A DNA stretch of 52,972 nt from Archaeoglobus sp. (GTDB lineage Archaea > Halobacteriota > Archaeoglobi > Archaeoglobales > Archaeoglobaceae): contig JACDNU010000013.1 in assembly GCA_017656505.1 (NCBI GenBank), positions 1 to 52,972 on the forward strand. The letters are read 5' to 3'. The translations under genes and the position numbers were made by a program. The stretch's first letter is position 1, and each line of letters starts with the position of its first letter. This document shows, one piece after another, positions 1 through 52,972 of the stretch. The notes beneath the pieces are model-generated. The model was not told where the DNA came from, ran no database searches, and was given only the letters and a program-made list of their open reading frames with translations.

Positions 1-2
1 AG

Positions 3-38
3 GAGAAGAAGGTGTTGCAGAGGTTAGCTGAGAGCTAG
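3..38 (+). CDS. C-terminal tail of an upstream gene (partial)
   Basis: The first bases read as a short open frame from position 3 that ends in TAG at 36-38. The residues (EKKVLQRLAES) are charged and helical, as expected for a protein C-terminus. Only 11 codons are visible, so neither product nor reality can be decided. The opposite strand shows nothing better here. Confidence 0.3.
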   Translation, partial: EKKVLQRLAES

Positions 39-337
39 TTTGGTAAGGACCCTAATTTATGTTGATAGATATCCATACTCTAAGGTACAGGTGTACTGTT
101 ATATGTAATCTAGATTTCAATTGAATTGAATTTCTAAGGGTTGCGAAAATACTAGATTTGTAGCTCAAATGAATTCAACTATGAGAAAAATTGCACTAAA
201 AATCCGCTTTGTCAATCCCTAAATCCCTATTTCTTTGCTGAGATTCCTACAAATTCTTACGAACTCAAAAGCCTCGAACGAAAATCGAATGAAAAAATTA
301 TATATTATTTTGACTTATCAAAAAATGGTGATGAAAA
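39..337. other. AT-rich intergenic region with promoter
   Basis: About 300 bases hold no convincing gene on either strand and no repeat array. A TATA-like stretch (about 292-310, centred on TTATATATT) lies 30-40 bases before the ATG at 338 and fits an archaeal BRE/TATA promoter for the plus-strand gene. A GGTGATG ribosome site is at 327-333. Confidence 0.5.
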
Positions 338-655
338 ATGGACACAAGAGAACTGGGCCTTTCAGCCCTGATGGTTTTCTCTGCTGTTATGCTAACGTAT
401 AAATGGCTCTCACTCTACAACAAAGCAGATCCAGGAGTTATTTTCTTTGCCTTTCTGCTGACTCTTGCATTGGGGGGACTTTTCATAAGCATGGAGATGC
501 GAATGAGGAGGGTTATGGAAGAATTCGAGAACACGAAGAGGGTTATTGCCGTAAACGCCGACGATCTCGAAGTGAGGTTTGAAGGAATTCTGCAGGCAAA
601 TCTTAAGCAGTTCGACGAAAGGCTTGAGAGCATTGAAAGGAGGCTTTACCGCTAA
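338..655 (+). CDS. Small membrane protein with cytoplasmic coiled coil, unknown function
   Basis: The product has 105 residues. The sequence shows two hydrophobic segments (about residues 6-24 and 33-51), followed by a charged helical tail rich in Glu, Arg and Leu (residues 54-105) that looks like a coiled coil. A GGTGATG ribosome site lies 4 bases before the ATG, which supports this start. I do not recognise the family. It stands directly upstream of the flap endonuclease gene but is separated by a likely new promoter (AAAATTTAAT at about 668), so co-transcription is doubtful. Confidence 0.7.
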   Translation: MDTRELGLSALMVFSAVMLTYKWLSLYNKADPGVIFFAFLLTLALGGLFISMEMRMRRVMEEFENTKRVIAVNADDLEVRFEGILQANLKQFDERLESIERRLYR

Positions 656-698
656 CACCTTAAGGCAAAAAATTTAATCACATTAGCCAACTCTTTTT

Positions 699-1712
699 AT
701 GGGCTCAGACATAGGAGACCTCTTCGAGAAGGAGAGTGTCAATCTAAACTTCTTCTCCGGGGCGAAAATCTCGATCGATGCTTTTAATACGATCTATCAG
801 TTTCTTTCAATAATAAGACAGCCCGATGGAACTCCTTTGAAGGATTCAGCCGGCAGGATAACCTCTCACCTCTCAGGATTGCTCTATCGCATATCAAATA
901 TGGTTGAGGTTGGTATAAAGCCGGTCTTCGTTTTTGACGGAGAGCCTCCTGATTTCAAGCGGAAAGAAATTGAGGAGAGAATAGATCGAAAGCTGGAAAT
1001 GGAAGAAAAACTTATTGCTGCGAAAGAGCGGGGAGAGAAAGACCTGAAGAAGTACGCCCAGGCGACGGCAAGAATAGATGAATACATCGTTGAATCGTCG
1101 AAGGAGTTGCTGGAATACATGGGTATTCCGATAGTTCAGGCACCATCAGAAGGAGAGGCCCAAGCAGCTTACATGACTTTGAAAGGCGACACCGAATACA
1201 CCTGCAGCCAAGACTACGATTCATTGCTATTTGGAAGCCCAAAGCTCGGAAGGAATCTCGCAATAACTGGAAAGAGAAAGCTTCCGGGCAGAAACGTTTA
1301 CATCGATGTGAAGCCCGAGGTAATCGATCTCAACAGAAATCTCAAGAGGATTGAAATAACAAGGGAGCAGCTCGTTGACATAGCGATTCTAGTTGGAACC
1401 GATTATAACGAGGGAATAAAAGGGATAGGGGTTAAAAAAGCTTACAATTTGATAAAAAAGCATGGTGATGTAAAAGAAGCGTTGAAAGCCATCAATGCTG
1501 AAATAGAAAATCTGGATGAAATAAGAGAATTTTTCCTCAATCCACCGGTAACAGATGAATATTCGATTAAATTCTCCAAGCCAGACTCGGATAAAATCAT
1601 GGAATTTCTCTGCGAGGAACATGATTTTAGCAGGGATAGGGTTGAGAAAGCAGTTGAAAAGCTCCAGAAGGGCTTAGAAGCGAGCCAACTCACGCTTGAA
1701 AAGTGGTTCTAA
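699..1712 (+). CDS. fen: Flap endonuclease 1
   Basis: FEN1 is the structure-specific nuclease that removes 5' flaps during Okazaki-fragment maturation and repair. The length (337 aa) is typical for archaea. The N domain carries the metal-binding acids in SIDAFN and VFDGEPP, and the I domain carries EGEAQA, QDYDSLLFG and GTDYNEG. The last ten residues form a PCNA-interacting box (SQLTLEKWF, with Q, L, W and F in register), so the enzyme should dock on the sliding clamp. The message is probably leaderless: the ATG follows an AT-rich box by about 30 bases and no ribosome site is visible. moaB and orc1/cdc6 follow on the same strand. Confidence 0.97.
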   Translation: MGSDIGDLFEKESVNLNFFSGAKISIDAFNTIYQFLSIIRQPDGTPLKDSAGRITSHLSGLLYRISNMVEVGIKPVFVFDGEPPDFKRKEIEERIDRKLEMEEKLIAAKERGEKDLKKYAQATARIDEYIVESSKELLEYMGIPIVQAPSEGEAQAAYMTLKGDTEYTCSQDYDSLLFGSPKLGRNLAITGKRKLPGRNVYIDVKPEVIDLNRNLKRIEITREQLVDIAILVGTDYNEGIKGIGVKKAYNLIKKHGDVKEALKAINAEIENLDEIREFFLNPPVTDEYSIKFSKPDSDKIMEFLCEEHDFSRDRVEKAVEKLQKGLEASQLTLEKWF

Positions 1713-1745
1713 TGTCGATAGCTCTAAAGGTGTGAAGGTGGGAGA

Positions 1746-2267
1746 GTGAGACATGAGCATGAGGCTGAGATAGAGGTTAGAGCTGGAGTTATTACAGTCT
1801 CCACTTCAAGATACCAAAAGTATGGGGGTGCGAGGGGATTGGAAAAACTGGAAGAAATCGATGACCCTTCTGGCAACGAGATAGCGAGAAACTTGGAGTG
1901 TAAGGTTGAAGAATACATCCTCGTTCCCGATGAAAGGGCTGAAATCGTTAAGGCCCTTGTGAGCATGCTTCCAAAGGTTGATGCGGTTATAATCACTGGT
2001 GGTACGGGTTTAACTCCTTTGGATGTGACGATCGAGGCAGTAGAGCCACTTTTCGAGAAGAAGATTGACGGCTTTGGGGAGATCTTCAGGTATCTGAGCT
2101 TTAAGGAGGTCGGAACGGCAGCCATTCTTTCGAGAGCTACTGCTGGGATAATAAAAGGAAGGGCTGTTTTTTGCCTGCCAGGCTCGAAAAAGGCTGTTAG
2201 ACTTGCTGTAAATCTTATAAACGATTCTTTGAAGCATATAATCTCCCATGCGAGGGGATTGAGATGA
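1746..2267 (+). CDS. moaB: Molybdopterin adenylyltransferase-family protein MoaB
   Basis: The 173-residue product belongs to the MoaB/MogA fold that adenylylates molybdopterin for Mo/W insertion. Visible signatures are the N-terminal strand GVITVSTSR and the pterin-binding loop TGGTGLTPLDVT (about residues 79-90). The GTG at 1746 is the first start after an in-frame stop and has an AGGTGGG site just upstream. In this organism the pterin cofactor would serve tungsten enzymes such as the aldehyde oxidoreductase at 43-44.8 kb (inference). The stop overlaps the ATG of the Cdc6 gene by 4 bases, so the two are translationally coupled. Confidence 0.92.
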   Translation: MRHEHEAEIEVRAGVITVSTSRYQKYGGARGLEKLEEIDDPSGNEIARNLECKVEEYILVPDERAEIVKALVSMLPKVDAVIITGGTGLTPLDVTIEAVEPLFEKKIDGFGEIFRYLSFKEVGTAAILSRATAGIIKGRAVFCLPGSKKAVRLAVNLINDSLKHIISHARGLR

Positions 2268-3373
2268 AATACCTTTCATGGGATGAAACGCTTTTTCGAG
2301 ATGCAGAGGTCTTTGATCCTGAGTACCTGCCGGATGAGTTAATTTTTCGAGATCAGCAGCTTGAGAGGATTTCTTCCAACCTTAAACCAGCGTTGCATAA
2401 TTCTCGCCCTATCAATATGCTTTGCCTAGGCCCTCCTGGAACTGGAAAAACCTCTTGTGTAAAGCTAATTTTCAAAGAAATCGCTGAAAAAGTTGAAAGC
2501 ATAATTCCCGTTTACGTGAACTGTCAGCTTGTAAGCTCAAACCATGGTATTTTCGCGAGAATTTTTGAGAAGGTTTACGGCTATCCCCTCCCCTCTTACG
2601 GCATTCCCTTTCCAAAGCTCTATGCTTCAATCCTGAAAAAGCTTGTCGAGAAGGAAAAGGTTTTGATTGTTGCTTTGGATGATATAAATCTTCTTTTTGA
2701 CGACAAAGTGATGAATGAGGCTATCTATGCTATCCTCAAGGCCCATGAGGATGTTGAAAAGGTTAAAACTGGTGTCATCGCTATAGGAACGGATTTAAAA
2801 TTCGCAGCCAAGCTTGACAGCAGAGTAGGTTCAATATTTCACCCTGACGAAATTTACTTTCCTCCTTACGGTGTTTATGAGCTCTTTGAGATTCTTAAGC
2901 AGAGATGTGAGATCGGATTCTACAAAGGAGCGATAGAGGATGATGTCATCGAAAAGGTTGCGGAGCTAACCTTCGAAGCTGGGGACATCAGGGTGGGTCT
3001 CTACACCCTCAAGATGGCTGGAGTCGAGGCAGAGAGACGGGGATCAAGAAAAATTGAAATTGAAGACGTTTTGAAAGTTTTTGAAGGAAGCAGAAAGGTT
3101 TTTTTGAGGAAGTGCGTAGCTATGCTGGATGAAACTGAAAAAGAGCTTTTAAAGCTAATCTATTCATCAGAAGAACTTACTACCGGAGAGCTTTTTGAAA
3201 AATTTAAGGAGAAAAGGAAACTCAGCTATACGAAGTTCTACAATCTATTAACGAAGCTTGAAAATTTGCGAGCAATCGATCTCGTTTTCAAGAACTTGAA
3301 AAAGGGGAGGACAAGGGTTGTAATGAAAAGGTTCGAGGATAATGTGATTCTGGATGCCTTAAGGGAGGCTTAG
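2264..3373 (+). CDS. cdc6: Orc1/Cdc6 family replication initiator
   Basis: The 369-residue AAA+ ATPase binds origins and loads the MCM helicase. It shows Walker A GPPGTGKTS (about residues 56-64), Walker B IVALDDIN (about 137-144), a sensor-1-like AIGTD, and a C-terminal winged-helix region (about 290-369) for DNA binding. The family is about 370-420 aa, so this copy is complete. It overlaps moaB by ATGA. I found no clear origin recognition box array in the flanking short gaps, so the origin it serves may lie outside the window. The stop is TAG. Confidence 0.93.
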   Translation: MKYLSWDETLFRDAEVFDPEYLPDELIFRDQQLERISSNLKPALHNSRPINMLCLGPPGTGKTSCVKLIFKEIAEKVESIIPVYVNCQLVSSNHGIFARIFEKVYGYPLPSYGIPFPKLYASILKKLVEKEKVLIVALDDINLLFDDKVMNEAIYAILKAHEDVEKVKTGVIAIGTDLKFAAKLDSRVGSIFHPDEIYFPPYGVYELFEILKQRCEIGFYKGAIEDDVIEKVAELTFEAGDIRVGLYTLKMAGVEAERRGSRKIEIEDVLKVFEGSRKVFLRKCVAMLDETEKELLKLIYSSEELTTGELFEKFKEKRKLSYTKFYNLLTKLENLRAIDLVFKNLKKGRTRVVMKRFEDNVILDALREA

Positions 3374-3453
3374 GTTTAAGGCAGGTTTAAGGAGGGGTAG
3401 TTGAAGATTTGAAGGTGGGTTAGAGTAACAGGCTAAAGTAAAGGTGAAGTCGT

Positions 3454-3972
3454 ATGGAGTCAAGAGCATTAATTTTCGGGAGGTTTCAACCATTCCATCT
3501 CGGTCATCTGAAGGTTGTTGAATGGGCTTTGGATGATTTTGACGAGCTTGTAATTTTAATAGGGATGGCTGATGAAAGCCATACTCTCAGAAATCCTTTT
3601 ACAGCTGGAGAGAGGATATGGATGATCAGGGAAGCCCTTAAAAGCGAAGGAGTTGACCTTTCCCGGATCATAACAGCCACTGCACCCACAATGAACATTT
3701 ACGTTGGAAACGCCTACTATATCATCAAGCTTGTGCCCGAGATCAAGACTTTGATAACGAGAAACCCGGTTATAGGTCAGGTTTTCCGGGGAGCTGGAGT
3801 TGAGGTTGTTGAGCCACCAACGTTTAACAGAGAAATCTACAGGGGGAAGGTTATTAGGGAAAGGATTCTGAAGGGTGAGGAGTGGGAAAACCTTGTGCCA
3901 AAAAGGGTTGCAGAGATAATAAACAAAATTGGGGGTGTGGAAAGAATAAGGGTCGCCGGATGCAGGGATTAA
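3454..3972 (+). CDS. nadM: Nicotinamide-nucleotide adenylyltransferase, archaeal type
   Basis: NadM joins NMN or nicotinate mononucleotide with ATP to make NAD(H) precursors. The 172-residue length is that of the archaeal family. The N-terminal nucleotidyltransferase signature FGRFQPFHLGH is intact, including the HxGH element. Near the C-terminus, a basic stretch around IYRGKVIRERI occupies the place of the family's ISSTxxR-like motif. The ATG has a weak AGGTGA site 8 bases upstream. It stands alone, 80 bases after cdc6, and converges on the minus-strand MidA-like gene. Confidence 0.95.
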   Translation: MESRALIFGRFQPFHLGHLKVVEWALDDFDELVILIGMADESHTLRNPFTAGERIWMIREALKSEGVDLSRIITATAPTMNIYVGNAYYIIKLVPEIKTLITRNPVIGQVFRGAGVEVVEPPTFNREIYRGKVIRERILKGEEWENLVPKRVAEIINKIGGVERIRVAGCRD

Positions 3973-4014
3973 AGTTTGCTAAAGAAGCGGGTTTGTAAAC
4001 TTGAAGCTTAAATC

Positions 4015-5124
4015 CTAGCCTTCGGGCAGTATTTCTACCTCACCTTCGTAGGGGAGGTTGTATCTTTCCCAGAAACTGAAGTTGGGAACGTGCTTTAGAG
4101 ATTTGAGTACCGGATTCCTCAGTCCTTTTTGCTGAATCAGTATTTTAACACTTCCCAGCTTAGAATGTCTGTACTTCGATCCAGAAATTTTCTCAAGTTC
4201 AGGCGAGAATTCATCAACAGCTCCTATGGTGCTCTTCAGTAGATGTATATGGTTTGTAAGACCAGTAACCTTCAAACCAACATCCTCTCCGAATTCTACT
4301 AAAGCAGAAAGGTTAACACTTGCCCTTATCACAAGCCTACCGGGATTCAGAAATGGGTTGTGGGTGTGGATGGTTTCATTGTAACAGGTTACGGTGCCAG
4401 AAGATCGCTCTGCCTCAACCATTTCAGATGGATCCAAAAGGTAGTCTGATGTAACAATAAATCCGGAGGAAAGCTTGTTTGCCATGCTTCTAATCATACG
4501 AATAGCTTCTAAACAGACTTCAATCCTTTGTCTAGGATCCTCCACACTCTCTAAATATTCTCTCATCTCCTTGCCTGAATCCTCCTTCAAATCCATTAGA
4601 ATTTCGCTAAAGTTTTTGCCATCGTAGGTAACATAAACCTCTTTGAACTCCTCTTTGATTACTATGTGGAAAGGAAGCATGCTGAAGAGCTTGTTCGTGA
4701 TCATAACCCCCTTCGCGTCTGATATTTCGGACTCGTCAATTAGCTGAACATTTTCTGGAATGTTTTCTGGAATGCTATCTGGGCTATCTACATTATCTAT
4801 GGCATCTTCCCAGCTAAAGTGTCTGTGATTAACAAGGAAGTACTTCACATTTGGCAGGAAATTGGCCAACCTCTTAACAACTTCCAGATGCGAGACACCA
4901 AAATCATAAATCGAACCCCCCTCGCAGACCTCGAGCATTTCTTTAGCGGCAATAGCAAGGGATTTAGAAAGAATATCGAGAAATCTACTTGAGAAATTGA
5001 ATTCGGTGAATTCAGCAATCCGTTTTGCCGAGCACAGCTCAACGTATTCTTTAAAAGAGATGGGGCCTTTCTGCAATCTATCTATCAGATCACTTATCCC
5101 CTGGATATCTGGACTATTTTCCAT
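4015..5124 (-). CDS. MidA/NDUFAF7 (DUF185)-related protein, SAM site degenerate
   Basis: The 369-residue protein resembles the MidA/NDUFAF7 family of SAM-dependent arginine methyltransferases, which act in complex I assembly in eukaryotes. The best match is the C-terminal half: GFIVTSDYLLDP, SGTVTCYNETIHTHNPFLNPG and VNLSALVEFGEDVGLKV follow the family order (DYG, GTLRxYxxH, PLxxPG, HVxFxxL). The N-terminus (SFKEYVELC) also fits. However, the SAM-binding loop reads IYDFGVSHLE instead of the usual E-x-GxGxG, and the following acidic position is YFLVNHRH. The protein may bind a partner rather than methylate. It lies 10 bases after a 56-residue zinc ribbon gene. Confidence 0.7.
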   Translation of the reverse strand: MENSPDIQGISDLIDRLQKGPISFKEYVELCSAKRIAEFTEFNFSSRFLDILSKSLAIAAKEMLEVCEGGSIYDFGVSHLEVVKRLANFLPNVKYFLVNHRHFSWEDAIDNVDSPDSIPENIPENVQLIDESEISDAKGVMITNKLFSMLPFHIVIKEEFKEVYVTYDGKNFSEILMDLKEDSGKEMREYLESVEDPRQRIEVCLEAIRMIRSMANKLSSGFIVTSDYLLDPSEMVEAERSSGTVTCYNETIHTHNPFLNPGRLVIRASVNLSALVEFGEDVGLKVTGLTNHIHLLKSTIGAVDEFSPELEKISGSKYRHSKLGSVKILIQQKGLRNPVLKSLKHVPNFSFWERYNLPYEGEVEILPEG

Positions 5125-5134
5125 TCCTTCACCC

Positions 5135-5305
5135 TCAGTCTTTGAAAAATAGGCCCTGCTTCTTCATCAACCTCCTCCCCCCGCAGAACGGACAGAAGAG
5201 ATTGGGAATGTGAAGGGTTCCGGAATAGCTTGTAGTTCTTTTTACAATTAAGTCGAATTCAGATCCACATCTTGCGCAATAAAGATTATCGAGCTTGTTG
5301 GCCAT
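5135..5305 (-). CDS. 56-residue zinc-ribbon protein
   Basis: This short frame begins at ATG 5305 on the minus strand and ends with TGA at 5135. It encodes 56 residues with two Cys pairs, YCARCG (residues 9-14) and FCPFCGG (about 38-44), separated by about 25 residues, the classic zinc-ribbon arrangement. A TATA-like AT-rich stretch lies upstream at about 5325-5340. The stop is only 10 bases before the ATG of the MidA-like gene, so the pair is almost certainly one operon. It is probably a small adaptor or nucleic-acid/protein binder; function unknown. Confidence 0.75.
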   Translation of the reverse strand: MANKLDNLYCARCGSEFDLIVKRTTSYSGTLHIPNLFCPFCGGRRLMKKQGLFFKD

Positions 5306-5359
5306 AATCAACCAATATCCGGAAAATATTAAAGTTTTTTTGATCCACCAGTTATAGCT

Positions 5360-6145
5360 TTAGTACTTCCAGACAGGCTCTCTTTTCTCAAGAAAAGCAG
5401 TCATACCCTCTTTTGCATCCTCTGAAGCACTATGGAGTGAAATCACTTCGGTAGCGTAATCCAGAGCCTCGAAATCGGACATGTTAATCTGTCTGTAAAA
5501 CATCCTCTTTCCAGATTCGAGGGCTTCGAGACTGTAGCTCGCAATCTTTTTCGCGAATTCGAAGGTTTCTTTTTCAAGTTCCTCTAAAGGCACAACCCTG
5601 TTCACAAGACCCCACTCATAAGCCTGCTTTGCGGTTATAAACTCTCCTGTAATTCCCATCTCGTAAGCTCTTTTCCTTCCGACCGCTCTGCTAACGAAAA
5701 CAACGGGTGTGCTGCAGAAAAGCCCTATTTTGACCCCAGGTATCGCAAATAAAGCTCCCTCCTCGGCAACCGCCAGATCGCATGCGGCGACAAGTTGGCA
5801 GCCAGCGGCGGTAGCAACTCCATGTACCTGAGCGATTACCGTCTGAGGAGCATCCCTTATCGCGTGCATAACTTCATAACATCTTTTGAAAAGCCTCTCA
5901 ACCTCAATCGGATCGTTCAAAACCTCTTTCAAATCATGCCCTGAGGAAAATACTTTTCCAGCTCCTTTGATTATTACCACCTTCGCTTTTCTCTCTTCTT
6001 TTATTTTCCACAATAGATCTCTCAATTCCGTTAGAAGATCAAAAGATAGTGCATTTCTTTTTTCGGGTCTGTTCAGGGTTATCTTTGCTATTTTTTCCTT
6101 TTCGTCTTCTTCGTAGATTATGTTTTCAAACCTTAAAGACTCCAT
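5360..6145 (-). CDS. Enoyl-CoA hydratase/isomerase family protein, ECHDC3-like
   Basis: The 261-residue crotonase-fold protein has the oxyanion-hole segments VFSSGHDLKEV (about residues 66-76) and VATAAGCQLVAACDLAVA (about 109-126). It matches the ECHDC3-like branch (SGHDLKE, LFCSTP) better than standard hydratases. The two catalytic glutamates of crotonase are not apparent: the first region reads IPGVKIGLFCSTP, without the PE and GGTQ pattern. It may therefore be an isomerase, thioesterase-like or non-hydratase member (inference). It is monocistronic, with an AT-rich promoter region at 6150-6240. Confidence 0.88.
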   Translation of the reverse strand: MESLRFENIIYEEDEKEKIAKITLNRPEKRNALSFDLLTELRDLLWKIKEERKAKVVIIKGAGKVFSSGHDLKEVLNDPIEVERLFKRCYEVMHAIRDAPQTVIAQVHGVATAAGCQLVAACDLAVAEEGALFAIPGVKIGLFCSTPVVFVSRAVGRKRAYEMGITGEFITAKQAYEWGLVNRVVPLEELEKETFEFAKKIASYSLEALESGKRMFYRQINMSDFEALDYATEVISLHSASEDAKEGMTAFLEKREPVWKY

Positions 6146-6258
6146 GTCCCCAAATGAAATTGAGCTCTTAAAAACTTAACGCTGATGAATTTACAAATTT
6201 GAAAAAAATCGTTTTTACTTCGATTAACTTATAATAGCCCTACAGCCTCAGTCTTAGT

Positions 6259-6666
6259 TTACTTTAGGCTGACTTTGAATATCACCTGAGATGCGGTTCT
6301 AAGTTTCTTTCTTACCTTTTGCATCTCATAGGGATAGATCATCATTGCATCTTTAACGAATCTGTCGAATCCAAATGCCTTCTTAAGAAACTGCTGATGG
6401 AGCTTGTCCCTTATGAAAATGACAGTCTCGCCATTAAGATAGTTCATCTCAAGCAGAATCGGGATGATGAACCTATTCCAATCCATTTCATCCACATTTT
6501 CTGCAATGAACTCAAGCTCTTTCTTCTCGATGATGTATTCGTTTCCATCCTTTGCTTTGATAGAAGGATCCTCATCTTCGAGCATATCCTTCAAAGATCT
6601 CCTCTTTGCAGGCATGTGCCTGTTCATAGCCTCAATCATCTTTGCAAGAGCTCTTGTTGACATCAT
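6259..6666 (-). CDS. UPF0216/DUF61 family protein
   Basis: The 135-residue protein fits the archaeal UPF0216 (DUF61) family. It has an N-terminal helix with MPAKRRSLKDML (about residues 18-29), then DGNEYIIEKKELEFIAENV and IIPILLEMNYL in the family order. The function of the family is unknown. The start is MM at 6666; the second Met is equally possible. It sits between the nitroreductase gene and the crotonase gene on the same strand, with gaps of about 65 and 113 bases, so the genes are probably separate units. Confidence 0.75.
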   Translation of the reverse strand: MMSTRALAKMIEAMNRHMPAKRRSLKDMLEDEDPSIKAKDGNEYIIEKKELEFIAENVDEMDWNRFIIPILLEMNYLNGETVIFIRDKLHQQFLKKAFGFDRFVKDAMMIYPYEMQKVRKKLRTASQVIFKVSLK

Positions 6667-6731
6667 AAAGCATCAAACAAACTCTTTCTTCTTCCTATTT
6701 TACACTTTTCATTTTAAAATTTCATCAGCAC

Positions 6732-7271
6732 CTACCATCTTTCCCGGTGGATAAGTTCCTCGATTGGATACCTCCTCCTTCTCTCAGGCGACTCAGCAGG
6801 CCATCCTATCGGAATTATAGCCATTGGACGGGCGTATTCTGGTATTCGGAGCAATCTTGAAATCTCACCCTCATGAAAAGCCCCAACCCAGACGCACCCC
6901 AAGCCCAAAGCGCACGCAGCAAGCAAAATGTTCTCTATCGCAGCCGTAGCATCTTGTTCAGCATAAAGCTTGCCTCTCTCACCATAAACTCTCATACTCC
7001 TTGGATAATTTGCACAAACAACCACCACAACCGGAGCTTCGGCGATAAACATCTGATTTAAGGCAGCTTTTGCTATTCTTTCCTTCTTTTTTTGATCTTT
7101 AACGATTATAAAATCTCTTGCTTGGAGATTGCCAGCAGAAGGAGCTGCATTTCCGGCTTTTAAAACCTCCATCAAATATTCTTCCGGAATCTCTCTTCTC
7201 TGAAACTTCCTTATCGAAACTCGATTGAAAATTACATCTAGGCACATTCGAAGGTCTTTTTCTGAATCCAT
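6732..7271 (-). CDS. Nitroreductase family flavoprotein
   Basis: The 179-residue protein belongs to the FMN-dependent nitroreductase family. Visible landmarks are the N-terminal FMN-binding [17 protein letters not shown] (about residues 17-33), [16 protein letters not shown] (about 46-61), the central [22 protein letters not shown] helix region (about 104-125, its end CVWVGAF) and the C-terminal [11 protein letters not shown] (about 149-159). Substrate cannot be read from sequence; members reduce quinones, nitro compounds or act in cofactor metabolism. The ATG at 7271 aligns with the normal N-terminus. Confidence 0.92.
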
Positions 7272-7332
7272 GAAGGAAGTCTGTTGTCCAAAAATAAAAT
7301 TTTTGGAATTGAAACGAAAGATTAGACAAAAA

Positions 7333-8151
7333 TTAGGCTATGTCTCTGGAAGTATCCAGATGCACACCCTCACCCACATCGAACTTGAAAAGATCGCTTA
7401 ACGGTGTTCTACCCCTTATTTTTGGAATTCCAAATCTCTTCACGTATCTCGAACCTGAAATTTCTATGAAAATCTCCATGATGACATCAGATAAGTCAAA
7501 AATTCTCTTTATCGTTTTTGCGTCGAGCGAATCTTTAACAACATAGATGAATGCAAGTCCTGAGTTCTCTTTTGGTAAGGTGTATAAAGTGTTTAGGAAC
7601 ATCTCCTTTAGGCGACTTTCCACTTTCAAATCAAAAAAGAAGTTGAGATTGTCGATTACAAGGTTTATTTCCTCCTCATTAAGCGTTTGAATTTCATCTA
7701 ACGCAAAATTGATCGTTTTCAAATCAACCTCATCGGGATCGTTATGGAGCTCTTTGAAGTAAAAGGAGTAAACGTCGATGAAGTTAACAAGGGTATCATC
7801 CAGATTAAGGCTGGAAAAATCCTTTTTTATTGCAAAAACCGGTCTGGTGGCATTCAGATAGTAAGTTTTTCTCTCCGTTGAAAACTGATACAAGAAAGTT
7901 TCTGGACTTGCGGCAGGATCTGCGTACACGCATACGAGAGAACCTTTCGGAAAGCCACCATCTAGATTTTTGTCAAGCAAATCGATCCCTGTGGGAAGGT
8001 TCTCATCTCTTAAAAGGGAAGGAAGCCTCTCCACTTCAGTCTCATCGCTAAAACTAGTTTTTTTAACGGTTTTAGCGGTTTTAAGTGTTTTTACCTCTTT
8101 TTTCTCACTTTCATCTCCTAAAACGTCTCTGATTGTCCAGCCCACGTTCAC
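7333..8151 (-). CDS. Inactivated RecA/KaiC-like ATPase-fold protein
   Basis: The 272-residue protein has the start of a KaiC/RadA-type core: [19 protein letters not shown] (about residues 56-74), which normally precedes the Walker A loop. That loop reads [11 protein letters not shown], lacking the GxxGxGKT lysine, so ATP hydrolysis is unlikely. The Walker B equivalent [10 protein letters not shown] (about 163-172) is partly kept. Inactivated RecA-superfamily proteins are common in euryarchaea and are thought to act in signalling. The first about 45 residues are Lys- and Ser-rich and probably disordered. Start codon is GTG without a strong ribosome site. Confidence 0.65.
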
Positions 8152-8356
8152 AACTTGAGTTTGCTGGTAGATAAAGCTTTCGTAAAATCATTATTATGGA
8201 ATATGGGTTTATGCGAGTTTATGTGAGTTTATGGCGAGTTTTGATAAGCTCCAGCAAATCGTTAGTTAGCTTCACATCCTGAACGTTTAGCTTGAACCCT
8301 CTCATTATTATTATGTGTTTTAGAAAAGGTTAACTTGAAAAAGGATAATTTGGGAC
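8152..8356. other. Divergent intergenic region with 10-base direct repeats
   Basis: This is the shared upstream region of the RecA-like gene (minus) and the beta-helix gene (plus). Between 8205 and 8241 a near-exact 10-base unit, roughly GAGTTTATGN, repeats three to four times. A 28-codon frame on the minus strand (start 8305) has no supporting features. Confidence 0.4.
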
Positions 8357-9844
8357 ATGCGACTTGGAAAAAAGATCAAAATCTGCTTAGTTCTGATAGC
8401 TTTGCTGTCCGTACTCGCTCCAGTCAGTGCTGAGGTGGAGCATATTTCATCGTGTACCATCTTAGAAAAGCCCGGTTATTACGTTCTTGATACGGACATA
8501 ACCATCAATAAAACGAAGTGTATTGAAATTAAGAGTAGTGATGTTGTGTTGGAGGGAGATGGTCGTAAAATTAAAGCTGGAAGATTCGGCGGGACCTATG
8601 CTATTTACGTATACCATGAGGCTGGGTTGGGAAATATAACGATAAAGAACCTCATTTTGGAGAACTGGGTTTATGGAGTCTCTTTGAGAGATGTAGCAAA
8701 GGTTAGTATCGAAAGCGTAACAACTGAAGGTGGATTCTTTGGGATATATTCATCCAGTGTGGCTGACTTAACCCTTAAAAACTGCAAGGTGAGCAATCCA
8801 AAGAAAACGGCTTTTGGGCTTGAAGGGGTGAAAAAGGCTGAGCTGCTAAATCTAGAGGCTGTAAACGCAGCGGAAAATGGGTTGTTAATCTCAAACTCTG
8901 CAGATATATCGGTTCACGATTCTGTATTCGAGAAAAATGGCAATGGCATGTATGTGAAAGACTCTGTAAATGTAGCCATCGATAAGTGCAGATCATCTTA
9001 CAACGAAAAGTTCGGCCTCTACATCTACAGTTCAGAAAAAGTTAACATCTCAGGATTTGAAGCGATCGGAAACAAATTCGATGGAATCAAGGCGTACAGT
9101 TCAAGCTCATGTAAGATATATTCAGGTAACTTTGATGGGAACAGGAATGCTATATTTCTTGAGAATTCTGAAGATTTCAGAGTTATAGACAATCGAATTT
9201 TGAATTCTGAAACAGGAATATTCGTTTCGAACTCGAAGAATAATCATTTCACATCCAATTATCTTTCAAACAACGGGAAGGGAATAGTTTCTACATCGTC
9301 TTCTTATAACCTCTTCAACAGCAACCGCATCATCGGTGGGGAAGCTATAACCTTCCACGAATCCTCTTCTAGTACGATAACGGATAACTGGATTGAAAAT
9401 GCAAAGAAAGGCATATCTCTGATAGCAAGCAATCGAAATCTGATTTATCTCAACAATCTCTTTGCCGAGAAAAATGCTTTTGATGATGGAGATGGAAACA
9501 TATGGTATTCCCCGAAGCTTAAAAAAGGCAATTTCTACTCCGACTACACTGGAAAGGATGCGTACGGTGATGGAATTGGCGATGAAGACTATCTGATACC
9601 TCCAAAGAACGTCAAAGACATCTACCCCCTCATGAAGCCGACGGGAGAGAAACCACCGGTGATAGAAAAAGAAAAGGCACCACAAGAAACACCTGAATCT
9701 CCCAAAGAAACTCCGACCACCACTCCAGAGGAAATCAAGGAGACTCTGATAGACTTCGGCAGCATCGAATTCGTTCTTGGATTGGTTGCACTGGTTGTTA
9801 TAGCGCTTTTAATAGCTCTGTTGAAAAGAGATAGGATTCTTTGA
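8357..9844 (+). CDS. Exported, membrane-anchored parallel beta-helix (NosD-like) protein
   Basis: The 495-residue protein starts with a signal peptide (hydrophobic residues 9-24, likely cleavage after VSA). Some 350 residues of parallel beta-helix repeats follow, with recurrent Asn/Ser-rich turns such as NLIYLNNLF and SSYNLFNSNRI. The segment GKDAYGDGIGDEDYLIPP (about residues 398-415) is typical for the end of NosD/CASH domains. A Pro/Glu/Thr linker (about 432-462) leads to a C-terminal transmembrane helix (about 468-489) and a KRDR stop. It should be displayed outside the cell. Ligand unknown; copper delivery as for true NosD is not supported by context. Confidence 0.85.
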   Translation: MRLGKKIKICLVLIALLSVLAPVSAEVEHISSCTILEKPGYYVLDTDITINKTKCIEIKSSDVVLEGDGRKIKAGRFGGTYAIYVYHEAGLGNITIKNLILENWVYGVSLRDVAKVSIESVTTEGGFFGIYSSSVADLTLKNCKVSNPKKTAFGLEGVKKAELLNLEAVNAAENGLLISNSADISVHDSVFEKNGNGMYVKDSVNVAIDKCRSSYNEKFGLYIYSSEKVNISGFEAIGNKFDGIKAYSSSSCKIYSGNFDGNRNAIFLENSEDFRVIDNRILNSETGIFVSNSKNNHFTSNYLSNNGKGIVSTSSSYNLFNSNRIIGGEAITFHESSSSTITDNWIENAKKGISLIASNRNLIYLNNLFAEKNAFDDGDGNIWYSPKLKKGNFYSDYTGKDAYGDGIGDEDYLIPPKNVKDIYPLMKPTGEKPPVIEKEKAPQETPESPKETPTTTPEEIKETLIDFGSIEFVLGLVALVVIALLIALLKRDRIL

Positions 9845-9911
9845 TTTACCCTTTGATTTTAACATCTAATTTTACCAACAAAATTTTTAATTTTTGGATT
9901 TAGGTGCTGGT

Positions 9912-10415
9912 ATGGAAAGGATAATTTGCATCTTTGTCCTTGCTATTGTTGTTCTATTTACTGGATGTTCAGAAAAAGTCTCTAAGGCTGACGTTCAACC
10001 TAACTCTCCTTTGCAAACTCCATCCAACAATCAAAATTCAACTTCTATTCCTTTTCACAACAATACAATGCTAACACCTTCGCCTCTACCTTTGTCTCCA
10101 CAATCTCAACGACCTCAACCAACTGAACCACCTCAACCACCTCAACCTCCTTTGCCTCATATCTCGCGATGGGAGGTTGAGTTAACAGGAGAAGAAAGAG
10201 AGGAGACAATCAATCTTGTTCTGAATGATACTAAAGTTAAAGAATGGCTGGGAGAGGGGTATGATATTATTAACGTCACAAGAAGCGATGATACGGCATG
10301 GGTCTACATCCTCACCCAGAAACAGATACCTCCGTGGATCGTTGGCATAACGCTAATGGTTCCGGTAGACCTCAAGAATAAGCGTGCGGAGGGTGAGGCG
10401 ATAAACTTTAGGTAG
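9912..10415 (+). CDS. Exported lipoprotein, first domain of an interrupted gene
   Basis: The ATG at 9912 gives 167 residues with a lipoprotein signal: a hydrophobic helix followed by the lipobox LFTGC (Cys about residue 19). A long Pro/Gln/Ser/Thr/Asn-rich linker (about residues 30-80, including repeats of PPQP) leads to a globular domain beginning LTGEEREETINLVLND. The frame stops at TAG (10413-10415), but the same frame stays open for another 100 codons encoding a second copy of the domain. The protein is therefore probably truncated. An upstream TTG at 9894 is less likely to be the start because it would precede the signal peptide by six polar or small residues. Confidence 0.75.
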   Translation: MERIICIFVLAIVVLFTGCSEKVSKADVQPNSPLQTPSNNQNSTSIPFHNNTMLTPSPLPLSPQSQRPQPTEPPQPPQPPLPHISRWEVELTGEEREETINLVLNDTKVKEWLGEGYDIINVTRSDDTAWVYILTQKQIPPWIVGITLMVPVDLKNKRAEGEAINFR

Positions 10416-10718
10416 ACCTTAGCCTCTCTTACTGAAGAACAGAAGGAGAAAGCTAAAAAAATTGCCCTATCAGATCCCGATGTGAGGGAGAGAATTGGAA
10501 GTGATTACAAGATAACGGGCGTTGAGGTGATGGGTTATTCTATCTGTTATATGGGGTGCTATCCAAAAGCATATCCGGCAGTGTTCATAAAAAGCAATCC
10601 GGATCCGTGCAAGTATGGGATGGACTTTACAATTCTTGTTGATTTGAAAGAGGAAAAAGTGGCCGATATACTTTCTTATTACAGGAAACCCTCACCTGAA
10701 TGCTTAAATTCCAGTTAA
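10416..10718 (+). pseudogene. Second domain of the lipoprotein, cut off by an in-frame TAG
   Basis: Directly after the TAG the same reading frame encodes 100 residues beginning TLASLTEEQKEKAKKIALSD and ending at TAA (10716-10718). It aligns with the first domain: LTxEE, D-x-x-V-x-E-x-[IL]-G, Y-x-I, and VDLK near the end. A GTG at 10482 could start a separate product, but that would cut off the first helix and lack any export signal. The simplest reading is a nonsense mutation in a two-domain lipoprotein. Pyrrolysine insertion is a less likely alternative, since TAG is an ordinary stop for several genes here. Confidence 0.65.
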
Positions 10719-10824
10719 GCTTAACCTGCTTTGTTCTTCAGGAAGGTTACCTTTTTAAATCTCCACACTTCTTCAGTTTTCAACCAACCAAAACAATTTT
10801 GAATTCTTCATCCCACTCATTGCT

Positions 10825-12930
10825 ATGTATAGCAGCCCCGAGGTCTGGCGGGAATTTTTCGAGTCTTATTACCAGAATGAACTCAACAGGCTTGCTGATG
10901 CTATTATTTCTTTAGATGGGGCTGACAGATCGATTTACGTTGATTTCCTAAGGGATTTGGCAATCTTTCGGGAAGGAAAGCTGGCTGAGGAGCTCCTCGA
11001 ATTTCCGGAAAAGGTTATAGATGATGCCTGCAAGGGTATAGAGCTCTCCTTCAACATCCACGATGTAAGGCTCGAGAACTGCATGGCCCGCTTTACGAAT
11101 TTACCACTTACAAGGAGGATTCTGATAAGGGATCTGAGGAGCGATCACGTTTCGAAGTTCATCTCAATTGAAGGAATCGTTAGGAAGGTTACTGAGGTAA
11201 GGCCTAAAATCGTTAGGGCAGCCTTTATATGCGGTGCTTGTGGGAATGAGGTCTGGGTTGAGCAGGATGATACAACCCTAAAGCAGCCGTACGAATGCAG
11301 GAATTGCCAGAGCAGAGGGAGGTTTATTCTGCTGCCTGAGAAGAGCGAGAAGGTTGACAGTCAGAGAATTCGAATTCAGGAATATCCGGAAAATCTTCGT
11401 GGCGGTGAGCAGCCGCAGACTCTCGATGTTTATTTGGAGGGAGATCTCACGGGCAGGGTTAATCCGGGAGATCGGGTGGTTGTTAACGGGATTGTTAAGG
11501 CAAGACCCCGAGGATATGGAACCAAGAAGCTTCTGCACATGGATATTCATTTGGTTGGAAATTCCTTGGAAATCCTCCAGCAGGAGTACGAGGAGTTCGA
11601 GATAACTGAAGAGGACGTAAAGAGAATTCTCGAGCTCAGTGAAGATCCGAAAATATACGAGAAAGTTACGAACTCCATCGCTCCGATAATTTATGGATAT
11701 GAGACCATCAAGCTTGCGATAGCTCTCCAGCTATTTGGTGGAGTACCGAAAAAACTTCCAGATGGAAGTGAGATAAGAGGAGATATTCACATTCTGTTGG
11801 TTGGAGATCCGGGAGTTGCGAAATCTCAAATGTTAAGGTACGTGCACAGAATAGCACCCAGAAGTGTTTATACAACCGGCAAAGGCACAACTTCTGCTGG
11901 ACTTACAGCTACAGCGACAAGGGATGAGGTGGATGGCAGATGGACACTCGAAGCTGGAGCTTTGGTTTTGGCAGACAAGGGTATAGCTTTGGTTGACGAG
12001 ATCGATAAGATGCGCCCGGAGGATCGCTCCGCCCTGCATGAGGCGATGGAGCAGCAAACCATAAGTGTCGCAAAAGCTGGAATAAACGCCATGCTCCGCT
12101 CTAGATGTGCTTTGCTTGGAGCTGCAAATCCCAAGTATGGGAGATTTGACCTTTTCGCTCCCATAGTCGAGCAGATCGATTTGTCTCCGACCCTACTCTC
12201 CCGATTCGATCTGATTTTCGTCATGACTGATGAACCTGATTCGGATAAAGACAGAATGCTCGCTTCTCACATACTCGACACACACGAGCTTGGCGAAAAA
12301 CTGGAAACCCTGAGAAATCTCTCATCTTCCGAGCTTGTAAAAGAAAAACTTGAGTCGGAGGCAAAGAAAATCGAACCACAGATCGATCCAGACTTGCTGA
12401 GGAAGTACATAGCTTACGCAAAGAGAACGGTCTTTCCCGTGCTGACAGATGAGGCAAAAAACAGAATAATTGAATTTTACGTCTCTTTAAGAGACTCGGC
12501 AAAAGGCTCGTCGGTTACAGTTACCGCCAGGCAGCTTGAGGCTTTGGTGAGGCTTGCAGAAGCGTCGGCAAGGCTAAGGCTCTCCGATAAAATTACGATT
12601 GAGGATGTAGACAGGGTAATCGGAATTTTCAGGAAGAGTCTTGAGCAAATAGCCTTGAATCCGGAGACGGGAGAGATAGATATAGATTATGGCCTTTCGG
12701 GCACCTCAAAAACTCAGAGGGACAGGATTCTTACAATAAAACGAATAATTGAAAATCTAGAAAAGGACTCGCAGTACACAAAGGGTGTGCCAGAGGAAGC
12801 AATCCTGCATGAGGCTGAAATGAAGGGAATAGAGAGGGCAAAGGCAAAGGAAGTCATCTATAAGCTGAGAGAGAAAGGGGAGATTTATTCTCCAAGGCCG
12901 AATTACTACAGGATAGTTCATTCGTACTGA
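10825..12930 (+). CDS. mcm: Replicative helicase MCM
   Basis: The 701-residue minichromosome maintenance protein unwinds DNA at the fork as a hexamer. The N-terminal region holds a zinc motif (CGACG near residue 136, CRNCQ near 158) and OB-fold. The AAA+ core shows Walker A GDPGVAKSQ (about 326), Walker B ALVDEIDKM (about 388), the MCM sensor LGAANP and arginine-finger motif LLSRFDL (about 458). A C-terminal winged helix (about 620-701) completes the family length. No intein is present. The ATG at 10825 has no clear ribosome site and is probably close to the transcript end. Confidence 0.97.
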   Translation: MYSSPEVWREFFESYYQNELNRLADAIISLDGADRSIYVDFLRDLAIFREGKLAEELLEFPEKVIDDACKGIELSFNIHDVRLENCMARFTNLPLTRRILIRDLRSDHVSKFISIEGIVRKVTEVRPKIVRAAFICGACGNEVWVEQDDTTLKQPYECRNCQSRGRFILLPEKSEKVDSQRIRIQEYPENLRGGEQPQTLDVYLEGDLTGRVNPGDRVVVNGIVKARPRGYGTKKLLHMDIHLVGNSLEILQQEYEEFEITEEDVKRILELSEDPKIYEKVTNSIAPIIYGYETIKLAIALQLFGGVPKKLPDGSEIRGDIHILLVGDPGVAKSQMLRYVHRIAPRSVYTTGKGTTSAGLTATATRDEVDGRWTLEAGALVLADKGIALVDEIDKMRPEDRSALHEAMEQQTISVAKAGINAMLRSRCALLGAANPKYGRFDLFAPIVEQIDLSPTLLSRFDLIFVMTDEPDSDKDRMLASHILDTHELGEKLETLRNLSSSELVKEKLESEAKKIEPQIDPDLLRKYIAYAKRTVFPVLTDEAKNRIIEFYVSLRDSAKGSSVTVTARQLEALVRLAEASARLRLSDKITIEDVDRVIGIFRKSLEQIALNPETGEIDIDYGLSGTSKTQRDRILTIKRIIENLEKDSQYTKGVPEEAILHEAEMKGIERAKAKEVIYKLREKGEIYSPRPNYYRIVHSY

Positions 12931-12937
12931 TCTGATC

Positions 12938-12962
12938 GATACTGGCAGTACCCCACAGTATC
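12938..12962 (+). terminator. Hairpin after mcm
   Basis: A perfect 7-base inverted repeat (GATACTG at 12938-12944, CAGTATC at 12956-12962) encloses an 11-base loop 7 bases after the mcm stop. No U tract follows at once, so it may be a 3' processing or stability element rather than a classical terminator. Confidence 0.3.
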
Positions 12963-13008
12963 CCATACCTATGGCAAATATTTAAAATCTTTTCAGCATT
13001 TTTCGCAC

Positions 13009-13920
13009 ATGGACAGGAAAGTTGGCAATATTGGTAGCATAGACTTCTCAGAGCTAAAAATATCGAAAATCCTTGAAGGAATGGATGCTACAGCGTTTAA
13101 CGCGAGAAGATTATCCCATGCTGCTAAGCTTTGGAGGGAGATGGTTGAGGGGGATTATTTCATCTTTTTGACTCTTGCCGGGGCCATGGTTCCCGCGGGA
13201 ATGAGAAACGTAATAGCTGGAATGATGGAAAAAGACTTCATCAGCTGCTTGGTCACAACTGGTGCGAATGTTGTTCACGAACTGATAGAGGCTTTAGGTA
13301 TTGGTCATGAGCTCGGGAGCGAGAGAGCTGACGATATAAAGCTCGCGAACGAGGAAAAGAACAGGATATACGATGTTTTTGTTAGCCAAAAGGCCTTCGA
13401 AGAGGTTGAGAATTTTTTGGCACCAATCATTTCTGAGCTTGAAGGAAATCTCTCAACCCCTGAGCTTATGAGAGAGATTGGAAAAAGGATTGCTGATGAA
13501 AAATCCTTTTTGAGAATCGCTTATGAAAAAAGTATTCCTGTTTTCTGCCCCACCCTTCACGATTCTATTTTTGGTTTGCACCTCTCCATTTACAGAAAGA
13601 AAGACTTTGTGGTCGATTTCTTAAAGGACATAAATCAGATTCTCGATCTTTGTTTTCAAAAAATCCCTCTCGGAGTTGTAATTGTTGGAGGGGGTGTGCC
13701 CAAGAATTTCACTCTGCAAGCAATGCTTTTGGCTGAAGGATTTGATTCTGCAATCCAGATTACCACCGACTCGCCGCAGTGGGGTGGGCTGAGTGGCGCA
13801 ACTCTTAGCGAGGCGAAGAGCTGGTGCAAACTCAAGGAGGAAGCGAAAGAGGTTACGGTTTACTGTGATGCAACAATAGCACTCCCTATTCTCTATGCTT
13901 ACTTGCTAGAGGTCTCTTAA
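13009..13920 (+). CDS. dys: Deoxyhypusine synthase
   Basis: The enzyme transfers the aminobutyl group of spermidine to a lysine of translation factor aIF5A, the first step of hypusine formation. The 303-residue sequence shows family blocks: AGAMVPAGMRNVI (about residues 58-70), TTGANVVHELIEALG, PVFCPTLHDSIFGLHL and SPQWGGLSGAT. The catalytic lysine should be the one in SWCKLK (about residue 273), which matches SWGK of characterised enzymes. A TATA-like AATATTTAAAAT about 30 bases upstream suggests a leaderless message. Single gene. Confidence 0.95.
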   Translation: MDRKVGNIGSIDFSELKISKILEGMDATAFNARRLSHAAKLWREMVEGDYFIFLTLAGAMVPAGMRNVIAGMMEKDFISCLVTTGANVVHELIEALGIGHELGSERADDIKLANEEKNRIYDVFVSQKAFEEVENFLAPIISELEGNLSTPELMREIGKRIADEKSFLRIAYEKSIPVFCPTLHDSIFGLHLSIYRKKDFVVDFLKDINQILDLCFQKIPLGVVIVGGGVPKNFTLQAMLLAEGFDSAIQITTDSPQWGGLSGATLSEAKSWCKLKEEAKEVTVYCDATIALPILYAYLLEVS

Positions 13921-13941
13921 GACAAATCTAGACTCCCAAAT

Positions 13942-14343
13942 TCACCACTCCATTTTGGGCTGCCCCTTTTTCAGACTCAAGAAAAGAAGGATCGCGCCGA
14001 GGATCATGAATATGTCTAGAGGTGGAAGCATTGAGCCAATAAAAGCGAGAGAAGCAGCCACTATGGTATTTCTTGAACTCTCCTTTGAAATTAGATAGGC
14101 AATAGCAGCGAAAAGAAAGCCAGTAAGAAAGACAACTGCTCCTAGGGTTGTGAGGAGAAAATCATGGCTTACCAGAAAGGATGGGAGGGATATTATACCT
14201 ATTGAGCCCATTATGAGATATCCTGCCAAGCTTATCAACCTTAATGCGATGGACACTATTAGCAGAATCAACCCGATTTCGTAGTAAAGATTAACTTCGG
14301 ATACTTTCTCAAGCGCCCGATCCAGTTCATCGGAATCGTTCAT
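13942..14343 (-). CDS. Small polytopic membrane protein, unknown function
   Basis: From ATG 14343 the protein has 133 residues; a TTG five codons upstream is less likely. A short acidic N-terminus is followed by four hydrophobic segments (about residues 20-42, 55-72, 79-98 and 103-124). It resembles no family I can name; small archaeal four-helix membrane proteins of this kind are common. It converges on the deoxyhypusine synthase gene and is divergent from the tRNA. Confidence 0.65.
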   Translation of the reverse strand: MNDSDELDRALEKVSEVNLYYEIGLILLIVSIALRLISLAGYLIMGSIGIISLPSFLVSHDFLLTTLGAVVFLTGFLFAAIAYLISKESSRNTIVAASLAFIGSMLPPLDIFMILGAILLFLSLKKGQPKMEW

Positions 14344-14452
14344 GGAATCACAACCCAACTTACACGAGGAAAATTAAAATGTTTTCCTTTGGAAGCAGGT
14401 TGAGTTATCGATATCTCTCACACCACCAGTATTGCCACAATATCGTAACGAA

Positions 14453-14464
14453 AATCTTAAAAGC
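14453..14464 (+). promoter_or_regulatory. TATA box of the tRNA gene
   Basis: The AT-rich element AATCTTAAAAGC lies 25-36 bases before the tRNA 5' end, the normal spacing for archaeal stable-RNA promoters. Confidence 0.5.
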
Positions 14465-14476
14465 ATCATGAAGATA

Positions 14477-14785
14477 TTAATTATGCAAGCCCGGGTAGCT
14501 CAGTCTGGGAGAGCGTTCGGCTGAAGACCGAATAGTCGCCGGTTCAAATCCGGCTCCGGGCATACTTTTTGTGGAAATTACAACAAATGCTGGTTGTATT
14601 TGCTTTTTTGCTTGCTCTACTAGGGCATCAATGAATTTCGAGATATTTCCGACATTTTTCTTGAGCCAATCATAGTTGGCTTTTTCTAACGTAATGTGTA
14701 AAGTCGGCCTGTTGCGCTTTGTTTGGCGTTTAGAGGTTTCTGGTTGGTTTTTATTTTGTGGCCACACTTGGATATTTATGGACAT
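14477..14785 (-). pseudogene. Probable integrase N-terminal fragment (IntN) at tRNA-Phe attachment site
   Basis: This 102-codon minus-strand frame has a good ribosome site (GGTGG) before its ATG at 14785. Residues 25-62 (PTLHITLEKANYDWLKKNVG and following SKFIDALVEQAKK) look like a small ribbon-helix-helix or N-terminal integrase domain. The frame then runs antisense through the whole tRNA-Phe gene, giving MPGAGFEPATIRSSAERS and PRLSYPG. In SSV-type archaeal integrases the attachment site lies inside the integrase gene, and integration leaves an N-terminal fragment overlapping the tRNA, as seen here. No second copy of the tRNA 3' half or of IntC is visible in the window, so the element appears lost. 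Confidence 0.55.
14489..14562 (+). tRNA. tRNA-Phe (GAA)
   Basis: A complete cloverleaf can be drawn: acceptor GCCCGGG with TCCGGGC (one G-T pair), D stem GCTC/GAGC, anticodon stem TTCGG/CCGAA around the loop CTGAAGA with anticodon GAA, and T stem GCCGG/CCGGC around TTCAAAT. The discriminator base is A, as usual for tRNA-Phe. CCA is not encoded, and no intron is present. The gene is read antisense by the integrase-like frame at 14477-14785. Confidence 0.96.
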
Positions 14786-14799
14786 ATAACCACCTTTTC

Positions 14800-14904
14800 G
14801 GCAGGAAGTGGGGAAAGGATTTGCTGGAAGCTGGAGCTCTGAAAGTTATAGACAAGCCTTTCACCAAAGAGAAGCTCATAGAGACTATGGAGAAATATCT
14901 GTAG
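14800..14904 (+). pseudogene. 3' remnant of a response-regulator receiver gene
   Basis: A 34-codon open stretch ending in TAG (14902-14904) reads LLEAGALKVIDKPFTKEKL and IETMEKYL. This is the pattern of the last beta-alpha unit of CheY-like receiver domains, including the conserved Lys-Pro and a terminal amphipathic helix. The rest of the domain is missing: the frame upstream runs into the integrase-like fragment without receiver-like sequence. It is therefore a remnant created by deletion or insertion next to the tRNA. Confidence 0.55.
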
Positions 14905-15045
14905 GGGTTTACTTTTGTAATTAAAATAACTTAGGTCTCTTTTTCGTAACCTTTGGGAGGATTTTGCATCTTTAGTTGAGAATCCTGTTCTTTAAAATTT
15001 TAAAATAAATTTTAAAAATTTGTACTCTTTGATTTTCACCTTCGC

Positions 15046-15060
15046 AAAAAATAAATATTT
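15046..15060 (+). promoter_or_regulatory. TATA box of the amino-acid transporter operon
   Basis: The stretch AAAAAATAAATATTT lies 30-44 bases before the ATG at 15090 and is followed by a GGTGA ribosome site at 15081-15085. Upstream, at about 14990-15020, is an AT-only inverted repeat (TTTAAAATTTT...AAATTTTAAAAATTT) that could bind a regulator. Confidence 0.5.
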
Positions 15061-15089
15061 CAAAATCTGTAATGAAAATTGGTGAAAAT

Positions 15090-16430
15090 ATGTATAAACC
15101 CACGAGAAGGGATTTTCTGAAGTTGTTGGGAGCGGGAGCCGCATGGGCCTTGTTTGGCTGTGCTCAACCTCCGAAACCGGCTGCAACTCCAACGCCTACG
15201 CCAACACCAACGCCAACCCCCAAGCCTACGCCAACACTGAAGGAACTCAAAATCGGCATAATCTCTTTCAGAGCTGGACCTGCCGCAGCTTTTGGTGTGC
15301 CAGCCCACAACACGTTAGACTATCTGGCAGAACAGATAAACGCGGCTGGTGGTATTGCGGGTGCAAAGGTAAAAATAATACATGAAGATCAGGGCTTAAG
15401 CCCCTCTGATACGGTAGAAAAGGCGAAAAAGCTTTGTCTACAGGATAAGGTTGATGTTGTAACGGGCATTCCAGGCACGAATCACAGCCTAGCCGTAGCT
15501 CCTGTATGCGATGAGAACAACACCTTCTTCTTGCAATGCCAGGCCAGAGCTGAATACGGCACGTGGAAAGATCCTGAGGATCCATCTAAGGGTGTTTTCG
15601 ACTGGGTTTTCCACACAGCTAATTCCACAACCTCGCATGCGGTGCAGGCGGCTTATATGGTTAAAGAACTCTTCCCAGAAACCAAGGTTATAGCTCAAAT
15701 TCATCAGGATTACGCTTACGGATACGATAACTACAACTACTTCACGGCAGCAATCAAAAAACTGATGCCCGAAGCAGAGCTGTTAGATCCACTTTATCCG
15801 AAGATCTTCTCTCCTGACTACACCCCTTACGTTTCACAGCTTGTCGAAGCTAAGCCGGACTTCATCTTCACAAGCCTGTGGGGTACTGACTTCACGAGGT
15901 TCGTGGATCAGCTCATTCCCTACAAACTTCTTAAGGGAACGGGAGGCAACACGATACTCGAAGGCTATTGGGACTTCTATCCTGCAATAGGAAGAGATGT
16001 ACCAGTCTTCGGACATCCACAGCCTTTCAACCAGGGTTCGATTGAGTATGCGGACTATCGCAAGATCCTCATTTGGTACAAGCAGAAATACGGGAATCTT
16101 GAGATGGGTGCGGTAGCGGACATAATCTCCTCGTTCTACACGTTCAAAGCGGCTGTAGAGAAAGCGTACGATGAGAAAGGAGCATTTCCGACGAGAGACG
16201 ATATAAGAGATGCGATGGAGAATTTAGGAAAAGTTCCCACACCCTACGGAGAGGGCATAATGAGAAAAGAAGATCACAGAGTTCTTTGGACAGTGGAATG
16301 CGGTGTAATCGAAAAAGATACCCTCGGTTACGGTTTACCTTACATCTACAAGCCCAAATTAACTCTTGATCCATCAAAACACGAACCTCCGGCCTTTGTG
16401 AAGGGAACTGACTGGATTGCCACTTGGTAA
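15090..16430 (+). CDS. Branched-chain amino-acid type ABC transporter, substrate-binding lipoprotein
   Basis: From ATG 15090 (GGTGA site 5 bases upstream) the protein has 446 residues. Its N-terminus combines a twin-arginine motif (RRDFLK) with a lipobox (LFGC, Cys about residue 23), so it is exported folded and lipid anchored. A Thr-Pro repeat linker of about 20 residues follows, then a periplasmic-binding-protein type I domain starting KIGIISFRAGPAAAFG. The family binds leucine, other amino acids, amides or urea; the ligand here cannot be read. It heads a complete five-gene Liv-type operon. A further ATG at 15072 lacks a ribosome site. Confidence 0.93.
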   Translation: MYKPTRRDFLKLLGAGAAWALFGCAQPPKPAATPTPTPTPTPTPKPTPTLKELKIGIISFRAGPAAAFGVPAHNTLDYLAEQINAAGGIAGAKVKIIHEDQGLSPSDTVEKAKKLCLQDKVDVVTGIPGTNHSLAVAPVCDENNTFFLQCQARAEYGTWKDPEDPSKGVFDWVFHTANSTTSHAVQAAYMVKELFPETKVIAQIHQDYAYGYDNYNYFTAAIKKLMPEAELLDPLYPKIFSPDYTPYVSQLVEAKPDFIFTSLWGTDFTRFVDQLIPYKLLKGTGGNTILEGYWDFYPAIGRDVPVFGHPQPFNQGSIEYADYRKILIWYKQKYGNLEMGAVADIISSFYTFKAAVEKAYDEKGAFPTRDDIRDAMENLGKVPTPYGEGIMRKEDHRVLWTVECGVIEKDTLGYGLPYIYKPKLTLDPSKHEPPAFVKGTDWIATW

Positions 16431-16461
16431 ATGAAAGTAACTGAGAATCGCAGATAACGTG

Positions 16462-17337
16462 ATGGGGATGATTTCCCAAATCGTAAATGGTTTAATTTTT
16501 GCCTCTATTTTATTTTTGGTTGCAACCGGCTTGACAATCATATTTGGAATTCTGAGGGTGGTTAATTTCGCTCATGGGAGCTTTTACCTAATGGGGGTTT
16601 TCATAGCCTATTCAATCACCCGTTTTTCATCTGAACCGGCTTTACATCTTGCAGCACCATTTATTGCAGGTTTTGTGGCGGGTGTGGTTGGGATAGCTTT
16701 TGAGAGGGGGCTGCTTAAGAACGTTTATGGTAGGGGAGAACTCTTCGAGCTTTTACTTACTTACGGTATGATATTCGTTTTCATGGATATCTTCAGAATT
16801 CTCTGGGGAAGTATGCCCGTCTCAGACCCGACTATTACATTCAAGCTTGGCATAATCTCTTTGGGTGGAACGATGATACCTCTCTACAACATCTATCTTA
16901 TCCTGATAGCTGCAGTGCTTGCAACATTCTTGTGGTTTTTGCTCTCGAAGACCAAAGTTGGAATGGTTATCAGGGCGACCTCCTTCGATTCTGAGGTTAC
17001 AAGCGCCTTTGGAGTTAACGTAAGCTGGGTTTATGCGCTCACGTTTTTCCTAGGATGCTTTCTCGCGGGATTTGCTGGCGGTCTGATGCTTCCGGTCACA
17101 GGAGCGTGGATTGGCTTAGATGTGGATATGTTGATTCTCGCTCTAGTCGTTCTGGTGGTTGGGGGGATGGGTAGTATAAAAGGAGCCCTCGTAGCTTCTA
17201 TCCTGATAGGGTTAATCAGATCATTTGGTATTTCGATGTTTCCAGCTATAGAATTGGCAATCGTGTATTTGATCATGATTGTGGTTCTGATAGTTAAACC
17301 CAGTGGCCTCTTCGGAGGTGCAGAAGTTGAAAGCTGA
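16462..17337 (+). CDS. livH: Branched-chain amino-acid type ABC transporter permease (LivH-like)
   Basis: The inner-membrane permease is about 291 residues with 8 or more hydrophobic segments and the LivH landmark ILRVVNFAHGSFYLMG (about residues 30-45). C-terminally it has GGMGSIKGALVASILIG, the usual EAA-like cytoplasmic loop region. The start lies within GTG-ATG-GGG-ATG (16459-16470); any of these is possible and ATG 16462 is given. It overlaps the next permease gene by about 11 bases, showing coupling. Confidence 0.93.
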   Translation: MGMISQIVNGLIFASILFLVATGLTIIFGILRVVNFAHGSFYLMGVFIAYSITRFSSEPALHLAAPFIAGFVAGVVGIAFERGLLKNVYGRGELFELLLTYGMIFVFMDIFRILWGSMPVSDPTITFKLGIISLGGTMIPLYNIYLILIAAVLATFLWFLLSKTKVGMVIRATSFDSEVTSAFGVNVSWVYALTFFLGCFLAGFAGGLMLPVTGAWIGLDVDMLILALVVLVVGGMGSIKGALVASILIGLIRSFGISMFPAIELAIVYLIMIVVLIVKPSGLFGGAEVES

Positions 17338-18286
17338 GACCAATTTGGTTAATTCGGTTAATTTGAAGACCAATCTTCTTTATATCCCCCTAGTTATAGT
17401 TCTCCTCTTGATTCCACTGGGTGGTGAGTACATTACGTATCTTACAGGACTCGCCTTGCTTTTCGGTATTGCAGCCCTATCGCTAAACGTTCTTCTAGGC
17501 TATACAGGTCTTCTTTCTTTCGGACATGCTCTCTTCTTTGGATGTGGAGCTTATACAGCTGGAATGCTCGTAAAGCATCTTAGCATAACTTCAATCGAAA
17601 TTCTAGTTCCTACTAGCATAATAACCTCAGTTATACTTGCTTTGCTTGTAGGAATCGTATGTGTCCGTCACACGAGGATATACTTCACAATGCTAACCAT
17701 TGCGATAAGCCAGCTTTTCTACGCGCTAGCCCACAAGCTAAGGCCGATAACCGGAGGAGATGACGGAATAAGGATTTATTCAACACATGTTTTCGGACAT
17801 GAAGTTGCTTCAATCACGGAATTCTACTATTACATTCTCGTTGCCTTCTTTCTCTGTCTTTTCTGTCTTCGAATAATCCTTCGTTCTCCCTTTGGTTTAA
17901 CTCTCCAAGCCATTCGTGATAGCGAGCTCAGGGCTAGATTTGCCGGAATCTCGATAATCAAGTATAGGCTGGCAGCTTTCGTAGTTTCAGGACTTTTCGC
18001 TGGCATAGCAGGAAGCATGTACGCTTTATTTCTCGGTCAAATCTCCCCAGACGATGTTTTGAGTGTGATGAGATCTGGAGAATTCGTTGCAATGACCTTG
18101 CTCGGTGGATACACGTCTTTCATAGGACCAATAGTTGGATCCTTCGTTTTTACCTACTTGAAAGCGGTAATATCTTCTGCAGCCCTTTACTGGTATCTCG
18201 TCTTCGGAATTCTGATTGTCTCGATTGTAATTTTCGTGCCAACGGGCTTAATGGGAGAGATCGAGAAAAGAAGGAGGACAGGATAA
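17327..18286 (+). CDS. livM: Branched-chain amino-acid type ABC transporter permease (LivM-like)
   Basis: The second permease, about 319 residues, shows the LivM signature LSLNVLLGYTGLLSFGHALF (about residues 51-70) and LGGYTSFIGPIVGS near the C-terminus. The start is uncertain: TTG 17327 has a good GGAGGTG site (17314-17320), while the frame remains open up to GTG 17303. Its stop TAA shares one base with the ATG of the ATPase gene, so translation is coupled. Confidence 0.92.
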   Translation: MKAETNLVNSVNLKTNLLYIPLVIVLLLIPLGGEYITYLTGLALLFGIAALSLNVLLGYTGLLSFGHALFFGCGAYTAGMLVKHLSITSIEILVPTSIITSVILALLVGIVCVRHTRIYFTMLTIAISQLFYALAHKLRPITGGDDGIRIYSTHVFGHEVASITEFYYYILVAFFLCLFCLRIILRSPFGLTLQAIRDSELRARFAGISIIKYRLAAFVVSGLFAGIAGSMYALFLGQISPDDVLSVMRSGEFVAMTLLGGYTSFIGPIVGSFVFTYLKAVISSAALYWYLVFGILIVSIVIFVPTGLMGEIEKRRRTG

Positions 18287-19017
18287 TGGATTTGCTGAAT
18301 ACCGAAGCTCTGAAGAAATACTTCGGTGAGGTTCATGCTGTCGATGGAGTTAGCTTGACTTTAAGGGATGCAGAACTTCTCTCAGTCGTTGGCCCGAATG
18401 GAAGCGGGAAGACTACGTTGGTAAATCTGATTTCCGGTGCTTTAAAACCCGATTCTGGTAAGGTTTACTTCGAAGGAAGGGATATCACAGGTATACCACC
18501 TCACAAACGCGTTAAGATGGGAATAGGAAGAAGCTTTCAGATTCCTGCAATTTACGAAAACCTTACAACTCTTGATAGTCTTCTAGTGTCGATCTTTTCC
18601 AACACAAATCTCTCGCACGTCTTCTACAAAACAAAGGATAAATTTGAGAAGGCGAAGGAGGAGGCAATAAACCTGCTAGAAACCTTAAACATTCCTTTAA
18701 AGCTTGTTGGTGAGCTACCCCATGGACAGAGAAAACTCCTAGATGTGGCGATGGCTCTTTCGCTAAAACCAAAGCTAATTCTGCTTGATGAGCCGACAGC
18801 TGGAATAAGCTTGGACGAGAGAGATGAAGTTATGCAAACAATAGTTGGTTTCATCAGAAACCAGAAGATCGCGGCCATAATAGTCGAACACGATATGGAC
18901 ATCGTAGCTGAATATTCGGACAGAGTAATTGTCATGCATGAGGGGAGAGTCCTAAAAGAAGGAGGAAAAGAAATTTTGGACGATGGGGAAGTGAGGAGGA
19001 TACTTATAGGTGATTAA
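18286..19017 (+). CDS. livG: ABC transporter ATP-binding protein (LivG-like)
   Basis: The 243-residue ATPase has Walker A GPNGSGKTT (about residues 36-44), a signature loop degenerated to LPHGQRKLLDVAMAL (about 143-157; normally LSxGQ), Walker B LILLDEPTAGIS and the switch histidine in VEHDMDIV. The LPHGQ form is typical of LivG proteins. It powers import together with the LivF-like protein. Confidence 0.94.
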   Translation: MDLLNTEALKKYFGEVHAVDGVSLTLRDAELLSVVGPNGSGKTTLVNLISGALKPDSGKVYFEGRDITGIPPHKRVKMGIGRSFQIPAIYENLTTLDSLLVSIFSNTNLSHVFYKTKDKFEKAKEEAINLLETLNIPLKLVGELPHGQRKLLDVAMALSLKPKLILLDEPTAGISLDERDEVMQTIVGFIRNQKIAAIIVEHDMDIVAEYSDRVIVMHEGRVLKEGGKEILDDGEVRRILIGD

Positions 19018-19066
19018 GGCATGATAAAGGTATTTAACTATATTAGTTTAGATTTCGGTGGTTAAA

Positions 19067-19708
19067 ATGCTCAAACTGGAAAATGTCTGCGTTAATCTGG
19101 CAAAGGTTGAAGTTCTGCGTAACATCTCGCTGGAAGTCGGTGAAGGGGAGATCGTGTGCCTAGTTGGCCCGAATGGAGCTGGCAAGACGACCAGTCTGAA
19201 GAGCATAATGGGTATATTAAAGGTTGTTTCTGGAAGAATAGTGTTTAAAGGGAGGGATGTTACCCCTCTCCCCCCTCATGAGAGGGCAAAACTCGGAATA
19301 GGTTACGCTCCAGAAGATAGAAGACTCTATCCTGATTTCACGGTGTGGGAAAACATAACCTTTCCTGCTAAAATTATGGGGGTGGATGAGGGAGAAATTG
19401 CTGAGAGGGTCTTCCGAATATTTCCTGAACTTAAAGATCAGACTCACAGGCTTGCATATACCCTCAGCGGTGGGCAGCAGAAGATGGTTAGTGTTGCTAG
19501 GGCTCTTGCAGCAAATCCCGAGCTAATACTTCTAGATGAACCGCTAGAGGGCCTTGCCCCTATAGTCAGATCGAGGTTTGCCAACGTTATTTTAGAAATG
19601 AAGAATGAAGGTATCTCTGTTTTGTTTGCAGAATCTAACATTTCTCACGTGAAGGATATAGCGGATGTTATTTACAGAATAAAGAGGGGAGAAATAGTGG
19701 AAACTTGA
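19067..19708 (+). CDS. livF: ABC transporter ATP-binding protein (LivF-like)
   Basis: The second ATPase (213 residues from ATG 19067, preceded by GGTGG) has Walker A GPNGAGKTT, the LivF-typical GYAPEDRRLYPDFTVWEN, the signature LSGGQQKMVSVARAL and Walker B LILLDEPLEGLAP. The switch histidine position reads FAESNISHVK rather than the usual EQN or EH; LivF proteins commonly have Gln/Asn here. The 40-base gap to livG holds an AT-rich TATTTAACTATATTAG, which could be an internal promoter. Last gene of the operon. Confidence 0.93.
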   Translation: MLKLENVCVNLAKVEVLRNISLEVGEGEIVCLVGPNGAGKTTSLKSIMGILKVVSGRIVFKGRDVTPLPPHERAKLGIGYAPEDRRLYPDFTVWENITFPAKIMGVDEGEIAERVFRIFPELKDQTHRLAYTLSGGQQKMVSVARALAANPELILLDEPLEGLAPIVRSRFANVILEMKNEGISVLFAESNISHVKDIADVIYRIKRGEIVET

Positions 19709-19767
19709 ACATTTAGCTGCAGTCTAAAATTAAATAGTTTAAATATAGTTATAGTTAATTAAAAAAA

Positions 19768-21198
19768 TTAAACGTCTGCAGAACCGATAAAGCAGCCGGG
19801 ATCTGTACCCCTAATATCGCCGAAATATCCGTAGGCTCTTGCCCTACAACCACCGCATATGTACTTGTAGTCACAATCCTTGCAAGCATAATCAGGTCCA
19901 TCTCTGTCTCTTAGTAACTCAAGGATACTGTTCTCCTGCCAGATTTTCAGGAAGCCATTTCTATAGTTTCCCACAACCAAAGGCAAAAATACGCAAGGTG
20001 TTATATCACCGTTCGGCTGGATGCCGCAGTAAAGCCTTCCAGCTCCACAACCACCCAAGAAATCGGCCAGCACGAGAGCGCTATCAGAAGGCATGCAAAC
20101 GTCTGCGAAATGCGTCGGGGTCATTCTTTCGCCTTTGCCCTCAAGAACTTTTTCCACTGAAACCACCGCATAGAGTGGAGAGGTTGAAAGAACTTGCAAA
20201 TTTCTTCTTTGCAGACTATCGTAGAGAAACTCGAGAAGCCATCTTCTCTCCTCTGCATTCAAGTCTAAGCTTGTGATCTCTTTCCCCCTTCCTGTTGGGA
20301 TGAAGTTGAAAACAACGAGTCTGTAAACCCCCAATCTTTCAGCTAGGGAGACGATTTCTGGGATCTCTTTCAAGTTTAGTTTTGTTGCCGTAGTAGCTAT
20401 TCCCGTCAGAATTCCAGCATCAACGCAGCTTTTTATCCCGTTCAACGCCCTCTCGAAGGCTCCTTTAACCCCCCTGAACTCGTCATGAGTTGCCGGATTT
20501 GCGGCATCCAGACTGACTTCTACGTAGTCAACTATCTCTTTCAGCCTTCCGGCCACCTCTGGGGTTATGAGGGTGCCATTTGTGGCTACACTAACATGAA
20601 ATCCCAGTTTAGAGGCATATTCGGCAACTTTCCAGAAATCCTTGTGGATTAGCGGCTCTCCCCCAGAGAAGGAGATTGCAACAACCCCCGCATCGTCTAG
20701 TTGCCTTAAAAGGTCAAGCTTCTCCTCCAGTGTGAGCTCATCGTCAACCTTTCCGGCATTTGCATAGCAGTGTTTGCACCTGAGGTTACATCTGTTTGTG
20801 AAGTTCCAAACCACAAGGAATGGAGCATACAGCTTTTGGGGGAGGGTTATTCCATACTTTGCAATTCCAGCTACAACGTTTGCAACACCTCTGCGGTAGT
20901 AAGGATCCCTCAAACCACCCTTAAGCAGCTCCTCATCAATGTCGAATCTTTCAGCTGCTTTGGCGACTATCTCGGCAATCCCTTTCGCATAGACTCTATC
21001 TTTGATGCCCGATGCTTCAGCCGCTCCGCAATAAATTGCTAAAACCTTTTCAAGTCTTTTGGGCGTAGCTACTTTTGAAATAAGCCCTTTTGCGACCGGA
21101 TTCTCGAAAAGTTTTTTTAGATAGTATATCACTTCATGAATTTTTGCAGCTTCATCAACTTTAGGGGGAGAACTCTCAACTCGGATATGATCTTGCAT
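19768..21198 (-). CDS. Radical SAM/SPASM domain protein
   Basis: From ATG 21198 (GGTGG site 5 bases upstream) the protein has 476 residues. A helical N-terminal region of about 125 residues precedes the radical SAM cluster motif CNLRCKHC (about 135-142), SFSGGEPLIHKDF, and a C-terminal SPASM region with CGIQPNGDITPC, CKDCDYKYICGGCRARAYG and a final Cys in DPGCF. These bind additional Fe-S clusters. Homologues modify peptides, haem precursors or enzymes; no peptide substrate gene is visible nearby. A TATA-like ATATATATAC lies at 21231-21246. Confidence 0.9.
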   Translation of the reverse strand: MQDHIRVESSPPKVDEAAKIHEVIYYLKKLFENPVAKGLISKVATPKRLEKVLAIYCGAAEASGIKDRVYAKGIAEIVAKAAERFDIDEELLKGGLRDPYYRRGVANVVAGIAKYGITLPQKLYAPFLVVWNFTNRCNLRCKHCYANAGKVDDELTLEEKLDLLRQLDDAGVVAISFSGGEPLIHKDFWKVAEYASKLGFHVSVATNGTLITPEVAGRLKEIVDYVEVSLDAANPATHDEFRGVKGAFERALNGIKSCVDAGILTGIATTATKLNLKEIPEIVSLAERLGVYRLVVFNFIPTGRGKEITSLDLNAEERRWLLEFLYDSLQRRNLQVLSTSPLYAVVSVEKVLEGKGERMTPTHFADVCMPSDSALVLADFLGGCGAGRLYCGIQPNGDITPCVFLPLVVGNYRNGFLKIWQENSILELLRDRDGPDYACKDCDYKYICGGCRARAYGYFGDIRGTDPGCFIGSADV

Positions 21199-21320
21199 AT
21201 CCGCCACCAAATATATTCTTTGTTTTCCAAAGTATATATATCTTTTTCTTAATATTTTTTTACTTCAAACAAAATATAATTTTACGGTGTTAATGAAAAA
21301 ATTGATTTTAATTATTTTTC

Positions 21321-22094
21321 TCACTCTACCAAGTCTTCTATTTCCTTTGGTGCATCGGTAAACTCTTTGAGGTACTCGTACTCCGTGATGTGGATTTTCG
21401 GGGCTAGAACAACCAGAACATGCATAGGCGGACCAAAATCGAAGTCTTTAAGCCTATCAAGCCTGTCACATTTGGTTATGCAGTTATCAGCCCCCGCTCT
21501 CGCAATCCCGACAGCGAAGAGATTCAAAAAATTTTCATCCAGACTCTCCAAAATTGAAATTGCTTGTGAAATCTCCATAGGTTTTGGGTGTAAGTCTAGG
21601 AAAAGAAGGGTGTGAGCATTTATCTGCTGATTGGCCTTTATTGTCTCTGCCGGAAATTTTGAGATGGAAGTATAGGAAGTATGGGGATAACTAATCGTCG
21701 CTGATCTACCAAATCTGTAATTGTGTAAACCCGTCATCCCGCAAACAGCGCTTACGATGCTTGAAGAGTGGATTATTTTCGTTTTAACTCCGTGCTGCTT
21801 TGCCTGAACTCTTATCGCCGCATGAGTAGTAGCAATCATCGGATCACCGGGTATTAGTAAAGCGACATCTAGTTTCTTTGCCCTTCTGACAAGTTCAATG
21901 CTCTTCTCCTCCAAATCTGCCCTTTCAAGGACCTTAATCTTCCTTCCAAGTAGTTTGCTCAATTTCTCTACATTGGTTGCTGGCCTAGAAGTGTAAAATT
22001 CTACGTAAACCTCATCAGCCCTTTTAGCGGCCTCAATTCCACGAAGGCTCATATCGTTCTCATCCCAGATTCCGGTTCCGATGAAGATGAGCAT
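21321..22094 (-). CDS. dphB: Diphthine synthase
   Basis: DphB methylates the modified histidine of elongation factor aEF2 on the way to diphthamide, using SAM. The 257-residue length is usual. Landmarks are the N-terminal FIGTGIWDENDMSLRGIEAA (residues 4-23), YVEFYTSR, the tetrapyrrole-methylase-fold LLIPGDPMIATTH (about 80-92) and SSIVSAVCGMTGLHNYRFGR (about 111-130). It diverges from the DRG GTPase gene with an 85-base shared promoter region. Confidence 0.96.
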   Translation of the reverse strand: MLIFIGTGIWDENDMSLRGIEAAKRADEVYVEFYTSRPATNVEKLSKLLGRKIKVLERADLEEKSIELVRRAKKLDVALLIPGDPMIATTHAAIRVQAKQHGVKTKIIHSSSIVSAVCGMTGLHNYRFGRSATISYPHTSYTSISKFPAETIKANQQINAHTLLFLDLHPKPMEISQAISILESLDENFLNLFAVGIARAGADNCITKCDRLDRLKDFDFGPPMHVLVVLAPKIHITEYEYLKEFTDAPKEIEDLVE

Positions 22095-22179
22095 AGGTGA
22101 AGTTGAGTAGCAGATATTTTAAGGGTTTTGAACATGGATATGTGAAAAGCTTTTTTATCGAATCTCCAATCCTTTGCCA

Positions 22180-23238
22180 ATGGGCATTGAGGAGCAGATA
22201 AGGCAGCTGGAGGAGGAAATCAAGAATACCCCCTATAACAAGGCTACCGAGCATCATATAGGCAGATTAAAGGCAAAGCTATCAAGGCTTAGAGAGGAAG
22301 CTGAGAGGCAGGTAAAGAGAGCTGGAAAGCCAGCTTTTGCCATAAAGAAAGAGGGAGATGCCACAGCAGTTATAGTTGGCTTTCCCTCTGTTGGGAAATC
22401 ATCTCTTCTCAATGCCTTAACAGGAGCAAAAAGCGAGGTAGGGGGTTACGATTTTACAACTCTTAAGCCCGTGCCGGGAATGCTCGAGTACAATGGGGCG
22501 AAAATTCAGATAATAGATCTGCCGGGAATTGTTGAAGGAGCTTCGAAAGGCAGAGGTAGAGGGAGAGAGATAATCTCAGCTGTTAGAAGCTCGGACTTGG
22601 TCATAATTCTGGCAGATCCGTTCAACCTTCACTCTATTGATATAATCAGAAGGGAGCTTTATAAGGGAGGCGTAAGGCTTGACCAAAAACCACCTGAAGT
22701 TTATGTTAAAAAAAGGGAGAAAGGCGGAATAAAAATCACCTCTACAGTCCCCCCCTCTTTGGATGAGAGGACAATAGTGGAAGTGCTGAGGGAATATAAA
22801 ATCCATAATGCAGAGGTGCTTATTAGAGAGGATGTAACAATTGAGCGTCTCATCGACGGAATTTTGAGGAACAGAGTTTACATTCCTAGCATAGTTGCTG
22901 TAAACAAGATAGACCTTTACAAGCCAGAGCTGAGCAATGTTTTACCCATTTCTGCTGAAAAGAGGATCAACCTCGATTTACTTGCAAGACAGATTTACGA
23001 AAAACTGGACTTCATAAGGATCTTCCTTAAACCTCCTGGTGGTAAAGCAAATCTTGATGAACCGATGATAGTAAGAAAAGGCTCAACAGTCGGCGATGTT
23101 TGTAAGAAGCTCCACAAAAAGATGTATGAGAACTTCAGATATGCGAAAGTTAAGGGATCCTCGGTAAAGTTTGATGGACAGAGAGTTGGAATAGACCACG
23201 TTTTGCATGATGGCGACATACTTACAATATACTCATGA
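22180..23238 (+). CDS. drg: DRG-family (Obg-related) GTPase
   Basis: From ATG 22180 the protein has 352 residues and the start MGIEEQIRQLEEEI, which matches DRG family N-termini. GTPase motifs are G1 GFPSVGKSS, G3 DLPGIVEGAS and G4 VNKIDL, and a C-terminal TGS domain (about residues 275-352) ends in HDGDILTIYS. DRG proteins associate with translating ribosomes. A TTG two codons upstream is less likely as a start. Monocistronic. Confidence 0.95.
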   Translation: MGIEEQIRQLEEEIKNTPYNKATEHHIGRLKAKLSRLREEAERQVKRAGKPAFAIKKEGDATAVIVGFPSVGKSSLLNALTGAKSEVGGYDFTTLKPVPGMLEYNGAKIQIIDLPGIVEGASKGRGRGREIISAVRSSDLVIILADPFNLHSIDIIRRELYKGGVRLDQKPPEVYVKKREKGGIKITSTVPPSLDERTIVEVLREYKIHNAEVLIREDVTIERLIDGILRNRVYIPSIVAVNKIDLYKPELSNVLPISAEKRINLDLLARQIYEKLDFIRIFLKPPGGKANLDEPMIVRKGSTVGDVCKKLHKKMYENFRYAKVKGSSVKFDGQRVGIDHVLHDGDILTIYS

Positions 23239-23275
23239 CCCATTTCGGTTTTTAATGTACTTTAACAAACCGGTA

Positions 23276-23287
23276 AAATTTATATAG
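23276..23287 (+). promoter_or_regulatory. TATA box before the redox gene cluster
   Basis: AAAATTTATATA lies about 34-45 bases before the likely ATG at 23321 and fits an archaeal TATA box for the glutaredoxin-like gene. Confidence 0.5.
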
Positions 23288-23320
23288 TAGTTGGTACTAA
23301 GTTTGAGGTTGGTGATGGGA

Positions 23321-23587
23321 ATGAAGCAGATAACGATAAAGTTGTTAACCTCTCCAACATGTCCCTATTGCCCTATGGCAGCGGATGTGGTTAGGAGGTA
23401 TGTTGAGAAGAACAGGGATGTGATAGCAATGGAAATCCCAGTTAACACTGACGAAGGCTTGAAGGAAGCGGTGAAGTTCGGGATCAGAGGAGTTCCTGCT
23501 CTGATAATCAACGATGAAGCAGTTATGCTTGGAGTCCCAAGACTCTCCGACTTAGAAAGGATTGTGGAGAGGTTAAGAGCAAGTTAA
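23321..23587 (+). CDS. Glutaredoxin/thioredoxin-like protein, CPYC motif
   Basis: The 88-residue protein has the fold start KQITIKLLTSPTCPYCPMAA with active-site CPYC (about residues 14-17) and the cis-proline segment IRGVPALIIND. It is of the short archaeal thioredoxin/glutaredoxin type used in disulfide exchange. The start at 23321 is chosen because GGTGAT sits 4 bases before it; ATG 23315 is also possible. Confidence 0.88.
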   Translation: MKQITIKLLTSPTCPYCPMAADVVRRYVEKNRDVIAMEIPVNTDEGLKEAVKFGIRGVPALIINDEAVMLGVPRLSDLERIVERLRAS

Positions 23588-23650
23588 GAGCAAGTTAGCT
23601 AATTTAGGTTAATTATTTAAGTTTAGTAAAAAAGCGAAAAGGAGGGTGAT

Positions 23651-23980
23651 ATGATGAAGGATTTGAATGAGAAAAACTTTGAGGATGAAATAAATAAGGG
23701 GAAGCTTGTTGTAGTTGATTTCTGGGCACCTTGGTGTATGCCTTGCAGAATGCTGACTCCGGTACTTGAAAAGCTGGAAAAGGAATACGATGGAAAGGTC
23801 GAATTTACAAAGCTGAATACCGATGAAAACCCGAACATAGCAGCAAGATACGGCATTTTCAGCATTCCTACCGTGATGATGTTTTACAACGGCGAGCTCG
23901 TTAACACCTTTATCGGCGCGATGCCGGAAAGTGCGGTTAGATATGAGATAGAGAAAGCTCTTGAGAAGACAGAGTTATGA
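23651..23980 (+). CDS. trx: Thioredoxin, WCMPC active site
   Basis: The 109-residue thioredoxin has VVDFWAPWCMPCRMLTPVLE with the active site WCMPC (the usual form is WCGPC) and the cis-Pro loop YGIFSIPTVMMF. A strong GGAGGGTGAT ribosome site precedes the ATG. It overlaps the following HTH gene by ATGA, so regulator and thioredoxin are co-translated. Its partner may be the small ferredoxin further down the operon (inference). Confidence 0.95.
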   Translation: MMKDLNEKNFEDEINKGKLVVVDFWAPWCMPCRMLTPVLEKLEKEYDGKVEFTKLNTDENPNIAARYGIFSIPTVMMFYNGELVNTFIGAMPESAVRYEIEKALEKTEL

Positions 23981-24360
23981 AATCGATAAAAGAAGCGATA
24001 AACCGACTGAACTGTGATAACGTACTTGAATGCTTCTACGGTTTAAACGAGGCGGACATTCACGTATTCAAAACACTGAGGAGGCTCGGTTCGGCGAAAA
24101 TAGATACCCTCAGCAAGAGCTTGGGAAAGGGAGAAAACTCTGTTTACAAGTCCCTTCAAAAGATGATGGTCGCGGGACTGGTGATGAGAGAAAAGAAAAC
24201 CATTGATGATGGCGGTTACTATTACTTGTACCGTGCAGAAACTCCAGACAGACTTGCGAGCGAGATGAACGCCCTTCTGGATAGATGGTACTTCAGAATG
24301 AAGCAGGTAATTCAGGAATTCCTCGAGATGGAAAGAAAAGAGGTCGAAGAACCTGTTTGA
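23977..24360 (+). CDS. TrmB-like winged-helix transcriptional regulator
   Basis: The 127-residue protein has a winged-helix DNA-binding core: YGLNEADIHVFKTLRRLG, KIDTLSKSLGKGENSVYKSL and the wing VMREKKTIDDGGYYYLYRA, followed by a C-terminal helical dimerisation region. This layout resembles archaeal TrmB/MarR-type regulators without the sugar-binding domain. It contains a single Cys (residue 13, in NRLNCDNV), and a second near VLEC; these could sense redox state, but this is only inference. It sits between thioredoxin and ferredoxin genes and overlaps the former by 4 bases. Confidence 0.82.
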   Translation: MKSIKEAINRLNCDNVLECFYGLNEADIHVFKTLRRLGSAKIDTLSKSLGKGENSVYKSLQKMMVAGLVMREKKTIDDGGYYYLYRAETPDRLASEMNALLDRWYFRMKQVIQEFLEMERKEVEEPV

Positions 24361-24372
24361 GGGGCGGTAGAG

Positions 24373-24546
24373 GTGACAATAGCCGTTTTGAACTGCCAGG
24401 GTTGCGGGACTTGCGATAAGGTGTGCAAGTTTGGAGCGATAATACGGAACGGCTCCAAGGTCGCGAAAATAGATGCCGAAAAGTGTCAGGAGTGCTACGA
24501 TTGCGTTAAAGCCTGCCCGTATGGTGCTTTGGTTATAATGGACTAG
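24373..24546 (+). CDS. Small 2[4Fe-4S] ferredoxin
   Basis: This 57-residue frame starts at GTG 24373 and ends at TAG 24544-24546. It carries two complete cluster motifs, CQGCGTCDKVC (residues 8-18) and CQECYDCVKACP (38-49), with spacing C-x2-C-x2-C-x3-C in both. It is a minimal bacterial-type ferredoxin. It lies 12 bases behind the HTH gene and 17 before the unknown 202-residue gene, which makes it part of the thioredoxin operon. It may be an electron donor to the thioredoxin pair or to another oxidoreductase. Confidence 0.88.
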   Translation: MTIAVLNCQGCGTCDKVCKFGAIIRNGSKVAKIDAEKCQECYDCVKACPYGALVIMD

Positions 24547-24563
24547 CTTTACTTTTAAAACCA

Positions 24564-25172
24564 ATGGAGATCGACCTTGAGCTTGTAAGGAACGTAGTTG
24601 GCAGGGATGAGTTCTCTGAAAGAGCTATCGGTCTGGTACTTGAAAACAGTGGAAATGGTAGGATAGAGTTTGAAAGTCTGACCAACGACGATTTTGAGGT
24701 TTTTTTAACCCTCACCCACTTTAAGTTAGCCTTACCTGTTAATTCAATAAACGACTCTCTTTCTTGGAACAGCAGAATTCTGAATGCAACAACGAAGAAA
24801 CTTGAAATTCCCTACATAATTCGATTTATCTTTTCCGAACTTCGGAGGAGGGGTAAGGTAAGCTTTGAAAAGGCTGTGATTGAGTACTTTAAGGCCATAG
24901 GTGAGAAAAGGCCCGAGGAGTTTCCTGAAATAATCTTAGAGACCTACAATTCCGCAGAAAACTTCTTAGTTTGTGGAAATGAGATTACAAAGATCAGCGA
25001 GAAATACGATCGGGACGGAGGGGTAGTTATTTCAGAGCTTAAGGGAGCTGGGATAATCAGCCCCTTTTCTGGATGTGGGGGTTCTTTCCAAGCTTACGGC
25101 AAAAAATTTGGCTCGCCAGTTTACGAGGTTAACAGATTCTTGTATGAGGTTGTTAAAGTGTTAAATCGTTAA
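24564..25172 (+). CDS. Uncharacterised protein with winged-helix-like C-terminus
   Basis: The 202-residue product is not one I recognise. It is mostly alpha-helical. The C-terminal part (about residues 150-202, with ISELKGAGIISPFSGCGGSF and YEVNRFLYEVVK) looks like a winged-helix or effector segment. It begins 17 bases after the ferredoxin stop with no strong ribosome site. Its position at the end of the thioredoxin-regulator-ferredoxin series suggests a redox or regulatory link, but nothing in its sequence proves it. Confidence 0.6.
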   Translation: MEIDLELVRNVVGRDEFSERAIGLVLENSGNGRIEFESLTNDDFEVFLTLTHFKLALPVNSINDSLSWNSRILNATTKKLEIPYIIRFIFSELRRRGKVSFEKAVIEYFKAIGEKRPEEFPEIILETYNSAENFLVCGNEITKISEKYDRDGGVVISELKGAGIISPFSGCGGSFQAYGKKFGSPVYEVNRFLYEVVKVLNR

Positions 25173-25237
25173 AATTGCTAAATTTGGCAAATCAAATGGC
25201 AAATCAAAACATCAGTTAAACTGGTTACCAATCGAAT

Positions 25238-26098
25238 TCAAATCAAACCAGCTCTTTGAAGGAGCAGCAAATCTTCGGTTTCGAGCTTCTCCCCTTTCCT
25301 GAACATCTCGTAGACTTCCCTTGCCCTCTTCATTAGCTCCTCCTTTTCTCTGTCAACCTTGCTTTTCGCCTGCTTCGCCTTTAATGCTTTGATAACCTTA
25401 TCAAGGTCTTTCAGGTCTTTCCTAATCTTTATCGTCTCGTTATGGAGCTTGTCAGCCTCTTTCTTGCTGTTGATGAAGTTTTCGTGCATCTTGTCGGCTT
25501 CACTCCTCTTTTCATCGATTATCTTGAATGTTTTGGTCATTTCGGCATGATAACTGTCTGCCTTCTCAACGTATTCCAACATCTGCTGATGGAACTTTTT
25601 AGCCTGTTCTTTAAGCTCCCTTATCTTACTTATGAGCTTTCTAAACTCCTCATGCCTCTCTAACTGCTCTTTCCTCTCTTCAAGCTCTTTTTTGAGCTTT
25701 GCAATTCTCTCCACAAGAGCTCTCTCTTTATCTATTGTAAGAACAGCGGTTTGCTGTTTAAATTCAAGCTTTCTTATCTCTTTCTCAATCTCCCCTAACG
25801 GCCTTCCTCCCTTATCTAGAGTCCTTCTCAGCTTATCAAGATCTCTATAAAGCTTGTCAATTTCTCTGTGCACAGCATTTCTTTTCGCCTTCATCTCTTT
25901 CGCTTTCTGGTTGTATTCGTCCCTTTTCTCCTTGATCTCTTTGACTTTCGCTAGAAGTTCTTTAAATTGAGCGTTTAGCTCATCTCTCTTGTCTGCATAC
26001 TCTCTTGCGGCTCTGTTAAGGCTATCACGTTTCTTTGCAAGTTCCTGAAGTTCATTTTCAAGCTGCTCTTTTCTTTCGATCAGTTTTTCCAGCATCAT
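25238..26098 (-). CDS. Archaeal coiled-coil protein (COG1340-like)
   Basis: The 286-residue protein is almost entirely Lys/Glu/Leu/Arg-rich heptad sequence, with only the last about 25 residues (VYEMFRKGEKLETEDLLLLQ) predicted to be non-coiled. The ending and overall pattern match the conserved archaeal coiled-coil family often placed in COG1340. No catalytic domain is present, so annotations of homologues as phosphatases should be distrusted. The role is unknown; a scaffold or nucleic-acid-associated function is possible. Confidence 0.85.
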   Translation of the reverse strand: MMLEKLIERKEQLENELQELAKKRDSLNRAAREYADKRDELNAQFKELLAKVKEIKEKRDEYNQKAKEMKAKRNAVHREIDKLYRDLDKLRRTLDKGGRPLGEIEKEIRKLEFKQQTAVLTIDKERALVERIAKLKKELEERKEQLERHEEFRKLISKIRELKEQAKKFHQQMLEYVEKADSYHAEMTKTFKIIDEKRSEADKMHENFINSKKEADKLHNETIKIRKDLKDLDKVIKALKAKQAKSKVDREKEELMKRAREVYEMFRKGEKLETEDLLLLQRAGLI

Positions 26099-26307
26099 GT
26101 TCTCACAACAGGCCGTTGTTCGATAGATTCAGGCGGGGTTTTTTAAGTTTTTCAATTTTGTCATCAACGTTTGAATTTTATTTCCCCATGTGCTTCTATC
26201 TGCGGAGATTTAAAGTTTTTCTTAGGGTGGAGCGGGATGGGTGGTGCATTTTAAATATTTTTCTAATTTGTCTTGGTAATTTGGAGAGAAAGCTACCCTC
26301 CCAAACG
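26099..26307. other. Intergenic gap, no gene seen
   Basis: The 209 bases between the coiled-coil gene and glyA hold no open frame with support on either strand. T-rich tracts near 26140-26150 and 26245-26265 could serve as terminator for glyA or as promoter for the coiled-coil gene. Confidence 0.4.
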
Positions 26308-27570
26308 TTACTCTTCCCAAACGTATGCCTCCTCCTCCTCAAAGGTATACTTTATTGTATTGAACTTTCGTTTCAGCTCTATGACCCGCTGCTTCAGGCT
26401 TTCACCCTCACCTTTGACAATCCTAGCATGAATAATCTCGGCAATCTCCTCCATTTCGCCCTCCTTCATCCCCAAGCGGGTAACCTCTTGAACCCCTATT
26501 CTTATCCCCGAAGGATCGGATGAGCTTGAAACATCATCCCACGGCATGAGGTTTTTGTTCAGAACAACATTTATTCCTTCAAGCGATTTCGCAACCCTTG
26601 CCCCTCCACCGAATTCTCTGACATCCACCGCTACCTGATGCGAGGAAGTGAATCCCTTACTCTCTCCCACAACCTTAAAACCAAGTTCGTAAAGCTTTTC
26701 CGCCAGCTTTCTAGCATTTTTCACAACTTGCGATGCGTAAGCTTTCCCAAATTCGAGCATTTCAGCGAGCGACACCACTAAAGCAGCTAAAGTATTGAGG
26801 TGGTGATTACTAACTACTCCCGGAAAAACGGCTCTATCAATTTCATCTGCAAGTTCCTTCTTTGATAGAATTATCGCCCTTTGTGGCCCGAAAAATGTTT
26901 TGTGGGTAGAAGCTGTCACGACATCCGCTCCCTCCCTCAAAGGATCTTGGAATTCTCCTCCTGCAATTAGCCCGAGCACGTGACTTCCGTCGTAGAGAAC
27001 TTTCGCATCAATCTCCGCAGCAACTTCGGCCAACTCCTTAACTGGTTGGGGGAAGAGGATTAAGCTCGATCCAAGAACGAAAACTCTTGGTTTTAGCTTT
27101 AGAGCGATCTTCCTAGTCTCATCAACATCAATTTCCATCTCTTCGCTGTTGAAGGGATAGTACTCAACCTTCAAGCCCCTGATTCCCGCGGCGGAAAATC
27201 TATCGTGCGAGATGTGGCCACCGCAAGGCACTGAGAGGGCCATGATGGTATCGAAGGGCTTTGTCAGGGCGAAGAAAGCGGCAATGTTGGCTACAACACC
27301 ACTTATCGGCTGTACGTTCGCGTGTTCAGCTTTGAAGAGCTTTTTTGTTAGGTCGATGGCGAGCTGCTCTATCTCGTCGATCGCATCACAGCCTTGGTAA
27401 AAACGCTCTCCAACTTTTCCTTCTGCGTATCTGTGCCCAAGATCGCTTAGATAGTATTTTCTCGTCATAGAGCACGTTAGATTCTCGCTCGCAATCAGTG
27501 GCAAGGAATTTTTGTAAAAATCGTTGTGTCGCTTCACTGCAGCCTCTAGTTTTTGCAGTAGCGAACCCAT
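26308..27570 (-). CDS. glyA: Serine hydroxymethyltransferase
   Basis: This PLP enzyme interconverts serine and glycine, passing the C1 unit to a pterin (probably tetrahydromethanopterin in this lineage). The 420-residue sequence has LPLIASENLTCS (about residues 24-35), YAEGKVGERFYQGCDAIDEIE, and the PLP lysine motif TASTHKTFFGPQ (Lys about 223). The C-terminal arginine for the substrate carboxylate is in PSGIRIGVQEVTRLGM. It sits apart from other genes, with an upstream promoter shared with the Mth938-like gene terminator region. Confidence 0.95.
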   Translation of the reverse strand: MGSLLQKLEAAVKRHNDFYKNSLPLIASENLTCSMTRKYYLSDLGHRYAEGKVGERFYQGCDAIDEIEQLAIDLTKKLFKAEHANVQPISGVVANIAAFFALTKPFDTIMALSVPCGGHISHDRFSAAGIRGLKVEYYPFNSEEMEIDVDETRKIALKLKPRVFVLGSSLILFPQPVKELAEVAAEIDAKVLYDGSHVLGLIAGGEFQDPLREGADVVTASTHKTFFGPQRAIILSKKELADEIDRAVFPGVVSNHHLNTLAALVVSLAEMLEFGKAYASQVVKNARKLAEKLYELGFKVVGESKGFTSSHQVAVDVREFGGGARVAKSLEGINVVLNKNLMPWDDVSSSSDPSGIRIGVQEVTRLGMKEGEMEEIAEIIHARIVKGEGESLKQRVIELKRKFNTIKYTFEEEEAYVWEE

Positions 27571-27632
27571 GAGAGATTGGGGTAAGGAGGATTATATAAG
27601 ATTTTGGAATGGGTTTGGGAAAATTTTGAACC

Positions 27633-27980
27633 TTAACAGGTTAGATGTATCGCAAGCACAACCCTCTTTCCCTCTTTTGAAAGCTCGTTAAACCTCTTAA
27701 CAGCCTCACTTGATTTTAATTTCTCAACTCTGGCTCCTTTACTTTTGAAAAGATCCTCAACATCCTTTTCCACTTTAACTACTCCATAGTATCCGGTTCC
27801 GAAGATAACAATCTCTGGAGAGTAGTCGAGGATCTCCTTTATGTCTTCTTTGCTCACTCGATGACCCTCTTTTCTCCACCAGCTTGAATTTAGAATATTG
27901 TCTGTAGCGAGTATTATGTCTGAGGTAAACTTCCTGCCATCTACGATAATCCTCCCGAACTCGTAGCCATTTACCAGCAT
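27633..27980 (-). CDS. Mth938/AAMDC-like protein (DUF498)
   Basis: The protein shows the family's start YEFGRIIVDGRKFTSDIIL, the WWRKEGHRVSKEDI loop and PEIVIFGTGYYG. The family includes eukaryotic AAMDC and the complex I assembly factor NDUFAF3; its archaeal function is unknown. ATG 27980 gives 115 residues, the normal length. The frame stays open to TTG 28070, but those 30 residues are Asn/Lys-rich and unlike the family. A TATA-like AAAAATAAAT lies about 30 bases before the ATG, suggesting a leaderless message. It diverges from mre11. Confidence 0.8.
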   Translation of the reverse strand: MLVNGYEFGRIIVDGRKFTSDIILATDNILNSSWWRKEGHRVSKEDIKEILDYSPEIVIFGTGYYGVVKVEKDVEDLFKSKGARVEKLKSSEAVKRFNELSKEGKRVVLAIHLTC

Positions 27981-28103
27981 TGTAGTAAACTCGGCATTCT
28001 GATTTATTTTTGTTGTGGCTTTGTTGTTATGGTTCAGCTTGTCATACTTTAAAACTTTCACTCCAGACAAAACTAAAATATGGTTTAGCTCCTACTACTC
28101 ATC

Positions 28104-29510
28104 GTGGTAAAGTTCGTTCACATGGCAGATATTCACTTGGGTAACAAGCAGTATGGGAGCGAAGAAAGGCAGATGGACTTCGCTCAGGCCTTTCTGAATG
28201 CAATAAAGTTTGCTGTGAAGGAAAAGGTTGATTTCATCCTCATAGCCGGAGACCTCTTTCACAAAAAATCCGAAATGGATCCCGTAACCCTTCTGCAGGC
28301 GAGCAAGGTTCTTGAAATTCCAAAAAAAGAGGGAATCCCTGTTATCGGTGTGGAAGGAAATCACGACTCAACTTATTTCAGAGAAAGCTATTCTTGGATG
28401 GATTATCTTGCCGTAAACGGCTTGCTGATTAACCTCAAACCCTCCTTCGATGACGGAAAGCTCAAGCTTGAAGAGTGGGATGGGAAGGGCGGAGCCTACT
28501 ACGACATCGATGGCACCAGAATTTACGGGATGAAGTATTACGGCTCAATTTCCGAACGAATCTTGGAGGAGTACTTTGCGAAGCTTAAGCCAGGAAAAAA
28601 AACGATATTCATGGCCCATATAGGTGTGGAGGGATACGTTAAAAACATGTACGGCTGCATTTCCTCCTCCAAGCTACATAAGCTTGGAAGAAAGGTGGAC
28701 TACATCGCCCTCGGCCATGTTCATAAATCTTTTGTTGAGAAAAACCTCGTTTTCAATCCTGGAAGCCTTGAAGCATGCGATATATCAGAAACAGCATATG
28801 AGAGGGGGGTTTTTCTGGTTGAAATGGGGAGCGAGGTGGAAGCATCTCTGAGATTCGATTTCCATGAACCGAGGGAATTCGTTATCCTGAAAGCGAGGAT
28901 CAAGAAGAAAGAAGATCTGGAAAAACAGCTCACCATTGATAGGCCCCTAAAGAACAGACCTGTGGTTGATCTAACGCTCGATGTTGATAAGAGTTTGAAG
29001 AACAGCTTGAATGAGGAGGAGATTAAGGAGCTTGTGTCAAAGCATCTTAATCCTTTGCTCGTGAGAGTTCACTGGAGTGTTAGAGATCATTTCAGGCCGA
29101 GCATGCTCGATTTAACAACAAAGGAGAGCATTGAGAAGAGCGTAATCGAGCAGTTACTCGAAAATTACAGGTATGGAAAAATAGCTCAGGAAGTTTTAAG
29201 GCTGAAGAATCTTTTCTCAGGCTCTTTCGATCTGGAAGAAGTCGATAAGCTCGTTGAAGATATCTTGGCTATGCCTGCTGAAATGTCTGCTGAAGCACAT
29301 ACTGGAATTCATACTGAAGTTCAGATAGCTAAGCCGGAAATCGAAACGGGACAGGCAACCAGAGAGAATTTAATCGTTAATGAAAGTAAAGCCTTTGAAA
29401 GGGCAAAAACGGAAAGAATCGTTAAGGAGGAGGAAGAAGAGGGAGAGGAGTGGGACTGGAGGAAGGCATGTGATACGGGAAGTCGTGTTAGAAAACATAA
29501 AAAGCTATGA
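28104..29510 (+). CDS. mre11: DNA double-strand break repair nuclease Mre11
   Basis: Mre11 is the manganese-dependent nuclease of the Mre11-Rad50 complex. The 468-residue protein has the phosphoesterase motifs in order: FVHMADIHLG, ILIAGDLFH, VEGNHDS, MAHIGVEG and ALGHVHK. The C-terminal third contains the Rad50-binding region and a Glu-rich tail (EEEEEGEEW). It starts at GTG 28104. The last 41 bases overlap rad50, so the complex subunits are translated together. It begins the mre11-rad50-nurA-unknown-herA operon. Confidence 0.96.
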   Translation: MVKFVHMADIHLGNKQYGSEERQMDFAQAFLNAIKFAVKEKVDFILIAGDLFHKKSEMDPVTLLQASKVLEIPKKEGIPVIGVEGNHDSTYFRESYSWMDYLAVNGLLINLKPSFDDGKLKLEEWDGKGGAYYDIDGTRIYGMKYYGSISERILEEYFAKLKPGKKTIFMAHIGVEGYVKNMYGCISSSKLHKLGRKVDYIALGHVHKSFVEKNLVFNPGSLEACDISETAYERGVFLVEMGSEVEASLRFDFHEPREFVILKARIKKKEDLEKQLTIDRPLKNRPVVDLTLDVDKSLKNSLNEEEIKELVSKHLNPLLVRVHWSVRDHFRPSMLDLTTKESIEKSVIEQLLENYRYGKIAQEVLRLKNLFSGSFDLEEVDKLVEDILAMPAEMSAEAHTGIHTEVQIAKPEIETGQATRENLIVNESKAFERAKTERIVKEEEEEGEEWDWRKACDTGSRVRKHKKL

Positions 29511-32124
29511 ATTTGAGAAGTTCAGCTTTACAGAGGGATTAAACGCGATTATAGGCGAGAACGGAGCAGGAAAGACGACGATACTTGAAGCGATAGGTTT
29601 CACCCTCTTTGATTCGCTGCCATACAAGATTTCAGATTTCCTGAGGAGAGGGGCGAAGAAGGGATCGATCAGAATCTCTTTCATCTCCTCGGATGGAAGG
29701 GAATACATCGTAACGAGAAGTATAACCGAAACTGGAACTTCGGACTTCTTTCTGACGGATAAAGAAGTTGGGAGGGTTGCGGAGGGAAAAGAAGTCCTAC
29801 AGTGGGTTAGAAAGGCCTTCAGGATCGAAGGAGATCAGAAGGTTTTCTTTGAGAATGCCATAGGCGTTCTGCAAGGTAAGATGACCGCTCAGTTTCTTGA
29901 GCCGCCGAGTGTGAGAGATCGAATTTTCTCTCCGATTATAGGAATCGAGAGTTACAAAAGGGCTTACGAAAAGAGTAGAGAATACGAGAACTTCGTTTCG
30001 GAAAAGCTCAATGAGATTGAAAAACTCATATTCGGTCTCGAAAGGGAACTTGAGCTGAAGGAGGAGATTGATCAGGAGTTGAAAGCTCTTCAGGAGAAAA
30101 AGGGAAAACTCCTCAAAGAATTGGAAGAGGCAAGAAAAGAACTCTCGGATAAAAATCGAAAGCTTGAAGGTTTTGAAAACCTCAAAAGGGAGATTGAGTC
30201 TCTCTCCAGCAAAATTTCGGAAATCGGGGAGAGAATTACTTTCTACAGGAAAAATCTCTCAGAAACAGCAGAAAAACTGAAAAAAATTGGGGAGGTTGAA
30301 GCTAAACTGAAAGAAATCGAGGAAAAATACGGGAGATATATTGAAATCGAGTCAAAAGTTAAAGAACTCGAGGAAGAGGAGAGGGAGCTGTCTGCAAAGA
30401 TTGACATCTTGAACAAGAAAGAGAGGGAGCTTCAAAGTCTCGAAAGCAGCTTGAAATCCCTTCTCAAGGACATTTCAGAAATATCGGAGAAGGAAGGAGA
30501 ACTCAAGGATCTTGAAACGAAGGCTGAGAGGGAAAAGAAATTAGCCGAAAAAATCCAGGAGCTTGAGCTGAGTGAGGTTGAACTCAAGCAGCTTTCAGCA
30601 AGAAAAGAGAGCGTTGAAAGGGAAATCTCAAAATTAAGCTTAAAAGTTAAAGAGTTGAAAGCCAAAAAGGAAAAACTCCTCAAAGCGGTAAAGAGTCTGG
30701 AAAAGCTGAAAGGGCTCGAGGATAAACGGGAAGAACTCATAAAGAAGAAAGCCGAGTTTTTGGCGGAAAGGGAGAGATTAAAAGATGAGTTTGGATACCT
30801 GAAAGAAAATTTGTGCCCTATCCTTAAGGAAGAATGCAGCAGAATTACTGGAAAGCGGGAAGAGGTGGAGAAAAAACTCGTCTCGGTTGAAAGGAATGTT
30901 GCAGAAATCGAAAAAAAGCTTAAAAAGCTGGATAGCCTTTACGACACAAAAAGAAAGCTTGAAAGCGCTGCTCAAAGGCTATCCGGAGAGGTTAAGAGCT
31001 TAGAGGAACTGCGAAAAGAGATGGAAACGAAAGAAAAGGAAGTGCGGAAAATCACATCAAAACTCGAAAGCCTCGAAGGTGTTTTGCAGAATAAGGAACA
31101 AATTTTTGAAGAGTTCAGCTCAATCAAAGGAAGTATCGAAAAACTGGCAGCCTTAAAGGCGCTTTTAGCTGAGAAAGAGAGGAAAGAAGAGGAGTTAAAG
31201 CAAGTCAAATCGAAGATTGAAGGGCTAAGGGATGAAGTTGAAAAACTTCTGCCGGAGAGGGAGAGGTACGAGAAAGTAAAAGAAAGGATTCTGGATCTCA
31301 AAACGGAGAAAGATAAGCTTAAAGAATTCTATGAGGAGTATTTAACAGGAAAGGCTTTGATAAAGGAGAAAGATAAGGTTTTAGGGGAAATGAAAGAATT
31401 GGAGTCTAAAATAAACGCATTGCAAGATGAACTTGAAGTTTCTGAAAAAGACCTTCTCGCCAAAAAATCCAAGTTCGATGAAAAGGAGTTCGAGGAGCTA
31501 AGGGATGAAGTAATCAGATTAACAACCCTTATTGGAAACCTCGAGGGACAGATCGGAACGATGGAAAGAACGATTTCTGAAAGGAAAGAGAAACTTGAGA
31601 GGCTGAAGGAGAAAGAATCGGAGTATAAGGATAAGATGAAGGAAAGGGAGAATCTGAAAAAGAAGCTGGATTTCATCCGCGACCTGAGAGACATGTTCAA
31701 ACTTGCAATCCCCGAGATAACCAAGGCTTATGTTGAATCGGTATCCATCGAGGCGAACAGAATATTCTGCGAGATAATGGGTGACTACAACTGGGAACTG
31801 GAATGGACGGAAGACTACGGAATAAGAACGAAGTACAGGGGGAGAGAAATTGAATTCGCCCAGATGAGCGGTGGAGAGCAGATGTGCGCTGCAATAGCAG
31901 TCAGGCTGGCTTTGTTGAATATTCTTTCCGATGTTGGAATAGCGTTCTTCGATGAGCCAACGCAGAATATGGACGAGGTGAGAAGAAGAAACTTGGCAAC
32001 CCAGCTATCGAAAATAGATGGTTTTAAGCAAATTTTCGTCATAAGTCACGATGACACCTTTGAGGAAATGGTTGAGAATGCGATAAAGGTTACGAAGGAG
32101 AATGGGGTTTCGAGGGCAAATTAA
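29470..32124 (+). CDS. rad50: DNA double-strand break repair ATPase Rad50
   Basis: GTG 29470, preceded by GGAGGAAGG inside mre11, gives 884 residues starting IREVVLENIKSYE. Walker A GENGAGKTT (about residues 33-41), a long coiled coil of about 600 residues, the ABC signature MSGGEQMCAA (about 798) and Walker B IAFFDEPTQ (about 825) are present. The hook apex lies in the exact middle (about residue 447) but reads CPILKEECSR, so a C-x6-C pair replaces the usual zinc-hook CxxC. The longer frame back to 29380 is mre11 overlap. Confidence 0.95.
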   Translation: MIREVVLENIKSYEFEKFSFTEGLNAIIGENGAGKTTILEAIGFTLFDSLPYKISDFLRRGAKKGSIRISFISSDGREYIVTRSITETGTSDFFLTDKEVGRVAEGKEVLQWVRKAFRIEGDQKVFFENAIGVLQGKMTAQFLEPPSVRDRIFSPIIGIESYKRAYEKSREYENFVSEKLNEIEKLIFGLERELELKEEIDQELKALQEKKGKLLKELEEARKELSDKNRKLEGFENLKREIESLSSKISEIGERITFYRKNLSETAEKLKKIGEVEAKLKEIEEKYGRYIEIESKVKELEEEERELSAKIDILNKKERELQSLESSLKSLLKDISEISEKEGELKDLETKAEREKKLAEKIQELELSEVELKQLSARKESVEREISKLSLKVKELKAKKEKLLKAVKSLEKLKGLEDKREELIKKKAEFLAERERLKDEFGYLKENLCPILKEECSRITGKREEVEKKLVSVERNVAEIEKKLKKLDSLYDTKRKLESAAQRLSGEVKSLEELRKEMETKEKEVRKITSKLESLEGVLQNKEQIFEEFSSIKGSIEKLAALKALLAEKERKEEELKQVKSKIEGLRDEVEKLLPERERYEKVKERILDLKTEKDKLKEFYEEYLTGKALIKEKDKVLGEMKELESKINALQDELEVSEKDLLAKKSKFDEKEFEELRDEVIRLTTLIGNLEGQIGTMERTISERKEKLERLKEKESEYKDKMKERENLKKKLDFIRDLRDMFKLAIPEITKAYVESVSIEANRIFCEIMGDYNWELEWTEDYGIRTKYRGREIEFAQMSGGEQMCAAIAVRLALLNILSDVGIAFFDEPTQNMDEVRRRNLATQLSKIDGFKQIFVISHDDTFEEMVENAIKVTKENGVSRAN

Positions 32125-32134
32125 GGGTGGGAAC

Positions 32135-33094
32135 ATGGGTGACATAGGCAATGGTGGCATCTCAGATACAGAAAGCTTCAAGGGAAAGGTCTTTGAATCG
32201 AGGGTATTCGATTCGATACCCATCCTGCTTCGCTTCGTCGGAAGCTTGAAACCTCAACCACTGGAGGTTGAGAAGAGGGCAATTGAAGTCGGAGCAAAAA
32301 AACACTGGCACCTCAACATCTTAAATGGTAAAAGGATCGTGGGGGTTGATGGAAGCCAGTTAAGGCATTTGAGGGAATTCGGAATCCCATTCGGTGCGGT
32401 ACAGGTTGCTAAGTTCAACGTTGTTCACGGGGAGAGAGATTATAGCGTTGCCTTCAAATCGAAATGGGTTGGGCTTGAAAGCAATCTCGATTTGGAGAGG
32501 TTCAATCTCGAGCTTGAAGCGCTTTTTGAGGAGATGGGGGGTGAGAGCTACCTTTTCTACGATGGTAGCTTCGTACTTTCCTTCGTTTCCCAGCTTAGAA
32601 GGGATTTAAGGGAAAAATACATCGATGCAATAAACCTTTTACTTAAAAAAAGCAAGGAAACATCTACACCGCTTTTCGGTTTTGTCGAGAAGAGCTACGC
32701 GAGGGATATAGCGAGGGATATAGCCGAAGTTTACTACGACGCTCTTGCTCTTACAGAAACTCTGAAACCTCTCGAATATACCGAGCCAAGAATTTGCGAA
32801 AGGGAGGTGGCAAAGGCGTACAAGGAAAAGGTTTGCTTCTCGTATCTTTCGTTGAACAGATTTTCTCCTGTAAGGGTTGAGTATCCCGAGTGGATGGTTG
32901 ATAGAATAGATGAGTTCATGAAGGTTGTTGCCGCTGAATGCATGGTGGGAAGCACGAAAAATTATCCGTACGTTCTCGAAAGGGCTCATAGGTATGCGGT
33001 AATAAGGGAGGCTGAGAGGGAAGCTATCGGCAGAATCTTCTCGAAGATAAGCGGAAGTACTGGATCTCTCAAATGGATCTCAAAGCGTATATGA
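32135..33094 (+). CDS. nurA: NurA 5'-3' nuclease
   Basis: NurA resects 5' ends together with the HerA translocase and Mre11-Rad50. From ATG 32135, preceded by GGGTGGG, it has 319 residues. The RNase H-like active-site start is RIVGVDGSQLRHL (about residues 67-79), with a second acidic strand LFYDGSFVLS (about 140-149). Further acidic sites are towards the C-terminus. It begins 10 bases after the rad50 stop. The frame upstream to 32102 is within rad50. Confidence 0.93.
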   Translation: MGDIGNGGISDTESFKGKVFESRVFDSIPILLRFVGSLKPQPLEVEKRAIEVGAKKHWHLNILNGKRIVGVDGSQLRHLREFGIPFGAVQVAKFNVVHGERDYSVAFKSKWVGLESNLDLERFNLELEALFEEMGGESYLFYDGSFVLSFVSQLRRDLREKYIDAINLLLKKSKETSTPLFGFVEKSYARDIARDIAEVYYDALALTETLKPLEYTEPRICEREVAKAYKEKVCFSYLSLNRFSPVRVEYPEWMVDRIDEFMKVVAAECMVGSTKNYPYVLERAHRYAVIREAEREAIGRIFSKISGSTGSLKWISKRI

Positions 33095-33175
33095 TGAGTT
33101 TGGAGCAAGCTTAGGTTTAAGTTTAGATTTAAGTTTAAAAGTAAGTTCAGAAAAGGTGGAACTTAAGGTGGAAAC

Positions 33176-33649
33176 ATGAAAATTCTAAGGCTGCTGAGCG
33201 ATGAGGAGTTTGAAGTTGAAGGAGATCTCCGCATAGGTGATGTTTTAAAAGCAGCGAACACCCTCGCCATAGTTATCTCCATATCTCACGACGAATCGGA
33301 AATCGGCAGATACCTTGGTATAGAAACGGAAAAGCTCGTGGATTTCTTACCCGATCTTTCTGAAGGCAGAAGAGTTGCGAGATGTTTCATTCTGCATTGC
33401 AACGAACATCCAAAGCCAGGCGAGGAGGTTGAGATCGCGGACGATGACGAGCTGAGAGGAATTCATCTCGCTTCAGGGGAATTTTCAGTGCCATATTTAG
33501 TTTCGATGATGAAAAAGTGCAGGGAAAGGCTTTGGGTTGTGAGAGACTACCTCGAAAGACTTGCAAATGCCATTCCCGAGGAAAAGGATGTAATTGGGAT
33601 TCTTAAGGCTGAGGTTGAGTATCGCATGCTTAAAGACATGGAGGTTTGA
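33176..33649 (+). CDS. Uncharacterised protein encoded between nurA and herA
   Basis: The 157-residue protein begins MKILRLLSDEEFEVEG, is acidic (many Asp/Glu), and has a helical C-terminal half (about residues 102-157, with RLWVVRDYLERLANAIPEEK). Three Cys occur (RCFILHC about residues 69-75; KKC about 114) but do not form a zinc motif. A strong AGGTGG site precedes the ATG. Its TGA ends one base before the ATG of herA, and 81 bases separate it from nurA. I do not recognise the family; the placement suggests an accessory factor of the HerA-NurA machine. Confidence 0.7.
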   Translation: MKILRLLSDEEFEVEGDLRIGDVLKAANTLAIVISISHDESEIGRYLGIETEKLVDFLPDLSEGRRVARCFILHCNEHPKPGEEVEIADDDELRGIHLASGEFSVPYLVSMMKKCRERLWVVRDYLERLANAIPEEKDVIGILKAEVEYRMLKDMEV

Positions 33650-33650
33650 T

Positions 33651-35231
33651 ATGATAAAAGCGGATATAAAAGCGGTCGGTTTGGTTAAGGCTCCGGCGGA
33701 AGGCTTCAGTTTCACATTCATAACCCCGGATAAATCCTCTCTGAAAATAGGGGATTTCGTTTACTATGTCCACAACGGAAGGAAAGTCATATGCAGAATC
33801 GTTAAAAGAGATCCTTTACGGCTGTATCCCGACGTGTATCTATCGAATCCGGCTATAAGTCCGGCAAAAATTCTGAGGGTGATGGGCATAAGCTCAACGG
33901 AGTTCGAGCTTTTCGAGATTAAAGCGAGTATAATTGGATATTACGACGAGATTCTGGGGTTCGTCAATCCAAGAATCACTCCTGAGCCGGGAAAAGAGGT
34001 GTATCTTGCCGAAAAAGAGGTTATCGAGGAATCATTACTTAAGAAAAAGGCCGGCGAAGATGGATCGATTCATCTTGGCTATCTGCTCAATCGCGAAGAC
34101 GACGTCCCGGTTGTGCTCGATACATCCTTGGTTGTTAGCGAGCATCTCTGCATTCTCGCCTCCACGGGAAGCGGGAAGAGTTATTTGGCCGGAGTTTTGG
34201 TTGAAGAGCTTTTAAAGCCTTACAATTCTGCAGCTGTCCTCATCCTCGATCCCCATAGCGAGTACCACACTCTGAAGGAGATAGAAGGCTTAAATGATTT
34301 CAATTCAGAAGGATATAGGCCAAGAGTAAAAATATTTGGTAAGGAAGAAATCAAAATCCGCCTTTGCGAGCTGGAATATGATGAGCTTCTTAACGTGCTC
34401 CCGTCGCTCAGCGACAAGATGGAAGCGATACTGAATGTTGTTTACAGGGAGCTTGAGGGCGGAAAATTCACCTCTGAAGATCTGATCGATGGGATCAGGG
34501 CTAAGGCGGAGGATGAACGCGATATAACGGCCAAAGCCTTGACGTGGAGGATTAAGAGGTATATCGAGAATGTGGACATAATCGACGATTACGTTCATCT
34601 CGAGCTCAAGGATATACTCAGGCCGGGGATGGCTGCTGTGCTGCAAATGTCAGAGTTGAGTGACCTTGAACAGCAGCTGCTAACTTCGGTTTTGCTGAAA
34701 AGAATTCTGAATGCCAGAATAAATTCTGAAAAAGGTCTTGCGGGTGAAAAACTTGAATATCCGGTATTCGTTATAGTTGAAGAGGCGCATAGATTTGCTT
34801 CCCGTGATTCAAGAAGCTTTGAAGTTCTGAAAACCATTCTTTCAGAGGGGAGGAAGTTCGGCGTGGGGGTTTGCTTGATAAGCCAGAGACCATCGAAAAT
34901 CGATCCCGATGTTTTAAGCCAGTGTATGACACAGGTAATAATGCGGATTGTGAATCCTGCAGATCAGGAAAATATTAGAGCGTCGGTAGAAAGTGTTGGG
35001 AAAGAGCTGATCGCCGAGCTTCCCGGTTTAACGAAGGGCCAGGCTTTGGTTGCCGGGGTTGCGATAAATTCGCCCGTTCTGATGAGGGTCAGAAAAAGGC
35101 TCACCACCCATGGTGGAGTTAGCAAGGATGCCCCATCTGAGTGGAGGAGGTATTTTGAGAGCTTTGGGAATGAAAAAGAAATGGAGATAAGAGTTCCTAA
35201 GGCCCAGAAAAAGTTGTTTTGGGAGGATTAG
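33651..35231 (+). CDS. herA: HerA DNA translocase/helicase
   Basis: HerA is the hexameric FtsK-like motor that drives NurA in end resection. ATG 33651 has GGAGG upstream and gives 526 residues. An N-terminal HAS-barrel (about residues 1-100) precedes Walker A ASTGSGKSYLAGVL (about 169-182) and Walker B PVFVIVEEAHRFA (about 372-384). The sequence SQRPSKIDPDVLSQCMTQVI matches the HerA/FtsK sensor region. The frame running further upstream to 33594 is a shadow in the previous gene. The stop is TAG. Confidence 0.94.
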   Translation: MIKADIKAVGLVKAPAEGFSFTFITPDKSSLKIGDFVYYVHNGRKVICRIVKRDPLRLYPDVYLSNPAISPAKILRVMGISSTEFELFEIKASIIGYYDEILGFVNPRITPEPGKEVYLAEKEVIEESLLKKKAGEDGSIHLGYLLNREDDVPVVLDTSLVVSEHLCILASTGSGKSYLAGVLVEELLKPYNSAAVLILDPHSEYHTLKEIEGLNDFNSEGYRPRVKIFGKEEIKIRLCELEYDELLNVLPSLSDKMEAILNVVYRELEGGKFTSEDLIDGIRAKAEDERDITAKALTWRIKRYIENVDIIDDYVHLELKDILRPGMAAVLQMSELSDLEQQLLTSVLLKRILNARINSEKGLAGEKLEYPVFVIVEEAHRFASRDSRSFEVLKTILSEGRKFGVGVCLISQRPSKIDPDVLSQCMTQVIMRIVNPADQENIRASVESVGKELIAELPGLTKGQALVAGVAINSPVLMRVRKRLTTHGGVSKDAPSEWRRYFESFGNEKEMEIRVPKAQKKLFWED

Positions 35232-35233
35232 AG

Positions 35234-36217
35234 ATGAAAGTAGGCCGTATAGCAATTTTAATTTCGGTTCTGATTTTCTTCTTGTTTATACTTCCGCTTC
35301 CGGTAGCCTCGCTGGAAATAGAATCAGGTAGCCAAATTTTCGTTGATCAGCCCAAAGGAGACCTAATTCTTTCTGGTGGGAGAGTTATCGTTGGCTCGCA
35401 AATCGAAGGAGACCTCATCGTTGCCGGAGGAGAGGTAGATGTGCTTGGTGATGTTGCTGGCGATGTGATCGCTGCAGGAGGCAGAGTTAATGTTGGGGGG
35501 AATGTAGGTGGAAAGCTAATCGTTGCCGGGGGAAGTGTAAAGGTTGATGGAAACGTTGGCAAATTCATAATAGCGAGTGCTGGGGAATTTATTCTTACTT
35601 CAGAAGTAGTGGGAGATGTGCTGGTTTTCGGAGGAAAGATGGAAAATCATGGGGTTGTTAATGGAAACTTCACAGCCTTAGGCGGATCTTACGCTAATTT
35701 TGGAACCGTAAAAGGAATTGAAAGCTTTAAGGAAGTGCGGTTACTTCCGCCTTACCTCTCCGAAGTCCTGGCGTTAGGTTTTCTCGTTCTCGGGCTGATT
35801 TTACTGTGGTTTGATGAAGGATTTTTCACAAGGGTCAACTCGGAGCTCAGGGTAGGGGGAAAGGAGCTGGTGAAAAGAACTGTTCTCGGATTCTTGGGGC
35901 TAGTTGTCGCGGCTATCATTATCGGACTGCTTTTCGTAACGATAGTCGGCATCCCGACGGCTTTGGTTGTGCTCGCCACTTTCCTTATTGCCATACTTCT
36001 TTCGAACCTTTTCGTCGCGTACTCGATAGGCGAGGTTTTACTCTCCACAAGAAAGCAGAACGCATACCTCTATTTCATCTTGGGCTTTGTGATACTCTTT
36101 ATAGCCTTTAAAATACCTTATGTTGGGGATATTATCAGAGGAATAACGACGAGCCTCGGTTTTGCGGCAATAGCCTACGTGTTCAACGACTGGAGAATTG
36201 GAAGAAAGGGGCCATGA
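35234..36217 (+). CDS. Exported bactofilin-like repeat protein with C-terminal membrane domain
   Basis: From ATG 35234 the protein has 327 residues. A signal or anchor helix (residues 5-26) leads to about 130 residues of short right-handed beta-helix repeats of the type GD[LV]IVAGGxVxVxGxVxG, as in polymer-forming bactofilins (DUF583). A C-terminal membrane domain follows, with four or more hydrophobic helices (about 170-190, 215-245, 250-270 and 280-300). Topology suggests repeats outside the membrane. It starts 2 bases after herA and overlaps the next gene, so it is in the same operon. A scaffold role is inferred. Confidence 0.8.
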   Translation: MKVGRIAILISVLIFFLFILPLPVASLEIESGSQIFVDQPKGDLILSGGRVIVGSQIEGDLIVAGGEVDVLGDVAGDVIAAGGRVNVGGNVGGKLIVAGGSVKVDGNVGKFIIASAGEFILTSEVVGDVLVFGGKMENHGVVNGNFTALGGSYANFGTVKGIESFKEVRLLPPYLSEVLALGFLVLGLILLWFDEGFFTRVNSELRVGGKELVKRTVLGFLGLVVAAIIIGLLFVTIVGIPTALVVLATFLIAILLSNLFVAYSIGEVLLSTRKQNAYLYFILGFVILFIAFKIPYVGDIIRGITTSLGFAAIAYVFNDWRIGRKGP

Positions 36218-36849
36218 GGATTGACGAGCTGCTGGTAAAGAAAGACTTCTTTTCAACCCGACAGAAAGCGAAGGAAGCGATAAAAAGGGGAGAGGTTTTG
36301 GTTGACGGAAAGAAGGTAACCAAACCCTCTGAAGATGTGAACTTCTCCGCAAGAATTGAGGTTCTTGGAGAGGAAAGGCCGAAGGGATATTGGAAGCTAA
36401 AGGAGCTGAACGAAAAGTGGAATTTTATGGGCAGAAGGGTCATGGATCTTGGAAGCAGTGCCGGAGGATTTTTACTCTACGCATCGGAAATAGCAGACTT
36501 CGTTTTAGGCATAGAGTACAGCAAGGAGTTCGAGAATGAGTTGAGGAAAATTGAATCGGAGAGAGAAAATGTTGAGGTTGTCTTCGATGACGTTTTTACC
36601 TTAGATCTGAACTCTCTCTCGATTCCCGTTCGAAACTTCGACACGATACTTGACGACCTCACATTGGATCCATCGAGTTCTTACAAAGCTCTGAAGCGAT
36701 TCTTACCTCTGCTGGAGGACTCCGGAAAGATTCTCTTCATCGCAAAAACCGGAATAGATTCGAAGATCCCTGACATCGGGCTGAGAGTTGTGAAGGCTGA
36801 GAAGGCTGAGGGTAAGGACGAAATCTACTTTCTCCTCGAGAAAGGCTAA
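36214..36849 (+). CDS. S4-domain SAM methyltransferase (TlyA/FtsJ-like, probable rRNA methyltransferase)
   Basis: The 211-residue protein starts with an S4 RNA-binding domain (MRIDELLVKKDFFSTRQKAK, EAIKRGEVLVDGKKV; about residues 1-45). A Rossmann methyltransferase domain with motif I VMDLGSSAGGFLLYA (about 76-90) and motif IV-like TILDDLTLDP follows. The layout matches the archaeal TlyA-like group, which methylates rRNA 2'-hydroxyls. It overlaps the bactofilin-like gene by ATGA. The exact rRNA site cannot be read. Confidence 0.85.
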   Translation: MRIDELLVKKDFFSTRQKAKEAIKRGEVLVDGKKVTKPSEDVNFSARIEVLGEERPKGYWKLKELNEKWNFMGRRVMDLGSSAGGFLLYASEIADFVLGIEYSKEFENELRKIESERENVEVVFDDVFTLDLNSLSIPVRNFDTILDDLTLDPSSSYKALKRFLPLLEDSGKILFIAKTGIDSKIPDIGLRVVKAEKAEGKDEIYFLLEKG

Positions 36850-36901
36850 CAGCGAGAGCCTCAGCAGTTAAGCTTTTAAATTGCTGAAAATTCCCCTTTT
36901 C

Positions 36902-37396
36902 ATGGGAAGGGTTTGGAAATTTGGGGATGATATCGATACTGACATCATAATCCAAGGGAAGTACCTCGTGATTAACGATGCTGAAGAGCTTGCAAAGCAT
37001 GTTTTTGAGAATTTAAGACCAGAGTTTGCCAAAGAAGTTAAGCATGGCGACTTTATAGTTGCCGGGGAGAACTTTGGCTGTGGAAGCAGCAGGGAGCATG
37101 CACCTCTCGCTTTAAAGGCCACTGGAATAGAAGCGGTGATAGCGAAATCATTTGCAAGAATCTTCTTCAGAAATGCGATAAATCTTGCTTTAAGGGTTAT
37201 CGAATGTAAAGATGCGGATAAAATCGACGAAGGAGATGAAATTCAGATCGATTACAGAAAAGGAATTGTAAGGAACCTCTCAAAAGGCGAGGAGTATCAA
37301 ATAACACCCCTTCCAGATTTCCTCGAAAGGATAATAGATAAGGGAGGGCTGGTCAACTTTTCCAAGGAAATGTACTCAAAGCTGGTGAAAGGATGA
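36902..37396 (+). CDS. leuD: 3-isopropylmalate dehydratase small subunit
   Basis: The small, swivelling subunit of the aconitase-type dehydratase for leucine (or homoaconitase) biosynthesis. From ATG 36902 it has 164 residues, with the start [20 protein letters not shown], the active-site loop [14 protein letters not shown] and [15 protein letters not shown]. The specificity loop reads YLVI, closer to isopropylmalate than to homoaconitate enzymes as I recall (inference). The large Fe-S subunit is not in the window. It overlaps leuB by ATGA. The frame upstream to 36881 lacks a plausible start. Confidence 0.93.
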
Positions 37397-38385
37397 AGAG
37401 AATAGCCGTTGTTCCGGGCGATGGAATAGGCAAGGAAGTCATAGATGCGGCCCTTGAAGTCCTGAATACCCTTAACCTCCCATTCAAGTACGAATGGGGG
37501 GAAGCGGGAGATGCTGTGAAGGAGAAAATAGGTGTAGCATTACCGGAAGAAACCCTTCAGCTCTGCAGGGAAAGCGATGCAGTTCTTTTTGGTGCGGTGG
37601 GAGAAACAGCTGCAGATGTTATAATCAAACTGAGAATGGAGCTTCAGACTTTCGCAAATCTAAGACCAGCAAAATCGTTTAAAGGTGTCAAAGCCCTTTA
37701 TGACAGCGTAGACATCGTGATTGTCAGGGAGAACACCGAATGCCTCTACAAAGGCTTGGAGTTTGAGGTTACCGAAGGTGTTACCGAATCCATCAGGGTG
37801 ATAACAAAGGAAGCATCCGAAAGAATCGCCCGCTATGCTTTCGAGCTTGCCAAAAGGGAAGGGAGGAAAAGGGTTACAGCCTTGCATAAAGCTAACGTTA
37901 TGAGAAAAACATGCGCTCTGTTCAGGGACGTTTGCAGAGCTGTTGCAAAGGACTATCCCGAAATTCAGTTCAACGATTACTACATCGATGCCGCCTGCAT
38001 GTACATGGTTATGGATCCATGGAGATTCGATGTGATCGTTACAACGAACATGTTTGGAGATATAGTCTCCGATCTTGCAGCCGGATTGGTTGGAGGGCTT
38101 GGATTAGCTCCCTCGGGAAACATTGGCGAGGAGAATGCGATATTCGAGCCTGTTCATGGCTCGGCTCCAGATATAGCAGGAAAGGGTATAGCAAATCCTT
38201 CTGCGGCGATTCTATCCGCTACGATGATGCTGAAACATTTTGGGTATCTCAATGAGGCGGAGAAAATCGAAAAAGCTCTGGCCGATACCATTGCGGAGGG
38301 AAAAACGACTCCTGATCTGGGGGGCAATCTGAAAACGATGGGTATGGTGGAAGAGATACAAAAAAGGCTGAAAGGAGAAGCCTGA
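37393..38385 (+). CDS. leuB: 3-isopropylmalate dehydrogenase
   Basis: The 330-residue NAD-dependent decarboxylating dehydrogenase oxidises 3-isopropylmalate in leucine synthesis. Landmarks are [13 protein letters not shown], the substrate loop with [34 protein letters not shown], the metal and acid motif [27 protein letters not shown] (split by the binding loop), and [18 protein letters not shown]. Homoisocitrate or isocitrate dehydrogenase are alternatives in the same family. Coupled to leuD by a 4-base overlap. Confidence 0.92.
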
Positions 38386-38428
38386 CACGGTTTAGATGAT
38401 GGATAATCGATAATCGAAATCGGATGGT

Positions 38429-38450
38429 CTAGATTATCTAGGTGATCTAG
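38429..38450 (+). promoter_or_regulatory. Possible operator: three ATCTAG half-sites
   Basis: Directly before the ATG at 38451 lie CTAGAT (38429-38434), ATCTAG (38436-38441) and ATCTAG (38445-38450). The first two form a 13-base inverted repeat. The GGTGAT ribosome site (38441-38446) lies inside the cluster, so a bound protein would block translation start or transcription of the peroxiredoxin gene. Confidence 0.35.
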
Positions 38451-38904
38451 ATGGTTGCCCCAGATTTCTGCCTGCCGGATGAGGAAGGAAACGAGGTTTG
38501 TTTGAAAAGATCTTAGGGGAAAATGGGTTGTGCTGTATTTCTATCCCAAAGACAACACCTCAGGTTGCACAAAAGAGGCAAAGGATTTCACAGAACACAT
38601 CGATGAATTTAGGGAGCTCGGAGCTGTCGTAATCGGAGTAAGTCCGGACAGCCAGAATAGCCATAAAAAATTCAAAGAAAAACACGGTTTGAAAGTTAAA
38701 TTGCTAAGTGACGAAGATAAAGAGGTTTTGAAGAAATATGGGGTCTGGCAGCTGAAGAAAACGTATGGGAAGGAGCACTACGGAGTTGTGAGAAGCACTT
38801 TTCTAGTCTCTCCTGAAGGAGAAGTGGTTTATGAATGGAGAAAAGTTAAAGTAAAGGGGCATGTCGAAAATGTGCTTGCAAAATTAAAAGAAATGAAGGA
38901 TTAG
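38451..38904 (+). pseudogene. bcp: Peroxiredoxin (Bcp-type) gene with a +1 frameshift
   Basis: The gene starts at ATG 38451 (GGTGAT upstream) and reads VAPDFCLPDEEGNEVCLK, the normal N-terminus of a bacterioferritin comigratory-type peroxiredoxin. At the AAAA run 38505-38508 one extra base shifts the frame. The following frame continues exactly as the family does (DLRGKWVVLYFYPKDNTSGC) to the stop TAG at 38904. The peroxidatic Cys (SGCTKEA) is kept; the usual second Cys of CTKEAC is replaced by Lys. The shift is in a homopolymer, so sequencing error, slippage or a real mutation are all possible. Intact, it would be about 150 residues. Confidence 0.85.
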
Positions 38905-38948
38905 GGAGTTTAGGTTAAGATTTAAGACATTAGATGCTTTTGGATTTT

Positions 38949-39179
38949 TTAGGTTGACTCGACCTCTCTTTTTATCTTCATCATGATTTCATCGATCTCT
39001 TTTTCCAGATCAGACGCTTGATTCAGGATTTTGAAAAGCTCGAATTCCTCTATCTCATCGCTCATCTCTGGGTGAGAGGCTATGAAATCTTTCAGATTGA
39101 TCGTTATCGTCCTCGCATCTCCATAAGCATCGTTGAGCAGTCCCAGTATCAATAAAAGCTTGGTTTTCCTATCGAACAT
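38949..39179 (-). CDS. Small helical protein, unknown function
   Basis: From ATG 39179 (GGTG site 5 bases upstream) the protein has 76 residues, all predicted helical, with a Glu/Lys-rich end (KEIDEIMMKIKREVEST). The N-terminal part (RKTKLLLILGLLNDAYGDAR) is hydrophobic and amphipathic. I do not recognise the family. It follows the triosephosphate isomerase gene by 45 bases on the same strand and may be part of that transcript. Confidence 0.6.
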   Translation of the reverse strand: MFDRKTKLLLILGLLNDAYGDARTITINLKDFIASHPEMSDEIEEFELFKILNQASDLEKEIDEIMMKIKREVEST

Positions 39180-39224
39180 TTTTAACACCTTTCTAACTTT
39201 TTAACTCAACCTGCCTCTCCTCAG

Positions 39225-39887
39225 CTATCTCAGCCCAACGAGCTCCTCAAGAGCTTTTCGCTGATCCTCAGCCTTGACTATTCCACTTGCCAGCAACACC
39301 CCATCTGCTCCGAGATCGAGGGCTGTGATGTAGTCCTCATGCTTGCTTATTCCCGCTCCGCAGAGAACCTTCACTTCCTCGTTCACATCTTTAGCAGCCC
39401 TCACGGAGTTCTCAACTATCTCCGGCTCAGCTTTTGAAACTGGAATTCCGCTTCCGATAAGCTCTGGCGGCTCGATAGCAACGTAGTCTGGAGCCAGAGC
39501 TGCAGCTGCCGCTGTCGTAGCGACGTTGTTCGTGCAAACGACTGAAATCAAGCCAAGTTCTTTGAACTTGGATACGAGAAAGTCGATGTCCGCAAGTCTA
39601 AGCCTTCTTTCAGAATGGTTAATCAGGCTTCCCTTGGCTCCTTTCTCTTTCAAAAATTCGGCTGTAATTCTGCCGGTATGGCTTCCAAATCCTACTGCAT
39701 CGACGTGCTGCGCATAAACATCGATATCGAACTTTGAAACAATCTCGGGCAAATCCAAAAAGTTAGGTGCGACGGCTATGTAATCATCAACCTTTGCCGA
39801 GACATCTTGGACCATCTCGCATAGCTTTAAAGCTCTCTCACCACTGCCCTCCTTGTAGGCCTTGAAATTTATTATGACAACTCCCAT
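39225..39887 (-). CDS. tpiA: Triosephosphate isomerase, archaeal type
   Basis: The 220-residue enzyme interconverts DHAP and glyceraldehyde 3-phosphate. Archaeal versions are shorter than bacterial ones, as here. Catalytic elements are Lys in VIINFKAYKEG (about residue 9-10), His in NHSERR (about 93) and Glu in YVAIEPPELIGSG (about 139). The phosphate loops CGAGI and DGVLLASG complete the barrel. It is followed upstream on the same strand by Fae-Hps, so sugar-phosphate and pentose synthesis genes are grouped. The gap between them is 20 bases. Confidence 0.96.
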   Translation of the reverse strand: MGVVIINFKAYKEGSGERALKLCEMVQDVSAKVDDYIAVAPNFLDLPEIVSKFDIDVYAQHVDAVGFGSHTGRITAEFLKEKGAKGSLINHSERRLRLADIDFLVSKFKELGLISVVCTNNVATTAAAAALAPDYVAIEPPELIGSGIPVSKAEPEIVENSVRAAKDVNEEVKVLCGAGISKHEDYITALDLGADGVLLASGIVKAEDQRKALEELVGLR

Positions 39888-39907
39888 TTAAACACCCCTA
39901 ACTTTGA

Positions 39908-41089
39908 TCAGAAATCCGTCATGATCCTGAACTGATCGGTGTCTGGCTTCATGTACTGTAGGAATCTTCTGACAGCTCCTTCAACATCCCTCGCCTTCGT
40001 TATCGACCTTCCAACTACGAGAATATCTGCCCCTTCGTTGATTGCGATATTGACGTTCTCCGGCCTCAATCCTCCTGCAACAGCAACTAGAACATCGAAA
40101 GAGCTCTTAACTTCTGCAATCTGCTCCCAAGGAGGCTTCTCTTTGTTTTCCACATCTATCGCTCTGTGAAGCTCGACAACATCCGGGAGGTATCCTTCTT
40201 TTTCCAGCTGTTTCAGCACGTTAACGGGTTTGGAAACGTTCAGCATGTCAACTATAGCAAGGATCCCTGTCTTTCTGGCCTCTTTTATCGCTTTAACAAT
40301 CGTTGGAATCGGAGCCAGGCCAGATACAACCACAGCGTTAGCTGTCGCATCCGCAGCCATTCTTGCCTCGAGATTTCCTGTGTCGAGGGTTTTAAGATCG
40401 AGGACGAAGAAGCCGTCTCGCCTTAGTTTCCGAAGCTCCAGAATAACCTCTGCTCCGTATCTCTTCACGAGAGGCGTTCCAATCTCGAATATGATGTGAT
40501 CACTCTCTGGAATCTTCTCCAGAACGGATTTTACCTCCTCCAAATTTGGTAGATCGATGGCTATCTGCAGATACGGTGGATCCCATAGCTTCGTAAGTCT
40601 TTTTCCTGCAAATGGATGTACACTCCTATCTTTCTCGTAAAGCATGGTATCCACATCCGGAAATCCATCCATTGCCCTCCTCAGAGCGAGCTTTGTAGCA
40701 CCGTAATTGTAATAGTATATCTTATCTCTGTTCTTAGCTTCCGGATGGATGAAGACGCTCACTATCACCACCAGGTTCTCAGCTTCTTCAGCGGGCACTA
40801 TTCCTTCTTCCACTGCATCGGCAATTGCCTTCGCGACAGCAGCCTGAGCTGGGCCGAAGATCAACTCAGCTTGCTCCATCTCCTTAACTGTTACCTTAGG
40901 AATTATCAGGGCAGCAGGTTTCGTGATGAGGTTTGGCCTCAGAACGGCAAGCAAAGGCGTGTGGCCGGCAGAAAGCTGGGAAAGGCTGTTCGCAAAAGCC
41001 ATGCCAACAGGCCCGTTTTTATCGCCGATGATCAGATCCACATGCGCAACTTCATTTCCTTCTCCTATCAGAGCTTCTCCAATTCTCAT
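39908..41089 (-). CDS. fae-hps: Bifunctional formaldehyde-activating enzyme / 3-hexulose-6-phosphate synthase
   Basis: From ATG 41089 (GGTG upstream) the protein has 393 residues. The N-terminal 160 residues are Fae, which condenses formaldehyde with tetrahydromethanopterin ([20 protein letters not shown] with the catalytic His, then [20 protein letters not shown]). The remainder is 3-hexulose-6-phosphate synthase ([33 protein letters not shown]). Fusions of this kind supply ribulose 5-phosphate in archaea lacking the oxidative pentose pathway. The 22 codons upstream of the Met do not belong to the family. Confidence 0.94.
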
Positions 41090-41370
41090 AATCCTAACAC
41101 CATCCTTACTTTTTGAGCTTCGCTTTTGAGTTCTCGGATTTAAACTTAAATTCATCTTCGACCATCAACTAACAAGAATTTTAAGAGTCAAAAAATAATA
41201 AAAGTTTTTGGGTTAGTCCTCAGCAATCTTGCCAATTTTAAACGTCGAAAAGCTGCTTACATTAAAGTTCGGGGAAAAGGGAATTTATGGGGTGAGAAGC
41301 TAACCTGAATCAAGTCGAATTCGATGAAAATATATATTTGCGATTACAATTAAATCCAGAGGTGATACCC
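41090..41370. promoter_or_regulatory. Divergent promoter region between fae-hps and the SCP2-adh-aor operon
   Basis: No gene is seen in these 281 bases. On the plus strand AAAATATATATTT (41327-41339) is a strong TATA box 31-44 bases before ATG 41371. On the minus strand TTTTATTATTTTTT (about 41190-41203) may be the promoter of fae-hps. Confidence 0.5.
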
Positions 41371-41772
41371 ATGCCCAAATTCTTCAGTCAGGAATGGATA
41401 GAAAAGTTTGTTGAAGCTGTAAACGCAAACGAAGAGTATGCGAATGCTGCAAAGGACTGGGAAGGTGACTTTCTTTTTGTTGTTGAGCCGGATGAGGAGC
41501 TTGAAAAACCGATGTATGCTTATATAGATCTCTATCACGGGAAGGCAAGAGAAGGGTATGTTGTGGAAGATCCATCTCAGGTTAACGCAGCCTTCGAATT
41601 CAGAGGAAAGTTCTCGAACTGGAAGAAATTGCTTGCTGGAGAGATCGATCCTATAAAAGGGTTGGTTACGAGAAAGTTCACGTTGAAGGGAAACATGGCA
41701 ATGGTAATGAGATATGCTAAGGCAGCAAAGCTGCTTGTGGAATGCACGAAACAGGTGGAAACTGAATTTTAA
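41371..41772 (+). CDS. SCP2 sterol-carrier-like domain protein
   Basis: The start ATG 41371 has GAGGTGAT 7 bases upstream; 133 residues follow. The pattern FSQEWIEKFVEAVNANEEYA, then a beta sheet (DFLFVVEPDEE, MYAYIDLYHGKAREG) and the end KGLVTRKFTLKGNMAMVMRY match archaeal SCP2-fold proteins, which bind lipids or acyl-CoA. No signal peptide. It heads the operon with alcohol dehydrogenase and tungsten aldehyde oxidoreductase. A role in handling hydrophobic substrates of those enzymes is inference. Confidence 0.82.
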   Translation: MPKFFSQEWIEKFVEAVNANEEYANAAKDWEGDFLFVVEPDEELEKPMYAYIDLYHGKAREGYVVEDPSQVNAAFEFRGKFSNWKKLLAGEIDPIKGLVTRKFTLKGNMAMVMRYAKAAKLLVECTKQVETEF

Positions 41773-41812
41773 ACGGAATTTAAAAAAATTTAATCAACCC
41801 TGAGTGATAGCC

Positions 41813-42970
41813 ATGTGGTGGTTCGCGTCGCCGAGAATTGCTTTCGGCGAGGACGCTTTGGAATTTCTGGAGAGTTTGGAGGGGAAATTTTTCGTTGTAA
41901 CGGACTCAAATTTGGTAAAATCAGGGGTTGTGGAGAAGGCAGTCAAACATCTTAGAGGGGAAATCGAGATTTTCGATGGGGTTGAGCCGGATCCGAGTTT
42001 TGAGATCGTGGAAGAGGCTGTTGCTGTCGCCAGAACCTTTCAGCCAGATTATGTCGTCGGGATAGGTGGAGGATCCTCGCTTGACGTTGCAAAAGGAGTC
42101 AGAATAATCTATGAAAACCCCCATCTCAACCCAGAGGAGATTTCTCCATGGACCGATGTGGAGGAGAAAGGTGTCAAGCTAATTCTAATCCCAACTGCAA
42201 GTGGGAGCGGTAGCGAAGCATCTAACGCGATAGTTCTCACCAAAAAAGATGAGGACAGGAAAATAGCATCAGTTCATCCCCGAATAATGGCGGATTATGC
42301 TATAGTCGATCCGGAAATGGTAAAAGACTTGCCAGAAAGGGTTGCTGTCTTCACTGGCTTAGATGCTCTTTCACATGCTATCGATGCATACGTTTCGGCT
42401 TGGAAAAACGATTTTACTGATGGAATCTGCATTCAGGCTTGCAAGCTCCTTTTTACATATCTTCCGAGAGCTTGTAAGGATAGAAGTGACAGAGAAGCTG
42501 TTGAGAGAGTTCATAACGCTGCTACGCTTGCTGGTTTGGCGATAGGAAGCTCTCAGGCGGGCTTGTCACATTCCTTGGGCCATTCAATAGGGGGAGTTCT
42601 CCACATCCCCCATGGCTTTGCCTGCGGGATTTGCCTGCCATACACGACGAAGTACTACTCCAGATTTGCCCTTGAGTACTATGAAGAGCTTGCCTACCAT
42701 CTCGGAATCCAGGCTAAGAAGGAGGAGGCTGTTGATGAACTCGTTAAGAAAATAAAAACCCTGCTCGCAGATTTAAACGTCCCGGACAACCTCAAGGGCA
42801 TATTTAAAGAGTACGGAATTGGTGAAGAAGAGTTCTACGATAACCTGAAAAGATTGGTCTACAACGCGAGCACGGATAACACAGTATTAACGCTGGCAGA
42901 CATTCCATCAGAAGAGGATTTTGAGAAGCTGTTCATCCATGCATTTGAGGGAAAGGATGTTGATTTCTGA
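41813..42970 (+). CDS. Iron-containing alcohol dehydrogenase
   Basis: The 385-residue enzyme belongs to the group III iron-dependent alcohol dehydrogenases. The NAD(P)-binding motif VVGIGGGSSLDVAKGVR (about residues 80-96) and metal ligands are visible: Asp in FTGLDALSHAIDAY (with His), HSLGHSIGG and HIPHG. ATG 41813 is used, with GAGTGAT upstream. It oxidises alcohols to aldehydes or the reverse; together with the following aldehyde oxidoreductase it could convert alcohols to acids with ferredoxin reduction (inference). The stop is 25 bases before the aor ATG. Confidence 0.93.
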   Translation: MWWFASPRIAFGEDALEFLESLEGKFFVVTDSNLVKSGVVEKAVKHLRGEIEIFDGVEPDPSFEIVEEAVAVARTFQPDYVVGIGGGSSLDVAKGVRIIYENPHLNPEEISPWTDVEEKGVKLILIPTASGSGSEASNAIVLTKKDEDRKIASVHPRIMADYAIVDPEMVKDLPERVAVFTGLDALSHAIDAYVSAWKNDFTDGICIQACKLLFTYLPRACKDRSDREAVERVHNAATLAGLAIGSSQAGLSHSLGHSIGGVLHIPHGFACGICLPYTTKYYSRFALEYYEELAYHLGIQAKKEEAVDELVKKIKTLLADLNVPDNLKGIFKEYGIGEEEFYDNLKRLVYNASTDNTVLTLADIPSEEDFEKLFIHAFEGKDVDF

Positions 42971-42995
42971 ATGGGTTAAAGGGAGGTGGTTTGGC

Positions 42996-44783
42996 ATGCA
43001 TTCGTACGCCGGTAAAATTTTGAAGGTAAATCTTTCTGATAGCCATTCTGAAGTTTTCCGGCTTGAAAAGGAGATTGCGGAAAGCTACGTTGGTGGCAGC
43101 GGAATTGCTGCACATTACCTGTTCAAGCGAAAGGTGTATGATGCCAATCCGCTCTCAAGCCAAAATGTTTTGGCGATCTTCAACGGCCCGCTTTCCGGAA
43201 CTTCAGCCCCTTCAACGAGCAGGGCTGAGTTCTGTGCAAAGTCTCCGCTCACGGGAATGTGGGGAGAATCGAATGTAGGGGGGAAATTGGCAGCATATCT
43301 AAAGTTTGCGGGATGGGATGGTTTAATTATAGAGGGTGCAGCAGCAAAGCCAGTTTACCTCCTCATAACCCCTGCCGGGGTTGAGATTAAGGATGCGGAA
43401 GGGACATGGGGAAGGGGATGCTATGAAGCTCAGGCCGAGATTGAGAAGGAGGTTGGAGAAAAGGCGTCGATATCTGTTATAGGGCCTGCCGGAGAGAACC
43501 TTGTAAAGTACGCCTGCATTCAGGTTGACAACTCGAGACATGCAGGAAGAACAGGCATGGGGGCTGTGATGGGATCTAAAAAACTCAAAGGGATAGCTGT
43601 AACCTTCGACAAAAGGGATGTTGAAGTAGCAGAGCCAGAAAAGTTTGAGGAAGAGGTTAAAGCTTTGAGGGAGAGAATAGACAAGAACTTCACATGCAAC
43701 ATGTTTAAGGAACTGGGGACGAGCGGATATGTGGAAACATCTGAGATGTTCGGCGATTTGCCGATAAAGTATTTCACCCAGGGAATCTTCGAGAAAGCAA
43801 GCGAAATCTCTGGCTCGAAGATGGCGTCAACTTTTCTGAAGAGGAATGATGGCTGCTTCGGATGCAGAATAAGATGTGGCAGAGTTGTTGAGCTTGATGG
43901 AAGACTAATCCACGGCCCTGAATATGAAACTCTCGCAAGCTTCGGCTCTTTGCAGCTAATCGATGATCTGGAATCCCTCATCGAGATAAACTACCTTGCT
44001 AATGATCTTGGAGTCGACACCATCAGCGCTGGAGTAACGATCGCCTATGCCATGTATTTAACTGAGAAGGGCGTTTACGATTTCGGCATACGATGGGGTG
44101 ACGCTGAGGCTGTGAAGGAAGTGCTTAAGGAGATAGCCTATCGCAAGGGCCGCGGAGAGATTCTTTCAGAAGGGACAAGAGTTATGGCAGCCAAAATCGG
44201 AGATGGGGATGCCGCCCACGTCAAAGGCCTGGAAATCCCGATGCATGACCCAAGGGCATTTTCGAGTTTGGCTGCTGCCTATGCCATGCACAATCGTGGA
44301 GCATGCCATCTACCGCATCAGATGTACAACATCGAAATGGGATTATCGATCAAGGAATACGACATAAAAAGCGAGGACAGATTTTCATCCGAAGGAAAGG
44401 GGAGGATCGCTGCAAGAATGCAAAATTTCACGGAACTCTTCAACTGCATAACCATGTGCGCTTTCATACCAATAAAGCCAACCATGATGGCGAATCTGCT
44501 TAGCTACGCGACCGGCTTTGCCTTCGATGCTCAGAAGCTTTACACTACTGGCGAGAGGATTTACAACCTTAAGAGAATGTTCAACGTTAAATGCGGGATA
44601 GACGGCAAAGATGACACCCTTCCATCCTTGATCTTGAAACCTTTGGAAGGTGGAAGCGAAGGAAACGTGCCCGATCTTGAAATGCAAAAAAAGGAGTATT
44701 ATGCTGAGAGAGGCTGGGACGAGAATGGAATTCCTTCGGAAGAGAAGCTGAAATCTCTGGGGCTTGAATGGGTGCTGGATTAG
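42996..44783 (+). CDS. aor: Tungsten-containing aldehyde:ferredoxin oxidoreductase
   Basis: From ATG 42996 (GGGAGGTGG upstream) the 595-residue enzyme matches AOR length. It starts HSYAGKILKVNLSDS, has the Fe-S cysteines GCFGCRIRCGR (about residues 286-296), the pterin-binding DTISAGVTIAYAMYL (about 343-357), NRGACHLPHQMY and a late Cys in FNCITMCAFIPIKP. The W-bis-pterin centre oxidises aldehydes to acids and reduces ferredoxin. Many subfamilies exist and the substrate is not readable; the ADH neighbour suggests short-chain aldehydes. Confidence 0.94.
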   Translation: MHSYAGKILKVNLSDSHSEVFRLEKEIAESYVGGSGIAAHYLFKRKVYDANPLSSQNVLAIFNGPLSGTSAPSTSRAEFCAKSPLTGMWGESNVGGKLAAYLKFAGWDGLIIEGAAAKPVYLLITPAGVEIKDAEGTWGRGCYEAQAEIEKEVGEKASISVIGPAGENLVKYACIQVDNSRHAGRTGMGAVMGSKKLKGIAVTFDKRDVEVAEPEKFEEEVKALRERIDKNFTCNMFKELGTSGYVETSEMFGDLPIKYFTQGIFEKASEISGSKMASTFLKRNDGCFGCRIRCGRVVELDGRLIHGPEYETLASFGSLQLIDDLESLIEINYLANDLGVDTISAGVTIAYAMYLTEKGVYDFGIRWGDAEAVKEVLKEIAYRKGRGEILSEGTRVMAAKIGDGDAAHVKGLEIPMHDPRAFSSLAAAYAMHNRGACHLPHQMYNIEMGLSIKEYDIKSEDRFSSEGKGRIAARMQNFTELFNCITMCAFIPIKPTMMANLLSYATGFAFDAQKLYTTGERIYNLKRMFNVKCGIDGKDDTLPSLILKPLEGGSEGNVPDLEMQKKEYYAERGWDENGIPSEEKLKSLGLEWVLD

Positions 44784-44943
44784 CGTAGACGATTGGTTGA
44801 TTTGATGAAAGAAGGGTTGACGATGGTTGGTGAAAACGAGATTGATTGATGTGGTGAGAGAAAGCAAAGTAAAACCTGAAGCCAATAAAGAAGCCTAAAC
44901 AAAAAATCGCAAATTAAATTAAATCCTCTTTTGTTCCTTTTTT

Positions 44944-46131
44944 ATGCTTCCTTCAGCCAATGAGAAAAAGTCAGAATCATCGCTAGACCCTCTGGAGCTT
45001 ACAAAACAGCTGATCAAACTTGATTCAAGGAATCCTCCTGGCAATACAACTAGGGTAGCAGAATTTTTGGAAGATCTGTTCTCGAATTATCCCACCAGAA
45101 TTTTGGAGAAGGAGGAGGGAAAACCAAATCTGATCGTTGAAATCAGTAAAGGAAAGCCTGAGCTGATGCTCACCTCTCACATGGATACGGTTCCCGCTAA
45201 GGATTCTCTGCTGAATCCCATCATCGTCGATGGAAAGCTTTACGGCAGAGGAGCCTGCGATGCGAAGGGCTGTATAGCCTCGATCGCAAGCGCTGTTTTA
45301 AGCGATTCCGATCATCTCGATCAATTCGATCACGGGTTGAAACTAGCTTTCACATCCGACGAAGAGGTTGGAGGGGTAAGCGGTCTTGGCTTTGTTTTCG
45401 AGCACATGAAATCCGATTATGTTCTGATAAGCGAACCCTTTGGTTCTGACAGAATAGGAGTTTTACAGGCAGCCGTCGTTTCCGCGGATTTAACGATAAG
45501 GGGGAATTCTGGGCACACAGCAACGCTGGACGCGAGAGAAGGGGCGATTTACAAAGCGAGTGAATACATAATCAGAGTGATGGATGAGTTCTCGAAGCTG
45601 AACTCAGATTACTCGGATTTTAGGAAAAAGTTCGAAGAAATAGGGCTTGAACTCGAATTCAGGGGCATAGGGCATGCGGTTTTCAATCCGGCCATCATCA
45701 GAGGCGGGGTTAAAAGGAATGTGGTTGCTCCGGAATGCAAAATTCAGGCTGACATAAGATTTGCACCATGGATCCCTCAGGAGAGAATAAGGGAAGCCCT
45801 GGCTGGGGATGTGGAATTCAAGATCAATGGAGTTTTAAAGCCTTACGGCCTATTTTCTGATGAGGTGGATGTTGAGAAAGATCTTGAATTCTTACAGATT
45901 CTGATTTCAGCGATTGAGGAAAAGGGCATGAAGCCAAAGGGTGTTTGCAGCATAGGGGTTGGGGATACGAGGCATGTGAGGAAGCATAGAATTCCAGCCT
46001 TCTATTACGGCCCGGAGGGTCACGGACTGCATGGAGAAGATGAGCATGTTATCATTGAGGATCTCTACAGATGTTCTGAGGTCTTCAGAACCGTGATTAG
46101 GGAATTCGGTAGGAAATTTGGGGGTGGTTGA
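44944..46131 (+). CDS. M20-family deacylase (acetylornithine deacetylase / succinyl-diaminopimelate desuccinylase-like)
   Basis: The 395-residue zinc amidohydrolase has LTSHMDTVPAKDS (about residues 75-87), YGRGACDAKGCIASI (about 99-113), TSDEEVGGVSGLG and GNSGHTATLDARE, the last the dimerisation domain. The C-terminal ligand His is in GPEGHGLHGEDEHV. These are standard M20A features; the natural substrate cannot be chosen between acetylornithine, succinyl-DAP or carboxypeptidase-type peptides. The start ATG 44944 has no obvious ribosome site. The small TTG-start gene follows immediately. Confidence 0.88.
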   Translation: MLPSANEKKSESSLDPLELTKQLIKLDSRNPPGNTTRVAEFLEDLFSNYPTRILEKEEGKPNLIVEISKGKPELMLTSHMDTVPAKDSLLNPIIVDGKLYGRGACDAKGCIASIASAVLSDSDHLDQFDHGLKLAFTSDEEVGGVSGLGFVFEHMKSDYVLISEPFGSDRIGVLQAAVVSADLTIRGNSGHTATLDAREGAIYKASEYIIRVMDEFSKLNSDYSDFRKKFEEIGLELEFRGIGHAVFNPAIIRGGVKRNVVAPECKIQADIRFAPWIPQERIREALAGDVEFKINGVLKPYGLFSDEVDVEKDLEFLQILISAIEEKGMKPKGVCSIGVGDTRHVRKHRIPAFYYGPEGHGLHGEDEHVIIEDLYRCSEVFRTVIREFGRKFGGG

Positions 46132-46404
46132 TTGAGAACGATAGAGATAACCCTGGACGAGTTTGAGGATTGGCTTCTCGAGAGAGGTTACGATAACCTG
46201 ATGGGGGATGAGCATTTCCGGATGTTTCTCCAGTTGGGCATGGCTTCTCTGTTCTTCACCAATAGCTCGCTCCTTATGAGTTGCATCTACAGCAAGCTTG
46301 GTTTGCAATCAGAAAGAGTGGATTTGAGGGCGAGGTTTGCAATAGCGAGAAAGGTTAAGGAGATAAGGGCCGATAAGTACAGATTAACCATTCTGATCGA
46401 GTAG
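46132..46404 (+). CDS. Small uncharacterised protein upstream of the MutS-like gene
   Basis: The 90-residue frame begins at TTG 46132, directly after the M20 stop and behind GGGGGTGG, a strong ribosome site at correct distance. The sequence (RTIEITLDEFEDWLLERGYD at the start, LRARFAIARKVKEIRADKYR at the end) is acidic then basic and mostly helical, with a single YSKLGLQ turn. No known domain is recognised. One base separates it from the MutS-like gene, so it is probably co-transcribed and possibly a partner. Confidence 0.65.
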   Translation: MRTIEITLDEFEDWLLERGYDNLMGDEHFRMFLQLGMASLFFTNSSLLMSCIYSKLGLQSERVDLRARFAIARKVKEIRADKYRLTILIE

Positions 46405-46405
46405 C

Positions 46406-48115
46406 ATGCGCTTCGAGGGCTTCAAACCAAAAGCAACCAAGCAACTGAAAATGAACTCCGATGTGCAAAGAATTTACAGAAAGTTACTCCGTCTGTTCAG
46501 CTCCAAAATAAAATTTGAAGAGAGCAAGAAACTCCTTCTCAAGTTTTATCCGGTAAGCGACATATCCGAAATAAGAAGGAGGCAGGAATATCTCAAAAAG
46601 CTGATCGAGCTTGCTGAAAAGGTGGACAGAATAGGCACAATCGAAAAGCCCGAATTCAGGCTTAAAAGAATGACTGACAGGGTTCTGATCGTTGGAAAGG
46701 ATGAGTACGAAAAAGCGGTTAAGCTTGGCGTTTGCGATGTTAATGTTGAAGGAGATTACGACATTGTTTTAGGCTCATCCATCCAGGTGGACGAAATTTC
46801 TGCCGAGGAGATTGTTCCGGAGATCTTTCTTTCGGAGCTTTACAATAAAAGGGAATCGTTGAAGGAAGTTTCAAGGATCATGGATCTGATTGGAACCAAA
46901 AGCGTAGCTGCAGAGATCGTAAAAGAGGTTGAGAAAATCAAAAGGTATAAGGAGATGCTCGAGTCCATCGATTACTTTGAGGAATTCGTTTATAGAAAGC
47001 TGGATGAGATAAAAAAAGCGGTTGAAGCGAGGATCGAGAGCGAAAAAATTGTAATTGAGGGCAAAGAAATCTTAGAAATCCTTGAAAAGCGTGAAATTTT
47101 TAGCGAGAAAATTTACGAAATCGAGGAAATGATAGGGGAAGAAATAGAGAAGGCTGAGAGCGAAATCGCCGAGAGGTTTGGTTTTGCGACCGAGATTTTT
47201 GTGAGGCAGGGAATGCCGAGGGTAAACGTTGAGGAGCTTGAGAGGGCGAGGAGGGAGATTGAAAGAAACATCAAGCTCGAATTTTATTTGAAGGCAAGGG
47301 AGATTCTCAGAAAAATCAAACCCTTGCTGCCTAAGCTTGAGGAGGAGTATCGCATAATCTACGAGATCGAAATGGTTAAGGGGTTGGAGAGTTTATTCAT
47401 CGATTACACCTTTCCGCAATTTGAAGAAGGCTCAATATCTTTTACCGAAGGAAGAAACCTTTTCATCGAGGATCCCCAGCCCGTGAGCTATATCGTTGGC
47501 TATGGAAGATTAAAGGGATTAAAGGGTTTTGAAAGCCGGGAGAAAATTGTAATTCTAACGGGAGCGAACAGCGGTGGAAAAACCTCCTTACTGCATCTCA
47601 TCGTTCAGATTCAGCTTCTCGCCCAGATGGGTCTGCCTGTGCCGGCGAAATTTGCCTTGACCGAGGTTGTTGAGGAAATCTACCTTTTTGGGAGGAAGAA
47701 AACAGTTTATGGGGCTGGAGCCTTCGAATCTACCCTGAAGAATTTCACCTCGGCTTTGGCAAAAAAGGGAAAGAAACTAATCCTTGTTGATGAATTCGAG
47801 GCGATAACCGAGCCAGGGGCGGCAATAAAAATGCTCTCGGCCTTTTTGAGAATCGCACACGAGCGGGGATTTTACATGGTTGTTGTTTCCCACATGGCGG
47901 AAAATTTGAAGCTTGACTTTGTTAGAATCGATGGAATTGAAGCGTCAGGCCTGGATGAGAAGCTTGAACTAATCGTCGATCGGCAGCCGAAGTTTGGGGT
48001 TGTTGGGAGAAGCACACCGGAGCTGATAGTGGAAAGGGTTTACAGGTTAAGCAGAGGGGATAAGAGAAGTATTCTCGAAAGGGTTCTTGAAACTTTCAAA
48101 GGGAGAGATATTTGA
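46406..48115 (+). CDS. Archaeal MutS-like (MutS2-related) ATPase
   Basis: The 569-residue protein has a helical and coiled-coil lever region (about residues 40-330), then the MutS ATPase: Walker A TGANSGGKTS (about 384-393), VYGAGAFESTLKNF, Walker B KLILVDEFEAITEPG (about 454-468) and the switch histidine VVVSHMAENL. It lacks the mismatch-binding N-domain of MutS and the Smr nuclease domain of MutS2. It may process recombination intermediates or branched DNA; substrate unknown. It starts one base after the small upstream gene. Confidence 0.88.
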   Translation: MRFEGFKPKATKQLKMNSDVQRIYRKLLRLFSSKIKFEESKKLLLKFYPVSDISEIRRRQEYLKKLIELAEKVDRIGTIEKPEFRLKRMTDRVLIVGKDEYEKAVKLGVCDVNVEGDYDIVLGSSIQVDEISAEEIVPEIFLSELYNKRESLKEVSRIMDLIGTKSVAAEIVKEVEKIKRYKEMLESIDYFEEFVYRKLDEIKKAVEARIESEKIVIEGKEILEILEKREIFSEKIYEIEEMIGEEIEKAESEIAERFGFATEIFVRQGMPRVNVEELERARREIERNIKLEFYLKAREILRKIKPLLPKLEEEYRIIYEIEMVKGLESLFIDYTFPQFEEGSISFTEGRNLFIEDPQPVSYIVGYGRLKGLKGFESREKIVILTGANSGGKTSLLHLIVQIQLLAQMGLPVPAKFALTEVVEEIYLFGRKKTVYGAGAFESTLKNFTSALAKKGKKLILVDEFEAITEPGAAIKMLSAFLRIAHERGFYMVVVSHMAENLKLDFVRIDGIEASGLDEKLELIVDRQPKFGVVGRSTPELIVERVYRLSRGDKRSILERVLETFKGRDI

Positions 48116-48149
48116 GAAAGTTCTTTATCTATCTCTCTAAGCTCTTGTC

Positions 48150-48803
48150 ATGGAAATAAGAAGGTTAAAGTCCAGAGGCTGCAATGTGTATTTAATCGAT
48201 TTAGAAGGAAAAAGAATCCTTGTCGATACCGGAACACCTCTTTCAGCAAAGCTTATCGAATCTCAACTGAGAAACATCGATGCAATAGTCATCACTCATG
48301 CACATTTCGACCACATTGGCTCTGCTTCCTACTTACAGAAAAAATTTGGGTGTGACATCTTCATTCACAAGGATGACATGCCTTTCCTGCTGGGAGAGAA
48401 GAAATTCAAGTATTCAGGAATTCTCGGGAAAATCGCTGCAATGGGAGAGATGCTTTTCAGAATGAAGTATCCCGAGGAGGCGAAACCGATCAATGAGTTG
48501 CCGGAAATTTTGGGCACTTTCCCGGCAGAAATCATCCACACCCCCGGTCACACTCCTGGAAGTATCTGTATCAAAGTGGAAGAGAGCCTCTTCTGCGGAG
48601 ATCTTTTCAGGGGAAAATCCAGAAAGCCTGGAAAGCCTGCATTGTCTCCAAAAGCCTTCTGCAGTGATTATTCCGCCTATCTAGACTCGATAAGGTTGAT
48701 TTCAAATCTGGATTTCTCCTACGCTCTTCCTGGGCACGGTGAAACAATTCCCAAAAAAGAGATAGATGAGCTTGTAGGCTCGGTAGATGTAGATCAGAGG
48801 TGA
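48150..48803 (+). CDS. Metallo-beta-lactamase-fold hydrolase
   Basis: The 217-residue enzyme has the binuclear metal signature ITHAHFDHIG (about residues 47-56), a third-ligand His in IIHTPGHTPGS (about 129-139), Asp in FCGDLFRG (about 148) and the last His in YALPGHGETI. It is of the glyoxalase II-like or general hydrolase class. Its 3' end overlaps the convergent membrane protein gene by 10 bases. A leaderless start behind TTCTTTATCTATC is possible. Confidence 0.92.
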   Translation: MEIRRLKSRGCNVYLIDLEGKRILVDTGTPLSAKLIESQLRNIDAIVITHAHFDHIGSASYLQKKFGCDIFIHKDDMPFLLGEKKFKYSGILGKIAAMGEMLFRMKYPEEAKPINELPEILGTFPAEIIHTPGHTPGSICIKVEESLFCGDLFRGKSRKPGKPALSPKAFCSDYSAYLDSIRLISNLDFSYALPGHGETIPKKEIDELVGSVDVDQR

Positions 48804-49429
48804 CTGGGGTTCAGAACCGTTACCACCGCTAAAGTAATCAATCCGGCGAGCATCATTCTCAGACCAGCTATCAAGATATTCCTCTTTGAGATTTTTCCCA
48901 TTAGAGCACCAACGATGAAGAGCGAAGTTAATCCTACTACTATCGATGGAATGAGGGCATCATCTGCTCTCATAAAGAAATAAGGGATGAGGGGGAGGTA
49001 AGCAGCAGGAATTGGAGCGATGGCGTGCACGAGAGATGAGATGTATGTTGCGAATACATGAGCTCTTGAAACGGCAGAACTCTTTTTAACAAGCAAGGCC
49101 CTCTGTTTCTCCCTCATCATAATCGTTTGTTCTATCTTTTCTGCCTCGTAAGCCCCCCATCCACTCGAAATTCCCAAAGCAAGGCCGGTGGCTATTCCAG
49201 CCGAGATTATAATTTCAGAAGTAGCCTGCCCGCTCAGGTGTGCGCCCATTATCATTCCAAGAATTGTAAGAACACCGTCGAAGAATCCTATTACGAAGTA
49301 TCTTCTTGAGGTGGAGGAAAGGTCGGTTATGCAAGAGTACATTCTGTATCTTTCCAACCTGTCCTCGAACCTTTTCTTTAGTGAATTGTTCTTGTTCTTC
49401 TTTTCTTCACCCGTTTCACCAGTTTCCAC
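48794..49429 (-). CDS. VIT/CCC1-like integral membrane protein (TIGR00267 type)
   Basis: The 211-residue protein has a charged N-terminus, then YFVIGFFDGVLTILGMIMGA (about residues 43-62), which resembles the first metal-binding helix of VIT1/CCC1 iron/manganese transporters, and four more hydrophobic segments (ISAGIATGLALGISSGWGAY, about 75-94; about 125-150; 158-176; 185-208). The AYEAEKIEQ turn matches the family's acidic loop. Archaeal members are uncharacterised; metal export or storage is likely by homology. It converges on the metallo-hydrolase gene. Confidence 0.75.
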   Translation of the reverse strand: METGETGEEKKNKNNSLKKRFEDRLERYRMYSCITDLSSTSRRYFVIGFFDGVLTILGMIMGAHLSGQATSEIIISAGIATGLALGISSGWGAYEAEKIEQTIMMREKQRALLVKKSSAVSRAHVFATYISSLVHAIAPIPAAYLPLIPYFFMRADDALIPSIVVGLTSLFIVGALMGKISKRNILIAGLRMMLAGLITLAVVTVLNPSHL

Positions 49430-49573
49430 AATAATTCTCGTTTTGCTAAATTTTAAGATTTTCGAATTGGTGTTGGCAGTTGACGGAGAAATAAGAAACT
49501 TTATTAGATCCTCGATGCGGTATAGCTTTTAATCCAAACTGTTTGCATCATCATGTAGCGTTGGGTGGCATGT

Positions 49574-51115
49574 ATGAGTTCGAATCCTAAGAATCCTCCT
49601 AAGAGTACCAATCAACTGAAAATGTATAATACTTTCACGAAAAGAGAGGAAATCCTCGAGCTGGGAGATGAGGTTAGAATTTACGTATGCGGAATTACAG
49701 CTTACGATTACTCCCATATCGGCCATGCGAGAAGCTCCGTTATTTTTGACACGTTAAGGCGATACCTCGAGTTTTTGGGCAAGAAGGTCATCTATGTGCA
49801 GAACTTCACCGATGTGGATGACAAAATTATCCGAAGAGCGGTTGCCGAAGGAAGAACACAGAAAGAGGTAGCAGAAGAATTTATTGAAAAATACTTTGAG
49901 GACATGGAGAAACTGAACGTAAGAAAGGCGGATTTCCATCCTAAGGTTACGGAGCACATCCAAGACATAATCGAGGCAGTGAAGAAAATTATCGAGAAAG
50001 GCTATGCATATGAAGTTGGAGACGAATCTAAAGATGAATCTAAGGATAAATCTAAAGATGTTTACTTTCACGTTCCAAGCTTTCCTGAGTATGGCAGGCT
50101 TTCAGGTATGTCATTAGAGGAGCTCAACAAGCATAGAATCGAACCAGATCCGAGGAAGAAGGATCCAAAGGACTTTGCTTTGTGGAAGGCAGCAAAAGAA
50201 GAGGATTACAAAGCCAAATCCTACTTTGACTCTCCTTGGGGTGAAGGGAGGCCAGGATGGCATATTGAGTGCTCGGTACTTGCTACGAAGTATCTAGGCG
50301 CACCCTTCGACATTCATGGCGGCGGAAAAGATCTGATTTTCCCCCATCACGAAAATGAGAGAGCTCAGAGCTATGCCCTTTTCGATGTTGAGCCTGTGAG
50401 ATACTGGATCCACAACGATTTCGTGACAATCAAAGGAGAGAAGATGAGCAAGAGTCTTGGAAACATCATCAAGATAAGGGACGTCCTCTCAAGATATGAT
50501 GGCGAAGTTTTGCGTTATTTCTTGCTTTCCGCCCACTACAGAAGCTCCTTGGACTATTCGGAAGAAGCTATACAAAGGGCTGAACGATCATACAACTCGC
50601 TAAAGAATGCGATTGAAAATCTTGATATGGAGATAGCTGCTTTGAAAACTTTTGGTGAGGAAAAACCCGAATCTGAGAAACTTGGAACTGAGAAATCTAA
50701 ATCTGAAAAATCTGAGAAATCTGAAACTGAGATATCTCAAGCTATGTCTCAAGCCGATGAGCTTGTAAAGAGATTCAGAGAAGCCATGAATGACGATCTT
50801 AACACTCCAAAGGCTTTAGCAATTCTGCATGAATTTGCGACTCTCGCAAATCAGGCTGTGACTGCCGGTTTCGGAATTCAAACTCTTGAAGGGATATTTC
50901 AGCAATTCATCACCCTCTGCAGGGTGCTTGGATTCTTTGAAAAATACGAAAGAATTCCTGAGCTTTCCAAGTATAAAGACCTCATCAGGGAAAGGGAAGA
51001 AGCGAGAAAGGCCAAGAATTTTGATAGAGCTGACGAAATACGGGATAGGCTTAAAAAGGAAGGCATAATGCTCATAGACACGCCAAGGGGTACGAGGTGG
51101 AAGTTGATTGGATGA
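49574..51115 (+). CDS. cysS: Cysteinyl-tRNA synthetase
   Basis: From ATG 49574 (GGTGG upstream) the enzyme has 513 residues. Signature motifs are the HIGH-type SHIGHARS (about 47-54), the zinc-binding region with RPGWHIECSVLA and GGGKDLIFPHHENE, and KMSKS in GEKMSKSLGN (about 289-298). Two simple-sequence insertions are unusual: DESKDESKDKSKD at about residues 154-166 and a Glu/Ser/Lys-rich stretch at about 361-389. Both arise from short tandem nucleotide repeats. They lie in surface regions and the core is intact. Confidence 0.96.
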   Translation: MSSNPKNPPKSTNQLKMYNTFTKREEILELGDEVRIYVCGITAYDYSHIGHARSSVIFDTLRRYLEFLGKKVIYVQNFTDVDDKIIRRAVAEGRTQKEVAEEFIEKYFEDMEKLNVRKADFHPKVTEHIQDIIEAVKKIIEKGYAYEVGDESKDESKDKSKDVYFHVPSFPEYGRLSGMSLEELNKHRIEPDPRKKDPKDFALWKAAKEEDYKAKSYFDSPWGEGRPGWHIECSVLATKYLGAPFDIHGGGKDLIFPHHENERAQSYALFDVEPVRYWIHNDFVTIKGEKMSKSLGNIIKIRDVLSRYDGEVLRYFLLSAHYRSSLDYSEEAIQRAERSYNSLKNAIENLDMEIAALKTFGEEKPESEKLGTEKSKSEKSEKSETEISQAMSQADELVKRFREAMNDDLNTPKALAILHEFATLANQAVTAGFGIQTLEGIFQQFITLCRVLGFFEKYERIPELSKYKDLIREREEARKAKNFDRADEIRDRLKKEGIMLIDTPRGTRWKLIG

Positions 51116-51137
51116 TTAGATCTCAATAGATCCCAAA

Positions 51138-52322
51138 TCATTTTAATGCTTTGACAATTATCGCCTCATCATCTTTTTTGAAAAGGTAGAACCATTCTTC
51201 TCCCTTCAAACCATCCTCGAGTTTTTTTCTAACCTTCCAGTACTCCGATGGTGGCAGGGAGAATCTGAGGGTGATTTTACCAGCTCCAAGCTTTTTTAGT
51301 TTGCTGTTTATTTCAGCAGCATTGAAACTGCAGATCTCCTCCACAGAATAGTCTCTTATGAAATTGGAGTTGGATTCCTCATCTGAAGAAAGAACGACCC
51401 TTCTGCCATCGTCTATAACGATGCTTGCGCTCAGATTTATCTTGCCTAATAGGTTTCCGAGCAGTCCTGCTTTAATCACTGTGAAGTCAATCTCATGGAG
51501 GAAATATTTTACTCCATCTCTTTCAGGCTCGATTCGCTCATCTTCGTTGGTTACTTTCTCCATCGAAGGTAGGCTTATTGCCGAAACGTCACATTCAGCC
51601 AAATCATTTCTATAGAGAGCAAGCCTGTTGAGCCGGAAGTTAAGGGAGGTGTACTCCTTCTCCCCCTCCAATGATATCTTTGCAGGGGAAAGTTGTGGGG
51701 GGAGTTCAAACGCGATTTTTTCAGTTATAGCAGAATACTTCTCAATCACCTTCTCAGGAGGAGGTTCGAGGTTTTCTAGGCTCCTAATCTTTTCCTCTGG
51801 AGGTCTGGAGGGATCGGAGAAAATGATGTCAACATCGCTGGCTTCAATTCGCTTTACAATCTCCTTGCTCAGTGAATCTCCAACGATAATCTCGGCCTCC
51901 ACTTTCAATGCGGTAAGATTCAACTCTGCCAGAAAAGCCCTTTTTTCGTTCAACTCAACTCCAATTGCTCTCTTGCTCTCCTTTGCGAAGTAAATTAGTT
52001 GAGCTCCAATTCCACAGCTCACGTCTGCTATGCAATCAGCTCTCAACCTTTTCGCCCGGTATTCAGCAACAGTCGGTGGAGTTGAGTATCTAAGGCCATC
52101 ATCATCGAAGAAGAGTCTTTCTGCAAGCTCGCCGAATTTATCCTTTGCCCTTATCCTATTTTTTGCAATTTCAAAAACATCCTGTTTGCTTAGGGATTTC
52201 AGCTTAATTTTTTTGATGTAGCGGTCAAGCTCCCTTAAAATCTTATCTTCGCTGTAGCCCTTTCTGATTCTCTCCAAGCAGAACTTGACGGCTCTGTTTA
52301 TTTTTGAAAAATCTTCAGACAT
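51138..52322 (-). CDS. Class I SAM-dependent methyltransferase with THUMP-like features
   Basis: The 394-residue protein has an N-terminal helical region, then motif I IADVSCGIGAQLIYFA (about residues 91-106), AIGVELNEKRAFLAELNLTA and motif IV IIFSDPSRPPEE (about 168-179). The preceding STPPTVAEYRAKRL resembles THUMP-like class I methyltransferases. The C-terminal part (about 250-394) is another alpha/beta domain. RNA base methylation is likely by family; site unknown. The start ATG at 52322 overlaps nothing; mbf1 lies upstream by 8 bases, so the two form a unit. Confidence 0.82.
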   Translation of the reverse strand: MSEDFSKINRAVKFCLERIRKGYSEDKILRELDRYIKKIKLKSLSKQDVFEIAKNRIRAKDKFGELAERLFFDDDGLRYSTPPTVAEYRAKRLRADCIADVSCGIGAQLIYFAKESKRAIGVELNEKRAFLAELNLTALKVEAEIIVGDSLSKEIVKRIEASDVDIIFSDPSRPPEEKIRSLENLEPPPEKVIEKYSAITEKIAFELPPQLSPAKISLEGEKEYTSLNFRLNRLALYRNDLAECDVSAISLPSMEKVTNEDERIEPERDGVKYFLHEIDFTVIKAGLLGNLLGKINLSASIVIDDGRRVVLSSDEESNSNFIRDYSVEEICSFNAAEINSKLKKLGAGKITLRFSLPPSEYWKVRKKLEDGLKGEEWFYLFKKDDEAIIVKALK

Positions 52323-52330
52323 TTTTCGAT

Positions 52331-52801
52331 TTAGTGTTTCTTCCTTTTTATCTCAACGATGTCTCCGAGGGTAGGTGTGAGACTTCTCCTTCCAAAATCG
52401 AATTTCACCTCTGTAACCTTCTCTCTGAGCTTGAGATTGAAAAGTCTCTCAAGTTTCTCAATAACCGCTGGCTCAGGAGTTATCTCTGCATTTTCAATTT
52501 TCCGGATGAGCGACTCCTTCTCCTGAATTTTTTTAGCAAGAACCTCCTGACTCCAACCTCTTTTTTCTCTCTCTCGCTTTATTATCAAATTGTAGTTTTC
52601 TAATAACTCTTCCTCGAATTCAATTGCTTTTGCCCTCTTCTTTCTGAAAAGAATCTTCTTAACTCCTTTCTGGGTTATCTTTTCGACCGGTTTCTCGCTT
52701 CCGAGGCTTCTGCATGATCTGCAAACCGTCATTTCACTTCCCTCGATCAGGACCTTGTATCCCTTCCCTTTCAGTTCTCTACCGCAAACCTCACACTCCA
52801 T
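52331..52801 (-). CDS. Multiprotein bridging factor 1 (MBF1)-like regulator
   Basis: From ATG 52801 (GGTGA site 7 bases upstream) the protein has 156 residues. An N-terminal zinc ribbon (CEVCGRELKG, then CRSCR near residue 30) is followed by a Lys/Arg-rich linker and a Cro/C1-type HTH (about residues 75-130: REKRGWSQEVLAKKIQEKES, LIRKIENAEITPEPAVIEKL). This matches archaeal MBF1, which associates with ribosomes and translation. The stop lies 8 bases before the methyltransferase ATG. Confidence 0.93.
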   Translation of the reverse strand: MECEVCGRELKGKGYKVLIEGSEMTVCRSCRSLGSEKPVEKITQKGVKKILFRKKRAKAIEFEEELLENYNLIIKREREKRGWSQEVLAKKIQEKESLIRKIENAEITPEPAVIEKLERLFNLKLREKVTEVKFDFGRRSLTPTLGDIVEIKRKKH

Positions 52802-52972
52802 CGAAGTCACCAACAGAAATAGCTTGGCCTATGAGTATTTTAATCTTCAGTTTTAATTTTCAGTTTCTCAGTTTCTCATTTTCGGCTTTCAGTTTTTGAT
52901 TGCTGAATCAAAATCGGATTTATAGTATCTGACATAACCAATTTAACCAATATCCAAAAACTTCTTAACCCA

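Follow-up and report, generated by a model that had tools for sequence, protein, structure and literature searches.

Archaeal suicidal integrases, whose Pfam domain is PF16795 (Phage_integr_3), include the SSV1 type of Sulfolobales viruses, in which integration splits the integrase gene into int(N) and int(C). Enzymes of this class use att sites of 40-50 bp, prefer the 3′ end of tRNA genes and have been found in Archaeoglobales (PMC8371274). Integration into the 5′ half has been described for pTN3-like enzymes (PMC8371274), and a review considers use of the 5′ half to be unique to them. The Thermococcales plasmids pT26-2 and pGE2 encode intact integrases with the order N-domain, in-frame tRNA att and catalytic domain. 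In Archaeoglobus veneficus, the pleomorphic provirus AvPV1 (BK065155) resides at a tRNA-Gly gene; it is intact and has been reported to excise and circularise (PMC10919331).

In this study we analyzed a 52,972-nt stretch of DNA (the window) from an Archaeoglobaceae genome and found at its tRNA-Phe gene what is almost certainly a scar, the int(N) left behind by a tyrosine integrase of the SSV type ("suicidal", probably pT26-2-like) whose element has been lost. The proposed splitting of the gene on integration resembles that of the SSV1 type, but int(C) and a second copy of att are no longer present at this locus. The predicted domain order is that of pT26-2 and pGE2, whose integrases are unsplit, whereas the window retains the N part only. 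This kind of genome scar is already known, and the locus is a new instance of it in Archaeoglobales.

The frame antisense to tRNA-Phe

ARAGORN finds tRNA-Phe as the sole tRNA gene of the window. The original prediction described a minus-strand frame with a ribosome site that reads through this gene in antisense, and it is borne out in each part: a GGTGG motif (14790-14794) lies 4 nt ahead of the ATG, and the frame stays open across all of tRNA-Phe and 9 nt more before its stop (Table 1). The frame overlaps the 3′ half of the tRNA gene, as an int(N) does. Its length by itself is only mildly unusual, and we take it as real because it has homologues, not because it is long. A chance open frame antisense to the tRNA has in its favor that about 1.2% of 20,000 dinucleotide shuffles (3′ flank) stay open over the same 297 nt, but with a strong homologue family, conserved residues and matched IntC partners set against it, its probability is negligible.

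In relatives, the anticodon arm marks the end of the att core, and only 14518-14785 of the frame is therefore expected to derive from the element, and the tRNA-Phe 3′ part in the window would be expected to have the same origin. In its final ~13 codons, the frame runs antisense through the host tRNA and flank. The stretch that matches the att core (45-50 bp) is duplicated at both ends of the intact elements in two relatives, G018 and G006. Scans of the frame alone against Pfam, PHROG and NCBIfam gave nothing above threshold, and a plain family look-up would therefore have missed the IntN.

Table 1. Features at the tRNA-Phe locus (window coordinates) and, in the last row, the complete element elsewhere in the genome
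Feature	Position	Strand	Details or basis
Host gene for a membrane protein, upstream of the tRNA; flank marker	13942..14358	-	Syntenic in JdFR-27, 80% identity
Minus-strand frame	14477-14785	-	102 aa, ATG start; ORF list
Presumed non-element tail: host tRNA 5′ part and upstream flank in antisense	14477..14517	-	Position relative to att core
tRNA-Phe (GAA), complete, putative attB target	14489..14562	+	ARAGORN
att core: tRNA-Phe 3′ part, anticodon arm to 3′ end	14518..14562	+	Single copy here
Putative IntN remnant of suicidal tyrosine integrase: N-domain and translated att, PGAGFEPATIRSSA	14518..14785	-	In-frame joins of relatives
N-terminal strand-helix-helix (RHH-like) domain, predicted, residues 1-72	14570..14785	-	Profile A2, model, hhalign
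GGTGG-containing stretch ahead of the ATG, putatively the last element sequence retained	14786..14798	-	IntN upstream alignment
Response-regulator (REC) gene 3′-end fragment, about 35 codons	14797..14904	+	Weak Pfam Response_reg match
ABC-transporter substrate-binding protein gene, flank marker	15072..16430	+	Syntenic in JdFR-27, 92% identity
Complete tRNA-His element, L183 (G000:C23)	about 6879-20003, contig coordinates

Intact integrases in related genomes

The claim that the frame is an SSV-type IntN overlapping the tRNA is upheld by relatives that keep both ends of their elements. When the two ends were fused through their longest shared repeat, the IntN-att-IntC joins were open in frame in G018 (432 aa, 45-bp att, tRNA-Phe), G006 (432 aa, 50-bp att, tRNA-Phe), G024 (456 aa, 44-bp att, tRNA-Gly) and G009 (384 aa, 43-bp att, tRNA-Leu), and the joins that were scanned, all except that of G006, matched PF16795 with E values of 1.2e-28 (G018), 1.6e-39 (G024) and 6.8e-37 (G009). 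In G018, IntC exits the tRNA-Phe 3′ half in the frame of the window (VPGAGFEPATMRSSA...), and an IntN homologue with a complete tRNA-Phe lies about 15 kb from it; G006 has the same arrangement, with about 8.6 kb between the ends. Both elements thus lie within tRNA-Phe and are bounded by IntC with the tRNA 3′ half on one side and IntN with the complete tRNA-Phe on the other. In L052 (from another Archaeoglobales MAG) and L098, IntC exits tRNA-Phe and translates the att in the frame used by the window. In G019, the N-domain, the tRNA-Phe 3′ half and IntC are adjacent, and this integrase is degenerate because of stops and a frame change. IntC pieces resembling one encoded on contig C5 of the present genome occur in 31 of 55 genomes of the family. 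The fusion with PF16795 is that of the homologues; the IntC of the window has been lost, and with it the C part, the site of the catalytic R...K/H/YxxR...Y, which in relatives matches PF16795.

The resemblance extends to the Thermococcales plasmids. The joined integrase of G009 aligns to those of pT26-2 and pGE2 over 97-98% of its length at about 27-29% identity overall, and a two-sequence search with the N-domain profile gave a match to pGE2 (domain E 2.8e-6) and a weak one to pT26-2 (0.009), in the same register. The comparison of residues 1-75 with integrase N-termini that accompanied the original prediction came out positive: they match the N-termini of the joins, of the tRNA-His element described below, and of pGE2 and, weakly, pT26-2. 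In PLSDB, residues 1-74 alone had no convincing match, and the fused integrases matched pT26-2 and pGE2. IMG/VR yielded no relevant viral contig when queried with the window protein, the L052 IntC and two fused integrases; the three matches of one scan were confined to 19 residues of the tRNA part.

A further parallel is provided by AvPV1. Its gp31 (BK065155.1 17724-17950, L104), which is annotated as hypothetical and cut at the end of the record, joins gp01 in frame, and from this join gp31 appears to supply the N-terminal half of that integrase. The joined protein has a strand-helix-helix-looking N-domain, a tRNA-Gly att and a PF16795 domain, as in the relatives of the window frame, but the sequence of its N-domain is only distantly similar. 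It is worth mentioning that L080, L083 and L085, which group with AvPV1 in the IntC tree, have a strand-helix-helix-like N-terminus straight before the catalytic domain with no tRNA motif between, and are possibly unsplit relatives.

The N-terminal domain

A single-sequence search of 60 related genomes with the window protein found N-terminal relatives down to E of about 1e-20, encoded in most cases on records labelled Archaeoglobaceae or Archaeoglobales; most of them run into a tRNA, often one other than tRNA-Phe. Profile A2, built from the N-domain with the tRNA part left out (11 rows, the window sequence among them), matched in 37 of 57 Archaeoglobales genomes. The N-domain (window residues 1 to ~74) adjoins a tRNA in 38 of 47 non-redundant Archaeoglobales matches, a fraction somewhat inflated because some loci came via a query that contained the tRNA-Phe segment. 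In these 38, the tRNA is directly downstream, mostly at 0-40 nt, and is read in antisense in 29 and in sense in 9; by anticodon, 16 tRNA species are represented. L41 and S49 of the domain are invariant, and R24, N47 and F51 are nearly so. The closest IntN of an intact element by sequence is that of G009 (47%), which targets tRNA-Leu, and the IntNs of the intact tRNA-Phe elements are 44-45% identical to that of the window.

The proposal that the segment is RHH-like is plausible, and its support is weak. In hhalign, the N-domain aligns to CopG-type RHH proteins in the correct strand-helix-helix register, with a probability of 21% and an E value of 0.001. The AlphaFold monomer model (overall pLDDT 61) has two helices, at 35-44 and 48-61 (block pLDDT 78-86 there), with no strand assigned. 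A TLHITLE stretch precedes the predicted helices, and together they plausibly fit a ribbon-helix-helix fold, which we regard as a lead. Foldseek of the model against the PDB gave no match, and a PDB sequence search gave no useful one.

An independent RHH regulator or antitoxin gene (CopG/MazE-like) that reads into the tRNA by chance would also have weak matches to MazE, CcdA and CopG-type proteins, an intact frame and a good ribosome site, all of which are found here. However, its homologues stand at many different tRNAs and in both directions, continue in frame into integrase catalytic domains encoded at the opposite end of the element and form the N-domain of intact integrases; no toxin partner is seen at the locus. 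The stand-alone RHH family that would have told against the original prediction was not seen, and we consider such a gene extremely unlikely.

Other integrase parts in the same genome

The genome carries several further pieces of such integrases. On contig C23, the tRNA-His 3′ half occurs twice as a 40-bp repeat (6964-7003 and 19928-19967), and the 13-kb element between the copies is bounded on one side by an IntN of this family and on the other by an IntC whose frame matches it. The joined C23 integrase matched neither PF16795 nor PF00589 at E 0.1 and weakly matched an integrase PHROG (0.00097); with its shared N-domain, it possibly represents an undescribed integrase subfamily. An IntN lies at tRNA-Leu(GAG) in sense on C58, and contigs C3 and C32 have IntC beginnings at their ends. 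C9 has an IntN at tRNA-Val, and on C5 an IntC reads out of the 5′ half of a tRNA-Gly (tRNA assigned by eye).

The presence of several related elements (C23, C58 with C3/C32, C9 and C5) would suit a displacement of IntC and the element, rather than their loss, by a chromosomal inversion or by recombination between two related elements, for which TKV2/TKV3 in Thermococcus kodakarensis is a precedent (PMC8371274). Against this, no second tRNA-Phe 3′ half is present in the whole assembly (39 bp, up to 3 mismatches; one match only), and the junction adjoins a fragment of a response-regulator gene. The absence of a second copy, first stated for the window, thus holds assembly-wide, and the search for a remaining 3′ half succeeded in G018 and G006 but not in this genome. 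As the assembly (99.6% complete) consists of 95 contigs, a gap may conceivably hide an IntC together with a tRNA-Phe half. Overall, we judge displacement unlikely.

Probable loss of the element and the junction

An intact integrated element would be flanked on either side by att repeats of about 40-50 bp, and this genome has a single copy. One copy is what loss of the far end would leave; it lowers the case for an intact integrated element and not that for an int(N) scar. The empty site is seen in the best-matching sister within the genus, JdFR-27 (G003), in which the flanking genes are the same and conserved and IntN is absent. The window diverges from JdFR-27 2 bp past the tRNA and realigns at about 14988. 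Between tRNA-Phe and the transporter gene, JdFR-27 has a thiI-like gene (named from sequence; L119 5808-6941 versus window 14563-15071), of which the genome under study has no close homologue (best 47% over part). G004 has the native post-tRNA flank of JdFR-27 (89% over 200 bp).

The rearrangement junction is at about 14795-14800, and the response-regulator fragment starts ~12-15 bp upstream of the IntN start codon. About 40 nt before the ATG, TATA-like motifs are found in C58, G023 and G009 (TTTAAATA, TTTATATA and TTTAAGTA). The motif is absent from the window and, at that position, from G032; it is thus not universal, as the G032 IntN lacks it there. If this element had its promoter at that place, it has probably been cut off. 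With the response-regulator fragment so close to its start codon, int(N) is therefore probably promoter-less and inert. If the fragment was cargo of the element, part of the element interior could remain.

The frame is still intact, which is atypical of an old pseudogene. The dN/dS values of the window IntN against that of C58 (0.43/0.53) and that of G009 (0.43/1.83) are too noisy over 72 codons to tell decay from constraint. That the orphan IntN is still made and functional, for example as an RHH-like protein binding the tRNA-Phe att region, seems very unlikely to us; if true, it could hinder new integrations or disturb related integrases in trans.

Proposed history of the locus

We suggest the following course of events for the int(N) scar. 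A plasmid or provirus would have carried attP inside its integrase gene, in the order N-domain, attP (identical to the tRNA-Phe 3′ part in antisense) and catalytic part. Recombination with attB in tRNA-Phe would have rebuilt the tRNA and split the integrase gene, leaving int(N) directly downstream of the tRNA in antisense and int(C) with the second tRNA 3′ half at the far end. A later deletion or rearrangement would then have taken out the element together with int(C) and the second att copy; the neighboring thiI-like gene was probably removed in the same event, by which the response-regulator fragment would have been joined 12-15 bp ahead of the start of int(N). We infer this order of events, a loss in one deletion and the inertness of int(N) from the arrangement of the locus and its relatives.

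Possible integration from both ends of tRNA genes and implications

The scar in the window is of the 3′-half antisense type. This genome and G009 also have integrases that carry this N-domain and read tRNA-Leu in sense at its 5′ half. Sense loci at the 5′ half of tRNA-Leu or tRNA-Gly are L002 (1463-1732), L184 and L185 (ends of C3 and C32), L087, L072 and L074. In a quick tree of IntC, for which orientation was labelled by short motifs with three labels corrected by eye, the sense loci L072 and L074 (tRNA-Gly 5′ half) group with the antisense L075 with full support, and the sense L087 groups with the antisense L096 (0.958). The two types thus appear to be intermixed, which we regard as a lead.

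The IntN scar accounts fully for the frame and advises caution against annotating small ORFs that overlap tRNAs as genes. As a marker, it suggests either that the integration postdates the divergence from the JdFR-27 lineage or that this lineage underwent a clean loss, and it displays the remnant of a decayed suicidal-integrase element. The homologues at both halves of tRNA genes suggest that integrases entering at either end of a tRNA gene share a single N-terminal module, which bears on the question of how suicidal integrases change their target.
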